This document shows, piece after piece, positions 1 through 62,493 of a stretch of 62,493 bases of DNA. Each line of letters opens with the position of its first letter. Position 1 is the first letter of the stretch. The notes below the pieces were generated by a model that saw nothing but the letters and a program-made list of their open reading frames with translations, was not told where the DNA came from and searched no databases. This DNA comes from Alphaproteobacteria bacterium (GTDB lineage: Bacteria; Pseudomonadota; Alphaproteobacteria; Micropepsales; Micropepsaceae). The position numbers and the translations under genes were made by a program. The stretch spans positions 1 through 62,493 of the forward strand of contig JAEUML010000289.1 of the NCBI GenBank assembly GCA_016792785.1, in the 5' to 3' direction.

Positions 1-1
1 C

Positions 2-160
2 TGGTGCCAAAGCTACGTCCGCGACGCCGCCCAGCGCGAGATCCTCTACGACCTCGACGTCGCCCGCCGGGCAATGTTCGAGCGCGAAAAGAAAACCCGC
101 GAATTCGACCTCATCAGCCGCAGCCACGCCAACCTGCTGCGCATGTGGGCGGATGGGTAG
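2..160 (+). CDS. C-terminal fragment of an unidentified protein (5' end outside window)
   Basis: Reading frame 2 is open from the first base to a TAG at 158-160 and gives 52 residues. The composition looks like real protein: YVRDAAQREILYDLDVARR is followed by a charged stretch and ends in LLRMWADG. The other two frames here are Arg/Pro-rich shadows. It is probably the end of a mostly helical cytoplasmic protein. I do not recognise the family. A long palindrome begins 13 bases after the stop and could terminate transcription. Confidence 0.5.
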   Translation, partial: WCQSYVRDAAQREILYDLDVARRAMFEREKKTREFDLISRSHANLLRMWADG

Positions 161-172
161 CGTTCGTGTGGT

Positions 173-221
173 GTCCCCTCATCAGTCTCGTCGCGGCACG
201 CGACGAGACTGATGAGGGGAC
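173..221. repeat. Perfect 22-bp inverted repeat, 5-nt loop (REP-like element)
   Basis: Arms 173-194 and 200-221 are perfectly complementary around the loop GGCAC. It lies between two convergent genes, so it could form a hairpin at both transcript ends, although there is no T-run. The right-arm end AGACTGATGAGGGGAC matches 15 of 16 bases of 51095-51110, so the two look like members of one dispersed palindromic family. Confidence 0.85.
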
Positions 222-232
222 GCAGCCCCACC

Positions 233-1732
233 CTAGTCCACGTCGAACTTGATCCCCTGCGCGAGCGGCAGTGCGTTCGAATAGTTCACGGTCGCCGTCT
301 GCCGGCGCATATAGGCCTTCCACGAATCCGAACCGGACTCGCGTCCGCCGCCGGTTTCCTTCTCGCCGCCGAACGCGCCGCCGATTTCGGCGCCGCTGGG
401 CCCGATGTTCACGTTTGCGATGCCGCAATCGCTGCCCGCCGCCGCGACGAACCGCTCAGCCTCCTGCATGTCGCGCGTAAAGATGCACGACGACAGGCCC
501 TGCGCGACGCCGTTCTGCAACGCGAGCGCCTCGTCGAAATCGCGATACGTCAGCACATAGAGGATCGGTGCGAACGTCTCGTGCTTCACGACATCGCTCT
601 GCGCCGGCATTTCAACGAGCGCGGGTTGCGCGTAGTAGGCGTTCGGGAACTGCGCCGCGAGTGCGCGTTCGCCGCCCGTCACTTTGCCGCCCTGCGCCCG
701 CGCCTGTTCCAGCGCGCTTTGCATGCCGTCGAACGCCACCTTGTCGATCAGCGGCCCGACGAGCGTGCCTTCCGCGAGCGGACTGCCGATCTTGATCGCG
801 CCATAGATCGTCTTCAGCCGTTGCACGAGCCGGTCGCGCACACTCTCGTGCACGAAGAGCCGGCGCAATGTCGTGCAGCGTTGCCCCGCCGTACCCACGG
901 CTGCAAACGTGATCGCACGCTCGGCAAGCTTCAAATCCGCCGACGGCGCGACGATCATCGCATTGTTGCCGCCAAGTTCGAGCAACGACCGCCCGAGCCG
1001 CGCCGCCACCACCGGCGCCAGCGCCTTGCCCATGCGCGTCGAGCCCGTTGCCGAGATCAGCGGCACGCGTGCGTCCGCCGCCAACTGCTCACCGACCGCA
1101 CGACCGCCCTGGATGACGACCGACAAACCTTTCGGCGCATCGCCGAACTTCGCCGCAGCGCGCTCGAACAGCTTCTGCGTCGCGAGCGCCGTCAGCGGCG
1201 TCTTCTCCGACGGCTTCCAAATCACGCTGTCGCCGCACACGAGCGCCAGCGCCGCGTTCCACGCCCACACCGCGACCGGGAAGTTGAACGCGCTGATGAC
1301 GCCGACGGGCCCCAGCGGATGCCACGTCTCCATCATGCGGTGGCCGGGCCGCTCGGACGCGATGGTCAGACCGTAGAGCTGGCGCGACAGACCGACCGCG
1401 AAGTCGCAAATGTCGATCATCTCCTGCACTTCGCCCAAACCTTCTTGGACGATCTTGCCGGCTTCGAGCGTGACCAGCCGCCCGAGCGCCGCCTTGTGCG
1501 CACGCAATTCCTCGCCGAACAAACGGACGAGTTCGCCGCGCCGCGGCGCCGGAACTTCGCGCCAAGCATGGAACGCCTGTACGGACAAAGCGATCTTGGC
1601 GTCGACCTCGGCCGCAGTGTCGCTGCGCACGCGTCCGATCTCCGCCCCGTCGACCGGGCTTTTCACCACAAGGTCGCCGCGCGAAACGTCTTCCGCCGAA
1701 ATGCCGAGCGCTTTCAGAGTGTCGGAAATCAT
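233..1732 (-). CDS. amaB: ALDH7-family aldehyde dehydrogenase (alpha-aminoadipate semialdehyde dehydrogenase type)
   Basis: 499 aa. It oxidises an aldehyde with NAD(P)+ in the cytoplasm; ALDH7 (antiquitin/AmaB) members act on alpha-aminoadipate semialdehyde in lysine breakdown. Visible are the Rossmann and active-site signatures FNFPVAVWAWN, WKPSEKTPL, the catalytic Glu in LELGGNN and the catalytic Cys in GTAGQRCTTLRR, which is very like antiquitin. I take the ATG at 1732 because GGAGG sits 7 bases upstream; the frame can be extended six codons to a TTG. It is the last gene of an operon with the ThDP enzyme and saccharopine dehydrogenase, which supports lysine as substrate. The exact aldehyde is inferred. 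Confidence 0.85.
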   Translation of the reverse strand: MISDTLKALGISAEDVSRGDLVVKSPVDGAEIGRVRSDTAAEVDAKIALSVQAFHAWREVPAPRRGELVRLFGEELRAHKAALGRLVTLEAGKIVQEGLGEVQEMIDICDFAVGLSRQLYGLTIASERPGHRMMETWHPLGPVGVISAFNFPVAVWAWNAALALVCGDSVIWKPSEKTPLTALATQKLFERAAAKFGDAPKGLSVVIQGGRAVGEQLAADARVPLISATGSTRMGKALAPVVAARLGRSLLELGGNNAMIVAPSADLKLAERAITFAAVGTAGQRCTTLRRLFVHESVRDRLVQRLKTIYGAIKIGSPLAEGTLVGPLIDKVAFDGMQSALEQARAQGGKVTGGERALAAQFPNAYYAQPALVEMPAQSDVVKHETFAPILYVLTYRDFDEALALQNGVAQGLSSCIFTRDMQEAERFVAAAGSDCGIANVNIGPSGAEIGGAFGGEKETGGGRESGSDSWKAYMRRQTATVNYSNALPLAQGIKFDVD

Positions 1733-1746
1733 AGAGTGTCCTCCGC

Positions 1747-3420
1747 TCAAGTTCTGTTGAGTGCGGCTTTCCTGATGCCGCTCAAGGTCGCCGTCGGCGT
1801 GATCGCCTCGGGCTCGGTGATGACTTCGATCAAGGCCGGCTTGCCGGACGCCAACGCCGCGTCGAACGCGCCCGCGAACTCACCTGTCGCGCGCACCGTC
1901 GCCGACCAGAAGCCGAACGCCTTCGCATAGGCCGCAAAGTCGGGGTTCTGCAAGTCCGTGCCCACGACGCGCGCCGGGTAATCGCGCTCCTGATGCATGC
2001 GGATCGTCCCGTACATGCCGTTGTTGAACACGAGCACGACGATGTTGAGCCCGTATTGGGCCGCTGTTGCAAGTTCTTGCCCGTTCATCAGAAAGCAACC
2101 GTCGCCCGCGCACGCGACGACAACGCGATCGGGATACACGGCCTTGGCCGCAATCGCCGCCGGCACGCCATAGCCCATCGCCCCGCTCGTCGGCGCAAGC
2201 TGCGTGTTGAAGCGGCGGTGCAGATGAAAGCGATGCAGCCAGCCGGCATAGTTGCCGGCACCGTTCGTATAGATCGCATCCGCCGGCAAACGCTCGTTCA
2301 GCCAAGCGAATATCTCGGACGGATTGACCGCCCCTTCGACCGCGACCGGCCGCACAAATGCCTCATAGTCCGCGCGCGCCGCCGCCGCCCACGCCTTCCA
2401 GCGCACGGGCGCCGAGGGCCTCAGCGCCGCAGCCGCCTTGCCGAACGCGCCCATGCCCGACACGATCCCGAGTTCCGCCTGATAGACGCGGTTCAACTCC
2501 TCGCCCGACGGGTAAACATGCACGAGCCGCTGCGCCGGTACCGGCGGCACCACGCGCGTGTAACCGTTCGTCGTCATCTCGCCGAGACGCGGGCCGATGA
2601 CGATGAGCGCGTCCGATTGTCCGATGCGCTGAGCGAGCTTCGGATCAATCCCGATGCCCATGTCGCCGACATAAAGCGGGTGGCGATTGTCGAGCCGGTC
2701 CTTGCCGCGGAACGACGTCACCGCAGGCAAGTTCCACGCCTCAAGAAAGCGTAGCACATCCTCGCACGCCTGCAGGCTCCACCCGCCGCCGCCCACGACC
2801 GCAAGCGGCCGCTCGGCGGACGAGAGAATATCGGCCAATCGGGCCATGTCTTCGCTACGCGGCGCAGCGGACACACGCTGATAGGCCCGGCTGTCGACCG
2901 CAACAACGCGCTCCGTCAGCATGTCTTCCGGCAACGCAAGCGCGACCGGTCCCGCGCGCCCCGCGACGGCAGTGTGAAACGCGCGCGAAATGAACTCGGG
3001 CAAGCGCTCCGCCGACGGCACTTCCGCGACCCACTTCGTCAGCGGCGCCAGCATCCGGCGATAGTCGATTTCCTGAAACGCTTCGCGCTCGCCCTGATCG
3101 CGCGCGACTTGCCCGATGAAGAGAATCATCGGCGTCGAATCTTGCAACGCCGTGTGCAGCCCGATACTTGCATGCGTCGCGCCCGGCCCCCGAGTCACGA
3201 AGCAGATGCCGGGCCGCCCGGTAAGCTTGCCATAGGCTTCCGCCATGTTCGCAGCCCCTGCCTCGTGCCGGCAGGTGATAAGCTTGATCTGCTCGCGCGC
3301 GTCGTAGAGCGCGTCGAGCACCGCGAGATAACTTTCGCCCGGCACGCAAAACGCAAGATCGGCGCCGTGGATCTTCAGCTGATCAACGAGAATCTGCCCG
3401 CCGCTGCGCAGTTGGCTCAC
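1747..3420 (-). CDS. Thiamine-diphosphate-dependent enzyme, acetolactate synthase-like
   Basis: 557 aa, cytoplasmic. It has the three-domain fold of the pyruvate-oxidase/acetolactate-synthase family: an N-terminal PYR domain with the ThDP-activating Glu in CRHEAGAANMAEAYG, a central domain near residues 190-340 (VVGGGGWS), and a C-terminal PP domain with the GDGCF...NN cofactor motif. The start is GTG at 3420, which overlaps the saccharopine dehydrogenase stop as GTGA, so translation is probably coupled. The substrate is unknown. In this operon a 2-oxoacid from lysine, such as 2-oxoadipate, is plausible but unproven. Many such proteins are annotated as acetolactate synthase large subunit without evidence, and no small subunit is nearby. 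Confidence 0.75.
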   Translation of the reverse strand: MSQLRSGGQILVDQLKIHGADLAFCVPGESYLAVLDALYDAREQIKLITCRHEAGAANMAEAYGKLTGRPGICFVTRGPGATHASIGLHTALQDSTPMILFIGQVARDQGEREAFQEIDYRRMLAPLTKWVAEVPSAERLPEFISRAFHTAVAGRAGPVALALPEDMLTERVVAVDSRAYQRVSAAPRSEDMARLADILSSAERPLAVVGGGGWSLQACEDVLRFLEAWNLPAVTSFRGKDRLDNRHPLYVGDMGIGIDPKLAQRIGQSDALIVIGPRLGEMTTNGYTRVVPPVPAQRLVHVYPSGEELNRVYQAELGIVSGMGAFGKAAAALRPSAPVRWKAWAAAARADYEAFVRPVAVEGAVNPSEIFAWLNERLPADAIYTNGAGNYAGWLHRFHLHRRFNTQLAPTSGAMGYGVPAAIAAKAVYPDRVVVACAGDGCFLMNGQELATAAQYGLNIVVLVFNNGMYGTIRMHQERDYPARVVGTDLQNPDFAAYAKAFGFWSATVRATGEFAGAFDAALASGKPALIEVITEPEAITPTATLSGIRKAALNRT

Positions 3421-4487
3421 GCGTAGACCTTGCCGAACCGGTTGCCGAGGAACGCCTTCAAGTCCGCCTGTTCCTGGCGCACGAAGCCCTTCTTCGGCAA
3501 CTTGCCGTCGACGAGCAGATCGACCATCGCGCACATACCGGCCGCCGTCGTGATCTGAATGGCGCTCATCAGCTTGCCGCCGATCTCGTGCGCATAGACC
3601 TTCTTCGCGTAGCTTTCCTGCGTCAGCTGTCCGTGCTGCTGGCCCGACACGGTCACGAACACGAGCACGACGTCTTGATACGTGATCGGAATCGCGGTCT
3701 CGAGAACGTCTTTCATGATGTCGCGGCGCTGACCCAGGCGCAGGTCGCGCACCAGCGTCTTGATGATGTCGCGGTGGCCGGGATAGCGAACGGTCTTGTA
3801 GTTCAAATTCTCGATTCTGCCCTCGAGCGTTTCGGCCAGCGTGCCGAGGCCGCCCGACGTGTTGAACGCCTCATAGTCCACGCCGTCGAGCGAGAAATGC
3901 TCCATCTCTTCGAGCGGCGGCACTTCGCGCAGCTTGCCGTCGACGATCGCCTCGCACGGATTGCAGTATTCGTTGATCAACCCGTCCGTCGACCAGGTGA
4001 GATTGTACTTCAACGCATTCGTCGGATAGACCGGCAGCGCGCCGACACGCATGTTCACGTCGCGAAGAGATTCGAACTTCTTCGTCATGTCGTGCGCGAC
4101 GATCGAAATGAACCCCGGCGCAAGCCCGCATTGCGGCACGAACGCGGTGTCCGCCCCTTGCGCGAGCTTCTTCACAATGCGCGTGCTCTCGACGTCTTCG
4201 GTCAGGTCGAAATAGTGCGCGCCCGAATCCTTCGCGGCCGACGCGATCACCGGCGTCAGGTGATAGGGCATCGCGCTCAACACGACCTCGTGCCCTTTGA
4301 TCGCCCCGCGCAGCGCCGCCGGATCGGCGACGTCGAGAATTTGCGTGCGCACGTTCTTTGTTGGCAAACGCTTCAGGCTGTCCCCGTCGCGATCCGCGAC
4401 CGTAATCTGATAGTCGCCGGTCGCCCCCAGCATCGCCGCAATCGCGCTGCCGATCTTGCCGCCGCCGAGAAGAATGAGTTTCACCAT
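3417..4487 (-). CDS. Saccharopine dehydrogenase family protein
   Basis: 356 aa, cytoplasmic NAD(P)-dependent enzyme. The N-terminal Rossmann motif LLGGGKIGSAIAAML at about residues 4-18, the SAMPYHLTPVIASAA segment, and the C-terminal catalytic region with TSGGLGTLAETL match saccharopine dehydrogenases, which split saccharopine into glutamate and alpha-aminoadipate semialdehyde. The downstream ALDH7 would oxidise that semialdehyde. I chose the ATG at 4487, with AGGAG about 8 bases upstream, over an extension to 4529. It is the first gene of the operon and diverges from an Lrp-type regulator. No lysine-ketoglutarate reductase domain is fused or adjacent, so that step must be encoded elsewhere. 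Confidence 0.85.
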   Translation of the reverse strand: MVKLILLGGGKIGSAIAAMLGATGDYQITVADRDGDSLKRLPTKNVRTQILDVADPAALRGAIKGHEVVLSAMPYHLTPVIASAAKDSGAHYFDLTEDVESTRIVKKLAQGADTAFVPQCGLAPGFISIVAHDMTKKFESLRDVNMRVGALPVYPTNALKYNLTWSTDGLINEYCNPCEAIVDGKLREVPPLEEMEHFSLDGVDYEAFNTSGGLGTLAETLEGRIENLNYKTVRYPGHRDIIKTLVRDLRLGQRRDIMKDVLETAIPITYQDVVLVFVTVSGQQHGQLTQESYAKKVYAHEIGGKLMSAIQITTAAGMCAMVDLLVDGKLPKKGFVRQEQADLKAFLGNRFGKVYA

Positions 4488-4624
4488 GGGACCGTCTCCT
4501 GCCGTTCGATGTTCTTCGAAACCGGCCAAACGCTAACCGCGATTTCCGCCGATCTGCAGCCTGCAAACCGTCGAAAGGCCGGATTTCTCTTGCCAAAACG
4601 CCGGAATTTCCGTGAAATTGGCGG
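4488..4624. promoter_or_regulatory. Divergent promoter region, lysine operon / Lrp regulator
   Basis: This 137-bp spacer separates the saccharopine dehydrogenase start from the Lrp-type gene. It is AT-richer than its surroundings and holds short dyads, among them GCCGGAATTTCCG near 4602 and a TTTCC/GGAAA-rich stretch. A local Lrp-family regulator usually binds such a spacer, but no single operator can be fixed by eye. Confidence 0.45.
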
Positions 4625-5059
4625 ATGCCGACGCTCGACCCCACGGATCGCCAGCTCTTGGCGCTGCTCCGCACCGACGCCCGCGAGCCCGTGTCCTCGC
4701 TCGCCCGCAAGCTCGACCTCGCGCGCTCTACGGTTCAGGAACGCATCGCGCGCCTCGAGCGCACGGGCGTGATCGCGGGCTACACGATCCGCTCCGGCGA
4801 AGACTTCGCCGAACGCCAGATCCTCGCGCACGTGATGATCGCCGTCGACCCGAAGATGGCCGCAAGCGTCACCGCCGACCTGAAGAAGATGCCCGAAGTC
4901 CGCTCGCTCGCCGCGATCTCGGGCACGTTCGACATGATGGCCGAACTCGCCGCCGAAACCACAGCCAAGATCGACGCCGTCCTCGACGCCATCGGCCACC
5001 TGAAGGGCGTGCAAAAGACGATGTCGTCGATCGTGCTGAGTGTGAAGTTCGAGCGCTAG
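4625..5059 (+). CDS. Lrp/AsnC-family transcriptional regulator
   Basis: 144 aa. The N-terminal winged helix-turn-helix covers about residues 4-60 (LDPTDRQLLALLRTDAREP...LARKLDLARSTVQERIARLERTGVIAGY), and the C-terminal RAM/ligand domain about residues 67-142, ending in a beta strand. Lrp-type proteins form oligomers and sense amino acids. Its divergent position next to a lysine catabolic operon makes lysine or a pathway intermediate the likely signal, but this is inference. Its stop overlaps the convergent VOC gene by four bases. Confidence 0.9.
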   Translation: MPTLDPTDRQLLALLRTDAREPVSSLARKLDLARSTVQERIARLERTGVIAGYTIRSGEDFAERQILAHVMIAVDPKMAASVTADLKKMPEVRSLAAISGTFDMMAELAAETTAKIDAVLDAIGHLKGVQKTMSSIVLSVKFER

Positions 5060-5415
5060 CGCAGACCACCGCGCCACACCGCAAACGACATCCCGTTCGG
5101 GTCGAGCAGCACGGCCATCTCGTCGCCTTCCGGCAGCATCGTCGCCGGGATCAGCACTTTGGCACCCAGCCCTTGCGCCTTGGCGACCGCTTCTTTTACG
5201 TCGGCGACGCCGATGAACAACTGCACGAAGTCGGGCGCTTGCGGCGGCGCGGGCCAAATGCCGCCTTGGATTCCTTCGCCGGATCCCGTGTCGATGCGCC
5301 GGTAGCCCATCGGATTGTTCGCATCGATCCGCCAATCGAACAGCTTCGAAAAGAATGCCGCCGTCTCGTCCGGCTTTTTCGCCAGAATCTGAAACTGCGT
5401 CACCGGATTGCCCAT
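5056..5415 (-). CDS. VOC (glyoxalase/bleomycin-resistance fold) family protein
   Basis: 119 aa, a single vicinal-oxygen-chelate domain. Visible features are VTQFQILAKKPDETAAFFSKLFDW at the start, VQLFIGVADVKEAVAKAQGLGAKVL in the middle, and a closing MAVLLDPNGMSFAVWR. These small proteins dimerise to form a metal-binding cleft and have very varied substrates, so no reaction can be assigned. It starts two bases after the stop of the upstream regulator gene, whose last codons (GGGAGAC) act as its ribosome-binding site. The two are co-transcribed. Confidence 0.85.
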   Translation of the reverse strand: MGNPVTQFQILAKKPDETAAFFSKLFDWRIDANNPMGYRRIDTGSGEGIQGGIWPAPPQAPDFVQLFIGVADVKEAVAKAQGLGAKVLIPATMLPEGDEMAVLLDPNGMSFAVWRGGLR

Positions 5416-5417
5416 CG

Positions 5418-5987
5418 CTAGTCTCCCTGTTCGGTAAGCGGGCTCCTGACCCGCTCAGCTACATACTTTCGAAAACTCTGCGGCGTGACGTGCGCGAGGC
5501 CGGTTTTGTCTTGCCAAACACCATCGCCATTCACCTCGATCAAACCCAGCCTCAACATCCGGCTCAGCGCGATGTTCACCTCGTCGACGCTCACGCCGAT
5601 CGCCGCCGCAGCAGACCGGCTATCACTCGCAAACCCCCTTGTGCGCGTGAGCCGCAGCAACTCCCGATGCACCGGTTGGCCCAAGAGCGCCATCATCTCC
5701 GCAGCCCAGTGCCGCAGCGCTTCGCTCGCGGCCCGCGCTTGCTCGTCGGCGATCCGCGCCACCGCCGCATAGACTGCCGTCTCTTCCGGCGAGAGCTTCA
5801 GCTTGCGCGCCCATAGGCCGATCCGCTCGACGGGCACCTGCCGCTTGCCCCGCAGAATCTGCGACAACGTCGCGTGATCGGCGCCGAGCAAGCCCGCAAA
5901 CGCGCGCAGCGAGTAACGCGCATTGACGCCGCGTCGCGCCGCGAACTCTTGCACCAGCCGTTCTCGAAACGTCACAGCCGGCGTCAT
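5418..5987 (-). CDS. TIGR02147/DUF4423-like regulatory protein
   Basis: 189 aa from the ATG at 5987. The N-terminal helix-turn-helix near residues 18-55 (YSLRAFAGLLGADHATLSQILRGKRQVP) resembles the TIGR02147 family. An alpha-helical middle and a second winged-helix-like segment follow (RSAAAAIGVSVDEVNIALSRMLRLGLIEVNGDGVWQD, about residues 115-152). That suggests a cytoplasmic DNA-binding protein with two DNA-contact modules. The frame upstream of 5987 is poor in protein-like composition and was dropped. It is translationally linked to the downstream VOC protein. Target unknown. Confidence 0.65.
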   Translation of the reverse strand: MTPAVTFRERLVQEFAARRGVNARYSLRAFAGLLGADHATLSQILRGKRQVPVERIGLWARKLKLSPEETAVYAAVARIADEQARAASEALRHWAAEMMALLGQPVHRELLRLTRTRGFASDSRSAAAAIGVSVDEVNIALSRMLRLGLIEVNGDGVWQDKTGLAHVTPQSFRKYVAERVRSPLTEQGD

Positions 5988-6063
5988 GTCGCAAGTTTGG
6001 CGCGCGCTCTCAAGCGCAAACAGCAGCCAGCCGTCGAAAACCGGGGCACGACAACGCCCCGCA

Positions 6064-7284
6064 TCAGTGATGCGCGCGCATGTCCTGCGCCCGCACGACG
6101 TACCCCGCCCCGCGCACGGCGGCACAGATCGCATCCGCATGCGCCTGATCGCGCGTTTCCATCGTGATCCTCAGTTGGGCGCCCTTCGCAGGCAAGTCCG
6201 TCAGCATGCGCTCGTGCTGAACCTCGATGATGTTCGCGCCCGCATCGCCCACGAGCGCCGCGACCTTTGCCAGAATGCCGGGCCGGTCCTCGATTTCAAC
6301 CGCGATCGTCAAGATGCGCCGTTCGCGCTGCAATTCGCGCAGAAGCACGTTGGCGAGCAAGCGCGTGTCGATGTTGCCGCCGCTGAGAACGACGCCGACT
6401 TTGCGCCCCTTGAACAGCGCCGGATGCTGCAACAGCGCCGCAAACCCCGTCGCACCGGCGCCTTCCGCGACCGTCTTCTCGATCGAGAGCAACAACGCGA
6501 TGGCGCGCTCGATCGATTCTTCGGACACCAGCAAGAACTCGTCGACCAGCCGCTTGCAGATTTCCCGCGTGATCAAACCCGCGTTCTTGACCGCGATGCC
6601 GTCCGCGATCGACTGCCCGCCCGTCACCGCGGGACCGCCCTTCAGCGCGTTGTACATGGAGGGATAAAGCTCAGTCTCAACACCCACGATGCGGATCGAA
6701 GGCTTCAGCGCCTTCGCCGCCGTGGCGATTCCTGAGATCAAGCCGCCGCCGCCGATCGGCACGACGATCGTGTCGAGGTCCGGAAAGTCGGCGAGCATCT
6801 CGAGCCCGATCGTGCCTTGCCCCGCGAGTATCTTCTCGTCGTCATAGGGATGCACGAAGACGAGCCCTTCCTTCGCCGCAATCTCGTTCGTGATCTGCTC
6901 GCAGTCGGAAAGCGCGAGGCCTTTCTGCACGACGCGCGCGCCGTATTCCTTCGTATGCTTGACCTTCACGAACGGCGCCGTCTCCGGCATGACGATGGTC
7001 GACGGAATGCCGAGCCGCGACGCATGATAGGCAACCGCCTGCGCGTGATTGCCGGCCGACATGGCGATTACGCCGGCCTTACGCTCCGCAGGCGTCAGCG
7101 ACAGCAGCTTGTTCAACGACCCGCGATCCTTGAACGCCGCCGTGAACTGCAAATTCTCGAACTTGAGATAAACGTCCGCGCCCGTCAGCTGCGACAGCGT
7201 TCGCGACCGCTGACACGGCGTTCGCTCCACCGCGCCCTTGATCGCCTCGGCTGCACGCCGGATATCGTCGATCGTCACAGCCAT
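6064..7284 (-). CDS. ilvA: Threonine ammonia-lyase (threonine dehydratase) with C-terminal ACT domain
   Basis: 406 aa. A PLP enzyme converting threonine to 2-oxobutanoate and ammonia in the cytoplasm. Visible are the PLP-lysine motif FTAAFKDRGSLNKL (about residues 48-61), the SAGNHAQAVAYHA loop, the phosphate-binding glycines VPIGGGGLISG, and a C-terminal ACT domain from about residue 330 (TIAVEIEDRPGILAKVAALVGDAGANIIEVQHER). The length and single ACT domain fit the short form (TIGR01127-like). The ATG at 7284 has AGGGG 8 bases upstream; the frame extends to 7338. The biosynthetic or catabolic role is not settled. Confidence 0.9.
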   Translation of the reverse strand: MAVTIDDIRRAAEAIKGAVERTPCQRSRTLSQLTGADVYLKFENLQFTAAFKDRGSLNKLLSLTPAERKAGVIAMSAGNHAQAVAYHASRLGIPSTIVMPETAPFVKVKHTKEYGARVVQKGLALSDCEQITNEIAAKEGLVFVHPYDDEKILAGQGTIGLEMLADFPDLDTIVVPIGGGGLISGIATAAKALKPSIRIVGVETELYPSMYNALKGGPAVTGGQSIADGIAVKNAGLITREICKRLVDEFLLVSEESIERAIALLLSIEKTVAEGAGATGFAALLQHPALFKGRKVGVVLSGGNIDTRLLANVLLRELQRERRILTIAVEIEDRPGILAKVAALVGDAGANIIEVQHERMLTDLPAKGAQLRITMETRDQAHADAICAAVRGAGYVVRAQDMRAHH

Positions 7285-7344
7285 GTCCGGCGCCCCTGAA
7301 ATCCGGCGCTTCATGGGTCTGCGCGCGGCCCAAGTCAAGCCGCC

Positions 7345-8286
7345 TCAAGTCGCGCTGACGACCGCTGGCTTCGCGCGCTCATCGACATGGAGCTGAAACA
7401 CGTCCGGCCGCGCATAGTGGCCCACCACGTCGAGGTCGAACTTGCCGCGCGCGATCGCCCCGCGGTCGATTTCGGCGGTCAGAATGCACTCGCCTTCGTG
7501 GTGCGGGCCGGCAAGCACCTCGCCCATCGGATCGACGATAACGCTTCCGCCGTCGATCAAGACGGCATCGCCGCCGCTGCCCGAAAGCGGCGCCATGTCG
7601 ATCGGATAGTCGGCCGGAAAGTCCGACCGCCGCGCGAACTGGCACGCCGACAACACGAAGCAGCGTCCCTCGACCGCGATGTGCCGCATCGACGGCGCCC
7701 ACGTGCGCCGGCAATCGACCGTTGGCGCGCAATAAAGCTCGACCCCCTTGGCGTACATCGCCGTCCTGAGCAACGGCATGTAATTCTCCCAACAGATCAC
7801 CGCCCCGACGCGCCCCAGCGGCGTCTCGATGACGGGCAGCGTCGACCCGTCGCCGAACCCCCAGATCAGCCGCTCCATCGCCGTCGGCATCAACTTGCGA
7901 CGTTTGCCCTGGCAAACCCCGTCGGGACCGAAGAACAGCGCGGTGCAGTAGAGCGTGCCCAAGCTCCGCTCGATCACGCCGACCACGAGCTGCAGTTCGT
8001 TCGCCTTCGCGATCCTGCCGATCTGATCGCAGGCCGGCCCCGGCACGTCGATCGCGCTGTCGAAGTAGCGGCGAAACATCTCGCGCCCCTCCGGTGTCCG
8101 CGCCCCCACGCGCGCCCCGAAGTCGAGCCCCTTCGGATAGGCCGACACGAAAGCTTCCGGAAACACGGCGATCTTCGCACCGCGCCGCGCCGCATCGGCC
8201 GCCAAATCGCCAAGCTTCGTAAGCGTGCGCGCGACGTCGAACCCGACGGGCGCGGCCTGAACGACGGCGGCTGTGAAAACGGACAT
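7345..8286 (-). CDS. Nitrilase (carbon-nitrogen hydrolase family)
   Basis: 313 aa, the usual nitrilase length. The catalytic triad is visible: Glu44 in VFPEAFVSAYP, Lys131 in KRRKLMPT and Cys165 in GAVICWENYMPLLR. The CWEN sequence is typical of true nitrilases (branch 1), which hydrolyse nitriles to acids and ammonia, rather than amidases. These enzymes form spiral oligomers in the cytoplasm. It lies 60 bp upstream of ilvA on the same strand and may be co-transcribed. The natural substrate cannot be inferred. Confidence 0.88.
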   Translation of the reverse strand: MSVFTAAVVQAAPVGFDVARTLTKLGDLAADAARRGAKIAVFPEAFVSAYPKGLDFGARVGARTPEGREMFRRYFDSAIDVPGPACDQIGRIAKANELQLVVGVIERSLGTLYCTALFFGPDGVCQGKRRKLMPTAMERLIWGFGDGSTLPVIETPLGRVGAVICWENYMPLLRTAMYAKGVELYCAPTVDCRRTWAPSMRHIAVEGRCFVLSACQFARRSDFPADYPIDMAPLSGSGGDAVLIDGGSVIVDPMGEVLAGPHHEGECILTAEIDRGAIARGKFDLDVVGHYARPDVFQLHVDERAKPAVVSAT

Positions 8287-8346
8287 GCGGCGTCTCCCGG
8301 TCGGAATGCCGGATGTTCTACCGCACGAAGAGCGAATGGAAGAAAT

Positions 8347-8421
8347 TGGTAGCAGCGGGGTGATTTGAACACCCGACCAAGGGATTATGATTCCCCTGCT
8401 CTACCACTGAGCTACGCTGCC
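8347..8421 (-). tRNA. tRNA with CAU anticodon (probably elongator Met; Ile2 possible)
   Basis: On the minus strand a full cloverleaf can be drawn: acceptor GGCAGCG pairing with CGCTGCT (first pair G-U), D-arm GCTC/GAGC, anticodon stem GGGGA/TCCCT with loop ATCATAA (anticodon CAT), T-arm GGGTG/CACCC with TTCAAAT, discriminator A and an encoded CCA. CAU tRNAs are initiator Met, elongator Met or lysidine-modified Ile2. The G1-U72 pair is unlike a typical initiator. The variable region resembles Ile2, so the identity is left open. Confidence 0.9.
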
Positions 8422-8542
8422 AAACCGAAAAAGAGCGCCGGATGTAAGGCGCGGCCCCAAGTCATGTCAAGGACGACGGCGCCGCCAAGGAGACGGTGTA
8501 CCATTCGCTGGTCCGCCGCAGCTGGCGGGCGGAGAAAGCGAC

Positions 8543-8857
8543 ATGGAAAAGCTGACGATTGCAGGCGCGCTGAACCGACTGGGCAAAGCAAACGCGGACT
8601 TCGCTCGGCTGCTGGAACGAAGCGCATTCGACGTGGGCCTGTACAAACCGGAGAAGGTCGACTTGCAGCAAGCTCACAAGCGAGACGAGCTGTACGTGAT
8701 TGCCGCGGGCACAGGGACCTTCGAGTGCGGCGGCGAGTCGACGCCGTTCGTCGCGGGCGACGTTCTGTTCGTTCCCGCGCAAGTCGACCACCGCTTCCGC
8801 GACTTCACCGAAGACTTCTGCGCGTGGGTTGTCTTCTTCGGCCCAAGACCGAACTAA
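8543..8857 (+). CDS. Small cupin-domain protein
   Basis: 104 aa. A single cupin barrel: motif 1 around residues 45-66 ([22 protein letters not shown]) and motif 2 around 72-90 ([18 protein letters not shown]). His/Glu residues at the expected places (H45, E48 and H83) suggest a bound metal. Stand-alone cupins of this size are enzymes or small-molecule binders of many kinds, so no function is assigned. It lies downstream of the tRNA on the opposite strand, and its last four bases overlap the 3' end of mnmA. Confidence 0.8.
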
Positions 8858-10002
8858 GCCGCGAGCGCCGCTTCGCCCTTCACGATCCACCCGCCGCCGA
8901 GCATCCGGCTGGGCGCGGCCGCGTCGTAGAGGACGCAGGCCTGTCCGGGCGCCACACCCTCTTCATGGCCCAGAAGCTCGACCTCGATCGCGCCGTCGCG
9001 GCAGCGAACGTCCGCCCGCACCGGCTCGCGCGTCGAGCGCACGCGCGCGAGCACGGCTCGCGGCGCCTCGCCGAGCGGCGCGGCGTCGAGCCAATTGACA
9101 TCGCGCAGCAAAATGCGCCGCGTCGCGAGCGCTTCCCGCGGGCCCACGACAACCTGGCGCTTGGCGGCATCGATGCGGATCACGAACAGGGATTCGTGAT
9201 GCGCAAGGCCCAACCCCTTGCGCTGCCCGACCGTGAAGTTGATCACGCCCTCATGCCGGCCGAGCACCCGGCCCGTGAGATCGACGATCTCGCCCCCTTC
9301 GATCGCGCCTGGCTTCAACTTCTCGACGACGTCGCTATAGCGCCCGTTCGGCACGAAGCAGATGTCCTGGCTGTCGGGCTTCTGCGCGAGCTCAAGACCG
9401 AGTTCCGCCGCCAGCGCGCGCGTCTCGCTCTTCGGCAATCCGCCGAGCGGAAAGCGCACGAAGTCGAGCTGCGCCCGCGTCGTCGCAAATAGAAAATAGG
9501 ACTGATCGCGTGAGGCATCAGCCGCGCGATGCAACTCCGGCCCGTGCGTACCCTCCACCCTGCGGATGTAGTGCCCGGTGATGAGCGCGGACGCGCCCAT
9601 ATCCTTCGCCGCGTTCAACAGGTCGCGGAACTTCACCGTCTCGTTGCACCTCACGCACGGGATCGGCGTCTCGCCTCGCGCATAGGACGCCGCGAAATCC
9701 TCCATCACCGAGCGGCGGAACCGCTCCGCATAATCGAGCGTGTAGTGCGGAATGCCGATCCGCTCCGCCGCCGCCTTCGCGTCATAGATGTCCTGGCCCG
9801 CGCAGCACGAACCCTTACGCTTCGGCAACTGGTCGGAAGCATAGAGCTGCAGCGTCACGCCGACCACATCATATCCGGCGCGCTTTGCCAGCGCCGCTGC
9901 GACCGCGCTATCGACGCCGCCCGACATCGCCGCGACGACGCGTGTCCGCGCCGGCTCGCCGGGCAGATTCATCAAGCTGCGGATGTCGTCGGTGCTGATC
10001 AT
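8854..10002 (-). CDS. mnmA: tRNA-specific 2-thiouridylase MnmA
   Basis: 382 aa. It makes 2-thiouridine at wobble position 34 of Lys, Glu and Gln tRNAs using ATP and a persulfide sulfur. Visible are the PP-loop SGGVDS (residues 27-32), the conserved PCVRCN with catalytic Cys116, the second catalytic Cys215 in [10 protein letters not shown], and the [10 protein letters not shown] segment typical of MnmA. The C-terminal beta-barrel is present, so it is full length. ATG at 10002; an alternative ATG lies 10 codons in. Confidence 0.97.
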
Positions 10003-10039
10003 AGCGGCGCGGAATATAAGTGCGCCGCGCGGGCACGCA

Positions 10040-10062
10040 AGCGCGGGTCACCAACCCGCGCT
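10040..10062 (-). terminator. 9-bp hairpin between flgL and mnmA
   Basis: AGCGCGGGT (10040-10048) pairs with ACCCGCGCT (10054-10062) over a 5-base loop. It follows the flgL stop on the minus strand and precedes mnmA. The T-run lies on the plus-strand side, so it is a weak intrinsic terminator for flgL and may only insulate. Confidence 0.5.
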
Positions 10063-10078
10063 TTTGCCGCATGGCCGG

Positions 10079-11005
10079 TTAGAGATAATCGAGCAGCGAG
10101 GTCTGGTTCAGCTGCGCGATCATCCGCCCGGCCGCCTGCGCCGCGACCTGATCCTGGTTAAGGCGCGTCACCGCCTCGGCCAGATCCACGTCTTCGATGT
10201 CGCCGATGAATTTCGTGAAGTAGGCGGCAAGCCCTTCGTGCCGGTCGAGTGCGACGGTCGCCTGCTCGTGCCGCGTGCCGTTGATCGCCGCAAGCGTGTT
10301 GATCCCGGTTTGCACGTCGGGCAACGCAATGTGCTGCGTCGTCAAGAACGTCGCTTGCGCCGCGGTCATATCCATGCCGAACGGACCGTTCACGCCGACG
10401 TCGAACGTCGCGATGTCTTTGAACATCTGCATCAGATCGGTCGCGATGTCGCTCGCCGTCATGCCGGTCTCAAGAATTTCGTTCTCGTCCAGGCGCTGCG
10501 TCTGCTTGAGATTGGTGTTGTCGAAGATGTCGGCGATCGTCGGCGCCGCGACGAGCGACGCGAGGTCCGTCGCGTTGACCGGCGGCTGATCCGTGCGCGA
10601 ACCGCCATAGATATACTTGCCGTCGAGCCGCGTGTTCAAAAGCGTCACGGCCTCGGCGTAGAGGTTCTTCACGTCCTGCATCAACGCCGGCGCATGACCC
10701 GTCGACAGCGCGTCGCCGATCGCATCGCGCAACCGCGCGCTGAGGTCGCTGAGCTGCTGCAGATGCAGATCCTGCAGATTCAGCCGGTTCAGGACTTCCT
10801 TCGTCGCCGCCGTGTAGCCTTCGACCTCGGCCGCCTTCATCTTCGCGGCGGACAGTACGCCCGCCTTGTCCTTGGCGTCGGCGAACTGGTCGCCGACCTT
10901 GCCGCTGGCGATCTGATTCTGCGTGATGACGGTCCGCGCCTGGATGCGCGAATACTCGCCGACGAGAGATTGGCCGTATGACCAGGTGCCGACACGATCA
11001 AGCAT
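10079..11005 (-). CDS. flgL: Flagellar hook-filament junction protein FlgL (HAP3)
   Basis: 308 aa. Exported through the flagellar type III system and assembled between FlgK and the filament. The N- and C-terminal helices follow the flagellin/HAP3 pattern: an N-terminal amphipathic region with QNQIASGKVGDQFADAKDKAG, and a C-terminal coiled region DVDLAEAVTRLNQDQVAAQAAGRMIAQLNQTSLLDYL. There is no cleavable signal, as expected. GAGGAA lies 5 bases before the ATG. It starts 16 bases after the flgK stop and shares that gene's sigma54 promoter. Confidence 0.9.
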   Translation of the reverse strand: MLDRVGTWSYGQSLVGEYSRIQARTVITQNQIASGKVGDQFADAKDKAGVLSAAKMKAAEVEGYTAATKEVLNRLNLQDLHLQQLSDLSARLRDAIGDALSTGHAPALMQDVKNLYAEAVTLLNTRLDGKYIYGGSRTDQPPVNATDLASLVAAPTIADIFDNTNLKQTQRLDENEILETGMTASDIATDLMQMFKDIATFDVGVNGPFGMDMTAAQATFLTTQHIALPDVQTGINTLAAINGTRHEQATVALDRHEGLAAYFTKFIGDIEDVDLAEAVTRLNQDQVAAQAAGRMIAQLNQTSLLDYL

Positions 11006-11021
11006 GGCGTTTCCTCATTCC

Positions 11022-13121
11022 TCACACGACATCGAGAAGCGTGTCGAACATTTGTTGAACCGTCGTCATCAGCCGGGCGCTGGCGTTGTAAGCCTGCTGA
11101 AAGACCATCATGTTGGAGAGTTCCTCGTCGAGATTGACGCCTTCGACCGAGGTCCGCCGCGCGTTCACCTCTTCGCTGACGTCGCTGCGGAACGCCATCT
11201 CCGAATCCGCGGCGTTCTTAAGATCGGACTGTGCACCCATGATCTGCGCGACATAGTCGCCGATCGACATCGCACCCGACGAAAGCCCGCCGGTCGCCGG
11301 CCACGTCATGCTGGCGTTCGCGATGGCGGCGAGCGCCAACGCGCCGCGGTTGTCGCTGATGCCGAGCACCGTGTCGCCGACGACGGTCGTGGACGAAAGA
11401 TCGAGCTGCGCCAACGCCATCTTCGAACTGTTCGATGCGATGTCGCTGCGCACGGCAAGAGATGCAGCTTGGTTTTGCCGCGCCGCCGAGCCCATGCCGA
11501 AGAATTGCGAGAGGCTGACCCCGGTCGCGCCGCGCACTGTCGTGTCGTTCTTGACCTCGAGCCGTGCCCCTGCCGACGCTGGCGTCATCGTTAGATTGCC
11601 GCTGCCGTCGAGCGCGAACGTCGCATAGCCGGCCGCGGCCGTGTTCAAGCTGGTCACGATGTCGTTGAACGATGCGCCGCCGACCGTGATGTTGAACGTG
11701 CGCAGGATCGCCCCGTCCGTGCCGCGCAACGCGAACTCGGCGGTGCCGCCCGCTGTAAAGCCGTGCGCATTGGCGCCGGCGACGCCTGTCGCGAAGCTCG
11801 ACGGGCTCGCCGACGTGACAAGATCGTTCAAACCGAAGAACTGCGAAAGCCCGCGCCCGCCGCGCGACGCAGGCGTCGTCGGGTCTTGAAGCAGAGCGAC
11901 GCCGTTGCCGCCGGCCGCCGTGATCGACAGCGCGCCGTTCGAAAAGCTCGCGGTCGCCGCCCCGCCCAATCCGGCGTTGATCGCGGTGACGAGATCGCCG
12001 ACCGTCGCGATTCCGGCGAGGTTGAGATCGAGCCGCTGCACGAGCCCGCCTTGCGCATCGACGACGGCGATCGTCGCATTGCCTGTGAAGTTCAGCGCAT
12101 CCGTCGCGAACAAACCCGTGTTGCGCCCCGTCAGACTTGCCGGCGCCGGCACCGACGAGCTGTTGTTGTGCACGGCGTTCAGCTGCTCGACGAGCGCGGA
12201 GCCGACAAGGCCCAACTGCTCGGCCAAGTCCGGCAGCGCGCGATCGCGCATATCGAGCAGACCGCGAAACTCCCCACCGCGAATGCGGCCTTCGAGAGCG
12301 ACCGCGGGCCCCACGTCGTTGCCGCCTTCGGGATTGATCCGCTGCAGCGTCAGCGACGGAAACGACGTCGCGGCGGTCACCGCGCTCGGCCCAGGATAGC
12401 GCAGCTCCGAACTCAGATCGGACACGATGCTCGTGCCGTCGGCGAGTGACACGTAGATCCGCCCGTCGCCCTGCTCATAAGTGCGGATGTCGAGGAACTT
12501 GGACAGCTCCGTGATCGCCATGTCGCGCTGGTCGAGCAGCCCAGTCGACGTATCGCCTTGCGAGAGCGCCGTCTTGATCCGGCCGTTCAGCTCATAGATG
12601 CGCGCGATCAGCCCGTTGACGGTGCCCACACCGGTGGTCAATTGCGTGTTCGCGTCTTGGCGCAGCGCCTGGATGTTCGAAGCCATGCCGGAAATCGCAC
12701 TCAGCGCCGCTGTCACTGCCGCGATCGCGGAGTTGCGCCGCGCGGACGACGCCGGATCGACGCTGAGCTGCGTCAGCGCCGACATCGCGCTCGACACACG
12801 CGCGCCGAGCGACGAATTGCCGTCGAGCGATCCGACCAAATCCTGCACGCGCTCGAAGTAGGACGACAGCACGCCCGCGCTGCCTTGCGCACTGATCGCC
12901 GAGGCCGACTCGCGCGCCAGATAGTCGTCGGCGATGCGGCGAATCTCTTCGACCTTCATGCCGCTGAGCACGCTGCCCGTCAGCCGCGGCCCGAAGTCGA
13001 CGACGCGGCGGTGATAGCCTTCCGTATTGACGTTCGCGATGTTGTTCGACGTGACGCGCAGCGCCGTCTGATTGGCCGACAGAGCGCCCGTCGCGGTGTT
13101 CAAGATGGCGTTGAGCGACAT
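11022..13121 (-). CDS. flgK: Flagellar hook-associated protein FlgK (HAP1)
   Basis: 699 aa from the ATG at 13121 (AGGAG 7 bases upstream). The open frame continues upstream to 13916, but that part lacks protein character and runs through the promoter region. The N-terminus has the rod/hook-protein signature (LNTATGALSANQTALRVTSNNIANVNTEGYHRR), and the C-terminus the matching helix (SNMMVFQQAYNASARLMTTVQQMFDTLLDVV). The variable middle, about residues 280-560, is rich in Ala, Gly, Ser and Thr. It forms the first hook-filament junction zone. Expression is predicted from the sigma54 promoter at 13302-13318. Confidence 0.93.
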   Translation of the reverse strand: MSLNAILNTATGALSANQTALRVTSNNIANVNTEGYHRRVVDFGPRLTGSVLSGMKVEEIRRIADDYLARESASAISAQGSAGVLSSYFERVQDLVGSLDGNSSLGARVSSAMSALTQLSVDPASSARRNSAIAAVTAALSAISGMASNIQALRQDANTQLTTGVGTVNGLIARIYELNGRIKTALSQGDTSTGLLDQRDMAITELSKFLDIRTYEQGDGRIYVSLADGTSIVSDLSSELRYPGPSAVTAATSFPSLTLQRINPEGGNDVGPAVALEGRIRGGEFRGLLDMRDRALPDLAEQLGLVGSALVEQLNAVHNNSSSVPAPASLTGRNTGLFATDALNFTGNATIAVVDAQGGLVQRLDLNLAGIATVGDLVTAINAGLGGAATASFSNGALSITAAGGNGVALLQDPTTPASRGGRGLSQFFGLNDLVTSASPSSFATGVAGANAHGFTAGGTAEFALRGTDGAILRTFNITVGGASFNDIVTSLNTAAAGYATFALDGSGNLTMTPASAGARLEVKNDTTVRGATGVSLSQFFGMGSAARQNQAASLAVRSDIASNSSKMALAQLDLSSTTVVGDTVLGISDNRGALALAAIANASMTWPATGGLSSGAMSIGDYVAQIMGAQSDLKNAADSEMAFRSDVSEEVNARRTSVEGVNLDEELSNMMVFQQAYNASARLMTTVQQMFDTLLDVV

Positions 13122-13149
13122 GAACGAACTCCTAACCTTCGTCGCGCGT

Positions 13150-13186
13150 CGGCAGGTTTTGCCTGCGCACGCCGCAAATTCTGCCC
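13150..13186. promoter_or_regulatory. Paired FlbD-like (ftr) enhancer sites in the flgK leader
   Basis: CGGCAGGTTTTGCCTGC at 13150-13166 is a near-palindrome, and GGGCAGAATTTGCGGC is on the minus strand at 13171-13186. Their centres are about 20 bp apart, two helix turns. Both share GGCAG-N2-TTTGC. Caulobacter ftr elements bound by FlbD have a similar CGGCA..TTGCCG character and can lie downstream of a promoter. Assignment to FlbD is inferred. Confidence 0.5.
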
Positions 13187-13301
13187 GCGAGCGAACGCCC
13201 TTCGTTCCCGAAGATCGCTTCAAATGCGCCGAAACACTGGCGTTCTGATGGCATGCGCCGCATGGCGAGCCCTCGCTGACCTGTTGCCTCGCCGTGATGA
13301 G

Positions 13302-13318
13302 TGCAACGCCGGTGCCAG
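13302..13318 (-). promoter_or_regulatory. Sigma54 (-24/-12) promoter of flgK-flgL
   Basis: Minus strand CTGGCACCGGCGTTGCA differs from the consensus YTGGCACGRNNNTTGCW at one base. The GG and GC dinucleotides are exactly ten bases apart. Transcription would start near 13290, giving a leader of about 170 bases before flgK. Confidence 0.75.
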
Positions 13319-13340
13319 TTCGCTTGCGTTGCCGGGCGTT

Positions 13341-13376
13341 GGCGAAAACTGCCGCGCAAGGCTGCAAACTCTGCCG
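13341..13376. promoter_or_regulatory. Paired FlbD-like (ftr) enhancer sites between the two sigma54 promoters
   Basis: On the minus strand CGGCAGTTTTCGCC (13341-13354) and CGGCAGAGTTTGCAGC (13361-13376) again have centres about 20 bp apart, like the pair in the flgK leader. They sit 50-100 bp upstream of both predicted start points, the normal position for a sigma54 activator, so one pair could serve both divergent promoters. Confidence 0.55.
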
Positions 13377-13429
13377 CCTCGATTGCAGACCACACGCTCG
13401 AAGATCGCAGGAAACCGCCGCAAACAGAC

Positions 13430-13446
13430 CTGGCAAGCGCCTTGCT
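13430..13446 (+). promoter_or_regulatory. Sigma54 (-24/-12) promoter of fliK-flgD-flgE
   Basis: CTGGCAAGCGCCTTGCT matches YTGGCACGRNNNTTGCW except at two less conserved positions. GG (13432-13433) and GC (13444-13445) have the required spacing. The start point would be near 13456, 34 bases before the fliK ATG. Confidence 0.7.
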
Positions 13447-13489
13447 AACAAACCGGCGACGGCATGCGTGCCGAACGATTGCGTGTGAG

Positions 13490-14827
13490 ATGAACCAACT
13501 GGTCGCCTTCTTCGCTCCGACGACCCTGCCGAACGCGGCGGGCGCGGGCGTTCGCGCGCCCGGCGCGGCACAAGGCGACGAATTCGCTGCCATCCTCGCG
13601 CAAGTTCAAGCAACAGTGACCGGCGAACAGACGACCTCGCCCGATGCGTCTCAGCAGCTCGCGCAGCTTTTGGGTCAGTTGCCGCCAGGTCTCGTGCAGG
13701 CGGTGAAGTCGCTCTCCACGGACGAAGTCGCCACGCAGATTGAAGCGGTGCAGACCGCAAACACCGGCACGCCGCAACTCGACGCAGTGCTCGCGACGCT
13801 ACTGCAGGTCGGCCAAGCGAGCGCGCCGCAAACGACGCCGACAGCCAATTCACCGGCAACGCCGTCCACGCTCGGCGCCGTCCTACAAGCACTCCACGGC
13901 CAAACCGAGGCGGCACCGATCGCTGCTCCAGTACCCGGCGACGTCGCCGACCTCGGCCTGCGCGGAACCCTCGCGCCCGAACAAGCCACGGTCGAAAAGT
14001 CGGCGCAGCCTGGTCAGACGGCTACCGACGTCGCCGAGACGGTGGCGGCACAGTTCGTCATTCCGGCAAACCTCCCTCGTTCGCGCAACGAGAACCAGCC
14101 GCAGCAGGGCCAAGCGGACAAGCCTATCGCAGGACCGCAGAAGAAAGGCGCGCAAACGCAGCCGGCGGAAGGCGCGCTCACGCAGCAGCCGCAAGATGCC
14201 CTGCCCACGCCAAAGACATTGGACGCATCGGCGGACACGTCCGGCGCCAAGCAATCCGCGCAAGGCGCAGCCGCGCCCGCGGTGCCGGCGCAGCCGCAAG
14301 CAACGACCGCAGGCGCATCGAACGCCAACCCCGCGGCAACTGTCCCCACCCCGGCGCTGCCGACCCTCGTCGATGCGCAGCAGATGAGCGTCACGCTCGC
14401 CACCGCGCCGCATCAGCCCGTGCCGCTTGAAGCGCTCGCCGTGCACATCGCCCGCAAGTTCGAAGCGGGTGTCAACCAATTCGAAATCCGTCTGCATCCG
14501 GCCGAACTCGGCCAACTCGACATCTCCTTGAGCGTCGCCGACGACGGCCACGTCACCGCAATCGTGCGCGCCGAGCGTCCCGAAACGCTCGACCTGCTGC
14601 AGCGCGATGCCCGCAGCCTTGAGACGCAACTGCGTCAGGCCGGTCTCGACGTGAACTCGAACTCGCTCAACTTCTCGCTGTCGAACGGCAATGGCGGACG
14701 CCAAGCGCCGTTCGTCGGCTGGCCCGGCTTCGCCGACGCGCAAGACGCGCAGAACGCAGCCAGGCCCGACGCCCTTTCCACCTACATCGCCGTCCGTCGC
14801 CCCGACGGGCTCGACATTCGCGTCTAA
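13490..14827 (+). CDS. fliK: Flagellar hook-length control protein FliK
   Basis: 445 aa from the ATG at 13490, just downstream of a sigma54 promoter; the frame upstream overlaps that promoter. The long N-terminal and middle part is Ala/Gln/Pro-rich and probably disordered, as in molecular-ruler proteins. The C-terminal domain (about residues 315-415, VPLEALAVHIARKFEAGVNQFEIRLHPAELGQLDISLSV) is the conserved Flg_hook domain, which makes FlhB switch export from hook to filament substrates. It is secreted through the flagellar apparatus. First gene of fliK-flgD-flgE. Confidence 0.9.
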   Translation: MNQLVAFFAPTTLPNAAGAGVRAPGAAQGDEFAAILAQVQATVTGEQTTSPDASQQLAQLLGQLPPGLVQAVKSLSTDEVATQIEAVQTANTGTPQLDAVLATLLQVGQASAPQTTPTANSPATPSTLGAVLQALHGQTEAAPIAAPVPGDVADLGLRGTLAPEQATVEKSAQPGQTATDVAETVAAQFVIPANLPRSRNENQPQQGQADKPIAGPQKKGAQTQPAEGALTQQPQDALPTPKTLDASADTSGAKQSAQGAAAPAVPAQPQATTAGASNANPAATVPTPALPTLVDAQQMSVTLATAPHQPVPLEALAVHIARKFEAGVNQFEIRLHPAELGQLDISLSVADDGHVTAIVRAERPETLDLLQRDARSLETQLRQAGLDVNSNSLNFSLSNGNGGRQAPFVGWPGFADAQDAQNAARPDALSTYIAVRRPDGLDIRV

Positions 14828-14842
14828 CCGGGAGATCGACCA

Positions 14843-15487
14843 ATGGACGTCGGAGCCGTCGCCGCCAACGCAACACAGACGCAAGCGCGCCAATCGCTGA
14901 GCGGCAACTTCGACACGTTCCTGCGCCTCTTGACCACGCAGCTGCGCAATCAGGACCCGCTCGAGCCGCTGGACTCGACGAAGTTCACCGAACAGCTGGT
15001 CTCCTATTCGCAGGTCGAGCAGCAGATCAACACGAACCAGAACCTGAACGCGCTGATCGCGATGACGAAGTCCGCCGCAGGCTCGAACACCGTGTCTTAT
15101 CTCGGCAAGACCGCGGTGACGTTCGGACCGAAATCTTCGCTCGCCGACGGCTCGGCTCAATGGCGCTACACGCTGACCTCCGACGCCGCCACGACGACGC
15201 TTTCGATCAAAGATGCGAACGGCCGCGTCGTGCGCACCCTGCCCGGCGATGCGGCAGTCGGCGTGCACGACTTCACCTGGGACGGCAAGAACGATGCGGG
15301 CGTTGCCCAACCGGCGGGTGTCTACACGCTCTCGGTTGCTGCGAAGACCGGCGCCGGAACCGACGTCACGACAGGCGTCTCGGGTCTCGGCTTCATCAAG
15401 GAAATCGACATGTCGACGCCGGAGCCGTTGCTCTCGATCGGCACACGCAAGGTAAGCCTGCTTGAAGTCATCGGCTTCAAGAACTGA
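14843..15487 (+). CDS. flgD: Flagellar hook capping protein FlgD
   Basis: 214 aa. FlgD caps the growing hook and guides FlgE assembly. The N-terminal region (residues 18-70, NFDTFLRLLTTQLRNQDPLEPLDSTKFTEQLVSYSQVEQQ) is diagnostic. A FlgD Ig-like/Tudor region follows, with LSIKDANGRVVRTL...FTWDGKNDAGVAQPAGVYTLSV. It begins 15 bases after the fliK stop with GGGAG in the spacer. Confidence 0.95.
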   Translation: MDVGAVAANATQTQARQSLSGNFDTFLRLLTTQLRNQDPLEPLDSTKFTEQLVSYSQVEQQINTNQNLNALIAMTKSAAGSNTVSYLGKTAVTFGPKSSLADGSAQWRYTLTSDAATTTLSIKDANGRVVRTLPGDAAVGVHDFTWDGKNDAGVAQPAGVYTLSVAAKTGAGTDVTTGVSGLGFIKEIDMSTPEPLLSIGTRKVSLLEVIGFKN

Positions 15488-15497
15488 CGAATTCTCA

Positions 15498-15519
15498 GCG
15501 CGCCGCCGAAGCGGCGCGC
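15498..15519 (+). terminator. 9-bp GC-rich hairpin between flgD and flgE
   Basis: GCGCGCCGC (15498-15506) pairs perfectly with GCGGCGCGC (15511-15519) over a CGAA tetraloop. No T-run follows, so it more likely stabilises the flgD mRNA end or reduces read-through than stops transcription. It could help set the higher FlgE level. Confidence 0.5.
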
Positions 15520-15583
15520 AACGAACAACCGAAGCAGCAGGCCCGAAGGCCCGCACGCTTCGAATGAGAAACGGAGTAGTGTC

Positions 15584-16879
15584 ATGAGTCTCTATGGTGC
15601 GCTTTATACCGGCGTCGCCGGCCTCGCCGCCAACAGCCGCGCGATGGCCACGACATCGACGAACATCGCCAACGTCAACACCGTCGGTTACAAGTCGACC
15701 AAGACCGAGTTCTCGACGCTGCTCGCCTCGACCGCGGCCGTCGGCAATTACGCGACCGGCGGCGTGAAGGCCGTGCCGCTGCCCGAGATCACGCAGCAGG
15801 GCGACCTCGCGCAGACGACGTCCGCGACCGACCTCGCGATCTCCGGCCAAGGCTTCTTCGTCGTCACGAACACGCCGATTGCGGGCCCGACGGTCAGCGA
15901 AGTGCTCTACACCCGCGCCGGCGCGTTCCAGAAGGACGCCGACGGCTATCTGCGCAATGCGGGCGGTTACTACCTCCAGGGCTGGGCGCTCGACGCGAAC
16001 GGCAACGTGCCGACGAACGCCAACGACATGACGCTCATCAATCTGGGCCAGGTCACCGGCACCGCGCTGCCGACCACCACCGCCGCACTGCGCGCGAACC
16101 TGCAGTCGACGTCGACCGTCACCGGCGCGTACGCTGCGGGCGATATGTTCGCGGGCACGGTCTCGCCGCAGTTCGAAACCTCGATCGAGTTTTACGACAG
16201 CCAGGGCTCGGCCCGTCCCCTGCGCATGGCCTTCGTGAAGACGGCTGCCAACACCTGGCAGTACGAGATGATCTACGACGGCAACGCCGCCGACATCAGC
16301 GTCGCGAACCCGATCGCGACCGGCACCATGACGTTCAACACGGACGGCACGATCGCAACGCCGGCGCCGCCGCTCTCGATCACGGTTCCGTTCTCCGCAG
16401 CCTCCGGCCTTTCCGCCCAAACGATCGACGTCAACTTCGGGACGCCGGGCGCCGCCGACGGCTTCACGCAGTTCGACACGACCTCGACGCTCTATTCGTC
16501 GGACGTGAACGGCACGCTCTACGGCGGCCTGAGCGGCGTGCGCGTGGATGAGCAAGGTTACGTGATCGCGTTGTTCAACAACGGCGTCGAGCGTCAGCTC
16601 TACAAGTTGCCGATCGTGACGTTCCTGAACGCCGACGGCCTTGGGCCCCTGAACGGCAATGCTTACCGCGCGACCGTCGAATCCGGCGGCCCGTCGTTCA
16701 AGCACGCCGACACGGGCGGCGCAGGCTCGGTTTCGAACCTCGCGCTCGAGCAGTCGACCGTCGACATGGCGAAGGAATTCTCGAATATGATCGTCATTCA
16801 GCGGGCGTACAGCGCGGCCTCGAAAATCATTACCACGGCCGACGAAATGCTTGACGAGCTGACGCGCCTGAAACGGTAA
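15584..16879 (+). CDS. flgE: Flagellar hook protein FlgE
   Basis: 431 aa. The major hook subunit, exported without a signal peptide. The N-terminal rod/hook motif MSLYGALYTGVAGLAANSRAMATTSTNIANVNTVGYKSTKTEF, the central D1-D2 beta region (GQGFFVV...YTRAGAFQKDADGYL), and the C-terminal helix SNLALEQSTVDMAKEFSNMIVIQRAYSAASKIITTADEMLDELTRLKR are all present. The ATG is preceded by ACGGAG. It closes the sigma54-driven fliK operon; sciP follows after 144 bp. Confidence 0.96.
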   Translation: MSLYGALYTGVAGLAANSRAMATTSTNIANVNTVGYKSTKTEFSTLLASTAAVGNYATGGVKAVPLPEITQQGDLAQTTSATDLAISGQGFFVVTNTPIAGPTVSEVLYTRAGAFQKDADGYLRNAGGYYLQGWALDANGNVPTNANDMTLINLGQVTGTALPTTTAALRANLQSTSTVTGAYAAGDMFAGTVSPQFETSIEFYDSQGSARPLRMAFVKTAANTWQYEMIYDGNAADISVANPIATGTMTFNTDGTIATPAPPLSITVPFSAASGLSAQTIDVNFGTPGAADGFTQFDTTSTLYSSDVNGTLYGGLSGVRVDEQGYVIALFNNGVERQLYKLPIVTFLNADGLGPLNGNAYRATVESGGPSFKHADTGGAGSVSNLALEQSTVDMAKEFSNMIVIQRAYSAASKIITTADEMLDELTRLKR

Positions 16880-16923
16880 CAATAGCAGCCGGTCCCCGTA
16901 AATATTAATGCCCCATTTCGGGA

Positions 16924-16937
16924 GGCATACGACTTGC
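16924..16937 (+). promoter_or_regulatory. Weak sigma54-like site upstream of sciP
   Basis: GGCATACGACTTGC has GG and GC ten bases apart and the GGCA/TTGC cores. The flanking T before GG and C after GGCA are missing. It lies 87 bases before the sciP start. CtrA half-sites (TTAA at 16911 and 16949) are also present but wrongly spaced. It may be chance. Confidence 0.25.
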
Positions 16938-17023
16938 GAGGACTGGGTTAAGCCGGAAGAAGTCTTGTTTCCTCACCGAAGGTTCAGGGGGAACGCGTAC
17001 GCTTCGCGGTGATGGTGGGGTGA

Positions 17024-17323
17024 ATGAGTGCAGGAGCGCGTATGGTGATGAGCGAAGAACGGCAAGGACGTGTCACGTACGTCATCGGGCCCGATGGCAG
17101 CCCGTTGACGATCGCCGACCTGCCGCCGCCCAACACGAAGCGGTGGGTGATCCGCCGCAAGGCGGAAGTCGTGGCTGCAGTGCGCGGCGGTTTGCTCAGC
17201 CTCGAAGAGGCCTGCAACCGCTACACGTTGACGGTCGAGGAATTCCTCGCCTGGCAACGCGCGATCGACAAATACGGATTGGCGGGCCTGCGCACGACGC
17301 GGGTTCAGCAATACCGGAATTAA
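17024..17323 (+). CDS. sciP: SciP (DUF1153), CtrA-binding cell-cycle regulator
   Basis: 99 aa. In Caulobacter, SciP is a small helix-turn-helix protein that binds CtrA and blocks CtrA-activated transcription in G1. Here the family core is nearly intact: RVTYVIGPDGSPLTIADLPPPNTKRWVIRRKAEVVAAVRGGLLSLEEACNRYTLTVEEFLAWQRAIDKYGLAGLRTTR. The helix-turn-helix lies at about residues 47-80. I use the ATG at 17024 with GGGGTGA before it; ATGs at 17042 and 17048 would remove only a non-conserved tail. It stands alone between flgE and fliF and ends in a strong terminator. Confidence 0.93.
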   Translation: MSAGARMVMSEERQGRVTYVIGPDGSPLTIADLPPPNTKRWVIRRKAEVVAAVRGGLLSLEEACNRYTLTVEEFLAWQRAIDKYGLAGLRTTRVQQYRN

Positions 17324-17347
17324 TCCGTAAACTGACTATTACGAAGC

Positions 17348-17391
17348 AAGGCCGGGCGCGGGTTTCCGCTCCCCGGCCTTCATTCTTTCTT
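17348..17391 (+). terminator. Intrinsic terminator after sciP
   Basis: AAGGCCGGG (17348-17356) pairs with CCCGGCCTT (17372-17380), followed by the T-rich CATTCTTTCTT. It separates sciP from fliF. Confidence 0.85.
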
Positions 17392-17450
17392 GAACTCTTA
17401 TAAACCGCGGCTTTACCGCACCATGGGTAATTTTTGCCTACACAGGTCGC

Positions 17451-19163
17451 ATGCGTGTCGCAAAGGCGCGTGTGCAGATTTGGGGCAGAAGAACAAATGG
17501 TGCGGGAGCTCACGCCTTGGGCGGCTTACTGAATTCCATGGGAATGGCGCGGCTCGGCGCGGCGATCGGTCTGACGATCGCCGTCGCCGGCTTCTTCATG
17601 TACGTCATGGGCGGTATGGGCGAACAGCCGAAAGCTCTGCTATTCTCAGGACTCGACGGGCGCGACTCCGCCGAGATCGTCGGACGCCTCGACGCGCTCA
17701 AAGTCCCCTATCAGGTTGAAGGCGACGGCTCGACGATCCTCGTTCCGGCCGATCAGGCGCTGCGCCTGCGCATGCAGCTTGCCGGAGAAGGCCTGCCCGC
17801 GGGAGGTTCCGTCGGCTACGAAATCTTCGACCGCTCGGACACGTTCGGCCAGACAAGCTTCGTTCAAAACGTCAATCTCTTACGCGCGCTCGAAGGCGAA
17901 CTCGGCCGCACGATTCGCTCGCTCGCCTCGATCGCGAACGCGCGCGTCCATCTGAACATCCCCAAGCGCGAGTTGTTCGCGCAGAAGCAGCCCGAGCCGA
18001 CCGCCTCCGTCGTCATCCGCACACGCGGCGCCGTGTCGCCGGCGCAGGTGTCGTCGATTCAGAATTTGGTCGCCTCCGCCGTCCCCGGCATGATGGCCGG
18101 CGCCGTCACGGTGATCGACGAAAAGGGCGCGATGCTCGGCGGCGGCGCCACGCAAGCCGGCGGATCGGTCCGCGCGGACGAGCGCACTGTCGCCTTCGAA
18201 GACCGCGTCCGCGGCCAGGTCGAAGACATCGTAACCAGCGTCGTGGGCCCCGGCCGCGCCCGCGTCCAGGTCTCGGCCGAGATCGACTACAACCGCGTCA
18301 CGAAGGAAAGCCAGACGTTCGACCCCGACGGCCAGGTCGTCGTCTCGCAGACCACGAGCCAGGCGAAGTCCGCGAACCAGGACGGCAGCGGCGGGCAAGG
18401 TGTGACCGTCACGAATTCGCTTCCCGACGCAGGTGCCGGCGGCGGCAGCGGAAGTTCGACATCCTCGAACGAAGACCGCACAGAAGAAACGATCAACTAC
18501 GAAGTCTCGAAGACGAAGTCTATCGAGGTGCAGGAAGGCGGCCGGATCAAGCGCCTGTCCGTCGCAGTTGCCGTCGACGGCGCCTACACGACGGATGACA
18601 AAGGCACACGCACCTACGCGCCGCGCGCAGCCGAAGAGATGCAGCAGATCGAGCAACTCGTTCGCTCCGCCATCGGTTTCGACGAGACGCGCGGTGACCA
18701 GCTGAAGGTTTTGAACCTGCGCTTCAGCCAACCCGAGATCGAAGAACTGCCGCCCGTTGAAGAACCGCTCCTCGGCCTCGTAAAGGACGACTACTGGCGC
18801 ATCGCGCAGTTCGCAGGGCTTGGCCTGATCGCACTCCTGCTCATTTTCTTTGTCATGCGCCCGCTGATCAAAGCGCTCGTGACGCCGCCGCAAACATCCG
18901 CGCTCACCTCGCAAGCGATCGCGGGTCCCGCGGGCGCGGTCGCGGTCGCAGGTCCGGCCGGCGCGCCATCACTCGCAGCGCCCGCAGGTGGTGCACCGGC
19001 GCCGCTGCAGATCCCGGCGTCCGGCGTCCAGCAAATGATCGACATCGCGCAGGTCGAAGGTCAGGTGAAGGAATCGTCCGTCCGGAAAGTCGGCGAGATC
19101 GTCGGCAAGCACCCGGATGAAGCGACCGCGATCCTGCGCCAATGGCTGCACCAGTCGGCATGA
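17451..19163 (+). CDS. fliF: Flagellar MS-ring protein FliF
   Basis: 570 aa. Integral inner-membrane protein forming the MS-ring. A first membrane segment lies at about residues 35-53 (LGAAIGLTIAVAGFFMYVM). The periplasmic ring-building domains include RVHLNIPKRELFAQKQPEPTASVVIRT. A second membrane segment lies at about 450-472 (IAQFAGLGLIALLLIFFVMRPL), followed by a cytoplasmic tail of about 97 residues that should bind FliG (ESSVRKVGEIVGKHPDEATAILRQWL). The tail has an Ala/Gly/Pro linker. First gene of fliF-fliG-fliH-fliN-flbD-flhA. The start could be a few codons later. Confidence 0.94.
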   Translation: MRVAKARVQIWGRRTNGAGAHALGGLLNSMGMARLGAAIGLTIAVAGFFMYVMGGMGEQPKALLFSGLDGRDSAEIVGRLDALKVPYQVEGDGSTILVPADQALRLRMQLAGEGLPAGGSVGYEIFDRSDTFGQTSFVQNVNLLRALEGELGRTIRSLASIANARVHLNIPKRELFAQKQPEPTASVVIRTRGAVSPAQVSSIQNLVASAVPGMMAGAVTVIDEKGAMLGGGATQAGGSVRADERTVAFEDRVRGQVEDIVTSVVGPGRARVQVSAEIDYNRVTKESQTFDPDGQVVVSQTTSQAKSANQDGSGGQGVTVTNSLPDAGAGGGSGSSTSSNEDRTEETINYEVSKTKSIEVQEGGRIKRLSVAVAVDGAYTTDDKGTRTYAPRAAEEMQQIEQLVRSAIGFDETRGDQLKVLNLRFSQPEIEELPPVEEPLLGLVKDDYWRIAQFAGLGLIALLLIFFVMRPLIKALVTPPQTSALTSQAIAGPAGAVAVAGPAGAPSLAAPAGGAPAPLQIPASGVQQMIDIAQVEGQVKESSVRKVGEIVGKHPDEATAILRQWLHQSA

Positions 19164-19181
19164 ACGAGCGAATGACCAGCC

Positions 19182-20219
19182 ATGACTAAACCCGCAAAAG
19201 CCGCAGCCACGCGCGACGACGTCAAGGCCCTGACCGGGCCCGAACGCGCGGCGGTGTTGTTGCTCGCACTCGGCGAAGAGCATGGCACGGCAATCTGGAA
19301 GGCGCTCGACGACGAGGAAGTCAAGGAAGTTTCCCAGGTCATGTCGAACCTGGGCACCGTGTCGGCCGCACTGACGGAGCGGCTGCTTGTCGACTTCGTG
19401 TCGCAGATCTCCTCGACCGGTTCGGTCATGGGCTCGTACGACACGACCGAGCGTCTGCTGCAGAAGTTCCTGCCCAAGGAGCGCGTCAGCGGCGTCATGG
19501 AGGAAATTCGCGGGCCCGCCGGCCGCACGATGTGGGACAAGCTCTCGAACGTGAACGAGTCGGTGCTCGCGAACTATCTGAAGAACGAGTACCCGCAGAC
19601 CGTCGCCGTCGTGCTGACGAAGATCAAGTCAGAGCACGCCTCGCGCGTGCTGGCGGCGCTGCCCGAAGACTTCGCGCTCGAATGCGTGAACCGCATGCTG
19701 CGCCTCGAATCCGTACAAAAGGACATCCTCGACAAGGTCGAGCACACGCTGCGCCAAGAATTCATGACGAACCTCGCGCGCACCGCCAAACGCGACGCGC
19801 ACGAACTCATGGCCGAAATCTTCAACAATTTCGACCGCCAGACTGAATCGCGCTTCATGACCGCGCTCGAAGAGCGCAACAGAGAGGCGTGCGAGCGCAT
19901 CAAAGCTCTGATGTTCACCTTCGAGGATTTGGGCAAACTCGACTCCGGCTCGATCCAGACGCTGTTGCGCGCGATCGACAAGGACAAGCTCGGCATCGCG
20001 CTGAAAGGTGCGTCGGCCGCGCTTCGCGATCTCTTCTTCTCCAACATGTCGGAACGCGCGGGCAAGATCCTGCGCGACGACATGGAATCCATGGGTCCCG
20101 TCCGCCTGAAGGACGTCGACGAAGCTCAAATGGGCATGGTCATCGTCGCCAAGGACCTCGCGGCCAAGGGCGAGATCATGATCGCCAAGGGCAATAGCGA
20201 AGACGAGTTGGTCTATTGA
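19182..20219 (+). CDS. fliG: Flagellar motor switch protein FliG
   Basis: 345 aa. Cytoplasmic rotor protein linking FliF to the C-ring and contacting the stator. The N-terminal FliF-binding domain starts [26 protein letters not shown]. The middle domain has the EHPQT-like [14 protein letters not shown]. The C-terminal torque domain contains [33 protein letters not shown] with the charged residues used for torque. It begins 18 bases after fliF and ends overlapping the possible TTG start of fliH. Confidence 0.96.
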
Positions 20220-20221
20220 GC

Positions 20222-20851
20222 ATGAGCGAACCCATGCAACAGAACCGGCCCGTCAAGTACAACTTCGACACCGTCTTCGGCTCGAAGGGCACGAACGCCG
20301 CGCATGCGCGCAGCTCGTACTCCGCCGATGAGGTCGAAGCGATCCGCCGCGAAACATTCGCCAAAGGCAAGGCCGACACCGAGGCCCAAGCCGCCGCCGC
20401 GCGGGCCGCCACGCTCGGCGCGGTCGCCGAAGGACTGATGCGCATGATCGGCGAATTCGACGCCGTCATCCGCACGATGCGCGACGAAAGCGCGGCCCTG
20501 GCCGTCGAAGTCGGCCGCAAGCTCGCCGAAGTCGCACTCGCCGCCGAGCCTCTCAAAGAAGTCGAAGCGCTCGTGGCCGAGTGCATGCACAAGCTTCATC
20601 TCGAACCGCGCCTTGTCGTGCGCGTCGCACCCGGTTGCGCCGACGAACTGCGCGCCGACATCGACCGCCTCGCAGCCGAGCACGCGTTCGCGGGCCGCGT
20701 GGTGATCTTAGCCGAAGCAGCGCTCGGTCCCGCCGACTGCCGCGTCGAGTGGGCGGACGGCGGCGTCGAACGCGACCTCGCACAAACCTATGCTGCCATC
20801 GAACAGGGCTACGCCCGCTGGCGCGCCTCCAATCCGACCGAAGAGAGCTGA
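20222..20851 (+). CDS. fliH: Flagellar assembly protein FliH
   Basis: 209 aa from the ATG at 20222 (a TTG two codons earlier overlaps the fliG stop). FliH binds the export ATPase FliI and holds it at the C-ring. The N-terminal part is short and polar. The middle is a long Ala/Glu-rich helix (EVEAIRRETFAKGKADTEAQAAAARAATLGAVAEGL), and the C-terminus has the VEVGRKLAEVALAAEPLKEVEALV and LVVRVAPGCADELRADIDRLA pattern of the FliH/HrpE family. Sequence conservation in FliH is weak, so position between fliG and fliN supports the call. Confidence 0.85.
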   Translation: MSEPMQQNRPVKYNFDTVFGSKGTNAAHARSSYSADEVEAIRRETFAKGKADTEAQAAAARAATLGAVAEGLMRMIGEFDAVIRTMRDESAALAVEVGRKLAEVALAAEPLKEVEALVAECMHKLHLEPRLVVRVAPGCADELRADIDRLAAEHAFAGRVVILAEAALGPADCRVEWADGGVERDLAQTYAAIEQGYARWRASNPTEES

Positions 20852-20853
20852 CG

Positions 20854-21192
20854 ATGTCCCAGACAACCGACGTCAACCTGCCCGACCTGCAGATCGCCGA
20901 CGCTGGCGCGCCCGACGCGCCGGCCGAGCCCGAGGTCAAGCGCACGGCGACCGACCTCGAAGCCGTCTTCGACGTCGCGGTCAACGTGTCGGCCGTGCTC
21001 GGCAAGGCGACGATGGAGGTCTCGAGCCTCTTGAAGCTCGGCCGCGGCGCGGTCGTCGAACTCGACCGCAAGATCGGCGAGGCGATCGACATCTACGTCA
21101 ACGACCGCCTGGTGGCGCGCGGCGAAGTCGTTCTGGTCGAAGACCGGCTCGGCATCACCATGACCGAAATCGTCAAAGGCGACCGGCTCTAA
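20854..21192 (+). CDS. fliN: Flagellar motor switch protein FliN
   Basis: 112 aa from the ATG at 20854, two bases after the fliH stop. The N-terminal 30 residues are acidic and flexible. The SpoA domain fills residues 40-110 (VAVNVSAVLGKATMEVSSLLKLGRGAVVELDRKIGEAIDIYVNDRLVARGEVVLVEDRLGITMTEIV). With FliM it forms the C-ring base and docks FliH. The longer frame reaching back into fliH is a shadow. Confidence 0.95.
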   Translation: MSQTTDVNLPDLQIADAGAPDAPAEPEVKRTATDLEAVFDVAVNVSAVLGKATMEVSSLLKLGRGAVVELDRKIGEAIDIYVNDRLVARGEVVLVEDRLGITMTEIVKGDRL

Positions 21193-21216
21193 CCGGACAC
21201 TCGAAAGAAAACCCCA

Positions 21217-22590
21217 ATGCGTCTTCTCATCATCGGACAATTGAACGGGCAGATCGGCGCCGCGACGAAGATCGCGATCGACAAGGGCGCAAAGGTCGCG
21301 CACGCGACGACGATCGAGCAAGGCCTCGCCGAACTGCGCGACGGACGTGGCGCCGACCTTCTGATGGTCGACGTCGCCATGCCGATCGCACTCCTCGCGG
21401 CGCAGCTACGCACCGAGCGCATTCACGTTCCGATTGTCGCCTGCGGCATCGGCACGGACGCAAGCGCGGCCGTCGAGGCGATCAAAGGCGGCGCGAAGGA
21501 ATACATCCCCCTGCCCCCGGACGCGACACTCATCGGGGCCGTTTTGGCCGCGGTCGCCGACGAGTCGCACCACATGGTGTTCGAGGACAAGGCGATGGAG
21601 AGCGTCATCGCGCTCGCCGAACAAGTCGCGCCAAGCGAAGCCTCGATCCTGATCACCGGCGAATCCGGCACCGGCAAAGAGGTCCTGGCCCGCCACGTGC
21701 ACCGCAAGTCGAACCGCGCCGACAAGCAGTTCATCTCGATCAACTGCGCCGCGATCCCCGACAACCTGCTCGAATCCGAATTGTTCGGTCACGAAAAGGG
21801 CGCGTTCACCGGCGCGGTCGCACGCCGCATCGGCAAGTTCGAAGAAGCCGACGGCGGCACGCTGCTGCTCGACGAAATCTCCGAGATGGACGTGCGTCTT
21901 CAGGCTAAGCTCCTGCGCGTGCTGCAAGAGCGCGTCGTCGACCGTGTCGGCGGCTCGAAGCCGGTGCGCGTCAATATCCGCGTCATCGCCACCTCGAACC
22001 GCGACCTGCAGCAGGCCGTGCGCGACGGCACGTTCCGCGAAGACCTGCTCTATCGCTTGAACGTCGTGAATCTGAAGATCCCGCCGCTGCGCGAACGCCC
22101 GGCCGACATTCTGGCGCTCGCCCACCACTTCGCCCGCAAATATGCGGACGCGAACGGCGTCGCCGTGCGTCCGCTGTCGCAAGGCGCCAAGCAGACACTG
22201 ATGTCGCACACCTGGCGCGGCAACGTGCGCGAACTCGAGAACACGGTCCACCGCGCCGTTCTGCTGTCGCAAGGCCCAGAGATCGCCGAAACGGCGATCC
22301 GCCTGCCCGACGGATCGAAGGTCGGCGACGACGTCGCGATCACGACCCCGACCGCGATCGCGCGCGCCGCACAGGCGGCCGAAGCCGTCAACCGCGAGAT
22401 GGTCGGCCGCACCGTCGCCGACGTCGAGCGCGATCTGATTTTGCAGACGCTGGGTCACTGCCTCGGCAACCGCACGCACGCCGCCAACATCCTGGGCATT
22501 TCGATTCGCACGCTGCGCAACAAGCTGAAGCAATACTCCGACGAAGGCGTACGCGTGCCGCTGCCCGGCGGCGAACTGCGCGCTTACTGA
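21217..22590 (+). CDS. flbD: FlbD, sigma54-dependent flagellar transcription activator
   Basis: 457 aa. Domains: a receiver-like N-terminus (1-118), a sigma54-interacting AAA+ domain with Walker A GESGTGKE (148-155), GAFTGA loop (195-200) and LLLDE (216-220), then a C-terminal Fis-type helix-turn-helix (NRTHAANILGISIRTLRNKLKQY). The receiver is degenerate: no acidic pair after strand 1 (IIGQLN), and the switch Lys is replaced (YIPLP), though Asp52 remains. Caulobacter FlbD works without classic phosphorylation and depends on FliX, and the same is likely here. It should drive the sigma54 promoters between flgK and fliK. No fliX is present in the window. Confidence 0.93.
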   Translation: MRLLIIGQLNGQIGAATKIAIDKGAKVAHATTIEQGLAELRDGRGADLLMVDVAMPIALLAAQLRTERIHVPIVACGIGTDASAAVEAIKGGAKEYIPLPPDATLIGAVLAAVADESHHMVFEDKAMESVIALAEQVAPSEASILITGESGTGKEVLARHVHRKSNRADKQFISINCAAIPDNLLESELFGHEKGAFTGAVARRIGKFEEADGGTLLLDEISEMDVRLQAKLLRVLQERVVDRVGGSKPVRVNIRVIATSNRDLQQAVRDGTFREDLLYRLNVVNLKIPPLRERPADILALAHHFARKYADANGVAVRPLSQGAKQTLMSHTWRGNVRELENTVHRAVLLSQGPEIAETAIRLPDGSKVGDDVAITTPTAIARAAQAAEAVNREMVGRTVADVERDLILQTLGHCLGNRTHAANILGISIRTLRNKLKQYSDEGVRVPLPGGELRAY

Positions 22591-22617
22591 GACTTGCGAC
22601 CCTAGGCGGAACCGATC

Positions 22618-24732
22618 ATGGCCGAAGCAACCATTGCGACGCGCGCGACGACCGGCGGGGCCGGGGTGGTGAACGTCAGCTGGGACATGCTCAAGCGCGG
22701 CGATCTTTCGCTCGCGCTCGGCATCATGGCGATCATCGCCGTGCTGCTGTTTCCCGTACCGACGTTCCTTCTCGACATCGCGCTCGGCATCTCGATCACG
22801 CTGTCGGTCTTAATTCTGATGACGGCGCTCTTCATCGAGCGCCCGCTGCAATTGTCGACGTTCCCGACGATCCTTTTGATCTCGACGATGTTGCGCCTGT
22901 CGCTCAACCTCGCCTCGACCAAGCTGATCTTGACCTACGGCCACGAAGGCACCGCCGCCGCCGGTCACGTCATCGAAGCGTTCGGCAACCTCTTGATGCA
23001 GGGCAACTTCGTCATCGGGATCATCGTTTTCGTGATCTTGATCATCGTGAACTTCGTGGTCATCACGAAGGGCTCGGGCCGCATCGCCGAAGTCAGCGCG
23101 AGATTCACCTTGGACGCGATGCCCGGCAAGCAGATGGCGATCGACGCCGACCTGTCCGCGGGCTTGATCAACGAAAAGGACGCGCGCGAGCGCCGCAAGC
23201 GTCTCGAAGACGAAGCGAATTTCTACGGCTCGATGGACGGTGCTTCGAAATTCGTTCGCGGCGACGCGATCGCGGGCATCCTGATCACGTTCATCAACAT
23301 CATCGGCGGCATCATCATCGGCGTCGGTCAGCATGGCATGGACTTCTCGAACGCCGCCCACGCCTACACGCTGCTGACCATCGGCGACGGCCTCGTGACG
23401 CAGATCCCAGCTCTGCTCGTTTCGATCGCCGCGGGCTTGATGGTCTCGAAAGCCGGCGTCGACGGCGCGGCCGACAAGGCGTTGGTCGCGCAGCTCTCCG
23501 ACTATCCGCAGGCGCTCGGCATGTCGTCGTTCGTGATGGGTTTGATGGCGTTCTTGCCCGGCATCCCGACGCTGATCTTCCTCGGTCTGGCGGCCGGCGC
23601 CGGCGGATTGGCCTACCTGACGAGCCAACGAAAAGAAAACGAACGCGACGCCGAAAAGTCGGCCGCGGCCTCGGCCGAGCAGGCGAAGGCGCCGGCAGAC
23701 GAGCCGATCCAAACCGCGCTTGCGATGGACTACCTCAAGGTCGAACTCGGCTATGGCCTACTGCCGTTGATCAACGACGCGAAGGGCCACCGCCTAACCG
23801 ACCAGATCAAGGCGCTGCGCCGCCAGATGGCCTCCGAAATGGGCTTCGTCATGCCGTCGGTGCGCATCATCGACAACATGCAGCTCGCCTCGAACGACTA
23901 CGTCATCCGCGTGAAGGAACTGCAAGCCGGCAAGGGCGAACTTCAGCCGGGCCAAATGCTCGTCATGGATCCGCGCGGCGGCCAGATCGACCTGCCCGGC
24001 CGCCCGACGCGCGAACCCGCATTCGGCTTGCCGGCCGCCTGGGTCGACGAGCGCTTCCGCGACGAGGCGAGCTTCCGCGGCTTCACCGTCGTCGATCCGG
24101 CAACCGTGCTGACGACGCATTTGACGGAATTGCTGAAAGAGAACATGGCGGAGCTTCTCTCCTATGCGGAGACGAAGAAGCTGCTCGACGATTTGCCGGC
24201 CGAGAACAAGAAACTCGTCGACGACCTCATCCCCTCGCAGATCACGGTCACCGGCATTCAGCGCATTCTGCAGTCGCTGCTCGCCGAACGCATCTCGATC
24301 CGCGACTTGGCCACGATCCTCGAAGGCATTGCGGAGGCGGCATCGCGCTCTTCGACGACGCTCCAGATGGCCGAACACGTCCGCTCGCGCCTCGCACGCC
24401 AGATTTCCTCCGCCCACACGTCGCAAGCCGGATACCTGCCGCTGATCGCGCTGTCGCCGGCGTGGGAGCAGGCATTCGCAGATTCACTCATCGGCCAAGG
24501 CGACGAGAAGCAACTGGCGCTCGCCCCGTCGAAGCTTCAGGAGTTCATCCAAAGCGTGCGCGCGCGCTTCGACGCGGCGGCGAACGAAGGCGAACTGCCG
24601 GTACTGCTGACCTCGCCGCTCGCGCGCCCTTACGTACGGTCGATCATCGAGCGCTTCCGCGCGCAGACCTTCGTCATGTCGCAAAACGAAATCCACCCCT
24701 CAGCGCGCCTGCGCACCTTGGGACAGATCTAG
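22618..24732 (+). CDS. flhA: Flagellar export apparatus protein FlhA
   Basis: 704 aa, full length. The N-terminal half has about eight membrane segments (from IMAIIAVLLFPVPTFLLDIALGISITLSVLIL on) and the conserved cytoplasmic loop GRIAEVSARFTLDAMPGKQMAIDADLSAGLINEKDARERR. The C-terminal half, from about residue 345, is the cytoplasmic ring domain that binds chaperone-substrate complexes. It starts 28 bases after flbD. Confidence 0.97.
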   Translation: MAEATIATRATTGGAGVVNVSWDMLKRGDLSLALGIMAIIAVLLFPVPTFLLDIALGISITLSVLILMTALFIERPLQLSTFPTILLISTMLRLSLNLASTKLILTYGHEGTAAAGHVIEAFGNLLMQGNFVIGIIVFVILIIVNFVVITKGSGRIAEVSARFTLDAMPGKQMAIDADLSAGLINEKDARERRKRLEDEANFYGSMDGASKFVRGDAIAGILITFINIIGGIIIGVGQHGMDFSNAAHAYTLLTIGDGLVTQIPALLVSIAAGLMVSKAGVDGAADKALVAQLSDYPQALGMSSFVMGLMAFLPGIPTLIFLGLAAGAGGLAYLTSQRKENERDAEKSAAASAEQAKAPADEPIQTALAMDYLKVELGYGLLPLINDAKGHRLTDQIKALRRQMASEMGFVMPSVRIIDNMQLASNDYVIRVKELQAGKGELQPGQMLVMDPRGGQIDLPGRPTREPAFGLPAAWVDERFRDEASFRGFTVVDPATVLTTHLTELLKENMAELLSYAETKKLLDDLPAENKKLVDDLIPSQITVTGIQRILQSLLAERISIRDLATILEGIAEAASRSSTTLQMAEHVRSRLARQISSAHTSQAGYLPLIALSPAWEQAFADSLIGQGDEKQLALAPSKLQEFIQSVRARFDAAANEGELPVLLTSPLARPYVRSIIERFRAQTFVMSQNEIHPSARLRTLGQI

Positions 24733-24735
24733 ACC

Positions 24736-24993
24736 ATGCGCGTTCGCAATTTCTCGGGCCCAACCGCCCAAGCCGCCATCGCCCGCGTCCGCGAAGAAAT
24801 GGGCGAGGCCGCCGTCATCATCGCCGTCGATCAGGCCGCGAACGGTCACGGCGTCGTCGTCCGCGCCGCAACCGAAGAACCATCCCGAACCGTGTCCCCG
24901 GCACCGGACCCGCGAACCGTCGAAGAACGCCTCGAAGCGTTCCTCTCCGCGTGTCTTGCTGCAGCGCGTCATTCGATGCCCGCCGCGATCTAG
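24736..24993 (+). CDS. Stand-alone FlhF N-terminal (B) domain-like protein
   Basis: 85 aa, three bases after the flhA stop. The first 45 residues follow the FlhF B-domain pattern (MRVRNFSGPTAQAAIARVREEMGEAAVIIAVDQ): Arg/Lys-x-Phe, Pro-Thr, Val-Arg-x-Glu-x-Gly and a hydrophobic strand. FlhF often follows flhA and normally continues for some 300 residues with SRP-type GTPase domains. Here the frame ends after a Pro/Glu linker and a short helix, and the next 140 bases show no GTPase remnant. It is either a decayed FlhF that kept its first module or an independent small protein. Confidence 0.6.
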   Translation: MRVRNFSGPTAQAAIARVREEMGEAAVIIAVDQAANGHGVVVRAATEEPSRTVSPAPDPRTVEERLEAFLSACLAAARHSMPAAI

Positions 24994-25137
24994 ACGCACA
25001 CGTTACGGAAATCCGCCAAAGTCGAAGTTGCCCGGCGGCCACATCGGGCGCATGCCGTGGCTTGGGCTCCGTTCCTGGACATGCCGAGTTCGGTTACTAT
25101 TTTCGGACAACGGTCTCCCGGGGAGGGAACAGGTACT

Positions 25138-25482
25138 ATGGACGTTATTCTTCAAGAGATGCTGGCGATCGTGAGAAGCGTGTTCACCACGGACAGCATC
25201 TCGCTGATCATCATGCTGTTCGTCGTCGTCATCGCCGGCATGGCTTTGGGCCAGATGGGCCGCATCGTTCAGGTTACCGTAGGGGCGCTGGCCATGTACG
25301 GCCTGCTTCGCCTGGCTTACTCGGTAACCCAAGGCGTGGAGCCAATGTCCCTGCCAATGAACGCCTGGAATGGCCTCAAGGGCATGACGGTTGGCGACCT
25401 GGTGGTCTGGTTCCTGGCCTTCGCGATCGTGATCAGCATCGTGCATCTGATCCGAAACGCAGTGGCTGCCCGCGGCCACTAG
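25138..25482 (+). CDS. Small three-helix membrane protein A (114 aa), unknown function
   Basis: 114 aa from the ATG at 25138, with GGGAGGG about 10 bases upstream. An amphipathic N-terminus (MDVILQEMLAIVRSVF) leads into hydrophobic segments at about residues 22-38, 45-61 and 84-104, with a polar loop between the second and third. There is no cleavable signal peptide. It lies downstream of the FlhF-like gene in the same direction. The gene at 25628 has the same length and a similar plan. I do not recognise a family. Confidence 0.75.
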   Translation: MDVILQEMLAIVRSVFTTDSISLIIMLFVVVIAGMALGQMGRIVQVTVGALAMYGLLRLAYSVTQGVEPMSLPMNAWNGLKGMTVGDLVVWFLAFAIVISIVHLIRNAVAARGH

Positions 25483-25503
25483 GGCCGTAAAAACGGCAGG
25501 AAC

Positions 25504-25539
25504 CGGCGGCGCGCGGCAAAAAAAGCACACGCGCCGCCG
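25504..25539 (+). terminator. 10-bp hairpin between the two small membrane-protein genes
   Basis: CGGCGGCGCG (25504-25513) pairs perfectly with CGCGCCGCCG (25530-25539). The loop is A-rich and no T-run follows directly. It may attenuate or process the transcript between the two 114-aa genes. A TATAAG sequence at 25556 could start a new transcript. Confidence 0.5.
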
Positions 25540-25627
25540 CATGCGTTTGTGACAATATAAGGACGGCGCGGATCGGAAAGCGGGCGGGGCAAACCCGCGC
25601 GTCCGCGGCGTCTAGGTGGGTACTGGG

Positions 25628-25972
25628 ATGGAAATGGAAAAGCAGTTCATCGACCTCGTCATCCACGTGTTCACGTTGGAATGGGCGATCTGGGCCCTGC
25701 CGTTGAGCATCCTTCTATCGCTGCTGACCACCCGCGCCCTGCCGGGCTTCTTCTTGGCCGCGGTCGCAGTGGTCATCTACCATGTCGGGATTGTCGCGCT
25801 GCCGCTGGTGGCGTCGGGCGGCGACATGTCGACCCTGCCCGATCAACTCAGCGCCGCCGCCCAGAAGCTTGAGCCGATATCGATTGCGGCGGAATACGTA
25901 GCCTACGCGTTCCTGATCATCGTCTTCAGCCTGACGCGCCACGACATGTTGCGCCCCAGCGTCTTGGAATAA
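25628..25972 (+). CDS. Small three-helix membrane protein B (114 aa), unknown function
   Basis: 114 aa from the ATG at 25628, with AGGTGGG 7 bases upstream; a GTG four codons earlier is less likely. The N-terminus is charged and amphipathic (MEMEKQFIDLVIHVFTLEW). Membrane segments lie at about residues 20-36, 41-62 and 86-104, with a longer polar loop of about 23 residues before the last. Same length, direction and plan as the gene at 25138, though identity is low. It ends one base before the convergent doxX-like stop. Family not recognised. Confidence 0.75.
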   Translation: MEMEKQFIDLVIHVFTLEWAIWALPLSILLSLLTTRALPGFFLAAVAVVIYHVGIVALPLVASGGDMSTLPDQLSAAAQKLEPISIAAEYVAYAFLIIVFSLTRHDMLRPSVLE

Positions 25973-26383
25973 TCAATCGCCGCGCCAGCTGTCATAGGAC
26001 CAGCGGCCGGCGCCGAATCCAAGCAGCAGCAAAAGCCCGCCCGCAATCGCGATGTTCTTCGCAAAGAGCTGCGCTTCCACGCGCTTAAGCTCCGGATCGC
26101 TCATCGTCCAAAAATCGTGCATCACGAAGCTGACCACGATCGTGAACACAAACAGCACCAGCGCCATAAGCCTGGTGCGAAAGCCGAGGATGATGCCGGC
26201 CCCCGCCCCGACCTCGACCACGATCGCCGCCGCCAGCAGCGGCTGGATGACCTCGACCCCATGCTGGGCCATGAACAGCCCCGTCTCCTGCCAGTTCTGC
26301 AACTTGTATAGGCCGGACAGGATGAAGAAGCCTGCTAGAATGCAGCGACCGACCAAGGGCGCGATGGCTTCGCCGAACGACAT
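25973..26383 (-). CDS. DoxX family membrane protein
   Basis: 136 aa from the ATG at 26383 (AGAGGA about 8 bases upstream); upstream ATGs in the frame lack such a site. Four membrane helices are visible. The N-terminal motif LVGRCILAGFFILSGLYKLQNW and the second motif VVEVGAGAGIILGFRTRLMALVL are typical of DoxX/YphA-type proteins. The ending KNIAIAGGLLLLLGFGAGRWS is also characteristic. The family has diverse and mostly unproven roles. Confidence 0.88.
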   Translation of the reverse strand: MSFGEAIAPLVGRCILAGFFILSGLYKLQNWQETGLFMAQHGVEVIQPLLAAAIVVEVGAGAGIILGFRTRLMALVLFVFTIVVSFVMHDFWTMSDPELKRVEAQLFAKNIAIAGGLLLLLGFGAGRWSYDSWRGD

Positions 26384-26441
26384 GGGCTGCATCCTCTTCA
26401 GAATCGCTAGAATACGGCCAAACGATATGATCTGACGGACC

Positions 26442-26918
26442 ATGCCGCCAGCCGACGAACAAGTTTGGATCTTGGTAGGATTGGCGTTGCTGGCGGCCGC
26501 GTTGGCGGTGGCTGTGCGCGGCCTGCTCTCGGGCCGGCCCGCGCCGCTGCCCGCCGAGGGCGCGCTTCGGCTGATGGTGCGCCCGCTCAAGGAACTGAAG
26601 CCCGACCCGAACCATCTCTATCTAGGCTCGACGATCGCACGCGAACTCGCGGCGAATTTGAAGCGTTACGAGCGCCTTGAACCCGCAGTCGGCGACGCGC
26701 GTTCTGGCCTTGCGATCGAAGGCGCCGTGCGCAAGACGGGTCCCCGGGTCGTCATGACGATCCGCCTTATGAACGGCCGTCACACGATCTGGCGCGGCAC
26801 CTATGACGGCGCGATCGGCGACCTTTCCGAAATGGAGAAGGAGATCGTGGCAAACGTCACCCGCGTCCTGCGCGTATCGCCGCGCAAGACGCAGCCGCCC
26901 TCCACCGCCGCCGTTTGA
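26442..26918 (+). CDS. Membrane-anchored FlgO/TolB-N-like domain protein
   Basis: 158 aa. One membrane anchor at about residues 8-27 (VWILVGLALLAAALAVAVRGLL). Then a single domain (residues 41-145) like the TolB-N/FlgO module found after adenylate cyclase and Ser/Thr kinase domains: LRLMVRPLKELKPDPNHLYLGSTIARELAANLKRY, LAIEGAVRKTGPRVVMTIRLMNGRHTIWRGTYD, and LSEMEKEIVANVTRVL. Such modules usually trail a signalling domain; here it stands alone behind the anchor. Divergent from doxX. Function unknown. Confidence 0.6.
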   Translation: MPPADEQVWILVGLALLAAALAVAVRGLLSGRPAPLPAEGALRLMVRPLKELKPDPNHLYLGSTIARELAANLKRYERLEPAVGDARSGLAIEGAVRKTGPRVVMTIRLMNGRHTIWRGTYDGAIGDLSEMEKEIVANVTRVLRVSPRKTQPPSTAAV

Positions 26919-26921
26919 GAC

Positions 26922-28361
26922 TCAGAGCTTCCAACGCGGCTCTTTGGCGTGGCGTATGCCGTAGGTGAAGTAGATGACGAGACCGATCGCAAGCCAGCCG
27001 AGCAGTCGCGGCCACAGGTCGATCAGCAACGGATAGACCATCGCCCCGCAAACCAGAACGCCGGCAATCGGCACCCATGGAAACAACGGCGTCTTGAACG
27101 GCCGCTTCGCGTCGGGCTTCGTGTAGCGCAGCACGATCACGCCGATGCACACGAGAATGAAGGCAACCAGCGTGCCGACCGACACGAGGTCGCCCAACAC
27201 GTCGAGCGGAAACACGCCGGCGAATACCGCCACGATTGCGCCGATGATGATCGTGCTGACGGTCGGCGTACGAAATGTCCGATGCACGGACGAGAACACC
27301 GGCGGCAGAAAACCGTCGCGCGACATCGAGTAGAAGATGCGCGTCTGGCCGTAGAGCGAGATCAGAATGACGGTCGACAGACCCATGATTGCGCCGATCT
27401 GCACGAGCGGCGCCAGCCAATGCAGCGGCTCGCCGACCGCATCGATTGCGACCGACACGGGATTGTCGACTTTGAGCGTCGTGTAGTTGGCCAATCCCGT
27501 CATCGTCAAAGACATCAAAATGTAGAGAACCGTACACACCGCGAGCGACCCGAGGATCCCGATCGGAAGATCGCGCTGCGGATTCTTGGCCTCCTGCGCC
27601 GCGACCGAGACGCTGTCGAAGCCGATATAGGCGAAGAAGATCACGCCCGCGCCCAAAAGCACGCCGCTCCATCCGAACTGACCGAACGTTCCCGTGTTCT
27701 CAGGCACGAACGGCGTCAAATTGTCGGCGGTGATGTAGGGCAAGCCGAACACGATCACGAGCACGATGACCCCGACCTTGAGCAACACGATCGCGCCGTT
27801 GAAGGTCGCCGACGTCCGTATGCCGACGATCAGCAGCGCCGTCAGGAACACGACGATGGCCACCGCGGGCAAATTCATGATCGCACCCGTCGCGATCCAA
27901 CCGGCCTCCGTCGTGTGATTGATCGGAGCCGCCGCCCAAGCATCCGGAATCGCGATCCCAACCTGGTCGTTGAGAAACGCTCGGAAATAACCTGCCCAGC
28001 CGACTGCGACCGTGCTCGCCGCCATGCCGTATTCGAGGCAAAGATCCCAACCCACCATCCAGCCGACGACGCGCCCAAACGCGGCGTAAGAGTATGTGTA
28101 GGCGCTGCCCGACTCCGGGATCATCGCCGCAAACTCGGCGTAACAAAGACCCGCAAACGCACAACCGATGCAGGCGATGACGAACGAGATCGTGATGGCC
28201 GGCCCCGCGTGATCCGCAGCAGCCTGCCCCGTGATGACGAAGATGCCCGCGCCGATGATCCCGCCGATGCCGATGCCGATGAGCTGCCACGGCCCCAGCA
28301 CGCGCCGCAGTTCGTGGTGGTCGTCGAGTGGTGCGGCTTGCGGCTCTGTCGTCGTGGTCAT
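26922..28361 (-). CDS. APC-superfamily amino acid permease (cationic amino acid transporter type)
   Basis: 479 aa from the ATG at 28361 with AGGGG upstream. About twelve membrane segments. The first helix has the APC signature GIGIGGIIGAGIFVITGQAA, and the sixth FFAYIGFDSVSVAAQEAKNPQRDLPIGI is typical of the CAT/YfnA group. The C-terminal end (PWVPIAGVLVCGAMVYPLLIDLW) also fits that group. It is probably a proton-coupled amino acid importer in the inner membrane; the substrate cannot be read from sequence. It nearly abuts the convergent FlgO-like gene. Confidence 0.9.
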   Translation of the reverse strand: MTTTTEPQAAPLDDHHELRRVLGPWQLIGIGIGGIIGAGIFVITGQAAADHAGPAITISFVIACIGCAFAGLCYAEFAAMIPESGSAYTYSYAAFGRVVGWMVGWDLCLEYGMAASTVAVGWAGYFRAFLNDQVGIAIPDAWAAAPINHTTEAGWIATGAIMNLPAVAIVVFLTALLIVGIRTSATFNGAIVLLKVGVIVLVIVFGLPYITADNLTPFVPENTGTFGQFGWSGVLLGAGVIFFAYIGFDSVSVAAQEAKNPQRDLPIGILGSLAVCTVLYILMSLTMTGLANYTTLKVDNPVSVAIDAVGEPLHWLAPLVQIGAIMGLSTVILISLYGQTRIFYSMSRDGFLPPVFSSVHRTFRTPTVSTIIIGAIVAVFAGVFPLDVLGDLVSVGTLVAFILVCIGVIVLRYTKPDAKRPFKTPLFPWVPIAGVLVCGAMVYPLLIDLWPRLLGWLAIGLVIYFTYGIRHAKEPRWKL

Positions 28362-28473
28362 GTGATCCCCTGCGCTGATCCTGGCGTAACGCTTCCCGAT
28401 GCGGCGAAGCGATTGCCGCAACTGTGCCACGGGGTCCGGCGCGTTCCAAATTTAGGGGGCGTTACAAGCCCAC

Positions 28474-28503
28474 TTGACATCGTGGAACAAAATAGGAACA
28501 TAT
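28474..28503 (+). promoter_or_regulatory. SOS promoter with LexA box (GAAC-N7-GAAC) for the SRAP gene
   Basis: A -35 TTGACA (28474-28479) and a -10-like ACATAT (28498-28503) flank the direct repeat GAAC-AAAATAG-GAAC at 28485-28499. GTTC-N7-GTTC (its complement) is the alphaproteobacterial LexA operator. Its place inside the spacer would let LexA block RNA polymerase, so the downstream gene should be DNA-damage inducible. Confidence 0.8.
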
Positions 28504-28539
28504 CGGCCAGGGGCGCACGCGACAGATCAGGTAGAGACG

Positions 28540-29220
28540 ATGTTCGGACGACGCGACACGAAAGACCCCACGAAGCTTCTCAAGCTGCACAGCAACGATT
28601 GGCGCCAGGGCGAACTGCTGCGCGTGACGCCGCGCCGCCGCTGGGACACCGACCCGACGGCGACCCGCATGGTGATCCGCCGCCACGACGCGGGAGAGTT
28701 CGCACTCGCACCCATGCGCTGGGGCCTGACGCCCGAACGGCACACGGACGAGGAAAAACTGCGTCCGCTGATCACGGTGCGTGCCGAGACACTGGCCGGC
28801 CACATCGAGTGGCGCCGTCTTCTGAACGCCCGGCGCTGCGTGGTGCCGGCCGATCAGTTCTTCGAGTGGATGCGGGTGAACGGCGTTAGAACGCGCGAAT
28901 ACGGCTTCAAGCTCAAATCCCGCCGCCCGATGATGATCGCGGCGCTATGGAACCGAACGGTTTCGCCGACGGGCAAGCCGGCGGATGCTTTTGCCTACAT
29001 CTCGTGCCAGGCGAACAGGCTGGTCTCGCTGGTGCACGACCGCATGCCGGTGATCCTGGACGACGCAAGCATGGCGGCCTGGTTCAATCCGGACGCCACA
29101 CTCGAAGACCTGCTCGCGCTTCTCAAGCCCTGCGACGCGAGCCTACTCGACTGCCAACTCGCCGGCGAAACGGCCCGCCCCAAACCGCATCAGCCGTCGC
29201 TGTTTGCGAGTGCCGCCTGA
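28540..29220 (+). CDS. SRAP (YedK/HMCES) family protein lacking the catalytic Cys2
   Basis: 226 aa from the ATG at 28540; any earlier start would lie inside the promoter. SRAP proteins cap abasic sites in single-stranded DNA through Cys2 after removal of Met1. The fold is clear: MRWGLTPER, RAETL, CVVPADQFFEW, VHDRMPVILDD. Glu109 and His166 of the active site are kept. But the N-terminus reads MFGRR where the family has MCGR, so residue 2 is Phe, and the Asn of LINARAET is Thr79. Crosslinking through Cys2 should be impossible. An SOS box upstream ties it to DNA damage all the same. Confidence 0.85.
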   Translation: MFGRRDTKDPTKLLKLHSNDWRQGELLRVTPRRRWDTDPTATRMVIRRHDAGEFALAPMRWGLTPERHTDEEKLRPLITVRAETLAGHIEWRRLLNARRCVVPADQFFEWMRVNGVRTREYGFKLKSRRPMMIAALWNRTVSPTGKPADAFAYISCQANRLVSLVHDRMPVILDDASMAAWFNPDATLEDLLALLKPCDASLLDCQLAGETARPKPHQPSLFASAA

Positions 29221-29239
29221 ACCCATAGCGCGCGCAAGG

Positions 29240-29653
29240 TCACGCCTTGCGCGCGTGACGGCCGAGCGCGATGTCGTCAAGTTCCGATTGAACCTGGCGC
29301 GCATATTCGACGCGGTCGCGCACTTGCTCGTTGTCGGCGGCGATCTCGTGCTTCTTGAGTTCGCGATAGGCCGCCTGCAACTCGTCCGTCACCTGCGCCG
29401 CTTGGCGCTCGACTTCGCTGAGCGTGCGCTGAATATTTTCGCGCCGCGCCTGGACCGAACGCGCGAACGAGGGATAGGCAAGCCGCCCGAGGTCGCTGTG
29501 CGCGGCCCGGCGCTGCTCTTCCTGCATCATCGTTTCGAGGTCGCTCATCTTCTTCGTGAGGTCGCCGCGCATGTCGTCGAGCGACTTCAGACGTTTGCGG
29601 ATTTCGTCCACACGAAAGCGATGCAGTCTCACCAGTGCTTCACGCGATTTCAT
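29240..29653 (-). CDS. fliJ: Flagellar export protein FliJ
   Basis: 137 aa, almost entirely coiled coil (residues 8-130), highly charged. It fits FliJ, the stalk-like protein that enters the FliI hexamer and links it to FlhA. Signature at the start: SREALVRLHRFRVDEIRKRLKSLDDMRGDLTKKMSDLE. Sequence identity in the family is low, so the call rests on coiled-coil form, length and position right after fliI. Confidence 0.88.
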   Translation of the reverse strand: MKSREALVRLHRFRVDEIRKRLKSLDDMRGDLTKKMSDLETMMQEEQRRAAHSDLGRLAYPSFARSVQARRENIQRTLSEVERQAAQVTDELQAAYRELKKHEIAADNEQVRDRVEYARQVQSELDDIALGRHARKA

Positions 29654-29671
29654 CGTCCCACCCCTTTGTCC

Positions 29672-30991
29672 TTAAGTCCCGCCCTTGAGGATCTCTGCAA
29701 GTTGTCCGTACCCCATCGAAAGCTCGCCGCGCTGGTCCTTGCGCTGAGAGAGGAACGCATCGAGTTTCGGAAACAGTTTGATCGCGCGGTCGACTTCGAC
29801 GTCCGACCCTGCCTTGTAGGCGCCGAGCCGGATCAGCTCCGCCATGTTGTCGTAGACCGCAAGCACGCGCCGCGTTTCGTCGACGACCGCCTGCTCTTCC
29901 GGCCGGTTGCAGCCCGGCATCGTGCGCGACAACGAGCGCAGCACGTTCACGGCTGGGAAGCGTCCGCGCTCGGCGATCGCCCGGTCGAGCACGATGTGCC
30001 CGTCCAGAATGCCGCGAACCGCATCGGCCACCGGCTCGTTGTGGTCGTCGCCTTCGACGAGCACGGTGAAGAGACCAGTGATCGTGCCCGAGCCGCGCAC
30101 GCCCGGCCCCGCTCGTTCCAGCAACTTCGGCAGTTCCGCAAACACCGACGGCGTGTAGCCCTTCGAGGCCGGCGGCTCGCCCGCCGCAAGCCCGATCTCG
30201 CGCTGCGCCATGGCAAAGCGCGTCACCGAATCCATGAGGCAAAGGACTTTCAGGCCCTGATCGCGAAAATACTCGGCCGTCGTCAGCGTCATGTAGGCCG
30301 CTTGCCGGCGCATCAACGCGCTTTCATCCGACGTCGCGACCACGACCACGCTGCGCGCCAGACCCTCAGGGCCCAAGTCGTCGTTCAAGAACTCCTGCAC
30401 CTCGCGCCCGCGCTCGCCGACAAGGCCGATAACGATGACGTCCGCCGCCGTATAACGCGCGATCATCGACAGCAGCACCGACTTGCCGACGCCCGAGCCC
30501 GCAAAGATGCCGAGCCGCTGCCCCTCGCACGCCGTCGTAAACGCGTTCAGGGCCTTCACGCCCAAATCCAGCTTGCCCCCGACCCGCGCCCGCGCATGCG
30601 CCGAAGGCGGCGTCGCGCGCACTCGGTAAGGAGTAGGCCCCTCTGGCAAAGCGCCCTTGCCGTCGACCGGCGCGCCGAGCGCATCGATCACCCGCCCGAG
30701 CCAGGCGCGCGAGGGATTGACCTCCGCAACCTCTGCCTCGACGAACGCCTTGCAGCCCATGCGCACGCCGTCGAGATCGCCGAACGGCATGGCGAGTGCT
30801 GCGCCATTGCGAAAGCCTACAACCTCGGCCGACACGTCGCGCCCGCGCGGACCTGCAATCGCGAGTCGAGTCCCGATCGCGAGCGCATCCACAGTGCCTG
30901 CTACTTCTACGAGCAGTCCCTGCACGCCTGTCACCCGGCCGTAACTCCGGAATCGAGGCGCTGCTTGCACTGCCGAGATGAGAGCGCGCAT
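29672..30991 (-). CDS. fliI: Flagellum-specific ATPase FliI
   Basis: 439 aa. Hexameric export ATPase on the cytoplasmic side. An N-terminal beta-barrel, then Walker A AGSGVGKS (residues 164-171), and the conserved [14 protein letters not shown] and [45 protein letters not shown] segments. fliJ follows 18 bases after its stop. Upstream lies a one-mismatch CtrA box (31036-31050), consistent with fliI being an early flagellar gene under CtrA. Confidence 0.96.
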
Positions 30992-31035
30992 GAGTAAGTC
31001 CGTCTAAACCACGGACGAGTATGGCTTCGCGCCGC

Positions 31036-31050
31036 TTAAGGTTGCCCTAA
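31036..31050. promoter_or_regulatory. CtrA-box candidate (TTAA-N7-CTAA) upstream of fliI
   Basis: TTAA GGTTGCC CTAA matches 7 of the 8 fixed bases of TTAA-N7-TTAA. It lies 45 bases before the fliI start in the fliI-ctrA divergent spacer. Confidence 0.5.
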
Positions 31051-31125
31051 GCTTCGCCAGCGTGGCGGGAAAACGTCAGGGTCCGGACAATTTTCGCATC
31101 GCGGTTTACGAACACGCGCCCGCGA

Positions 31126-31157
31126 TTAAGCTTTGTTAAACATTACCACTTAGATTC
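31126..31157 (+). promoter_or_regulatory. ctrA promoter sites: CtrA-box candidate and GANTC methylation site
   Basis: TTAA GCTTTGT TAAA (31126-31140) matches 7 of 8 bases of TTAA-N7-TTAA and overlaps a TTAA-N6-TTAA. GATTC at 31153-31157 is a CcrM (GANTC) site. In Caulobacter, ctrA is autoregulated and one promoter is silenced by full methylation of a GANTC site. The same pieces occur here 60-95 bases before the gene. A GTTGGT/ACCAAC dyad follows at 31159-31176. Confidence 0.55.
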
Positions 31158-31219
31158 GTTGGTGAACGAACCAACAAGGGCACCGGTTGTAGCCCGGTTG
31201 CGAGGGGAGACTGACCAGC

Positions 31220-31909
31220 ATGCGAGTTCTCTTGATCGAGGACGACAGCGCCATGGCGCAGAGCATCGAACTGATGCTCAAGTCCGAAGGATTTAACGTC
31301 TATACGACGGATCTTGGTGAGGAAGGCGTCGACCTCGGCAAGCTTTACGATTACGACATCATCATCCTCGATCTGCAGCTTCCCGACATGTCGGGCTTCG
31401 ACGTCTTGAAGCAGCTGCGCGTCAACAAGATCGCGACCCCGATCCTGATTCTGTCCGGTTCGACCCAGGTCGAAAACAAGGTCAAAGGCCTCGGCTTCGG
31501 CGCCGACGACTATATGACCAAGCCGTTCCATAAAGACGAGCTGATCGCCCGCGTTCACGCGGTGGTGCGCCGTTCGAAGGGCCACTCGCAGTCGGTGATT
31601 CAGACCGGCAAGCTGACCGTGAACCTGGACACCAAGACCGTCGAAGTCGACGGCAGCCGCGTCCACCTGACGGGCAAGGAATACCAGATGCTGGAGCTGC
31701 TCTCGCTCCGCAAGGGCACGACGCTGACGAAGGAAATGTTCTTAAACCACCTCTACGGCGGCATGGACGAGCCCGAGCTCAAGATCATCGACGTCTTCAT
31801 CTGCAAACTGCGCAAGAAACTGCAGGCGGCCGCCGGCCAGCACTACATCGAAACGGTGTGGGGCCGCGGCTACGTGCTGCGCGATCCGATGGAAGAGAAG
31901 GCAGCTTAA
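31220..31909 (+). CDS. ctrA: Cell-cycle response regulator CtrA
   Basis: 229 aa. Receiver domain (1-115) with Glu7/Asp8/Asp9 acidic pocket, phospho-acceptor Asp51 and switch Lys in [10 protein letters not shown]. The OmpR-type winged helix (about 128-222) includes [54 protein letters not shown], nearly the Caulobacter sequence. It ends in KAA, and the Ala-Ala tail is the ClpXP degradation signal in Caulobacter. It controls cell cycle and flagellar genes and receives phosphate through ChpT, encoded at 49.3 kb. Monocistronic, with its own terminator. Confidence 0.97.
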
Positions 31910-31934
31910 AGTTAGGGACCTGAGGGGGTCTGGA

Positions 31935-31970
31935 AGGGCGCCGGCGGCAACGCTGGCGCCCTTTGTGTTT
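31935..31970 (+). terminator. Intrinsic terminator after ctrA
   Basis: AGGGCGCC (31935-31942) pairs with GGCGCCCT (31955-31962), followed by TTGTGTTT. It separates ctrA from the convergent cysA. Confidence 0.85.
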
Positions 31971-32000
31971 CGGGCCGCCGTGTACCGGATTGCCGCGCGG

Positions 32001-32732
32001 TCAAATCCCCTCACCCTCGCTCAAGAAGTCGCGCACGAACGGCGACGCCGGGTTGCGGCGCAGAACATCCGGTGCACCCACCTGCTCGATCTGACCCTCG
32101 TTCATCACCGCCACGCGGTCGGCGAGCGCCAGCGCCTCATCCTGGTCGTGCGTGACCATGATCGTGGTCAGCTTCGTCTCGTCGTGCAGTGCGCGCAGCC
32201 ACTGGCGCAGGTCCTTGCGCACTTTCGCGTCGAGCGCACCGAACGGCTCGTCGAGCAACAAAATGCGCGGCTCGATCGCAAGCGCCCGGGCAAGCGCCAC
32301 GCGCTGGCGCTGGCCGCCCGAAAGCTGCGTCGGATAGCGCTTGCCCAAGCCGTCGAGCTGCATCCGCGCCAGAAGCGCGTCCACCCGGCGGGCGATTTCC
32401 TTGCGCGGCGGGCGCTTGGCCGCCGGCCGCACGTCGAGCCCGAAAGCGACGTTCTGCGCCACTGTCATGTGACGGAACAACGCGTAGTGCTGGAACACGA
32501 AACCCACGCGCCGCTCGCGCGCGGGCACATCGGTCAAATCCTGCCCGTCGAAGCGCAGCGTCCCCGCATCGGGCAGATCGAGACCGCCGACCACGCGCAG
32601 CAATGTCGTCTTTCCCGATCCCGATGGACCGAGCAGGGCCATGAACTCGCCGGTTTGCACGGTCAGTGAGACGTTGCGCACGGCTTCGACCGTGCCGAAC
32701 CGCTTCGTGACGCCGTCGATTTCAAGGGCCAT
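32001..32732 (-). CDS. cysA: Sulfate/thiosulfate ABC transporter ATP-binding protein CysA (short form)
   Basis: 243 aa. ABC ATPase: Walker [10 protein letters not shown] (35-43), signature [15 protein letters not shown], Walker [13 protein letters not shown], and H-loop VTHDQ. It energises the CysT-CysW channel. Typical CysA proteins have about 350 residues with a C-terminal regulatory/TOBE domain; this one stops after the nucleotide-binding domain, so that control module is missing. The downstream region shows no remnant. Last gene of the sulfate operon. Confidence 0.93.
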
Positions 32733-32747
32733 TGCGTTGGTCTCTTC

Positions 32748-33614
32748 TCAATGCCGGTGCGTGGCGGCGATCTCGTCGCCGTAGCGCCACTCGAGCACGC
32801 TCTTGAGCACGAGCGTCACGAGCGCAAGCAGTGCCAGCAGCGAGGCGACGGTGAAGGCGGCGGCGAAATTGTATTCGTTGTAGAGAATCTCGACATGCAG
32901 CGGCATCGTGTTCGTGAGCCCGCGGATGTGGCCCGACACGACGGAAACGGCGCCGAATTCGCCCATCGCCCGTGCATTGCAGAGCAGCACGCCGTAGAGC
33001 AATCCCCAACGCACATTGGGCAGCGTCACGCGCCAGAAGGTCCGCCATCCCGACGCGCCGAGCGAGATCGCGGCCTCTTCCTCCGCCACGCCCTGCTCCT
33101 GCATCAGCGGTATGAGTTCGCGCGCGACGAAGGGAAACGTCACGAACACGGTCGCAAGCACGAGACCAGTCACCGTGAAGATGACCTTGATGCCGAGTTC
33201 GTCAAGCCACGGCCCGAGATAGCCCTGCGCGCCGAACAGCAACACATAGACCAGGCCCGAGATGACCGGCGACACCGAGAACGGCAGGTCGATCAACGTC
33301 GTGAGAACGGCCTTGCCTTTGAACTCGAACTTCGCGATCGACCACGCCGCAGCCAACCCGAATAGCGTGTTCAACGGAACAGCGATGGCGGCGACCGTGA
33401 GGGTCAGCCAAACCGCTGACAGCGCATCTTCTTCCACGATCGCCACCAACGACGCCTCGACGCCGTTACGCAGCGCCTCGACAAAGACGGCGATCAAGGG
33501 GCTCAGCAGGAAGAGGCTGATGTAGCCCACACCGAGCGCGATGAGGATCCAGCGTACAATCGGCCCGTCGTCCGTTGGACCTCGAAGGGGACGTCTCGTC
33601 GTGCGCGCGCTCAT
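32748..33614 (-). CDS. cysW: Sulfate ABC transporter permease CysW
   Basis: 288 aa. Six membrane segments of a type I importer permease. The EAA loop that docks CysA reads EEEAAISLGASGWRTFWRVTLPNVRWGLLYGVLLCNARAMGEFGAVSVVSG. CysW is the usual partner of CysT and ends in ...VTLVLKSVLEWRYGDE. It begins 4 bases after the cysT stop. Confidence 0.95.
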   Translation of the reverse strand: MSARTTRRPLRGPTDDGPIVRWILIALGVGYISLFLLSPLIAVFVEALRNGVEASLVAIVEEDALSAVWLTLTVAAIAVPLNTLFGLAAAWSIAKFEFKGKAVLTTLIDLPFSVSPVISGLVYVLLFGAQGYLGPWLDELGIKVIFTVTGLVLATVFVTFPFVARELIPLMQEQGVAEEEAAISLGASGWRTFWRVTLPNVRWGLLYGVLLCNARAMGEFGAVSVVSGHIRGLTNTMPLHVEILYNEYNFAAAFTVASLLALLALVTLVLKSVLEWRYGDEIAATHRH

Positions 33615-33618
33615 CGCC

Positions 33619-34455
33619 TCAACCCCTTGCCCGCGCCCATGCCTGCAGCGCGTTAATAACGAGCAGCATCGCGAACGAAATCACCAGCATTGCCGAACCC
33701 ACCGCCGCCGCGCCCGCATAGTCGTACTGTTCGAGCTTGGTCACGATCAGAAGCGGCGCGATCTCGGACACCAAGGGAATGTTGCCTGCGATGAAGATGA
33801 CGGAGCCGTACTCCCCGACTGCGCGTGCAAAGGCGAGCGCGACGCCCGTCAGCCAGGCGGGCAGGATCGCCGGAAAGATCACGCGCCGGAACACTTGCAG
33901 ACGCGTGGCGCCCAGCGTTGCGGCTGCTTCCTCGAACTCCCGCTCCAGGTCGGCCAGCACCGGCTGGACGGAGCGCACGACGAACGGCAAGCCGATGAAC
34001 GTCAGCGCCACGACGACGCCGATCGGCGTGTAGGCGACTTTGACGCCCAGCGGATCGAGGAACTGACCGATCCATCCACCCGGCGCATAAAGCGTGGTCA
34101 GCGCAATGCCCGCAACCGCCGTCGGCAATGCGAACGGCAGGTCGACGAGCGCATCGACGACGCGCTTGCCGGCGAAACGATAGCGCACGAGTACCCAGGC
34201 GACGAGAAGTCCGAACACCGCATTGATGGCGGCTGCGATCAATGCCGCCCCAAAGCTGAGCCGCAAGGACGCCGCCACCCGCGGCTCGCTGACCGCGGCC
34301 CAAACGCCGCTCACGCCCAACTCCCAAGGCCGCAGCAGGAGCGCTGCGAGCGGAATCAAGATGACCGCGCTCAAGTAAAAGACGGTGAAGCCGAACGTGA
34401 TCCCGAATCCTGGAATCACGCTCGAGCGACGAAACCGCCAAGCGGTGGTGCTCAC
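33619..34455 (-). CDS. cysT: Sulfate ABC transporter permease CysT (CysU)
   Basis: 278 aa with six membrane segments. The start motif SSVIPGFGITFGFTVFYLSAVILIPLAALLL and the EAA loop EEAAATLGATRLQVFRRVIFPAILPAWLTGVALAFARAVGEYGSVIFIAGN are characteristic. Translation begins at a GTG directly after the sbp stop (TGA-GTG), so the two are tightly coupled. Confidence 0.95.
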   Translation of the reverse strand: MSTTAWRFRRSSVIPGFGITFGFTVFYLSAVILIPLAALLLRPWELGVSGVWAAVSEPRVAASLRLSFGAALIAAAINAVFGLLVAWVLVRYRFAGKRVVDALVDLPFALPTAVAGIALTTLYAPGGWIGQFLDPLGVKVAYTPIGVVVALTFIGLPFVVRSVQPVLADLEREFEEAAATLGATRLQVFRRVIFPAILPAWLTGVALAFARAVGEYGSVIFIAGNIPLVSEIAPLLIVTKLEQYDYAGAAAVGSAMLVISFAMLLVINALQAWARARG

Positions 34456-35478
34456 TCACTGCCCCGGCTTGTAGATTTGATCGAAGATGCCCCCGTCGGC
34501 GAAATGCGTCGCTTGCGCCTTCTGCCAACCGCCGAACACCTCATCCACGGTAACCAAGGGAATTTTCGGGAACTGCGCCGCGTACTTCCCGACCACCTCG
34601 GGGTCGTTCGCGCGGTAGAAGTTCTGGGCGATCATTTCCTGTGCGGGCTTCGTGTACAGGAACTTGAGATAGGCCTCCGCCGCCGCCCGCGTGCCCTTCT
34701 TGTCGACGTTCTTGTCGATCACCGCGACCGGCGGTTCGGCCAAGATGCTGACCGAGGGATAGACGATCTCGAACTTGTCGGCGCCGAGTTCCTTGATCGC
34801 AAGCCGCGCCTCGTTCTCCCACGAGACGAACACGTCGCCGATACCGCGCTGCGTGAACGTCGTCGTCGAGCCGCGCGCGCCGGTGTCGAGCACGGCCACG
34901 TTCTTGTAAACCTTCGTGACGAACGCACGCGCCGTCGCCTCGCTGCCCCCGGGTAGGCGCAGCGCCCACGCCCAGGCGGCCAGATAGTTCCACCGCGCCC
35001 CACCTGATGTCTTTGGGTTCGGCGTGATCACCTGGATGCCGGGCTTCGCGAGATCGCCCCAATCCTTGATCTTCCACGGATTGCCCTTGCGCACCAGAAA
35101 CACGATCGTCGATGTGTAGGGCGATGAATTGTGGGGTAAGCGCTTCTGCCAATCGGCGGGCAGAAGTTTCGCCCGCGCCGCGATCTCGTCGATGTCGTAG
35201 GCAAGCGCAAGTGTGACGACATCGGCCTCGAGCCCGTCGATCACGGAACGCGCCTGCTTGCCTGATCCGCCGTGGCTCTGGCGGATCGTCACCGTGTCCC
35301 CGGTCTTGGCCTTGTAGTCGGCGGCGAAGGCCGGATTGATCTTGTCGTAGAGCTCGCGCGTCGGATCATACGCGACGTTGAGCAGCAACACGTCCTTGGC
35401 GAACACGGTCTGTACGAACAGGAACAGGAAAGCGAGCGCGGTCAGCGAATAACCGGCAAAGCGGGACGTCGTCGTCAT
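34456..35478 (-). CDS. sbp: Periplasmic sulfate-binding protein
   Basis: 340 aa. Signal peptide of about 27 residues ([14 protein letters not shown], cut before [17 protein letters not shown]). The mature protein shows the sulfate-binding motifs [50 protein letters not shown] and [18 protein letters not shown]. It delivers sulfate, or possibly thiosulfate, to CysT/CysW. It lies 29 bases after the porin gene. Confidence 0.95.
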
Positions 35479-35507
35479 GGGGATTTCTCCTTACGTGGCG
35501 TCAGGCG

Positions 35508-37055
35508 TCAGAACGTGAATTGTGTGCGCAGCGAAACGATTTCCAGGTCCTGGCCGATTTGCGCACCGGCCGGCGGAACGAAGACCCCGGTTCCGTAGGC
35601 ATTAGCCGCGCCCGTGCTCAACCGGTCGATCTCAACCCATTGGTAGTCGAGAAGGAAACGGATGTTGTTGTTCACGTACCAGTTGAGGCCGACGGTCCAC
35701 GCACTCTGCTCTCCGCCGCGGATGCCGCCGGCGGCGGGCACCAGGTCTTCGCGGAAGTTCAAGTCGGCTTCGCTGTAGCGAAGCGCCAGCTCCAGCGCGC
35801 CCCAACCGTCGCCGTCGACGCTGAACGGCTTTGCGGGTTTGAGGCCGGAGAAGATCCCGTTCGCTGCATTCCACGAACGCGTCTCGCCTGTGAACGCATA
35901 GGCCGCCTGAATGTACCAGCCGGAGAAATCGGGATCGGGCAATGCGCCGCCGAGTTCGCGCTCGAACTGATACCAGATGTGCTCGCCTTGAACGTAGACG
36001 TTCTGGAACGTCGCCGCGAACTCCACGCCCGGTGCAAGCAACGTGTCGGTGTTGATGCTGCCCGTGTCGATCAAGCGTGTGCTGTCGACGCGGATTTCGG
36101 GCCGGTCGCGCAAGCGGAACGGATAGCGCTGTGCCGCGTCCGGTCCTTGATCCGGCGCGCGGAACAGATAGGTCGCGTTCGCACCGACATGGATATTCAC
36201 GTCCGAACTCTTGTAAGCAAGAAACGCTGCGCGCCCGACCAGCGCCAACTGTTCGTCGAAGCTCTGCGTCGCGATCGGCGCACCGGTGACCGCGAGCGAG
36301 GCGAACCAGTCCTCGCCGTTCGCGTAACCGGCGACGCCGGTGCGGCCTTCCGCGCCCGCGATCTGGCGCTGCAACTCTGCGGGCGAGGCGCGCTCCAGGA
36401 ACAGCGAGTCGGCGTTCGAGACGGAGTCGTCGTAGCCGACCGACGGACCGAACGCGCCCGCGCGCAGACGCACGCCGTCGATGCCGCTGTATTGCAGATA
36501 GAGATCCTGGATGCGCCCGCCGTCTTCCTGGCCGCTGCCGCCGAACTCGTAGGACAGGCTGTACTGCCATACGGTGTCGAGCTTGCCTTCGATCCCGAAC
36601 TGCGCCCGGCGAAAGTTCGTGCCGTCGTTGAGATCGCGGGCACGCGAGGCTTCGGTCGCGTCGCCGAACGATCCGCGTCGGAAATCGGCCGCAAGCGCCC
36701 CGGCCTCGTCCTGGAAATAGTTCGCGTAGTCGAGCGACAGACGCCCCCGCAGGGAAATCGAAGACTTGCCGTCGCCCGATTCGAACGTCGGACGCGCGTC
36801 TTTGATGGAGAGCTTCGGCGCTTCAGCGCGAATGCGCCGCTCTTCCGCGAACTGATTGACCGACGATGTCTTCACGTCTTGGACCTGCGCCGACAGCGCC
36901 TCGAGTTGCGCCTGTTGCTCCGCGATCTGCTTCTTCAACGCGTCGATCTGCGCTTTGAGATCGTCTTTGGATGCAGCCGACACCGGCGCCGAAAGAACCC
37001 CGGCACATGCCGACGAAACCAACGAAACCGCCAGCAAAAGTCTCGCACCTCTCAT
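35508..37055 (-). CDS. OprP/OprO-type outer-membrane porin with N-terminal coiled coil
   Basis: 515 aa. Signal peptide to about residue 28 (LLLAVSLVSSACAGVLSAPVSA). A coiled coil follows (KDDLKAQIDALKKQIAEQQAQLEALSAQVQ, about 30-62), then a beta-barrel of repeated amphipathic strands ending in the C-terminal Phe of IVSLRTQFTF. The barrel resembles phosphate-selective porins O and P. As the second gene of a sulfate uptake operon it likely lets sulfate or related anions through the outer membrane. That substrate is inferred from context only. Confidence 0.85.
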   Translation of the reverse strand: MRGARLLLAVSLVSSACAGVLSAPVSAASKDDLKAQIDALKKQIAEQQAQLEALSAQVQDVKTSSVNQFAEERRIRAEAPKLSIKDARPTFESGDGKSSISLRGRLSLDYANYFQDEAGALAADFRRGSFGDATEASRARDLNDGTNFRRAQFGIEGKLDTVWQYSLSYEFGGSGQEDGGRIQDLYLQYSGIDGVRLRAGAFGPSVGYDDSVSNADSLFLERASPAELQRQIAGAEGRTGVAGYANGEDWFASLAVTGAPIATQSFDEQLALVGRAAFLAYKSSDVNIHVGANATYLFRAPDQGPDAAQRYPFRLRDRPEIRVDSTRLIDTGSINTDTLLAPGVEFAATFQNVYVQGEHIWYQFERELGGALPDPDFSGWYIQAAYAFTGETRSWNAANGIFSGLKPAKPFSVDGDGWGALELALRYSEADLNFREDLVPAAGGIRGGEQSAWTVGLNWYVNNNIRFLLDYQWVEIDRLSTGAANAYGTGVFVPPAGAQIGQDLEIVSLRTQFTF

Positions 37056-37099
37056 CGCGCCTCTCCAACCCAGGTTCGGACAGTGTCGAGGTTATGCAC

Positions 37100-37124
37100 A
37101 ATCTCTACTGAGTCAATAGAGATT
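37100..37124 (-). promoter_or_regulatory. Palindromic operator overlapping the porin/sulfate operon promoter
   Basis: AATCTCTA (37100-37107) and TAGAGATT (37117-37124) form a perfect 8-bp dyad with a 9-bp spacer. On the minus strand the spacer begins TTGACT, a good -35. So a dimer of the Rrf2-type regulator encoded just upstream would cover the promoter. The match of regulator and site is inferred from position. Confidence 0.6.
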
Positions 37125-37189
37125 ATATAGTTTGACAACGCGGATTGGTGAAATCCCAGCCGTTCGGCAGGAAAACCGCGGCTCGCGCC

Positions 37190-37627
37190 TTAGGCGCCCG
37201 GCTTGATCTTGCGCCGGTCGGCGAGCGCGTCGGCCAGCGAGTGTTGTTCGAGAATGCGCGCGGTCGAATTGCGCACGTCGACCAGGGACTTGCGGATCGC
37301 GCACGTTGTCTCGTCCACGCAATCCTCGCACCGCCGATAGGCCGTACGGCTCGCGCACGGGCTCAGCGCCAGCGGCCCGTCGATGATGCGGATGATCTCG
37401 GCAAAGCTGATCGCTTTGGGCTCGCGCCCCAGAAGATAGCCGCCGTGACGCCCGCGCACGCTGTGAACGAGCCCGCGCCGTTTCAACTCAACCAGAATTT
37501 GCTCCAGGAACTTGCGCGGCACGTTCGCGCCCTCGGCAATATCGGCGATCTGCACCGACTCGGTCGTCGAGTGACCGGCCAGATGCAGCATGGCCCTGAG
37601 GGCGTATCGTGCTTTTTGAGACAGCAT
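37190..37627 (-). CDS. Rrf2-family transcriptional regulator (putative Fe-S or cysteine-responsive)
   Basis: 145 aa. N-terminal winged helix (1-65, MLSQKARYALRAMLHLAG...VPRKFLEQILVELKRRGLVHSVRGRHGGYLL). Cysteines at 91, 100, 103 and 109 lie in the region where IscR-type members bind a cluster, but with four instead of three Cys. It sits immediately upstream of the sulfate operon on the same strand, separated by a palindromic operator. A sulfur-status regulator like CymR is the natural reading; iron-sulfur sensing is also possible. Confidence 0.85.
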   Translation of the reverse strand: MLSQKARYALRAMLHLAGHSTTESVQIADIAEGANVPRKFLEQILVELKRRGLVHSVRGRHGGYLLGREPKAISFAEIIRIIDGPLALSPCASRTAYRRCEDCVDETTCAIRKSLVDVRNSTARILEQHSLADALADRRKIKPGA

Positions 37628-37720
37628 GTCGTGTGAGTCGATTGGTTCGATAGACTTACACTACACGCATCGGGCAGGCAGGCGCCACACGATGCCGCGA
37701 GCGTTGGTTAGCGCTGGCCC

Positions 37721-39220
37721 CTACCCCTCGTTTCTCCCAAGCCGCATATCCGGATCGAACGGATAGAGCGGCCGGCGGATGCGCGTGTATTTGAAGAGGC
37801 CGAGGTCCGAGGCGGTACAGCCGTCCCCGTCGCACATCACGATGTGCTTGGCGATCGGCTCGAAGCCCGCGCGAAAGTGCTGGCGCGACTTGATGATGAC
37901 ATAGCGCTTGGTACGCGGATCGATGCCGCAATGCGTGAAGACGCCGAGGTCGTAGGGCTCGCTCCGTTTCTCCGACACGACGATGAGCATGGCCCCCGTG
38001 TCGAGCACGGCGGTGCGCCCCATGCGCACGATACTGCCCGTCGCCATGGGCCCCGTGACCTTGAACTCGCCATCCGTGATGCACTTCACGCGCCCCGAGA
38101 CGGCGAGCGGCTTTCCTTTGAGCCCCATCGCCGGCATGTCGACTTTGCCGCCGAGATTGAGTGTCACCGTGCCGCCCACGCCCGCCTCGATCATCTGCGC
38201 AACGCACGCCGGATCGCAGATCGGCCCGGCGCAAACGTCCTCAAGTCCTTGCGCGATCGCCTCCGCGACCACGCTCATGACGTCCTGCGTCCCGCCCGAG
38301 GCCGTATTGTCACCGTGGTCGGCCATCACGATCGGGCCACCCTTGAGCGACTTCGCGCGCCCAACCTGCGCGGAAAGCGTTTCGGCCCGAAATAGAAAGT
38401 CCGCACGCCGCTCCCACGCTTGGTCGAGGATACGGTTCAGGATCGTCTCGCCCTCCGCCGTCCGCCCGTCGCACACGAACACCGACGAGAGCGCCAAATG
38501 CGGAATGTCGGCCTGCGGGAACCCGCCGAAGACCGACGCATTCAGCACCGCCCCGCCGTCCTCCGCTTCATTCGCAAGCCCCATCAACGTCTTCATCGGC
38601 TCGCGCGAGGGCGTGTGCATCAACGTCGAACTCATGATCGGCCGGCTGCCCCAGATCATGACCGGCCGCACCTCGCCCGCCATCGCACGCAACAGCGTGC
38701 GCCCCGCCCGCCGCGCCGTCTCGGCCATGTCGATGTGCGGATAGGTGCGATAACCTGTGATCACGGTCGCGCCCTTCACCATCGCCTCCGTCATCTGCGC
38801 GTGGAAATCGAGCGCGACCGCGATCGGCACGTCCGGCGCGACCTTACGGATGCGCGACAGCAACTCGCCTTCGCCGTCGTCGTAGGTCTCAGTCACCATC
38901 GCGCCGTGCAGCGCCAGCAGCACCGCATCGCACCCTTTGGCGATCTCATCCACGATCCCCGACGCCATCTCCTCGAACGCGGCGTCGGTGACAAGCCCCG
39001 AAGGATGCGCATTCGCCGCCATCGGCAGCGTGAACGCGGCCCCCGCCTGTCGCGCCACCTCGATGAACCCGCCGAGCGACGTGTTGGTCCCCTCCGCCTC
39101 CGCGATCGCGAGCGGCCCGGACAGCGCCCCTTTGCGCGCGAACGAAGCGATCGGCGTCGGCAACGGCGAGAACGTGTTCGTCTCGTGCATCATCATCGCA
39201 AGCACGAATTTCTTGGGCAT
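37721..39220 (-). CDS. M81-family metallopeptidase (MlrC/microcystinase type)
   Basis: 499 aa from the ATG at 39220 with GGAGG upstream. The metal-site motifs are MMMHETNTFSP near the start, ALHGAMVTE, VALDFHAQMTEAM and MADHGDNTASGGTQD. The last quarter (AKHIVMCDGDGCTASDLGLFKYTRIRRPLYPFDPDM) is typical of MlrC proteins. Most members outside microcystin degraders have unknown peptide or amide substrates. There is no signal peptide, so it is cytoplasmic. It is monocistronic and diverges from a damaged ArsR-like gene. Confidence 0.88.
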   Translation of the reverse strand: MPKKFVLAMMMHETNTFSPLPTPIASFARKGALSGPLAIAEAEGTNTSLGGFIEVARQAGAAFTLPMAANAHPSGLVTDAAFEEMASGIVDEIAKGCDAVLLALHGAMVTETYDDGEGELLSRIRKVAPDVPIAVALDFHAQMTEAMVKGATVITGYRTYPHIDMAETARRAGRTLLRAMAGEVRPVMIWGSRPIMSSTLMHTPSREPMKTLMGLANEAEDGGAVLNASVFGGFPQADIPHLALSSVFVCDGRTAEGETILNRILDQAWERRADFLFRAETLSAQVGRAKSLKGGPIVMADHGDNTASGGTQDVMSVVAEAIAQGLEDVCAGPICDPACVAQMIEAGVGGTVTLNLGGKVDMPAMGLKGKPLAVSGRVKCITDGEFKVTGPMATGSIVRMGRTAVLDTGAMLIVVSEKRSEPYDLGVFTHCGIDPRTKRYVIIKSRQHFRAGFEPIAKHIVMCDGDGCTASDLGLFKYTRIRRPLYPFDPDMRLGRNEG

Positions 39221-39302
39221 GGCATCCTCCGTCGGCACCCACACATACTTTCATCCCGGAAGCCAGGCGAGCCCGTTCGATTCTACGATCAGGAAGCCCT
39301 TG

Positions 39303-39604
39303 ATGACGCTCAACCGGGCCGAGCCCGCCGCCGCCAGATTCTCGACCTCTTGAAGAAAGAGCCTCGCACGACTGGCGAACTCTGCGATCGGTTCGAGAAA
39401 TCGCTGGACCGCTGCACCGTCATGCAACACATCGGCGTTCTGGAGCGGGCGGGGCTCATCATCTCCCGCCGCGAGGGCCGCACGCGCTGGAACTATCTGA
39501 ACGCAGCGCCGTTCAAGGACATCCACGACCGCTGGATCTCGCCATATGCCAGCGAAGCCGTCGATTTGCTGGCGCGGTTGAAGCGCGACCTGGAACGCGC
39601 GTGA
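39303..39604 (+). pseudogene. ArsR-like HTH regulator with frameshifted N-terminus
   Basis: From about 39330 the plus strand encodes a good ArsR-type domain (RRQILDLLKKEPRTTGELCDRFEKSLDRCTVMQHIGVLERAGLIISRREGRTRWNYLNAAPFKDIHDRWISPYA). That frame has no ATG, GTG or TTG between the upstream gene and the helix-turn-helix. The only ATG with a Shine-Dalgarno (AGGA, then ATG at 39303) is in another frame and reads MTLNRAEPA before losing register in the CCCGCCGCCGCC run. Loss of one C there would explain it. The usual ArsR start (about seven residues between MTLNR and AEPA) also seems shortened. A sequencing error is possible. Confidence 0.6.
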
Positions 39605-39605
39605 G

Positions 39606-40271
39606 CTATGCGCGCACGGAGAACTCAAGTTCGTCGCCGAGCGGCAGCGCCATCGACACATAGCTGCCCGCCGGATCGCGCACATAGTCGGCATAGGGCT
39701 TCAGTGTCTTGCGAAACCCCTTCATGTCGTCGCAGAAGACGGCCGCGCCCGGCTTGAGCTTCGCTTCCATCAGCTTCAGCACCGGCAGGCAAAGTTCCTT
39801 CCACCCGTCGAGGAACAGCAAGTCGACCGGCGTGGCGACATCGCGCAGCGTCTCCATCGCATCGCCCTCGCGCAGGTCGATCAACCCATCGACGCCGGCC
39901 GCTGCGAAATTCGCGCGCGCCGCCTTGATCTTCTCCGGTTCGAGTTCCGTCGTGATCACGCGCCCGCCCCCGTTGTCGCGCACGGCGGCCGCGAGATAGA
40001 TCGCCGAGATACCGAATGAACAACCGAACTCCACGATCGTGCGCGCACCCGACATCCGCGCGAACTGATAGAGCGCGCGCCCCTGCGCAGCGTCGATCGG
40101 GATGTAGGCGCTCTTGAGATAGGGCTTCACGCTGTCCACCACGCCCCGCCCTGTCAACGCGCCGACCGCAGCCGCAGGCACCGCCCGCAAGAACACGAGC
40201 CAGTCGCCGCGCGCCGCATTGTGGAGCCGCTCCAGCGTCGCCTTGATTTTCGGGTTTTCGAGCGCCGTCAT
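39606..40271 (-). CDS. Class I SAM-dependent O-methyltransferase-like protein
   Basis: 221 aa. The SAM-binding core shows motif I VEFGCSFGISAIYLAAAV (about 80-97), the acidic TTELEPEKIKAARANF, and VDLLFLDGWKELCLPVLKLMEAKLKPGAAVFCDD, the pattern of class I and caffeoyl-CoA-type O-methyltransferases. The C-terminal GSYVSMALPLGDELEFSVR is typical of the latter. Substrate unknown. It converges with the ArsR-like fragment, with one base between the stops. Confidence 0.8.
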   Translation of the reverse strand: MTALENPKIKATLERLHNAARGDWLVFLRAVPAAAVGALTGRGVVDSVKPYLKSAYIPIDAAQGRALYQFARMSGARTIVEFGCSFGISAIYLAAAVRDNGGGRVITTELEPEKIKAARANFAAAGVDGLIDLREGDAMETLRDVATPVDLLFLDGWKELCLPVLKLMEAKLKPGAAVFCDDMKGFRKTLKPYADYVRDPAGSYVSMALPLGDELEFSVRA

Positions 40272-40424
40272 GTGCCTCTCCGCAACTGCAATGACGATGC
40301 GCGCAAAGAGGGCGGAGCGGCAACTCGCAATCAGGAGTGTCGATGAAAAGCGGCCAGAACCAAGGGCCTCGCCGTCTCAGCGCGCGAAAGTCAACTCGAT
40401 TGCTCGCATTTGCCGCTGAGCGAA

Positions 40425-41261
40425 CTAGGCGACGTTCGCCTTGGGCTGCGCCTTCGCGGGCTTCACGCTGACGCCTTGCGCGCCGGCAAGCGGCGTGAAC
40501 ACGTTCGTGATGCCGACCACGGTTTCCGCCGCACCGAGCAGCAGATACCCGTCCTCGGGCAGAAGCTGCGCCATGCGCTCCAGAATGCCGCGCTTCGTAG
40601 CTTCGTCGAAATAGATGAGCACGTTGCGGCAATAGATGATGTCGAACGTGCCAAGGCCCACATACGAGTCCAGCAAGTTCATCTGCCGGTACTGCACCAT
40701 GGAGCGGATGTCGTCCTTGATCTTCCACTGCTCGCGCTCTTTGGTGAAGTACTTCACCATGAGCTGCACCGGCAGGCCGCGTTGAACCTCGAACTGCGTA
40801 TAGAGGCCGGCCTTCGCGCGGCTCAGAACGTCGTTGGAGAGGTCCGTCCCGATAATCTCGACACGCCAATCCTTCACCAGCGCCGACTTCTCTCTCAAGA
40901 TCATCGCGAGCGAATAAGGCTCTTGCCCCGTCGACGCTGCGGCGCACCAGATGCGCAGCCGCTTTGTCGCAGCGCGCGCCTTCAGCATCGCGGGCAGCAT
41001 CAGTTTCTCGAAATGATCGAACGGCGTCTTGTCGCGAAAGAAGAACGACTCGTTCGTCGTCATCGCTTCCGTCACATCGCGCGCCAGCGCCTCGTCGTTC
41101 GCCTTGAGCTTCGCGACGACCGCGTCGAGACCGCCAAGCCCGTGCTTTCGCGCGACCGGGCCGATCCGGCTTTCGAGCAAATAGAGCTTGTCGGTCGACA
41201 GCACCAAGCCCGATCGGCGCTTCAGCATCTGGGCCACGAAATCGAAGTCCGCCGGTGTCAT
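40425..41261 (-). CDS. cheR: Chemotaxis protein methyltransferase CheR
   Basis: 278 aa from the ATG at 41261, which overlaps the cheB stop as ATGA. It methylates glutamates of chemoreceptors with SAM. N-terminal helical domain (1-70), then the catalytic domain with TNESFFFRDKTPFDHFEKLMLP, the SAM loop RIWCAAASTGQEPYSLAMIL, and DIIYCRNVLIYFDEATKRGILERMAQLL. There is no C-terminal receptor-tethering extension. Last gene of the che operon. Confidence 0.96.
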   Translation of the reverse strand: MTPADFDFVAQMLKRRSGLVLSTDKLYLLESRIGPVARKHGLGGLDAVVAKLKANDEALARDVTEAMTTNESFFFRDKTPFDHFEKLMLPAMLKARAATKRLRIWCAAASTGQEPYSLAMILREKSALVKDWRVEIIGTDLSNDVLSRAKAGLYTQFEVQRGLPVQLMVKYFTKEREQWKIKDDIRSMVQYRQMNLLDSYVGLGTFDIIYCRNVLIYFDEATKRGILERMAQLLPEDGYLLLGAAETVVGITNVFTPLAGAQGVSVKPAKAQPKANVA

Positions 41262-42349
41262 CGCGATAGCCCCAGAATCTTGCGCATTTCCGGTGCCACG
41301 GCAGGCAGCGGCAACACGGCGCTCGCCAGCCCCGCCTGCGCGACCGCGGCAGGCATTCCCCAAACGACGCTCGTCGCCTCGTCTTGCGCCAGCACCGTGC
41401 CCCCGGCGCCGGCCACGGCCCGCGCACCCTCGCGCCCGTCGGCGCCCATGCCGGTCAGCACGACGGCGAGCGTGGCGGCGCCATAGGCGGCGGCAATGCT
41501 GCGGAACATCGGATCGACTGCCGGCCGGCAGAAATTCTCAGGCGGCGTCTGCGTCAGCTTGATCGGCCCGCCGCGCCCTTGGATCAGCATGTGATGATCG
41601 CCCGGCGCAACGTAGACGCGGCCAGGTTCGAGCATCATCCCATCCGCGCCCTCTGTGCATTTCAGCCCCGAATGGCGCGACAGCGTTTCGGCAAGGATCG
41701 CCGTAAACGTCGCCGGCATATGCTGCGTGATCACGACCGGCACATTGAGATGAGGTGCCAGCGCCGCCATCACTTGATTGAGCGCCTGCGGACCGCCGGT
41801 CGAGGAACCGATCGCCACGATCTGCGGCTTGACCATTGAAGCCTTGCGCAGCGAAAGCGCGCCGCCTTGCGCCGGCACAGCTCGAACTGCGGCCTGGCGG
41901 CGCCGGCCGAGCGCGTTGATCTTGTCGCAGAGGTCGCGCCGGAACGCCTCGGCCGCATCGCCTGCGCCGACCGACGTCGGCTTAGGCACATAGTCCGTCG
42001 CCCCCAACGACAGCGCCTTGATCGAAATCTCCGCGTTTCGCCGCGTCAGCGTCGAGGCCATGATGATCTTGGCCTTCGGGCACGCCTTGAGCAGCAGCGG
42101 AAGCGCGGTAATGCCGTCCATCTCCGGCATTTCGATGTCGAGAACGACGACATCGGGGTCGACGGCCTTGATTTGCTCGACGGCGGCGCGCCCGTTGGAG
42201 ACCGAGGCTGCGACCGCAAGCCCCGCATCGGCCGCGATCCAGCGCGCAATTACACCGCGAATGACCGCGGAATCGTCCACGATCATCACCCGCACGGGCC
42301 CTGCCCCTGCCGGTCTCGTATCGGCCTTGTTGACGATCGCGTTGCTCAT
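41258..42349 (-). CDS. cheB: Chemotaxis response regulator / methylesterase CheB
   Basis: 363 aa. Receiver domain (18-135) with VDDSAV and phospho-Asp71 (VVVLDIEMPEMDG), a linker, then the methylesterase domain. The catalytic Ser in IGSSTGGPQAL, His in VITQHMPATFT and Asp in LTGMGADGREG are all present. It removes methyl groups from receptors when phosphorylated by CheA. Confidence 0.96.
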   Translation of the reverse strand: MSNAIVNKADTRPAGAGPVRVMIVDDSAVIRGVIARWIAADAGLAVAASVSNGRAAVEQIKAVDPDVVVLDIEMPEMDGITALPLLLKACPKAKIIMASTLTRRNAEISIKALSLGATDYVPKPTSVGAGDAAEAFRRDLCDKINALGRRRQAAVRAVPAQGGALSLRKASMVKPQIVAIGSSTGGPQALNQVMAALAPHLNVPVVITQHMPATFTAILAETLSRHSGLKCTEGADGMMLEPGRVYVAPGDHHMLIQGRGGPIKLTQTPPENFCRPAVDPMFRSIAAAYGAATLAVVLTGMGADGREGARAVAGAGGTVLAQDEATSVVWGMPAAVAQAGLASAVLPLPAVAPEMRKILGLSR

Positions 42350-42358
42350 CGCTGGCCC

Positions 42359-42736
42359 CTAGACCAAGCCGGCTTCGGCGAACTTCGCTTCGATGATCTC
42401 GCGGTCGAACGGCTTCATGATGTACTCGTTCGCACCCGCCTCGATCGCTTGCGTGATGAACGAGATGTCGTTCTCCGTCGTGCAGAACACGACAACAGGT
42501 CTATCGCCGCCGTCTTCCTGACGCAGAGCGCGCAGGAACTCGATCCCCGACATGTTCGGCATGTTCCAGTCGAGCAGGATGGCGTCGGGCATGGCGCCGC
42601 GGCACGCGGTCAGCGCGATCAGGCCGTCTTCGGCTTCGGAAATCTCGAACTTCAGCTCTTCGAGAATCTTGCGCGCCACCTTGCGCACGACGCGGCTGTC
42701 GTCGACGACGAGACAGTGCTTCACGGCCAACCCCAT
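42359..42736 (-). CDS. cheY: Chemotaxis response regulator CheY
   Basis: 125 aa, a single receiver domain. Acidic Asp12 and Asp13, phospho-Asp56 (ILLDWNMPNMSG), Thr86 in FCTTEND and switch Lys108 in IMKPFDREI are in place. Phosphorylated by CheA, it binds the flagellar switch. It lies 10 bases before cheB; a 189-bp gap separates it from cheW. Confidence 0.95.
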   Translation of the reverse strand: MGLAVKHCLVVDDSRVVRKVARKILEELKFEISEAEDGLIALTACRGAMPDAILLDWNMPNMSGIEFLRALRQEDGGDRPVVVFCTTENDISFITQAIEAGANEYIMKPFDREIIEAKFAEAGLV

Positions 42737-42925
42737 CTAAACCCAGTGTGAGGACTCGCGGAGTCTTCGATGTGCCCGCGTTATCCGTACCTTGAGGCTT
42801 GAGCCTACGGGTCAAAGCGTAAAAATGCGCTGAAGCGGGCGCGTTCAGGGAGGCTTCCGCCACCTGACGCCAGCGGCAAGATTGTCGCTTTTCAGGGACA
42901 GTCTATGAACGCACGTTTAACGCGC

Positions 42926-43384
42926 TCAGGCCGCCTCGCGCTTGCCGAATTCGAGGATACGCCCGATGTTGAGCACGATCAGCAGCCGCCGGTCGAGCCG
43001 GTACACGCCCTTGGAGACCGCGCGCCACCGCTTGTCGAGGTTGACCGGATTGGCCTCGAATGCCGACGGCTCCAGTGACAGCACGTCGCCGATCTTGTCG
43101 ATCAACAGGCCGTAGGATTCGCCTGCCCGCTCCACACCGACCGCCATCATTTTCTCGTAGGACGACCGCCCCAGCCCCAAATGCTGACGGCAATCGATCA
43201 TCGTCACGATGCGCCCGCGCAGGTTTAAAACCCCGGCAACGTCCGGGTGCGACAGCGGCACCGGCGTCAGGCGTTGCGGCTTGAACACGTCTTGCACTTC
43301 GTCGATCGGCACGCCGAACAGCTGATCGCCGATCTCGAACGTAACGAAGTCGTTGGTGATTCCGGAAACGGTGTTCTGGGTCAT
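42926..43384 (-). CDS. cheW: Chemotaxis coupling protein CheW
   Basis: 152 aa. A single CheW SH3-like domain (residues 12-145): FVTFEIGDQLFGVPIDEVQDVFKPQRLTPVPLSHPDVAGVLNLRGRIVTMIDCRQHLGL. It couples receptors to CheA. The ATG overlaps the cheA stop by four bases (ATGA), so their amounts are probably linked. Confidence 0.95.
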   Translation of the reverse strand: MTQNTVSGITNDFVTFEIGDQLFGVPIDEVQDVFKPQRLTPVPLSHPDVAGVLNLRGRIVTMIDCRQHLGLGRSSYEKMMAVGVERAGESYGLLIDKIGDVLSLEPSAFEANPVNLDKRWRAVSKGVYRLDRRLLIVLNIGRILEFGKREAA

Positions 43385-45909
43385 GCCGCAAGCGCCTCGG
43401 CGCCGATATAGGATTTGATGGCCGACATCAGTTCTTCACGGTCGAACTTGCGCGCCAACGCATCGAACGAACCCAACGCGGCGTCGTCGCTGTCGGAGGC
43501 GAGTCCCACGACCGGCGTCTTCTTCCACTGCGGATCCTTCTTCACCCGCGAGGCGAAGCTGCGCCCGTCCATGCCGGGCATCTGGATGTCGCTGAGAATG
43601 AGGTCGAACGACTTGCCTTCCTCGAGCAGTTTGAGCGCGCTCTCGGCCGTCGCGGCTTCCGTCACCTGATAGCCGGCCGAGGCCAGCAACGGCGCCATCA
43701 TCGTGCGGAAGAACGGGCTGTCGTCGACGAGCAGCACCTGCCGCTTCGATGCCGGCGCCGTACGCGGCGAAAACCACGAACGGAACGCGTCGCTGACGTG
43801 GTAGGCGATATCGACGACTTCCGTCGCCTTGTCGCGCACGACGGCGGTGCCCAAAAGTCCGCTGTCGCCGGAGGCAAGCTCGACCTTGAGCGAGGCCTCG
43901 ACGATGTCGAGAATCTCTTCGACGGCGACGCCCACGGCCCGCTCGCCGTCGGTGAACACCAGCACGGGCTGGCCGCCTTGTTCGCGCAGACTCCCGACGA
44001 GCGAGGTCACGATCGGCATCAGGGCGCCGCGGTATTGCAGCACATGCCGTCCGTTCGACCGCTCGATCTTCGCGGCATCCACGACCTCAAGCCGCGTGAC
44101 CGCTCCAAGCGGCACCGCCTTCGGCTCCGTCGAACCCGCCCGGAACAACAGAAGCGCCTGTTTCACTTCGCCGTCCGCCACACGCGCCGACGCCGCTTCT
44201 TCCGCGGCACTGCGCGCCGCGACCTCGCCCGACACCGCCGCCGCGACGCCGTTCGGATCGAGAATCATGATGACGCTGCCGTCGCCCAGGATGGTATTTC
44301 CCGAATACATCGGGATTTCCTTCAGGATCGGGCTGACCGGTTTGACCACAATTTCGCCCGTGTCGAACACGGTGTCGACGACGATACCGAACGTGCGCCC
44401 GCCGGCCTGCGCGACCACGATGTAGGACTCGGCCGACGCCGCCTTGCCGTCGGTCGGCAGCTCCAGAACCTGCGCCAGGCTGAGCAGAGGCAACAGCCGG
44501 TCGCGCAGCCGCAGCACACATGTGTCGTTGATGCGTTCGATGCGCGTGTCCGTGCCTTCGACCGCGCGCACGAGCTCCATGACGCAGATCTGCGGGATGG
44601 CGAAGCGCATCCCCTGCACGCCCACGATCAGCGCCGAGACGATTGCCATCGTCAGCGGAATCTTGATCGCGAACGTCGTGCCTTGGCCCTCTTTCGACTT
44701 GAGCTCGATCGAACCGCCGATGAGTTCGATGTTCGAGCGCACGACGTCCATGCCGACGCCGCGGCCGGAAACGTTCGTGACCTTCGCCGCCGTCGAGAGC
44801 CCTGCGTGGAAGATGAAGCGATGAATCTGCGCCTCGCTCATGCGCGCGACATCGGCCTCGCTCGCCAAACCGTTCGCGATCACCTTCGCCTTGATCTTCT
44901 CGGTCGGCAGGCCCCGCCCGTCGTCGGCGATCTCGACGATGATGTGCCCGCCTTCATGGAACGCGCGCAGCGAAATCGTGCCGGTCTCGTTCTTGCCCGC
45001 CGCTTTGCGCTCGGCCGGCGTCTCAAGCCCGTGATCGCCCGAATTGCGGATCATGTGCGTGAGCGGATCCTTGATCAGCTCCAGCACTTGGCGGTCGAGC
45101 TCGGTCTCGGCCCCGTGCATCTGCAAGTCGATCTTCTTGCCGAGATCGTTGCCGATGTCGCGCACGATTCGCGGCAGCTTCGCCCAGGCATTGCCGATCG
45201 GCTGCATGCGCGTCTTCATGACGCTTTCCTGCAGCTCGGCCGTCACGTTCGAGAGGCGCTGCAGCGGCACCTTGAACTCGCTGTCGTTCAGGTGGCGCAC
45301 CATCTCGAGCAACTGATTGCGCGTGAGCACAAGCTCGCTCACCATCACGATCAGCTGTTCGATGACGTCGACGTTGACGCGGATCGACTGGTTGGCGACC
45401 GAGACCTCGCTGCCCTTTGCGGCGGGCTGCGCCGCGTCCGCCTTAGCGACCGGCGCCTGCGCGGGCTCCTCGGCCACGGCCTCCGCCTCGACCTTCGGCG
45501 CCGGAGCAGGCGCCGGCGCGCCTGCCTTGAGTTCGCCGGCTGCCGCCCGCTCGAGTTCGGCGATCAGCTCGCTGTCGTCGCCGGCAGGTTCGGCTTCCGT
45601 TTTTTCGATCTGCTCCAGGATTTCTTTGATGCGGTCGAGCGAGGTCAGGATCAGCGTCACCGCTTCGGGCGTGACCTGCACCACGCCGTCGCGGAATTTC
45701 CCGAGCACGTTCTCCGACGCGTGCGCGACCTTCTCCAGCCGCGGCAGACCGATAAACCCGCACGTTCCCTTGATCGTATGAACGAGGCGGAAAATCTTCT
45801 GCAGCACGTCCTTGTTGTTGGGATCGGCCTCGAGCTTCACCAACTCGCCGTCAACGACCGTCAGGCTCTCGCCCGATTCGGTCAGGAAGTCGCGTAACAG
45901 GTCATCCAT
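43381..45909 (-). CDS. cheA: Hybrid chemotaxis histidine kinase CheA with two CheW-like domains and a receiver
   Basis: 842 aa. Order: Hpt/P1 with phospho-His44 (RLVHTIKGTCGFIGL), an Ala/Pro linker around 130-170, dimerisation helices (SIRVNVDVIEQLIVMVSELVLTRNQL), the ATPase with N-box IRNSGDHGLE and GRGVGMDVVRSNIE, a first CheW-like domain (about 415-560), a second divergent CheW-like domain (about 575-710), and a C-terminal receiver from about 720 (VLLVDDSPFFR ... LILSDIQMPGMDG). No clear CheY-binding P2 is seen. CheAs of this build occur in alphaproteobacteria, where the receiver may act as a phosphate sink. Confidence 0.94.
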   Translation of the reverse strand: MDDLLRDFLTESGESLTVVDGELVKLEADPNNKDVLQKIFRLVHTIKGTCGFIGLPRLEKVAHASENVLGKFRDGVVQVTPEAVTLILTSLDRIKEILEQIEKTEAEPAGDDSELIAELERAAAGELKAGAPAPAPAPKVEAEAVAEEPAQAPVAKADAAQPAAKGSEVSVANQSIRVNVDVIEQLIVMVSELVLTRNQLLEMVRHLNDSEFKVPLQRLSNVTAELQESVMKTRMQPIGNAWAKLPRIVRDIGNDLGKKIDLQMHGAETELDRQVLELIKDPLTHMIRNSGDHGLETPAERKAAGKNETGTISLRAFHEGGHIIVEIADDGRGLPTEKIKAKVIANGLASEADVARMSEAQIHRFIFHAGLSTAAKVTNVSGRGVGMDVVRSNIELIGGSIELKSKEGQGTTFAIKIPLTMAIVSALIVGVQGMRFAIPQICVMELVRAVEGTDTRIERINDTCVLRLRDRLLPLLSLAQVLELPTDGKAASAESYIVVAQAGGRTFGIVVDTVFDTGEIVVKPVSPILKEIPMYSGNTILGDGSVIMILDPNGVAAAVSGEVAARSAAEEAASARVADGEVKQALLLFRAGSTEPKAVPLGAVTRLEVVDAAKIERSNGRHVLQYRGALMPIVTSLVGSLREQGGQPVLVFTDGERAVGVAVEEILDIVEASLKVELASGDSGLLGTAVVRDKATEVVDIAYHVSDAFRSWFSPRTAPASKRQVLLVDDSPFFRTMMAPLLASAGYQVTEAATAESALKLLEEGKSFDLILSDIQMPGMDGRSFASRVKKDPQWKKTPVVGLASDSDDAALGSFDALARKFDREELMSAIKSYIGAEALAA

Positions 45910-45954
45910 GCGCGTCAGTCCCAGATACTCGGCAGCACTGTTGTTCGCCGTTGG

Positions 45955-45969
45955 TTAATCAAGAATGAA
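45955..45969. promoter_or_regulatory. CtrA-box candidate (TTAA-N7-TGAA) upstream of cheA
   Basis: TTAA TCAAGAA TGAA matches 7 of 8 fixed bases. It lies 46 bases before cheA, between it and the receptor gene, and could drive an internal promoter. Confidence 0.35.
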
Positions 45970-45971
45970 CT

Positions 45972-47450
45972 TCATCGCGCGAGCGACAGCGCAGCCTTCT
46001 TCGTCGTCTCCGTCGCCGCATTCGCCTGCTTGATCGCCTCGGAGATGCTCACGATGTTGGACGCGATGCTGTTGACCGCCGAAGCCGCGCTTTGCATGTT
46101 CGCGGAGATGTCGCGCGTCACCGAACTCTGCTCCTCGACCGCGCTCGCCGTTCCCGACACGAAGTCCTTCACCTGCACGACCGATTCTTGGATTTGAGCC
46201 AAGGCGTTGATCACGTCGCCCGACACCGTCTGAACGCTCGAGATTTCCTTGTTGATCTGATCGGTGGCGTCGCTCGCTTGACGCGCCAGATTCTTGATCT
46301 CGTTGGCAACGACCGCAAAGCCCTTGCCGGCATCGCCCGCGCGCGCCGATTCGATGGTCGCGTTGAGCGCCAGAAGATTGATCTGGCTCGCAATGTCTTG
46401 GATAATTCCCACGATCGCGCCCATCGACTTGCTGGCCGCACCCAGCCGCTGCGCAGACTGATCCGCTGTTGAGGCGTGGCTGACCGTGCCGTTCACCGCC
46501 GCGAGCGACTTGTTCATGCTCTCCGAGATTTCGCGGATCGAAGCCGACAGCTCTTCCGCGCCCGTCGCAACACTGTTGACGTTCGCCGACGACTGCGCGG
46601 CCGCGCTCGACGCGCTGGTCGCCTGCTCCTCGGCGCTGCGCACCGCGCCGTCGATTGCGCCGACGTTCTCATCGATCAGTTTGCGCACGTTCGCCAAGAG
46701 CTCGATCTGCGCCGAAATGTCGGTGGCGAACTTCACGACTTTGAACGGCCTGCCGTTCATGTCCAGAATCGGGTTGTAGGACGCCTGAATCCAGACCTCC
46801 TTGCCGCCCTTGCCAAGGCGCTTGTACTGCGCCGCCTGATACTCCCCGCGCGCCAGCGACCGCCAGAATTCGGCGTATTCCCCGGAGTTCCGGTAGGCCG
46901 GGTCGACGAACATCGAATGGTGACGACCCTTCACCTCGTCAAGCGTATAGCCCATCACCGACAGGAAGTTCTCGTTCGCCGTGATGATCTTGCCGTCGAG
47001 TTCGAATTCGATGACGGCTTGCGCCTTGCCGATCGCAGCGATCTGCCCGTTCAGGTCCGCGTAGATGAGTTTTTGCTTCGTCGTGTCGGTCGCGAACTTG
47101 ACGACTTTGTAAACCTTTTGCTCGCGGTCCAAGACCGGGTTGTAGGACGCCTGAATCCAAATCTCGCGCCCGCCCTTGCCGAACCGCTTGAACTCCGCGG
47201 CCTGGAATTCACCGCGCTGAAGCTTCTGCCAGAACGCGCCGTACTCTGGAGAATTACGATAGACCGGATCGACGAACATGCCGTGATGCTGACCCCGAAT
47301 CTCGTCGAGCGAATAGCCCATCGCGCCCAGAAAATTCTGATTGGCGGTAAGGATCGTGCCGTCCGGCTTGAACTCGATCACCGCCTGCGACCGCGACACG
47401 GCGTCGAGCGTGGCTTTGGCATCGTCGAAGCGGTTGAAACCGAGATTCAT
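45972..47450 (-). CDS. Soluble PAS-PAS methyl-accepting chemotaxis protein
   Basis: 492 aa from the ATG at 47450 with GGGAGAG upstream; the longer frame crosses a CtrA box and was dropped. It has no membrane segment. Two PAS domains (about 10-125 and 132-247) are near-duplicates, sharing VIEF-x-DG-x-I-x-TAN-x-NFL and KVVKFATD. A coiled signalling domain follows with the hairpin tip [35 protein letters not shown]. The build resembles BdlA of Pseudomonas and Aer-like energy sensors. First gene of the che operon, with a perfect CtrA box 72 bp upstream. Confidence 0.92.
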   Translation of the reverse strand: MNLGFNRFDDAKATLDAVSRSQAVIEFKPDGTILTANQNFLGAMGYSLDEIRGQHHGMFVDPVYRNSPEYGAFWQKLQRGEFQAAEFKRFGKGGREIWIQASYNPVLDREQKVYKVVKFATDTTKQKLIYADLNGQIAAIGKAQAVIEFELDGKIITANENFLSVMGYTLDEVKGRHHSMFVDPAYRNSGEYAEFWRSLARGEYQAAQYKRLGKGGKEVWIQASYNPILDMNGRPFKVVKFATDISAQIELLANVRKLIDENVGAIDGAVRSAEEQATSASSAAAQSSANVNSVATGAEELSASIREISESMNKSLAAVNGTVSHASTADQSAQRLGAASKSMGAIVGIIQDIASQINLLALNATIESARAGDAGKGFAVVANEIKNLARQASDATDQINKEISSVQTVSGDVINALAQIQESVVQVKDFVSGTASAVEEQSSVTRDISANMQSAASAVNSIASNIVSISEAIKQANAATETTKKAALSLAR

Positions 47451-47521
47451 GCTACTCTCCCTTGGACCCTGCAGCCGCACGGCACACAGTTGCTTGAAAA
47501 TCCAAACTGGAGCGCCGGGGG

Positions 47522-47536
47522 TTAACAAGAACTTAA
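47522..47536. promoter_or_regulatory. Perfect CtrA box (TTAA-N7-TTAA) upstream of the chemotaxis operon
   Basis: TTAA CAAGAAC TTAA, all eight fixed bases matching, lies 72 bases before the first gene of the che operon. It implies direct control of chemotaxis genes by CtrA. Confidence 0.75.
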
Positions 47537-47614
47537 TTACCCCGTGGTCAGAAGTATTTACGCGAAAATACACAAACTAGAGCGGGCTACGCGCAAGTAC
47601 ACTTCCGGAGTGCT

Positions 47615-47663
47615 TAAGCAAAAAAGAGAGAGCTGCACCACGAATAACATGGCGCAGCTCTCT
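47615..47663 (-). terminator. Intrinsic terminator of the HemAT-like gene
   Basis: On the minus strand AGAGAGCTGC pairs with GCAGCTCTCT (plus-strand arms 47627-47636 and 47654-47663), followed by TCTCTTTTTTG. It ends the receptor transcript before the che operon promoter. Confidence 0.88.
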
Positions 47664-47689
47664 GACTTGAGAATATTCTTGGCCTAATC

Positions 47690-49057
47690 TTACGCCGCGC
47701 GGGCGCGATCCAGGAACGTTTTGACCTGCTGGCCCAGCACGTCTGACTGCTTGCCGATTTCCTCCGACGTCGCGAGCAGTTGTGCGGCGGCGGCGCCCGT
47801 GGCCCCTGCCGCTTGGCTGACGCCCGTGATGTTGGCCGAAACCTCCTGCGTGCCCTTCGCCGCTTCCTGAACGTTGCGCGCGATCTCCTGCGTCGAGGCG
47901 CGCTGTTCTTCGACCGCCGAAGCGACCGCCGTCGAGATTTCACTGATCTTGCCGATCGTCTTGCCGATCGTTTGGATCGCGTTGACCGTGTCGCTCGTCG
48001 CACCTTGGATAGCGCCGACAAGCTGTCCGATTTCCTCGGTCGCCTTGGCGGTCTGATTGGCGAGGTTCTTGACCTCGGACGCGACGACCGCAAAGCCCTT
48101 GCCCGCCTCGCCCGCGCGCGCCGCCTCGATCGTGGCGTTGAGCGCCAAAAGATTGGTCTGCGAGGCGATGTCGCTGATCAGTTTGACGACGTCGCCGATC
48201 TTCTGCGCCGCCTCGGCCAGGCCGCGAACCTTCGTGTCGGCCTTCCCCGCCTCATCGACGGCGCCTTGGCCCGCCTTCATGGACTCGCTCATTTGGCGGC
48301 TGATTTCGCTGATCGAGGCCGCAAGCTCCTCGCTCGCCGACGCCACCGTCTGCACGTTCGAAGACGCTTCTTCCGACGCCGCAGCGACCGCATTCGCCTG
48401 ATGGCTTGTCTCTTCCGCCGCCGCCGACATCGACTGCGACTGGGCCTGTATGCCCTTGGCCGCACCCGCCACGGATCGGATCACTTCCTTCATCGTGTTG
48501 TCGAAATCGTTGATCGCCGCCTCGAGCGCCGTCTGGCGCTTCTGCCGCTCCGCCAATAGGCCTTCTTGGTAGACGGAGATGGCGATTTCCATGTCCATCA
48601 GCACCGCCGTGTTGACCGCTCCGACAACTTCCGCACAGCGCTGCGCGTTGCGGTAGTTCGCCGTTGCGATTTCCGCGAGCCGGTTCAGCACCAGCAGATA
48701 TCCGCCGATGTACCACCGCGGGTCGAGACCGATCCGCGCATGCGTCATGCCGATCGTCCGCACGCCGTGCATATAGGCCTCGTCGAACGTGCCGGAGAAC
48801 AACCGCTGCCAATGGCTGCCCTGCGCCATCTTAAGCCGCGGAATCTGGTTGCCGACCATGCTGGAAAGCTGCGGCACCATGGCGACGTGGTTGTAGAACG
48901 CGTCGAGGATTTCGGGGAGCTTCGGCTCTACCAGCTTCCAGAACTCGCGAAGCGCCACGCCGGTCTTGTCAGTGACGCGCATGAAGCGCAGACGACCCTC
49001 ACGGTCGAGGGATGTCGAACCGGACGACGCATGTCCAGCGGAAGAAAAGGCATTCAT
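47690..49057 (-). CDS. HemAT-like globin-coupled chemotaxis receptor
   Basis: 455 aa, no membrane segments. The N-terminal protoglobin domain (about 22-175) includes [22 protein letters not shown] and [23 protein letters not shown], whose His is the expected proximal heme ligand. The MCP domain follows from about 200, with the tip [45 protein letters not shown]. Such proteins bind O2 and direct aerotaxis. It lies between chpT and the che operon on the same strand and has its own terminator. A one-mismatch CtrA box is 200 bp upstream. Confidence 0.93.
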
Positions 49058-49256
49058 CGAAGTTACCCCTGCTCGGTCGAAAGGCGGCAGACTGATCTGA
49101 TGCCGAACGCCCCCCGTATGGACCCCCGGGGACGACCGGCCCGTTCATGGCCGCGAATCACAAAACGGATTTGCAGAGTCCCGGACTGCACAAAGATCGG
49201 TCAAGCGCGCGCGGGTAAAAACAACTGCGCGTTGCGCGACAAGCGCATTATCCGTG

Positions 49257-49271
49257 TTTACAACTTGTTAA
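49257..49271. promoter_or_regulatory. CtrA-box candidate (TTTA-N7-TTAA) upstream of the HemAT-like gene
   Basis: TTTA CAACTTG TTAA matches 7 of 8 fixed bases. It lies between the chpT stop and the receptor start, 200 bases from the latter. Confidence 0.4.
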
Positions 49272-49282
49272 GCAGCCGAGCG

Positions 49283-49996
49283 CTAACCGCGTCGTTCGAA
49301 CCGCGTCTCGAAGCGCACTGTGTCCCCTTCATGCCAGTGCAGAATTTCGCCGCCGAGTTTCTTCGCAAGCAGTGCCGTGATGAACGGCGCGATCGTGCGT
49401 CCGGTTAGGTCTTCGTGCGGCGTCTTGAGCGCGAGCCCTTCCTTGATATCTGTCGCGAGATTGGCCTTAAGCCCCTTCGCGGTGATCGAAACGTTGAGTG
49501 CGTGGCGCCCCTGCTCGACCTTGACGGTCAGCAGCCCGCCGCGCGGGATGCAATCGGCCCCAAGCGCCGAGAGGTTCAACAAGACGCGGATGATTTCCTT
49601 GTCGACGGCGATCGGTGGCGCCTGCCAGTCCAGTTTCGCCTTGCCCGCGCGGAAGAACTCTGCCGCCACCTGCCCCACTTCGCGCAAGTCGATCTCCGCC
49701 CCCGCCGAACCCATCGCGCCGAACGCAAGCCGCGCGAACAGGAGCCGCGCCTTCGCCTGGCCGACGCTGTGCTCGATCAGGCGCATCGCGTGCGCCCGCA
49801 TCTCCGCGTCTTCCTCGTCGGCCAGAATCTCCAAACCGTTCGAGATCGCCGCCACCGGACTGATCAGGTCGTGGCACACACGCGAAACGAGCAGTGCGCC
49901 GAGATCGAGCTCGCTGGTCGGTTGCTTGGGTGAATCTTGAGGCAGCGGATTTGTCCCGGCGGCCAATGACAGATATTCTGAGTGTGCGCGTTGCAT
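49283..49996 (-). CDS. chpT: Histidine phosphotransferase ChpT
   Basis: 237 aa from the ATG at 49996. ChpT passes phosphate from the hybrid kinase CckA to CtrA (and CpdR). The dimerisation hairpin carries the phospho-His: LDLGALLVSRVCHDLISPVAAISNGLEIL, with His42. The C-terminal part is a degenerate ATPase-like domain (EIIRVLLNLSALGADCIPRGGLLTVKVEQ...). The upstream extension to 50185 runs through a CtrA box and the divergent gene, so it is rejected. No cckA is in the window. Confidence 0.93.
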   Translation of the reverse strand: MQRAHSEYLSLAAGTNPLPQDSPKQPTSELDLGALLVSRVCHDLISPVAAISNGLEILADEEDAEMRAHAMRLIEHSVGQAKARLLFARLAFGAMGSAGAEIDLREVGQVAAEFFRAGKAKLDWQAPPIAVDKEIIRVLLNLSALGADCIPRGGLLTVKVEQGRHALNVSITAKGLKANLATDIKEGLALKTPHEDLTGRTIAPFITALLAKKLGGEILHWHEGDTVRFETRFERRG

Positions 49997-50019
49997 CAAT
50001 CTAAACCACCCAATTCCGC

Positions 50020-50034
50020 TTAAGAAACGCTTAA
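50020..50034. promoter_or_regulatory. Perfect CtrA box (TTAA-N7-TTAA) between chpT and the DUF3553 gene
   Basis: TTAA GAAACGC TTAA matches all eight fixed bases; the surrounding GCTTAAGAAACGCTTAAGC is almost a repeat. It lies 24 bases before chpT and 20 before the DUF3553 gene, so CtrA could act on both. Confidence 0.75.
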
Positions 50035-50053
50035 GCGCGAGACGCTCGGTCCC

Positions 50054-50257
50054 ATGGCGAAGCACGAATCTTTGGCGAGCATGCTCGAACCCGGACAATA
50101 TGTCGTGCTCGAAGGGGCCGACGACTGGGGATTGGGCCAGATTCAATCGGTCGCCGGCGAACGAGTGACCGTCAACTTCGAACATGCGGGAAAGCGTGTG
50201 ATCAACCTGAAAAACGCGAACTTGAACACCGTCGATCCCGCAGGACGCGCATCATGA
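50054..50257 (+). CDS. DUF3553 small protein
   Basis: 67 aa. One domain: LEPGQYVVLEGADDWGLGQIQSVAGERVTVNFEHAGKRVINLKNANL. The DWGLGQ-Q--x-G-x-V-VNF-x-AGKxVI pattern is that of DUF3553, a small beta-rich fold resembling the RNA-polymerase-binding (CarD/Tudor-like) type. In alphaproteobacteria it is often next to chpT. Its last four bases overlap the cysQ start (ATGA). Function unknown. Confidence 0.8.
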   Translation: MAKHESLASMLEPGQYVVLEGADDWGLGQIQSVAGERVTVNFEHAGKRVINLKNANLNTVDPAGRAS

Positions 50258-51039
50258 CCGCAAACCTCTCGCCGGACGCGCGCGCACTCCTGCTCGCGCA
50301 CATGGTCGAAATTGCGCGCGATGCGGGTGCCTTGGTTATGCGTCACTATGCGGGCGCCGTGGAGCGTCGCGAGAAGGCCGACAAATCGCCCGTCACGGTT
50401 GCGGACGAGGAAGCCGAACAGCTGATCCTGGCCCGCCTCGCCGACGTTGCGCCGGGCACGCCGGTTGTCGCCGAAGAAAGCGTCGCAGCCGGCAAGCGGC
50501 CGGACGTTTCGGGCGGCGTGTTCTTCCTTGTCGATCCCTTGGACGGCACGAAGGAATTCCTAAGCCGCAACGGCGAGTTCACGGTCAATATCGCGCTCGT
50601 CGAGCACGGCGTGCCCACTGCAGGCGTCGTCTTCGCGCCCGCCGTCGGGCGCTTGTTCTCGGGCGCGAACGCCAAGGCGTTCGAAGAACGCGGCGGCAAA
50701 CCCGTCGCCATCGCCACGCGCGGCATTCCGGCCGACGGCATGGTCGCCATCGCAAGCCGCAGCCACCGCGACCGCCTGACGGACGAGTACCTCGCGCACT
50801 ATCCGATCCGCGACCTCATCGCCGCCGGCTCCTCGCTCAAATTCTGTGTCATCGCCGCCGGCGAAGCCGACATCTATCCGCGCCACGGACAGACGATGGA
50901 ATGGGACACCGCCGCCGGCCACGCCGTGCTCGCCGCCGCAGGCGGCCGCGTCACGCGCCTCGACGGAAAAACGCCGCTCGTCTACGGCAACGCGAAAGAG
51001 AAATTCGCAAACCCAAGCTTCGTCGCCTGGGGCCGCTGA
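50254..51039 (+). CDS. cysQ: 3'(2'),5'-bisphosphate nucleotidase CysQ
   Basis: 261 aa. Hydrolyses PAP to AMP in sulfur assimilation and may also cleave inositol phosphates. Metal motifs: Asp in PVTVADEEAEQLI, Glu-Glu in VVAEESVA, DPLDGTKEF (the inositol-monophosphatase signature), and the C-terminal WDTAAGHAVLAAAGGRV. Coupled to the DUF3553 gene. It links to the sulfate operon at 32-37 kb in function but not in transcription. Confidence 0.93.
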   Translation: MTANLSPDARALLLAHMVEIARDAGALVMRHYAGAVERREKADKSPVTVADEEAEQLILARLADVAPGTPVVAEESVAAGKRPDVSGGVFFLVDPLDGTKEFLSRNGEFTVNIALVEHGVPTAGVVFAPAVGRLFSGANAKAFEERGGKPVAIATRGIPADGMVAIASRSHRDRLTDEYLAHYPIRDLIAAGSSLKFCVIAAGEADIYPRHGQTMEWDTAAGHAVLAAAGGRVTRLDGKTPLVYGNAKEKFANPSFVAWGR

Positions 51040-51050
51040 AACTCCTTAGC

Positions 51051-51110
51051 CCTTCTCCCGCTTGCGGGAGAAGGTGGATCGCGGCGAAGCCGCGAGACGG
51101 ATGAGGGGAC
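51051..51110. repeat. REP-like element with two hairpins
   Basis: CCTTCTCCCG/CGGGAGAAGG (51051-51060 and 51065-51074, loop CTTG) is followed by CGCGGC-GAA-GCCGCG (51080-51094) and AGACGGATGAGGGGAC. The tail is 15/16 identical to 206-221. It lies between the convergent cysQ and nfeD genes, as dispersed palindromes usually do. Confidence 0.85.
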
Positions 51111-51123
51111 ACCGCGCTAACGC

Positions 51124-51573
51124 TCAAGCCTGTTTCACCTTCAGCAACGTCGACTCCGCCGCCACGATTTCGACCCGCGTGCCGGCGGCAAGGTCGCTGC
51201 CGTCGACCGATTGCGCCGACCAGCGCGTGTCGCCGACGGTGACCGCGCCCTGACCGTGATGGAAGTCTTCTGCGACCGTCGCCGTGCGCCCGACCAATTG
51301 ATCCGTCCGCTGATTTAGCCCCGCGACCGGCAAGCGCGCCGCCTGGGGCAAGTAGTGCGACACGACCACCAGCACGACCGACAACACCGCAAAGATCGCG
51401 AGCTGCAGCGCCCAATCGCCGATGAAGAATGCGGCGATCCCCGTCGCCACAGCGGCGATGCCAGGCCAAATCAAGTACTGCGTCGGCATCACCATCTCTA
51501 TGCCGATGAGAAGCGCCGCGAGCGCAAACCAATGAAAAGGCCCGACCTCGAGCAACAATGCGCCGAAATCCAT
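51124..51573 (-). CDS. NfeD-family membrane protein
   Basis: 149 aa. Two to three membrane segments in the first 75 residues (FHWFALAALLIGIEMVMPTQYLIWPGIAAVATGIAAFF...LAIFAVLSVVLVVVS), then the soluble OB-like NfeD domain (about 88-149, LVGRTATVAEDFHHGQGAVTVGDTRWSAQS). NfeD proteins partner with stomatin-type SPFH proteins, and the stomatin gene is directly upstream. They probably act together in membrane quality control or microdomains. Confidence 0.9.
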   Translation of the reverse strand: MDFGALLLEVGPFHWFALAALLIGIEMVMPTQYLIWPGIAAVATGIAAFFIGDWALQLAIFAVLSVVLVVVSHYLPQAARLPVAGLNQRTDQLVGRTATVAEDFHHGQGAVTVGDTRWSAQSVDGSDLAAGTRVEIVAAESTLLKVKQA

Positions 51574-51610
51574 GAACGTCCCCTCCCGCCTGAGCGGTTG
51601 ATCCTACAGC

Positions 51611-52582
51611 CTATCGCGTGGGCGGCACACTGCCGCCGCTGCGCGCCGCAGAGGCCGCCGCGCCCCTCTCGCCCGCGAGCTTTGCGAGCTCACCGATGCC
51701 CGCGATCGTGCCCAAGAGCCCCGTCGCCTCCATCGGCAGCACGACGAATTTCTGATTGGGCGCCGTCGCCAGCTCCTTGAACGCCTCGACGTATTTCTGT
51801 CCGAGGAAATAATTGATCGCCTGCACGTCGCCCTTGGCGATCGCTTCCGAAACGAGCAACGTCGCTTTCGCTTCCGCCTCGGCCGAACGCTCGCGCGCCT
51901 CGGCGTCGCGGAACGCCGCTTCGCGCCGGCCCTCCGCTTCTAGGATCGCCGCCTGTTTCGAACCTTCCGCGCGAAGAATCTCGGCCTGCTTCTGACCGTC
52001 GGCCGTCAACACTTCCGCGCGCCGTTCGCGCTCGGCCTTCATTTGCCGCGCCATGGATTCGGTGATGTCCGACGGCGGCGACAGATCCTTGATCTCGATG
52101 CGCGTGGCCTTCACGCCCCACGGCTGCGTCGCCGCGTCGATGACGCGCAAGAGCTTCACGTTGATTTCGTCGCGCTTGGAAAGCACCTCGTCGAGGTCCA
52201 TCGAACCGATCACGGTGCGCACGTTCGTGAGCGCAAGATTGGCGATCGCCCGGGTCAGGTCTTGCACTTCATAGGCCGCGCGCGCCGCATCGACGACCTG
52301 GATGAACGCGATCGCGTCCGCCGTCACCTGCGCGTTGTCCTTGGTGATGACCTCTTGGCTCGGGATGTCGAGCACGGTCTCCATCATCGACATCTTGCGC
52401 CCGACGCGCTCGAAGATCGGATTGACGAACCCGAGTCCCGGTTTCAACGTGCGTGTGTATTCGCCAAACCGCTCGACCGTCCATTGATAGCCTTGCGGCA
52501 CGAACTTGATCGCCCGGAAAATGAGGACGATCGCGGCGAACACCAGCGCGAAAATGAACGTGGTGCCGAATTCTTCGAACAT
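51611..52582 (-). CDS. SPFH/stomatin-like membrane protein (QmcA type)
   Basis: 323 aa from the ATG at 52582 with AGGGG upstream. An N-terminal membrane anchor (7-24), an SPFH/Band-7 domain (IKFVPQGYQWTVERFGEYTRTLKPGL...DIPSQEVITKDNAQVTADAI), then a long Ala/Glu/Arg coiled coil (about 190-245, RQMKAERERRAEVLTADGQKQAEILRAEG). It forms large membrane-bound assemblies with NfeD, whose gene follows 37 bases later. Confidence 0.92.
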   Translation of the reverse strand: MFEEFGTTFIFALVFAAIVLIFRAIKFVPQGYQWTVERFGEYTRTLKPGLGFVNPIFERVGRKMSMMETVLDIPSQEVITKDNAQVTADAIAFIQVVDAARAAYEVQDLTRAIANLALTNVRTVIGSMDLDEVLSKRDEINVKLLRVIDAATQPWGVKATRIEIKDLSPPSDITESMARQMKAERERRAEVLTADGQKQAEILRAEGSKQAAILEAEGRREAAFRDAEARERSAEAEAKATLLVSEAIAKGDVQAINYFLGQKYVEAFKELATAPNQKFVVLPMEATGLLGTIAGIGELAKLAGERGAAASAARSGGSVPPTR

Positions 52583-52743
52583 AGGACCCCTCTTCTGTTG
52601 ACGGACCGGACGCGTCGCCGCCACGAATCAGCCGGAATCATAGCGAAGCTCACAGCCACACGCCTTGCACCAGGCCTCGCAACTGTCATATGGCCAGGCT
52701 AGAATTCGCCCGCAAGGGGCTTGAATTCTCTCGGGAGACACAG

Positions 52744-53337
52744 ATGACCGACAAAAAGATGACCCGCCGCGATGCATTGGCCACAGGCGCGGGCGGCGCC
52801 TTATCGCTCGCCGCCGCCTTGGCGCTCGTCAACGAAACGGCGATGGCCGCCGACGACACGTACTCTGAACCTGAAATCGTGCGCATCGCCTCCGACTTCT
52901 TCGGCATGACGACCGAAGCCGTTGCGAAGGCCGTGTCGCGCGTCTTCGCCGACCTCGGTCGCCCGAACGCCTACATCAAGGGCGAAGAGGCCTCCGGCGC
53001 GATCGGCGTCGGCCTGCGCTACGGCGACGGCACGATGCACCGCAAAGGATTCAAGAACCTGAAAGTGTATTGGCAAGGCCCGTCGATCGGTTTCGACGTC
53101 GGTGCCAACGCCTCGAAGTGCTTCACGCTCGTCTATCAAATCCGCCGTCAGGAAGAGATCTTCCAGCGCTACCCCGGCGTCGAAGGCACGTATTATTTCA
53201 TTGCCGGCATCGGCGTGAACTATCAGCGGACGGGCCGCATCTCGCTCGCCCCCATGCGCACCGGCATCGGCATCCGCGCCGGCGTCAACGCCGGCTACTT
53301 GAGCTACACGCGCGAACGCAACATCCTGCCGTTCTGA
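52744..53337 (+). CDS. eipA: EipA-like periplasmic protein (DUF1134)
   Basis: 197 aa from the ATG at 52744. The N-terminus has a Tat-like twin Arg (MTDKKMTRRDALATGAGGALSLAAALALVNETAMA), so export to the periplasm is expected. The DUF1134 core is long and nearly intact (IVRIASDFFGMTTEAVAKAVSRVFADLGRPNAYIKGEEASGAIGVGLRYGDGTMHRK...GANASKCFTLVYQI). In Brucella, EipA supports envelope integrity and, as I recall, is under CtrA control. No TTAA-N7-TTAA box is visible upstream here. Confidence 0.88.
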   Translation: MTDKKMTRRDALATGAGGALSLAAALALVNETAMAADDTYSEPEIVRIASDFFGMTTEAVAKAVSRVFADLGRPNAYIKGEEASGAIGVGLRYGDGTMHRKGFKNLKVYWQGPSIGFDVGANASKCFTLVYQIRRQEEIFQRYPGVEGTYYFIAGIGVNYQRTGRISLAPMRTGIGIRAGVNAGYLSYTRERNILPF

Positions 53338-53354
53338 TACCTGATCGCTTACAA

Positions 53355-53394
53355 GCGCCGCTGCGACCCACTCGGTCGCAACGGCGTTTTCGTT
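53355..53394 (+). terminator. Intrinsic terminator after eipA
   Basis: GCGCCGCTGCGACC pairs with GGTCGCAACGGCG (two small bulges) over a short loop, followed by TTTTCGTTT. It ends the eipA transcript before the convergent gene. Confidence 0.85.
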
Positions 53395-53480
53395 TGCGCA
53401 ACGCACGCTCTACAGAAAACGACGACGGGTCGGCCGCGCATGACGCGACCGACCCGCTTAGCTTTCAAATCGCTCGGCGC

Positions 53481-54725
53481 TTACTCGCCAAGCCAATACG
53501 TCATCGGCGGATTGGGCCGGCCGACGAAGCACTGCTCGCCGAGACGATAGTGCCGTACGAGTTCCTCGGCCTGCCGCGCGAGATCGCCGCGCGGACCGAA
53601 GTCGAAGATCGAACTCGTGCCGTCGACCAACCGCCACGAAGCGCCGAAGCGCCGCGCTTGGACGGAGTCCGGATCGACGCGGTTGCAGTCGTCGCCCGGA
53701 ATGCCGCCCGACGGAACGCGGTCGCCGCGCTTCCAGTACGTCATCCCATTGCCGCCCCGGCCGATGAAGCACTGTTGCGTGAAGCGGTAGTGGCGAATGA
53801 TGTTCGCCGCCCGCTGGGCTTCGACGACGCGCAAGCCGAACGAAAGCAGCCAGTTGCTGCCCTGCACGACTTTCCACTCGCCGCCGGTCAAACGCGCTTC
53901 AACGAGGCTTGGGTTGATGCTGATGCAATCCTCCTCGAAGCTGAGTTCGCCCTCCCCGCCGCCGGGACCGCCGGGCCCACCCGGTTCGTCTCGATAGCGC
54001 CGCACCGACGAAATCGCGTCGTTCCAGCCGCCGGGAATGAGGTTGGGCACGTCCTCCGAGATCACGCGGCAACGGCCGGCATAGTTGACGTGCTCGCACA
54101 CTTCCCACGCTTCCGACCCGCGAACGCGAAGGCTCGACGCGATGTCGTTCCAGCCGAGCATGGCAAGATTCGGCGTGTCGCCGTTCAGAAACCGGCTCGC
54201 GCCGTCATAGTTCGTGTGCTCGAAAAGCGTGATGCCCACGCGGCCCGGACCGGGACCCTCGCCGTCATCATCATCGCCCGGCCAGCCGCCACCGCCACCC
54301 GGCCAACCGCGCTTGATCATCGTGCCGCGCGTGACGAACGCGCGCCGCCGCGAACCGTCCGTGTAATGCGTATAGATCGCATAGGAGAGGCGATCGCCCG
54401 GCCGCAGTGTCAGGATAACCGTCTTGCGCGCAAAGCCGGGATTGTAGATCGCGATGACTTCCGTGGCGCTGGTGACGGGATTGGCGCCGGGTACCGGCGC
54501 GTACGCCACCGCATCGACACGGCCCCAATCGCAGTCGCGCGGCTCGCACTGGCCCCACGCGCGAACGTCGAGCCCCGCGCCGTCGAATCGGATGCGCAGT
54601 CGCGTCAAATCGCTCGTTCGCGGATCGGCGTTTCGCCACCGCCCTTCAAAGTCGTTGTAACCGGCCGCGAACGCGGGCCCGGTCCAAATTGCCGCCACTG
54701 CGGCGATGAGCGCTAAGAAGCGCAT
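53481..54725 (-). CDS. Secreted modular protein: beta/gamma-crystallin domain plus two 70-aa repeats
   Basis: 414 aa. Signal peptide ([20 protein letters not shown]). An N-terminal beta domain follows (about 22-135, [43 protein letters not shown]), then a Gly/Asp/Pro linker (140-162). A beta/gamma-crystallin domain of two Greek keys covers about 163-243 ([16 protein letters not shown]..., [16 protein letters not shown]...). A second Gly/Pro linker precedes two tandem 70-aa repeats (260-410), each with Cys...W..V.G...L..FG...RHY......CF.GR....MTYW. Probably disulfide-bonded, and Ca2+ binding is possible. Monocistronic. Function unknown. Confidence 0.8.
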
Positions 54726-54923
54726 GGGCTACTCTCCTTGGGTTCGTGTCCCATTGGGCTCCAAGCCCCAATCGGACAGCGCCTATGTATCGGGGTTGAA
54801 GACGAACCGCCACGAAGCAGCGGTCACACACGGCGTTGTTGTCCACCGTTCATCCAGGCGCCAAAATTGCTGCGCCTGCGAATAGCATTTGACCGTGCCG
54901 GTGAATCGCGCGACAAAGCCCGC

Positions 54924-54968
54924 GGGACACGTCCCCCCAACGGGATGCGCCCATTCTGTAAGGAATGG
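54924..54968 (+). ncRNA. serC leader-like RNA structure overlapping the serC ribosome-binding site
   Basis: Three small hairpins stand in a row just before serC: GGGAC-AC-GTCCC (54924-54935), GGG-ATGCG-CCC at 54942-54952, and CCATTC-TGTAAG-GAATGG (54951-54968). The last encloses the AAGGA ribosome-binding site. The known alphaproteobacterial serC leader lies before serC-serA operons, and its final stem covers the ribosome-binding site, as here. Hairpins two and three share bases and could alternate. Confidence 0.6.
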
Positions 54969-54974
54969 ATCAAA

Positions 54975-56126
54975 ATGACGAAGCCTGCCGAACGGCCCAC
55001 GCGGCCGCACTTTTCTTCTGGCCCCTGCGCCAAGCGCCCCGGCTGGACCCCCCAAGCACTCAACGCAGCATTGCTCGGACGCTCGCACCGCGCGAAGCCC
55101 GGCAAAGCGAAACTCGAACAAGCGATCGAACGCACGCGCAAAGTGTTGGGCGTGCCGGCCGACTACCGCATTGGCATCGTTCCCGCCTCCGACACCGGCG
55201 CGGTCGAGATGGCGCTGTGGTCGCTCTTAGGCCCGAAGCCCGTCGATGTTCTCGTCTGGGAAAGCTTCGGCAACGACTGGGCCACCGACATCACGAAGCA
55301 GCTGAAGCTGCAAGACGTCCGCGTGCTGAAAGCTGGCTACGGCGCGTTGCCGGACCTCACCCAAGTGAACCCGGCGCACGACACGATCTTCACCTGGAAT
55401 GGCACGACCTCCGGCGTGCGCGTGCCGGACGGCGGCTGGATTTCGGATGCACGCGAAGGTCTGACGATCTGCGACGCGACGTCCGCCGCCTTCGCACAGG
55501 ATTTGCCGTGGGCGAAACTCGATGTCGTCACGTTCTCCTGGCAAAAGGCGCTGGGCGGCGAAGCCGCACACGGCATGCTGGTCCTCTCGCCCAAGGCCGT
55601 TGCCCGTCTCGAAAGCCACAAGCCTGCGTGGCCTCTGCCGAAAATCTTCCGCATGACGAAGGACGGCAAGCTGAACGAAGGCATCTTCAAGGGCGAAACG
55701 ATCAACACGCCCTCGATGCTCTGCGTCGAAGACTATCTCGACGCGCTCACATGGGCCGAGAGCATCGGCGGCCTTCGCGCGCTCATGGCGCGTGCCGATG
55801 AGAACCTCCACGTCATCGACCGCTGGACGAAGACCGCAGGGTGGGTCGACTTCCTGGCGAAGGACCCGAAGACGCGCTCGAACACGTCGGTGTGCTTGAA
55901 GATCGTCGATCCCTGGTTCACCGCGAAGGACGCTGAAGGCCAAGCAGCGGCCGCGAAAAAGATCGCCGACCTTCTCGACAAGGAAGGCGTCGCCCACGAC
56001 ATCGCCGCTTACCGCGACGCCCCGCCGGGCCTGCGCATCTGGTGCGGCGCCACCGTCGAAAACGCCGACGTCAAGGCGCTGATACCCTGGCTCGACTGGG
56101 CCTGGGGCCAAGTCAAAGCGTCGTAG
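54975..56126 (+). CDS. serC: Phosphoserine aminotransferase SerC
   Basis: 383 aa from the ATG at 54975; the upstream frame is not protein-like. A PLP enzyme turning 3-phosphohydroxypyruvate and glutamate into phosphoserine; in alphaproteobacteria it also serves PLP synthesis. Start motif [20 protein letters not shown]...[17 protein letters not shown]-lysine [24 protein letters not shown], and C-terminal [13 protein letters not shown]. Length and motifs match the alphaproteobacterial subtype. First gene of serC-serA-purA. Confidence 0.95.
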
Positions 56127-56135
56127 CCTGGGAGC

Positions 56136-56152
56136 GCGGGCGTCCCGCCCGC
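56136..56152. repeat. Short GC palindrome between serC and serA
   Basis: GCGGGCG-TCC-CGCCCGC, 7-bp arms, inside GGAGCGCGGGCG...CCGCTCTTCC. The same type of GAGCGCGGGCGTCCCGCCCGCTC palindrome is common between genes in many proteobacteria. It may be a small REP unit that stabilises the serC mRNA end. Confidence 0.7.
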
Positions 56153-56190
56153 TCTTCCTTCCCTCTCTCCTTCCGACGAAGAGTTTAGCA

Positions 56191-57767
56191 ATGCCCAAAG
56201 TCCTGATCTCCGATCAGCTCTCCCCCGCCGCTGTCCAAATCTTCAAAGACCGCGGCATCGACGTCGACGTGAAAGTCGGCCTGCCGAAGGACGAACTGAA
56301 ATCGATCATCGGCCGCTACGACGGCTTGGCGATCCGCTCGGCGACGAAGGTGACGGCGGACATCCTCGCCGCCGCCACGCATCTAAAAGTCGTCGGCCGC
56401 GCCGGCATCGGCGTCGACAATGTCGACATCCCGGCCGCGACCGCTCGCGGCGTGATCGTGATGAACACGCCGCACGGCAATTCGATCACGACGGCCGAGC
56501 ACGCGATCGCGCTGATGTTCGCGCTCGCGCGCGAGATACCGGCCGCGAACGCCTCCACCCATGCCGGCAAGTGGGAAAAGAACCGCTTCATGGGCGTCGA
56601 GCTCACCGGCAAGACGTTGGGCATCATCGGCTGCGGCAACATCGGCTCCATCGTCGCCGAACGCGCGAAGGGCTTGCGCATGAAGGTGGCGGCTTTCGAC
56701 CCCTATTTAAGCCCCGAACGCGCAGAGTCCCTCGGGGTCGACAAGGTCGAACTCGACGAACTGCTTGCGCGCGCCGACATCATCACACTGCACACGCCCT
56801 TGACCGACAAAACGCGGAACATCCTCGACGCCAAGGCGCTCGCGAAGACCAAGAAGGGTGTGCGCATCGTCAACTGTGCGCGTGGCGGCCTGATCGACGA
56901 AGCCGCCCTGAAGGACGCGCTGGCCTCAGGCCACGTGGCAGGCGCCGCGCTCGACGTCTTCGAAACCGAGCCCGCGAAGGACAATCTCCTCTTCGGCTCC
57001 GACAAAGTTGTGGCGACGCCGCATCTCGGGGCTTCGACGTCGGAGGCGCAGGAGAACGTCGCCCTGCAAGTCGCCGAGCAAATGTCGGACTATTTGCTCA
57101 CGGGCGCCATCACGAACGCGATCAACATGCCCTCGATCACGGCCGACCAGGCGACAAAGATGAAGCCCTGGATCAAGCTCGCCGAGAACCTCGGCGCGTT
57201 CGCCGGCCAACTCACCGAGACGAGCATCAAATCGGTCGAGCTCATCTACGAAGGCCACGTCGCCGAATTGAACACGCGCGCACTCACGCAAGCGGCTCTC
57301 GCGGGCCTGCTCAAGCCGGCGCTCTCTGACGTCAACATGGTCAACGCCCCGGTCGTCGCGAAGGAGCGCGGCATCCAGGTCTCCGAGGTCCGCCGCACAC
57401 AGCACGGCGCCTATGAGGGCTATCTGATGCTGAAGGTCGCGACCGAGCGCCAGGAACGTTCCGTCGCCGGCACCGTGTTCTCGAACGGCGTGCCGCGCCT
57501 CATCCAGGTGAAGGGCATCGACATGGAATCGCACTTCACGCCGCACATGCTCTACGTCACGAACGAGGACAAGCCCGGCTTCATCGGCAAGCTCGGCACG
57601 CTGCTCGGCGACGCGAAGGTCAACATCGCAAGCTTCAACCTCGGCCGCACCGCCCCCGGCAGCGACGCGATCGCCCTCGTCGAAGTCGACGGTCCCGTGC
57701 CCGATGCTGTGCTCGCCGAACTCCGCAAGATCCCGGTGGTGAAGCAAGCAAAAGCGTTGGTGTTCTG

Positions 57768-57768
<1 letters not shown>
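56191..57768 (+). CDS. serA: D-3-phosphoglycerate dehydrogenase SerA
   Basis: 525 aa, the long (type I) form. First step of serine synthesis. The NAD-binding fold has [19 protein letters not shown] (about 148-166). The catalytic Arg lies in [13 protein letters not shown], Glu in FETEPA and His in [13 protein letters not shown]. An intervening ASB domain and a C-terminal ACT domain (about 452-523, [34 protein letters not shown]) follow. The ACT domain usually mediates serine inhibition. The stop overlaps the purA start (TGATG). Confidence 0.97.
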
Positions 57769-59060
<1,292 letters not shown>

Positions 59061-59064
59061 CGTG

Positions 59065-60051
59065 TCACTTCGGCCAGATCAGCGCCACGTAGCCGACATA
59101 GCCCGCGATCAGCGCCACGCCCTCGCGCCGGCCGATGCGATAGCCCGTGTACGCGAGCGCGACGAGCAGCAGCGACACGCCCACCATCACGAGATTGTCG
59201 CGCGCGATGATCTCGGCCGGTACGGCAGTCGGCGCGATGAGTGCGGTAATACCGCCGATGCCCAGGATGTTGTAGATGTTCGAACCCAGGATATTGCCGA
59301 GCGCGACATCCGCCTGCCGCTTCATCGCCGCAATCACCGACGTCACCATTTCGGGCAGCGAGGTCCCGACGGCGACGATCGTCAAGCCGATCACGGTCTC
59401 CGAAATCCCCATCGCGGCCGCGAGCTTCACCGCGCCGTCGACCAGGAAGCTGCCGCCGAAGATGACGAGCACGAGGCCGGCCAGCGCGATCGCAAGCGAA
59501 ATCGCGATGTCGGCGGCGGGCAAGCGCGCGTGCTCCTGACCCTTATGCTCGACCAGGCCTTCGACCGCCTCGCCACGCTCAAACGCCGCCGTATGGTCGC
59601 CCGTCCCGCTGCGCTCTTGCAGATAGGCGTAAGTGACATAGCCGATCAGCATCGCGACGAACGCCGCGCCGACGAACGGCCCGAGCACCATCAAAGGCGA
59701 CACGACGGCGAGCAGCATCGCCGCGCCCACCATGATCACGCCGTCGCGCTTCAGCGCCGACTGCGAGACCGCGATCGGGAATATCAGCGCCGACATGCCG
59801 AGGATCAAAAGGATATTGGCGATGTTCGACCCGACGATGTTGCCGATCGCGATCCCGGGCGACCCTTCGAGAGCGGCCTCGACGCTGGTCACGAGCTCCG
59901 GCGTCGACGTGCCGAAACCCACGAGCGTGAGCCCGATGAGCAACGGCGAAAGTCCTATGCGCTCGGCGAATCGCACCGCGCCGCGCACCAGGAATTCACC
60001 GCCGAGAACGAGCAGAACGAGGCCGCCGATCAGCGAGAGCGCAATTTCCAT
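59065..60051 (-). CDS. Calcium/sodium antiporter (YrbG-like, CaCA superfamily)
   Basis: 328 aa, about ten membrane segments with an internal duplication. The two alpha-repeats show GFGTSTPELVTSVEAAL...GNIVGSNIANILLILG and AVGTSLPEMVTSVIAAM...GNILGSNIYNILGIGG. These bind the exchanged cations. A charged cytoplasmic loop (about 145-175) separates the halves. Convergent with purA, 4 bases apart. Confidence 0.92.
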   Translation of the reverse strand: MEIALSLIGGLVLLVLGGEFLVRGAVRFAERIGLSPLLIGLTLVGFGTSTPELVTSVEAALEGSPGIAIGNIVGSNIANILLILGMSALIFPIAVSQSALKRDGVIMVGAAMLLAVVSPLMVLGPFVGAAFVAMLIGYVTYAYLQERSGTGDHTAAFERGEAVEGLVEHKGQEHARLPAADIAISLAIALAGLVLVIFGGSFLVDGAVKLAAAMGISETVIGLTIVAVGTSLPEMVTSVIAAMKRQADVALGNILGSNIYNILGIGGITALIAPTAVPAEIIARDNLVMVGVSLLLVALAYTGYRIGRREGVALIAGYVGYVALIWPK

Positions 60052-60124
60052 GCGCCGCTATGTAGATCGGCCTCGGCGAAGGTAAAGGCAAAATCGCAAC
60101 ACGTTGAGAACTTCCTAGGAAGCC

Positions 60125-61048
60125 CTACCGCGCCGGCAGCGCCGCCGGCTCCTTCGCCTTCGCCGCCGGCCCACCGCCGGTGCGCGAGGCCTTCGCGGCC
60201 TCGCGGATCGCGCGTTGCAGCTTTTCGAACGCCCGTACCTCGATCTGGCGCACGCGCTCGCGGCTGATGTCGAACTCCTTCGACAGGTCCTCAAGCGTCG
60301 CCGGCTCTTCCTTCAAACGCCGGGCGGTCAGAATGTGCCGCTCGCGCTCGTTCAGCACCTTCATCCCTTCGGCCAACAACTCGCTGCGATCGCCCTTCTC
60401 TTCGCTCTCGGCGAGCAGCGTTTCCTGGTTCGGCGAGTCGTCGACGAGCCAATCCTGCCACTCGCCCTCCGAGTCCGCGCGCAACGGCGCGTTCAGCGAA
60501 TGGTCGGGCGCCGCCAGACGGCGGTTCATGGAGATCACTTCGTCCTCGGTCACGCCGAGCTTGGTCGCGATCTGCTTCACCTGCTCGGGGCGCAGATCGC
60601 CGTCCTCGATCGCCTTGATCTGGCCCTTCGCCTTGCGCAGGTTGAAGAACAGCTTCTTCTGCGCCGCTGTCGTGCCGATTTTGACGAGGCTCCAAGAGCG
60701 CAGGATGTACTCCTGGATCGACGCCTTGATCCACCACATCGCATAGGTCGCAAGGCGGAACCCGCGCTCCGGATCGAAGCGCTTGACCGCCTGCATCAAG
60801 CCGACATTGCCTTCCGACACGATCTCGGCGAGCGGCAGCCCATAGCCGCGATAGCCCATCGCGATCTTGGCGACGAGGCGCAGATGGCTTGTCACCAACC
60901 GGTGCGCGGCATCGGAATCTTCGTGTTCGCGCCAGCGCTTGGCGAGCATGTACTCCTCGCCCTGCTCCAGCATTGGGAAATTGCGAATCTCGCTCAAGTA
61001 GCGGTGCAACCCGCCCTCAGGCGAAAGCATCAGATAGCCAGCGGCCAT
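60125..61048 (-). CDS. rpoH: Heat-shock sigma factor RpoH (sigma32)
   Basis: 307 aa from the ATG at 61048 (a TTG lies two codons earlier). Region 1.2-like EGGLHRYLSEIRNFPMLEQGEEYMLAKRW, region 2 LVTSHLRLVAKIAMGYRGYGLPLAEIVSEGNVGLMQAVKRFDPERGFRLATYAMWWIKASIQEYI, the RpoH box QKKLFFNLRKAK, and region 4 with TLEDLSKEFDISRERVRQIEVRAFEKLQRAI. It ends in an Ala/Lys/Pro tail of about 25 residues. Directs RNA polymerase to heat-shock promoters. It lies 131 bp downstream of rluD on the same strand, a common alphaproteobacterial pairing. Confidence 0.96.
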   Translation of the reverse strand: MAAGYLMLSPEGGLHRYLSEIRNFPMLEQGEEYMLAKRWREHEDSDAAHRLVTSHLRLVAKIAMGYRGYGLPLAEIVSEGNVGLMQAVKRFDPERGFRLATYAMWWIKASIQEYILRSWSLVKIGTTAAQKKLFFNLRKAKGQIKAIEDGDLRPEQVKQIATKLGVTEDEVISMNRRLAAPDHSLNAPLRADSEGEWQDWLVDDSPNQETLLAESEEKGDRSELLAEGMKVLNERERHILTARRLKEEPATLEDLSKEFDISRERVRQIEVRAFEKLQRAIREAAKASRTGGGPAAKAKEPAALPAR

Positions 61049-61179
61049 ATCCAACCCCTTGCGTATGACGCCGGAAGAAACGTGCCGTTCGGCCCCGAAA
61101 CCCGGCGTCGGTTCAACGCGCCTGCCCTCTCCAAGGCACAGGCATGAGCGAAACTACGTATGTACGGATCGGGGCGATT

Positions 61180-62157
61180 TTAAGACCCCCGACCCTCCGC
61201 GACTAACCCTTTGAGCGCAAGATACGTTTCGGTGAAGTCATCGGGCAACACACTCTCAAATCTCAGCGTTTTGTGGGTCGCCGGGTGCTGAAATCCCAGG
61301 ACCGCCGCGTGCAGCGCCTGGCGCTTGATGGTGAGCGTCAATCCCGGGATCGACCGCGGCCGCCCATAGACCGGATCGCCGATCAAAGGGTGCCCGATAT
61401 GAGCCATGTGCACGCGAACCTGATGCGTACGCCCGGTCTCGAGTTTGCATTCCACAAGCGCCGCCGTGGAACCAAACGCCTCGATCACTTTGTAGTGCGT
61501 CCGCGCCGCTTTCCCGCCGACCCGCAGCACCGCCATCTTCTGCCGGTTCAAGGGGCTGCGCCCGAGCGCCCCTTCGACCACGCCCGCGCGCTCCCGCGGC
61601 ACGCCCCAAACGAGTGCCTTGTAAACGCGCTCGATCGCATGCGCCGCGAACTGCTTGCCGAGCGACGTGTGCGCCTTCTCGGTTTTGGCCGCCACCATGA
61701 GGCCGGTCGTGTCCTTGTCGATGCGGTGCACGATGCCGGGGCGAAGCTCACCGCCGATGCCGCGCAAGCTCTCGCCGCAATGGGCGATCAGCGCGTTGAC
61801 GAGCGTGCCGTCCCGATTGCCCGCCGCCGGATGCACGACGAGCCCCGCCGCCTTGTCGATGACGATGAGATGCGCATCTTCGTAAACCACGTTGAGCGGA
61901 ATGGCCTGCCCTTCCGGCACCGCCGGAATCGCAGCCGGAATGAGCAGCACGAGTTCCGTCCCCGCCTTCACCTTCGCCGCCGCATCGTCGATCGCCCGCA
62001 CGCCCGCCGTCAGCCGCCCGGATTCGATAAGCTGCTTCAGCCGCGATCGCGACAAATCGGGCCAAGCAGCGGCCAGCACGCGGTCCAGCCGCTCGCCCGC
62101 TTGGCTCTCGCCGATGGTCAGTGTACGACGCTCGACCGCATCAGAGGATGTCGTCAT
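61180..62157 (-). CDS. rluD: 23S rRNA pseudouridine synthase, RluD type
   Basis: 325 aa from the ATG at 62157. S4 RNA-binding domain (about 18-75, GERLDRVLAAAWPDLSRSRLKQLIESGRLTAG), then the catalytic domain with VVYEDAHLIVIDKAAGLVVHPAAGN and the RluA/RluD motif GIVHRIDKDTTGLMVAAKT, whose Asp is catalytic. It ends with RQALHAAVLGFQHPATHKTLRFES. It modifies helix 69 of 23S rRNA if it is the true RluD. Its start codon overlaps that of the divergent gene at 62156. Confidence 0.92.
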   Translation of the reverse strand: MTTSSDAVERRTLTIGESQAGERLDRVLAAAWPDLSRSRLKQLIESGRLTAGVRAIDDAAAKVKAGTELVLLIPAAIPAVPEGQAIPLNVVYEDAHLIVIDKAAGLVVHPAAGNRDGTLVNALIAHCGESLRGIGGELRPGIVHRIDKDTTGLMVAAKTEKAHTSLGKQFAAHAIERVYKALVWGVPRERAGVVEGALGRSPLNRQKMAVLRVGGKAARTHYKVIEAFGSTAALVECKLETGRTHQVRVHMAHIGHPLIGDPVYGRPRSIPGLTLTIKRQALHAAVLGFQHPATHKTLRFESVLPDDFTETYLALKGLVAEGRGS

Positions 62158-62493
62158 GGCCGATGTCGTACCCCAAGAGCCGCCGCCCGCAAATCGCGGG
62201 CTTTGGATGCTCGTCATCGGGCTCGGCATCGCGATCATCGTGGTCTTGGCCCTGATGATCGGCATGGCGATCAAACAGGCCGTGTTCGACAAGCCGGCCC
62301 CGGCGGCCACCGCGACGTTCAAACCGGGCGAAGTCCCGGAACTGAACCTTGACCTCGCACCCGGCACCGCGGTCGCCGACGCCCGCCTCGACGGCGCGAC
62401 GCTGGTCGTGCGCATCGCCGGCCCCGAAGCCGACGAAGTCCTGGTCATCGACCCCGCAAAGTCGAAAGTCCTCTCCCGCGTGCGCTTCAACAA
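62156..62493 (+). CDS. Membrane-anchored hypothetical protein, truncated by the window end
   Basis: First 112 residues. A short Pro-rich start (MADVVPQEPPPANRG), one membrane segment at about 17-38 (WMLVIGLGIAIIVVLALMIGMAI), then a soluble, probably periplasmic part (FKPGEVPELNLDLAPGTAVADARLDGATLVVRIAGPEADEVLVIDPAKSKVL). AGAGGA lies 7 bases before the ATG. A DUF6476-type membrane protein is often divergent to rluD in alphaproteobacteria and this may be a relative; that is from memory. The 3' end is outside the window. Confidence 0.75.
   Translation, partial: MADVVPQEPPPANRGLWMLVIGLGIAIIVVLALMIGMAIKQAVFDKPAPAATATFKPGEVPELNLDLAPGTAVADARLDGATLVVRIAGPEADEVLVIDPAKSKVLSRVRFN

Follow-up and report, generated by a model that had tools for sequence, protein, structure and literature searches.

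A second SRAP gene downstream of a LexA box

The window, that is, the whole stretch of DNA that was analysed (62,493 nt of the alphaproteobacterial contig JAEUML010000289.1), contains an open reading frame that starts with an ATG at 28540, stops at 29218–29220 and encodes a protein of 226 aa. The product scores 139.3 bits with the Pfam SRAP profile (PF02586; cut-off 27.1), it is also homologous by sequence to solved SRAPs, and its predicted model matches SRAP structures with Z-scores of 16.6–20.7 over 170–195 residues. By descent and by fold, the protein belongs to the SRAP superfamily. The gene and its features are listed here.

28474–28479, forward strand: TTGACA, putative −35 hexamer, with the LexA box starting 5 bp downstream; TTGAC is invariant in the six orthologues
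28485–28499, no strand assigned: LexA box GAACAAAATAGGAAC (GAAC-N7-GAAC); boxes of this kind occur in all six orthologues and twice upstream of lexA
28530–28539, forward strand: putative ribosome-binding region GGTAGAGACG before the ATG, weak and assigned by eye
28540–29220, forward strand: coding sequence of the Cys2-less SRAP paralogue (MFGRR...QPSLFASAA), from the open reading frame, the Pfam SRAP match and orthologues over residues 1–226
28543–28545, forward strand: codon 2, Phe replacing the catalytic Cys2; Phe in 6/6, Cys in 72/72 other SRAPs (a set chosen for Cys, see below)
28774–28776, forward strand: Thr79, aligned with Asn75 of YedK; T/A/S/S/N/T in the orthologues
28864–28866, forward strand: Glu109, aligned counterpart of YedK Glu105; invariant
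29035–29037, forward strand: His166, aligned counterpart of YedK His160; invariant within the subfamily
29191–29205, forward strand: QPSLF, a pentapeptide of the beta-clamp-binding type in a tail predicted to be disordered; invariant in 6/6 orthologues

Elsewhere in the window lie a serC leader RNA (RF00517, above the gathering score; 54920–54972, forward strand) and a tRNA-Met gene with anticodon CAT (8347–8421, reverse strand).

An earlier note on this DNA had pointed out that the protein begins MFGRR instead of MCGR, and asked whether Phe2 is conserved. Cys2 is indeed absent. Orthologues from five other species of the genus, 54–64% identical over their full length, begin MFGRR, MFAKR, MFGKR, MFGKR and MLFAKR, so that the aligned position is Phe in all six proteins. 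The note had also allowed for a different true start giving MC; we found no such in-frame start upstream, where the frame lacks any Cys and shows no conservation across the orthologues, and we rejected this option. A base-call error at codon 2 was rejected as well, because Cys2 is missing from the orthologues of all five further genomes too.

The active site is partly retained

Cysteine as the second residue has been called “absolutely conserved” in SRAP proteins (PMC3765255). Because this defining residue of the YedK/HMCES-type crosslinkers is missing, we do not assign the protein to that group. The 72 alphaproteobacterial SRAPs used for comparison all carry Cys2, a count that is no unbiased census since they were chosen by a start-motif filter demanding Cys. 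The filter dropped a single sequence, L078, and another, L014, was left out by hand for its unclear start. Neither was accepted as a Cys2-less relative: the sequence of L078 is MCGRVIQSS followed by an in-frame stop, that of L014 ICSRYS.

Alignment with these 72 proteins shows that the window protein also keeps Trp61, Arg168 and Pro170, and within the subfamily Phe2 and Arg5 are invariant at the N terminus. Arg81 is nearly invariant in canonical SRAPs but is replaced by Gln or Ala in two of the orthologues, and abasic-site binding may therefore be weakened. The placement of Thr79 at the conserved Asn position, and the presence of Glu109 and His166, were read correctly in the earlier note, but it overstated how intact the active site is, given the variation at the Asn position and at Arg81.

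Could another nucleophile stand in for Cys2? The candidate is Cys156, the sole invariant cysteine of the six orthologues, at a position where canonical SRAPs mostly have Thr. Seven canonical SRAPs, though, have Cys there too, beside Cys2. Cys156 also adjoins residue 155, the match of the conserved canonical Thr, and by strand alternation it probably faces the other way; a thiazolidine, moreover, is impossible without an N-terminal cysteine. We consider this substitution very unlikely.

Distribution and selection of the subfamily

The subfamily was found in this genus only, in 6 of 11 genomes, most of the six being fragmented assemblies. Our searches covered one genome per species and a sample of species, and returned no member among the 85 other genomes of the family (the whole order in the data searched), nor in the class sample or the phylum sample. 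A scan of contigs recovered two loci only, matching two genomes of the same genus that had already been counted. An origin from phages or plasmids was rejected, as these contain no close relative and all matches fall below 60% identity; viral contigs scanned with two short patterns also yielded no relative.

The genomic setting is stable. The same APC permease gene adjoins the SRAP gene in all six carriers, with one extra gene intervening in two of them, and fliJ-fliI flanks the other side in five. In genome G006, fliJ and the SRAP gene are separated by two small genes (L142:1699-2417) that by eye resemble a VapB/VapC (PIN) toxin-antitoxin pair. Three other members of the genus have fliJ and cleanly lack the SRAP paralogue beside it.

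The six orthologues are under purifying selection, with pairwise NG86 dN/dS of about 0.18–0.40, similar to the canonical SRAPs of the genus. In the phylogenetic tree they form a clade with 100/100 support; its stem measures 1.78 substitutions per site, and the branches within the clade are short. A long stem followed by short inner branches is the pattern expected of a single change of role and subsequent constraint.

These data bear directly on the possibility that we are looking at a decaying or mis-assembled canonical SRAP gene. Its absence beside fliJ in three genus members does suggest that the gene is dispensable. But the frame is open in six species, dN/dS is well below 1, and the promoter core, N terminus and tail are invariant; the orthologues refute both decay and mis-assembly, as all six would have to be artefacts, and we regard this explanation as hardly credible.

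The earlier note had suggested looking in the same genome for a second SRAP that retains Cys2, and there is one: a normal SRAP (MCGRFTQYFTY...) is encoded on another contig of the window's own genome. The same holds for the remaining five carriers, whose genomes each encode one or more SRAPs with Cys2. The Cys2-less protein is a paralogue of the canonical SRAP.

The same bacterial family contains a second odd SRAP subfamily (MCGKFTQ..., for example L086:1384-2052), comprising L016, L026, L030, L031, L076, L082, L086, L087, L090, L092 and L094–L099. It keeps Cys2 and the Glu, and in 16/16 members Asn75 is replaced by His, His160 by Thr and Glu-Trp by Glu-Gly; most end in QxxLF.

A conserved promoter with a LexA box

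The LexA box that the earlier note had reported is confirmed; it lies 40 bp upstream of the ATG, and the genome's own lexA gene is preceded by two boxes of the same GAAC-N7-GAAC form. Across the six orthologues, TTGAC, GAACAAA and GAACA do not vary, in contrast to most of the DNA around them. The argument that expression under SOS control speaks against simple decay is borne out, since all six orthologues share this promoter anatomy. Of the 72 SRAPs with Cys2, only one (L074 in genome G009) has a LexA-type box within 160 bp; with that single exception, the SRAP under a LexA box in the genus is therefore the Cys2-less one. We infer from the conserved promoter anatomy that LexA represses the paralogue and that DNA damage would release it.

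A further box, 311 bp upstream of the window genome's own canonical SRAP, was taken as probably due to chance. Another LexA-type box (L107, near 1565) lies 24 bp before a gene whose product by eye resembles a radical-SAM (SplB-like) protein, likely a further SOS gene.

A clamp-type motif in the C-terminal tail

The bacterial clamp-binding consensus is QL(S/D)LF (PMC9690074). QPSLF, with Pro in second place, conforms to this type in all six proteins and is followed by 4–5 residues to the C terminus; canonical tails that carry such a motif end at it. In 37 of the 72 ordinary alphaproteobacterial SRAPs, which are related to one another and so are not 72 independent cases, the last five residues read QxxL(F/L), always at the very end (L040:1420-2154, L062:1429-2145 and L071:1417-2157 are examples). 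Chance would produce this in 0.3–0.6% of tails, and among 16,869 internal positions the pattern occurs twice. In humans, HMCES contacts PCNA by way of a PIP motif. The literature that we searched reports no contact between an SRAP and the clamp and no Cys2-less SRAP. The presence of a clamp-type tail on half of the ordinary alphaproteobacterial SRAPs in our comparison as well suggests that the sliding clamp brings bacterial SRAPs to forks.

A tail of this kind could also serve a protein that acts mainly as an adaptor, an SRAP-like accessory subunit of a clamp-bound translesion polymerase (Pol IV or ImuB-DnaE2) for which abasic DNA would matter little. One study (PMC12926913) proposes SRAP-like proteins as PolY-associated subunits. 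The genus has Pol IV and mostly also a second IMS-domain protein, which is divergent and similar to ImuB in length, and the residues of the abasic-site pocket are partly relaxed. In the assembly that contains the window, however, the second IMS protein did not turn up, the recognised neighbours of the orthologues (the APC permease and fliJ-fliI) include no polymerase gene, and the invariant Glu and His argue for a retained pocket. On this balance, we consider an adaptor role unlikely.

Fold model, charge and a lost core motif

The AlphaFold2 model of the window protein has a mean pLDDT of 82.5, and its best structural matches include 2f20 (the top match, Z 20.7) and the YedK C2A-DNA complex (Z 18.4). 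Residues 1–3, 30–33 and 212–226 score below 50, and the first strand is missing. By comparison, the canonical SRAP of the same genome, predicted from the same sequences, reached 94.9 with a confident first strand. From this difference, the Cys2 end of the active site looks dismantled or rearranged, with the Glu/His side kept. Only six close sequences stand behind the low-confidence N-terminal third of the model, and the pLDDT gap may stem in part from this shallow close alignment.

The C-terminal VxxxVN..ND segment of canonical SRAPs, which human HMCES and E. coli YedK share, is lost in the subfamily; a VN..ND regular expression gave one chance-like match, in L006. The six proteins have also become basic, with calculated charges of +7 to +11, where four SRAPs of the genus that carry Cys2 have +1 to +3, and eight Arg/Lys residues are newly invariant (R5, K12, R28, R32, R43, R93, R119 and R129). 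The fold, described earlier as intact, is so in its core, but the N-terminal strand, which bears Cys2 in canonical SRAPs, is not confidently modelled and the VN..ND motif is gone. That loss, the gain of basic residues and the clamp-type tail had escaped the earlier reading.

A proposed crosslink-independent role at damaged forks

Most likely, the second SRAP copy would do a different job at stalled replication forks. Our preferred reading, to which we give a probability of about 0.5, is that of an SOS-induced, clamp-tethered SRAP paralogue that would bind DNA reversibly at damaged forks without forming a thiazolidine crosslink. The Cys2-less protein would then be a neofunctionalised paralogue. 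From the promoter anatomy, LexA repression would be lifted by DNA damage; the fold, the kept residues and the positive charge suggest that the SRAP core would bind single-stranded DNA or single-strand/double-strand junctions at stalled forks; and the flexible QPSLF tail, going by its motif, may tether the protein to the beta sliding clamp. Methionine aminopeptidase is not expected to remove Met before Phe, so Met1 is probably retained. With Phe at residue 2 offering no thiol to close the ring, and with Met1 probably still in place, the YedK/HMCES crosslink should be unable to form, as suggested by published mutants of YedK, which fail to crosslink stably once the thiol of Cys2 is gone (PMC9436759). 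It is for these two reasons that we favour a reversible, clamp-tethered binder. Acting in the SOS phase alongside the Cys2-bearing SRAP, it might either shield sites for a short time without leaving a protein adduct, or keep them open for clamp-bound translesion polymerases.

The same mutant work raises another possibility, an enzymatic one. Without its thiol, the N-terminal amine of YedK still makes a Schiff base that leads to strand cleavage, Glu105 and His160 open the abasic sugar ring, and for its lyase activity the C2A protein needs Glu105 and, in part, His160 (PMC9436759). The window protein could likewise be an SOS-induced AP lyase, in which Glu109 and His166 would open the sugar, the amine at the N terminus (that of Met1, or of residue 2 if exposed) would form the Schiff base, and, as no thiol would trap it, beta-elimination would cut the DNA. 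The strongest point for a lyase is that Glu109 and His166 are invariant, and this would suit catalysis no less than it suits passive binding; the invariance of Phe2 and Arg5 points the same way. On the other side, Met probably stays before Phe, which would displace the amine outwards by one residue, Asn at position 79 and Arg81 are not kept, and the model does not confidently place the N terminus in the pocket. We judge a lyase unlikely, though it is the strongest alternative to our preferred reading, ahead of the polymerase adaptor.

Somewhat speculatively, a suicide-type shield for abasic sites may, through the loss of Cys2, have become an enzyme or competitor capable of multiple turnovers, either an AP lyase or a reversible cap, which the SOS response would induce, the clamp would deliver, and which would oppose the canonical SRAP at forks of the same cell. 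As for the earlier interpretation as a whole, the Phe in all six orthologues, the second SRAP and the conserved promoter anatomy speak in its favour and exclude simple decay, and the intactness of the active site was claimed too strongly.

Comparison with known systems

SRAP function has so far been explained by a covalent bond through Cys2. A conserved and selected Cys2-less subfamily, with an SOS promoter and accompanied by a Cys2-bearing SRAP in the same cell, suggests a crosslink-independent use of the fold, and nature here offers a way to test which use this is.

The window protein resembles YedK and HMCES (PF02586) in fold, descent, the active-site Glu and His, Trp61, Arg168-Met-Pro and a link to SOS. 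It differs from them in lacking Cys2, so that a thiazolidine crosslink is not expected, in its relaxed Asn and Arg81 positions, in the loss of VN..ND, in its strongly basic character and in having a LexA box of its own. The laboratory mutant YedK C2A (PDB 8d2m) is likewise an SRAP core that has no thiol and keeps Glu and His, but it is engineered and exposes Ala2 at its N terminus, whereas the window protein is natural and conserved and probably retains Met-Phe. The SRAP-like subunits of UmuC-like polymerases (PMC12926913) are also SRAP-related and would share a link to translesion synthesis; unlike these, the window gene has no polymerase neighbour. With the QL(S/D)LF beta-clamp binders, finally, the protein shares QPSLF in a probably disordered C-terminal tail, a putative clamp-binding site that differs in its 4–5 trailing residues.
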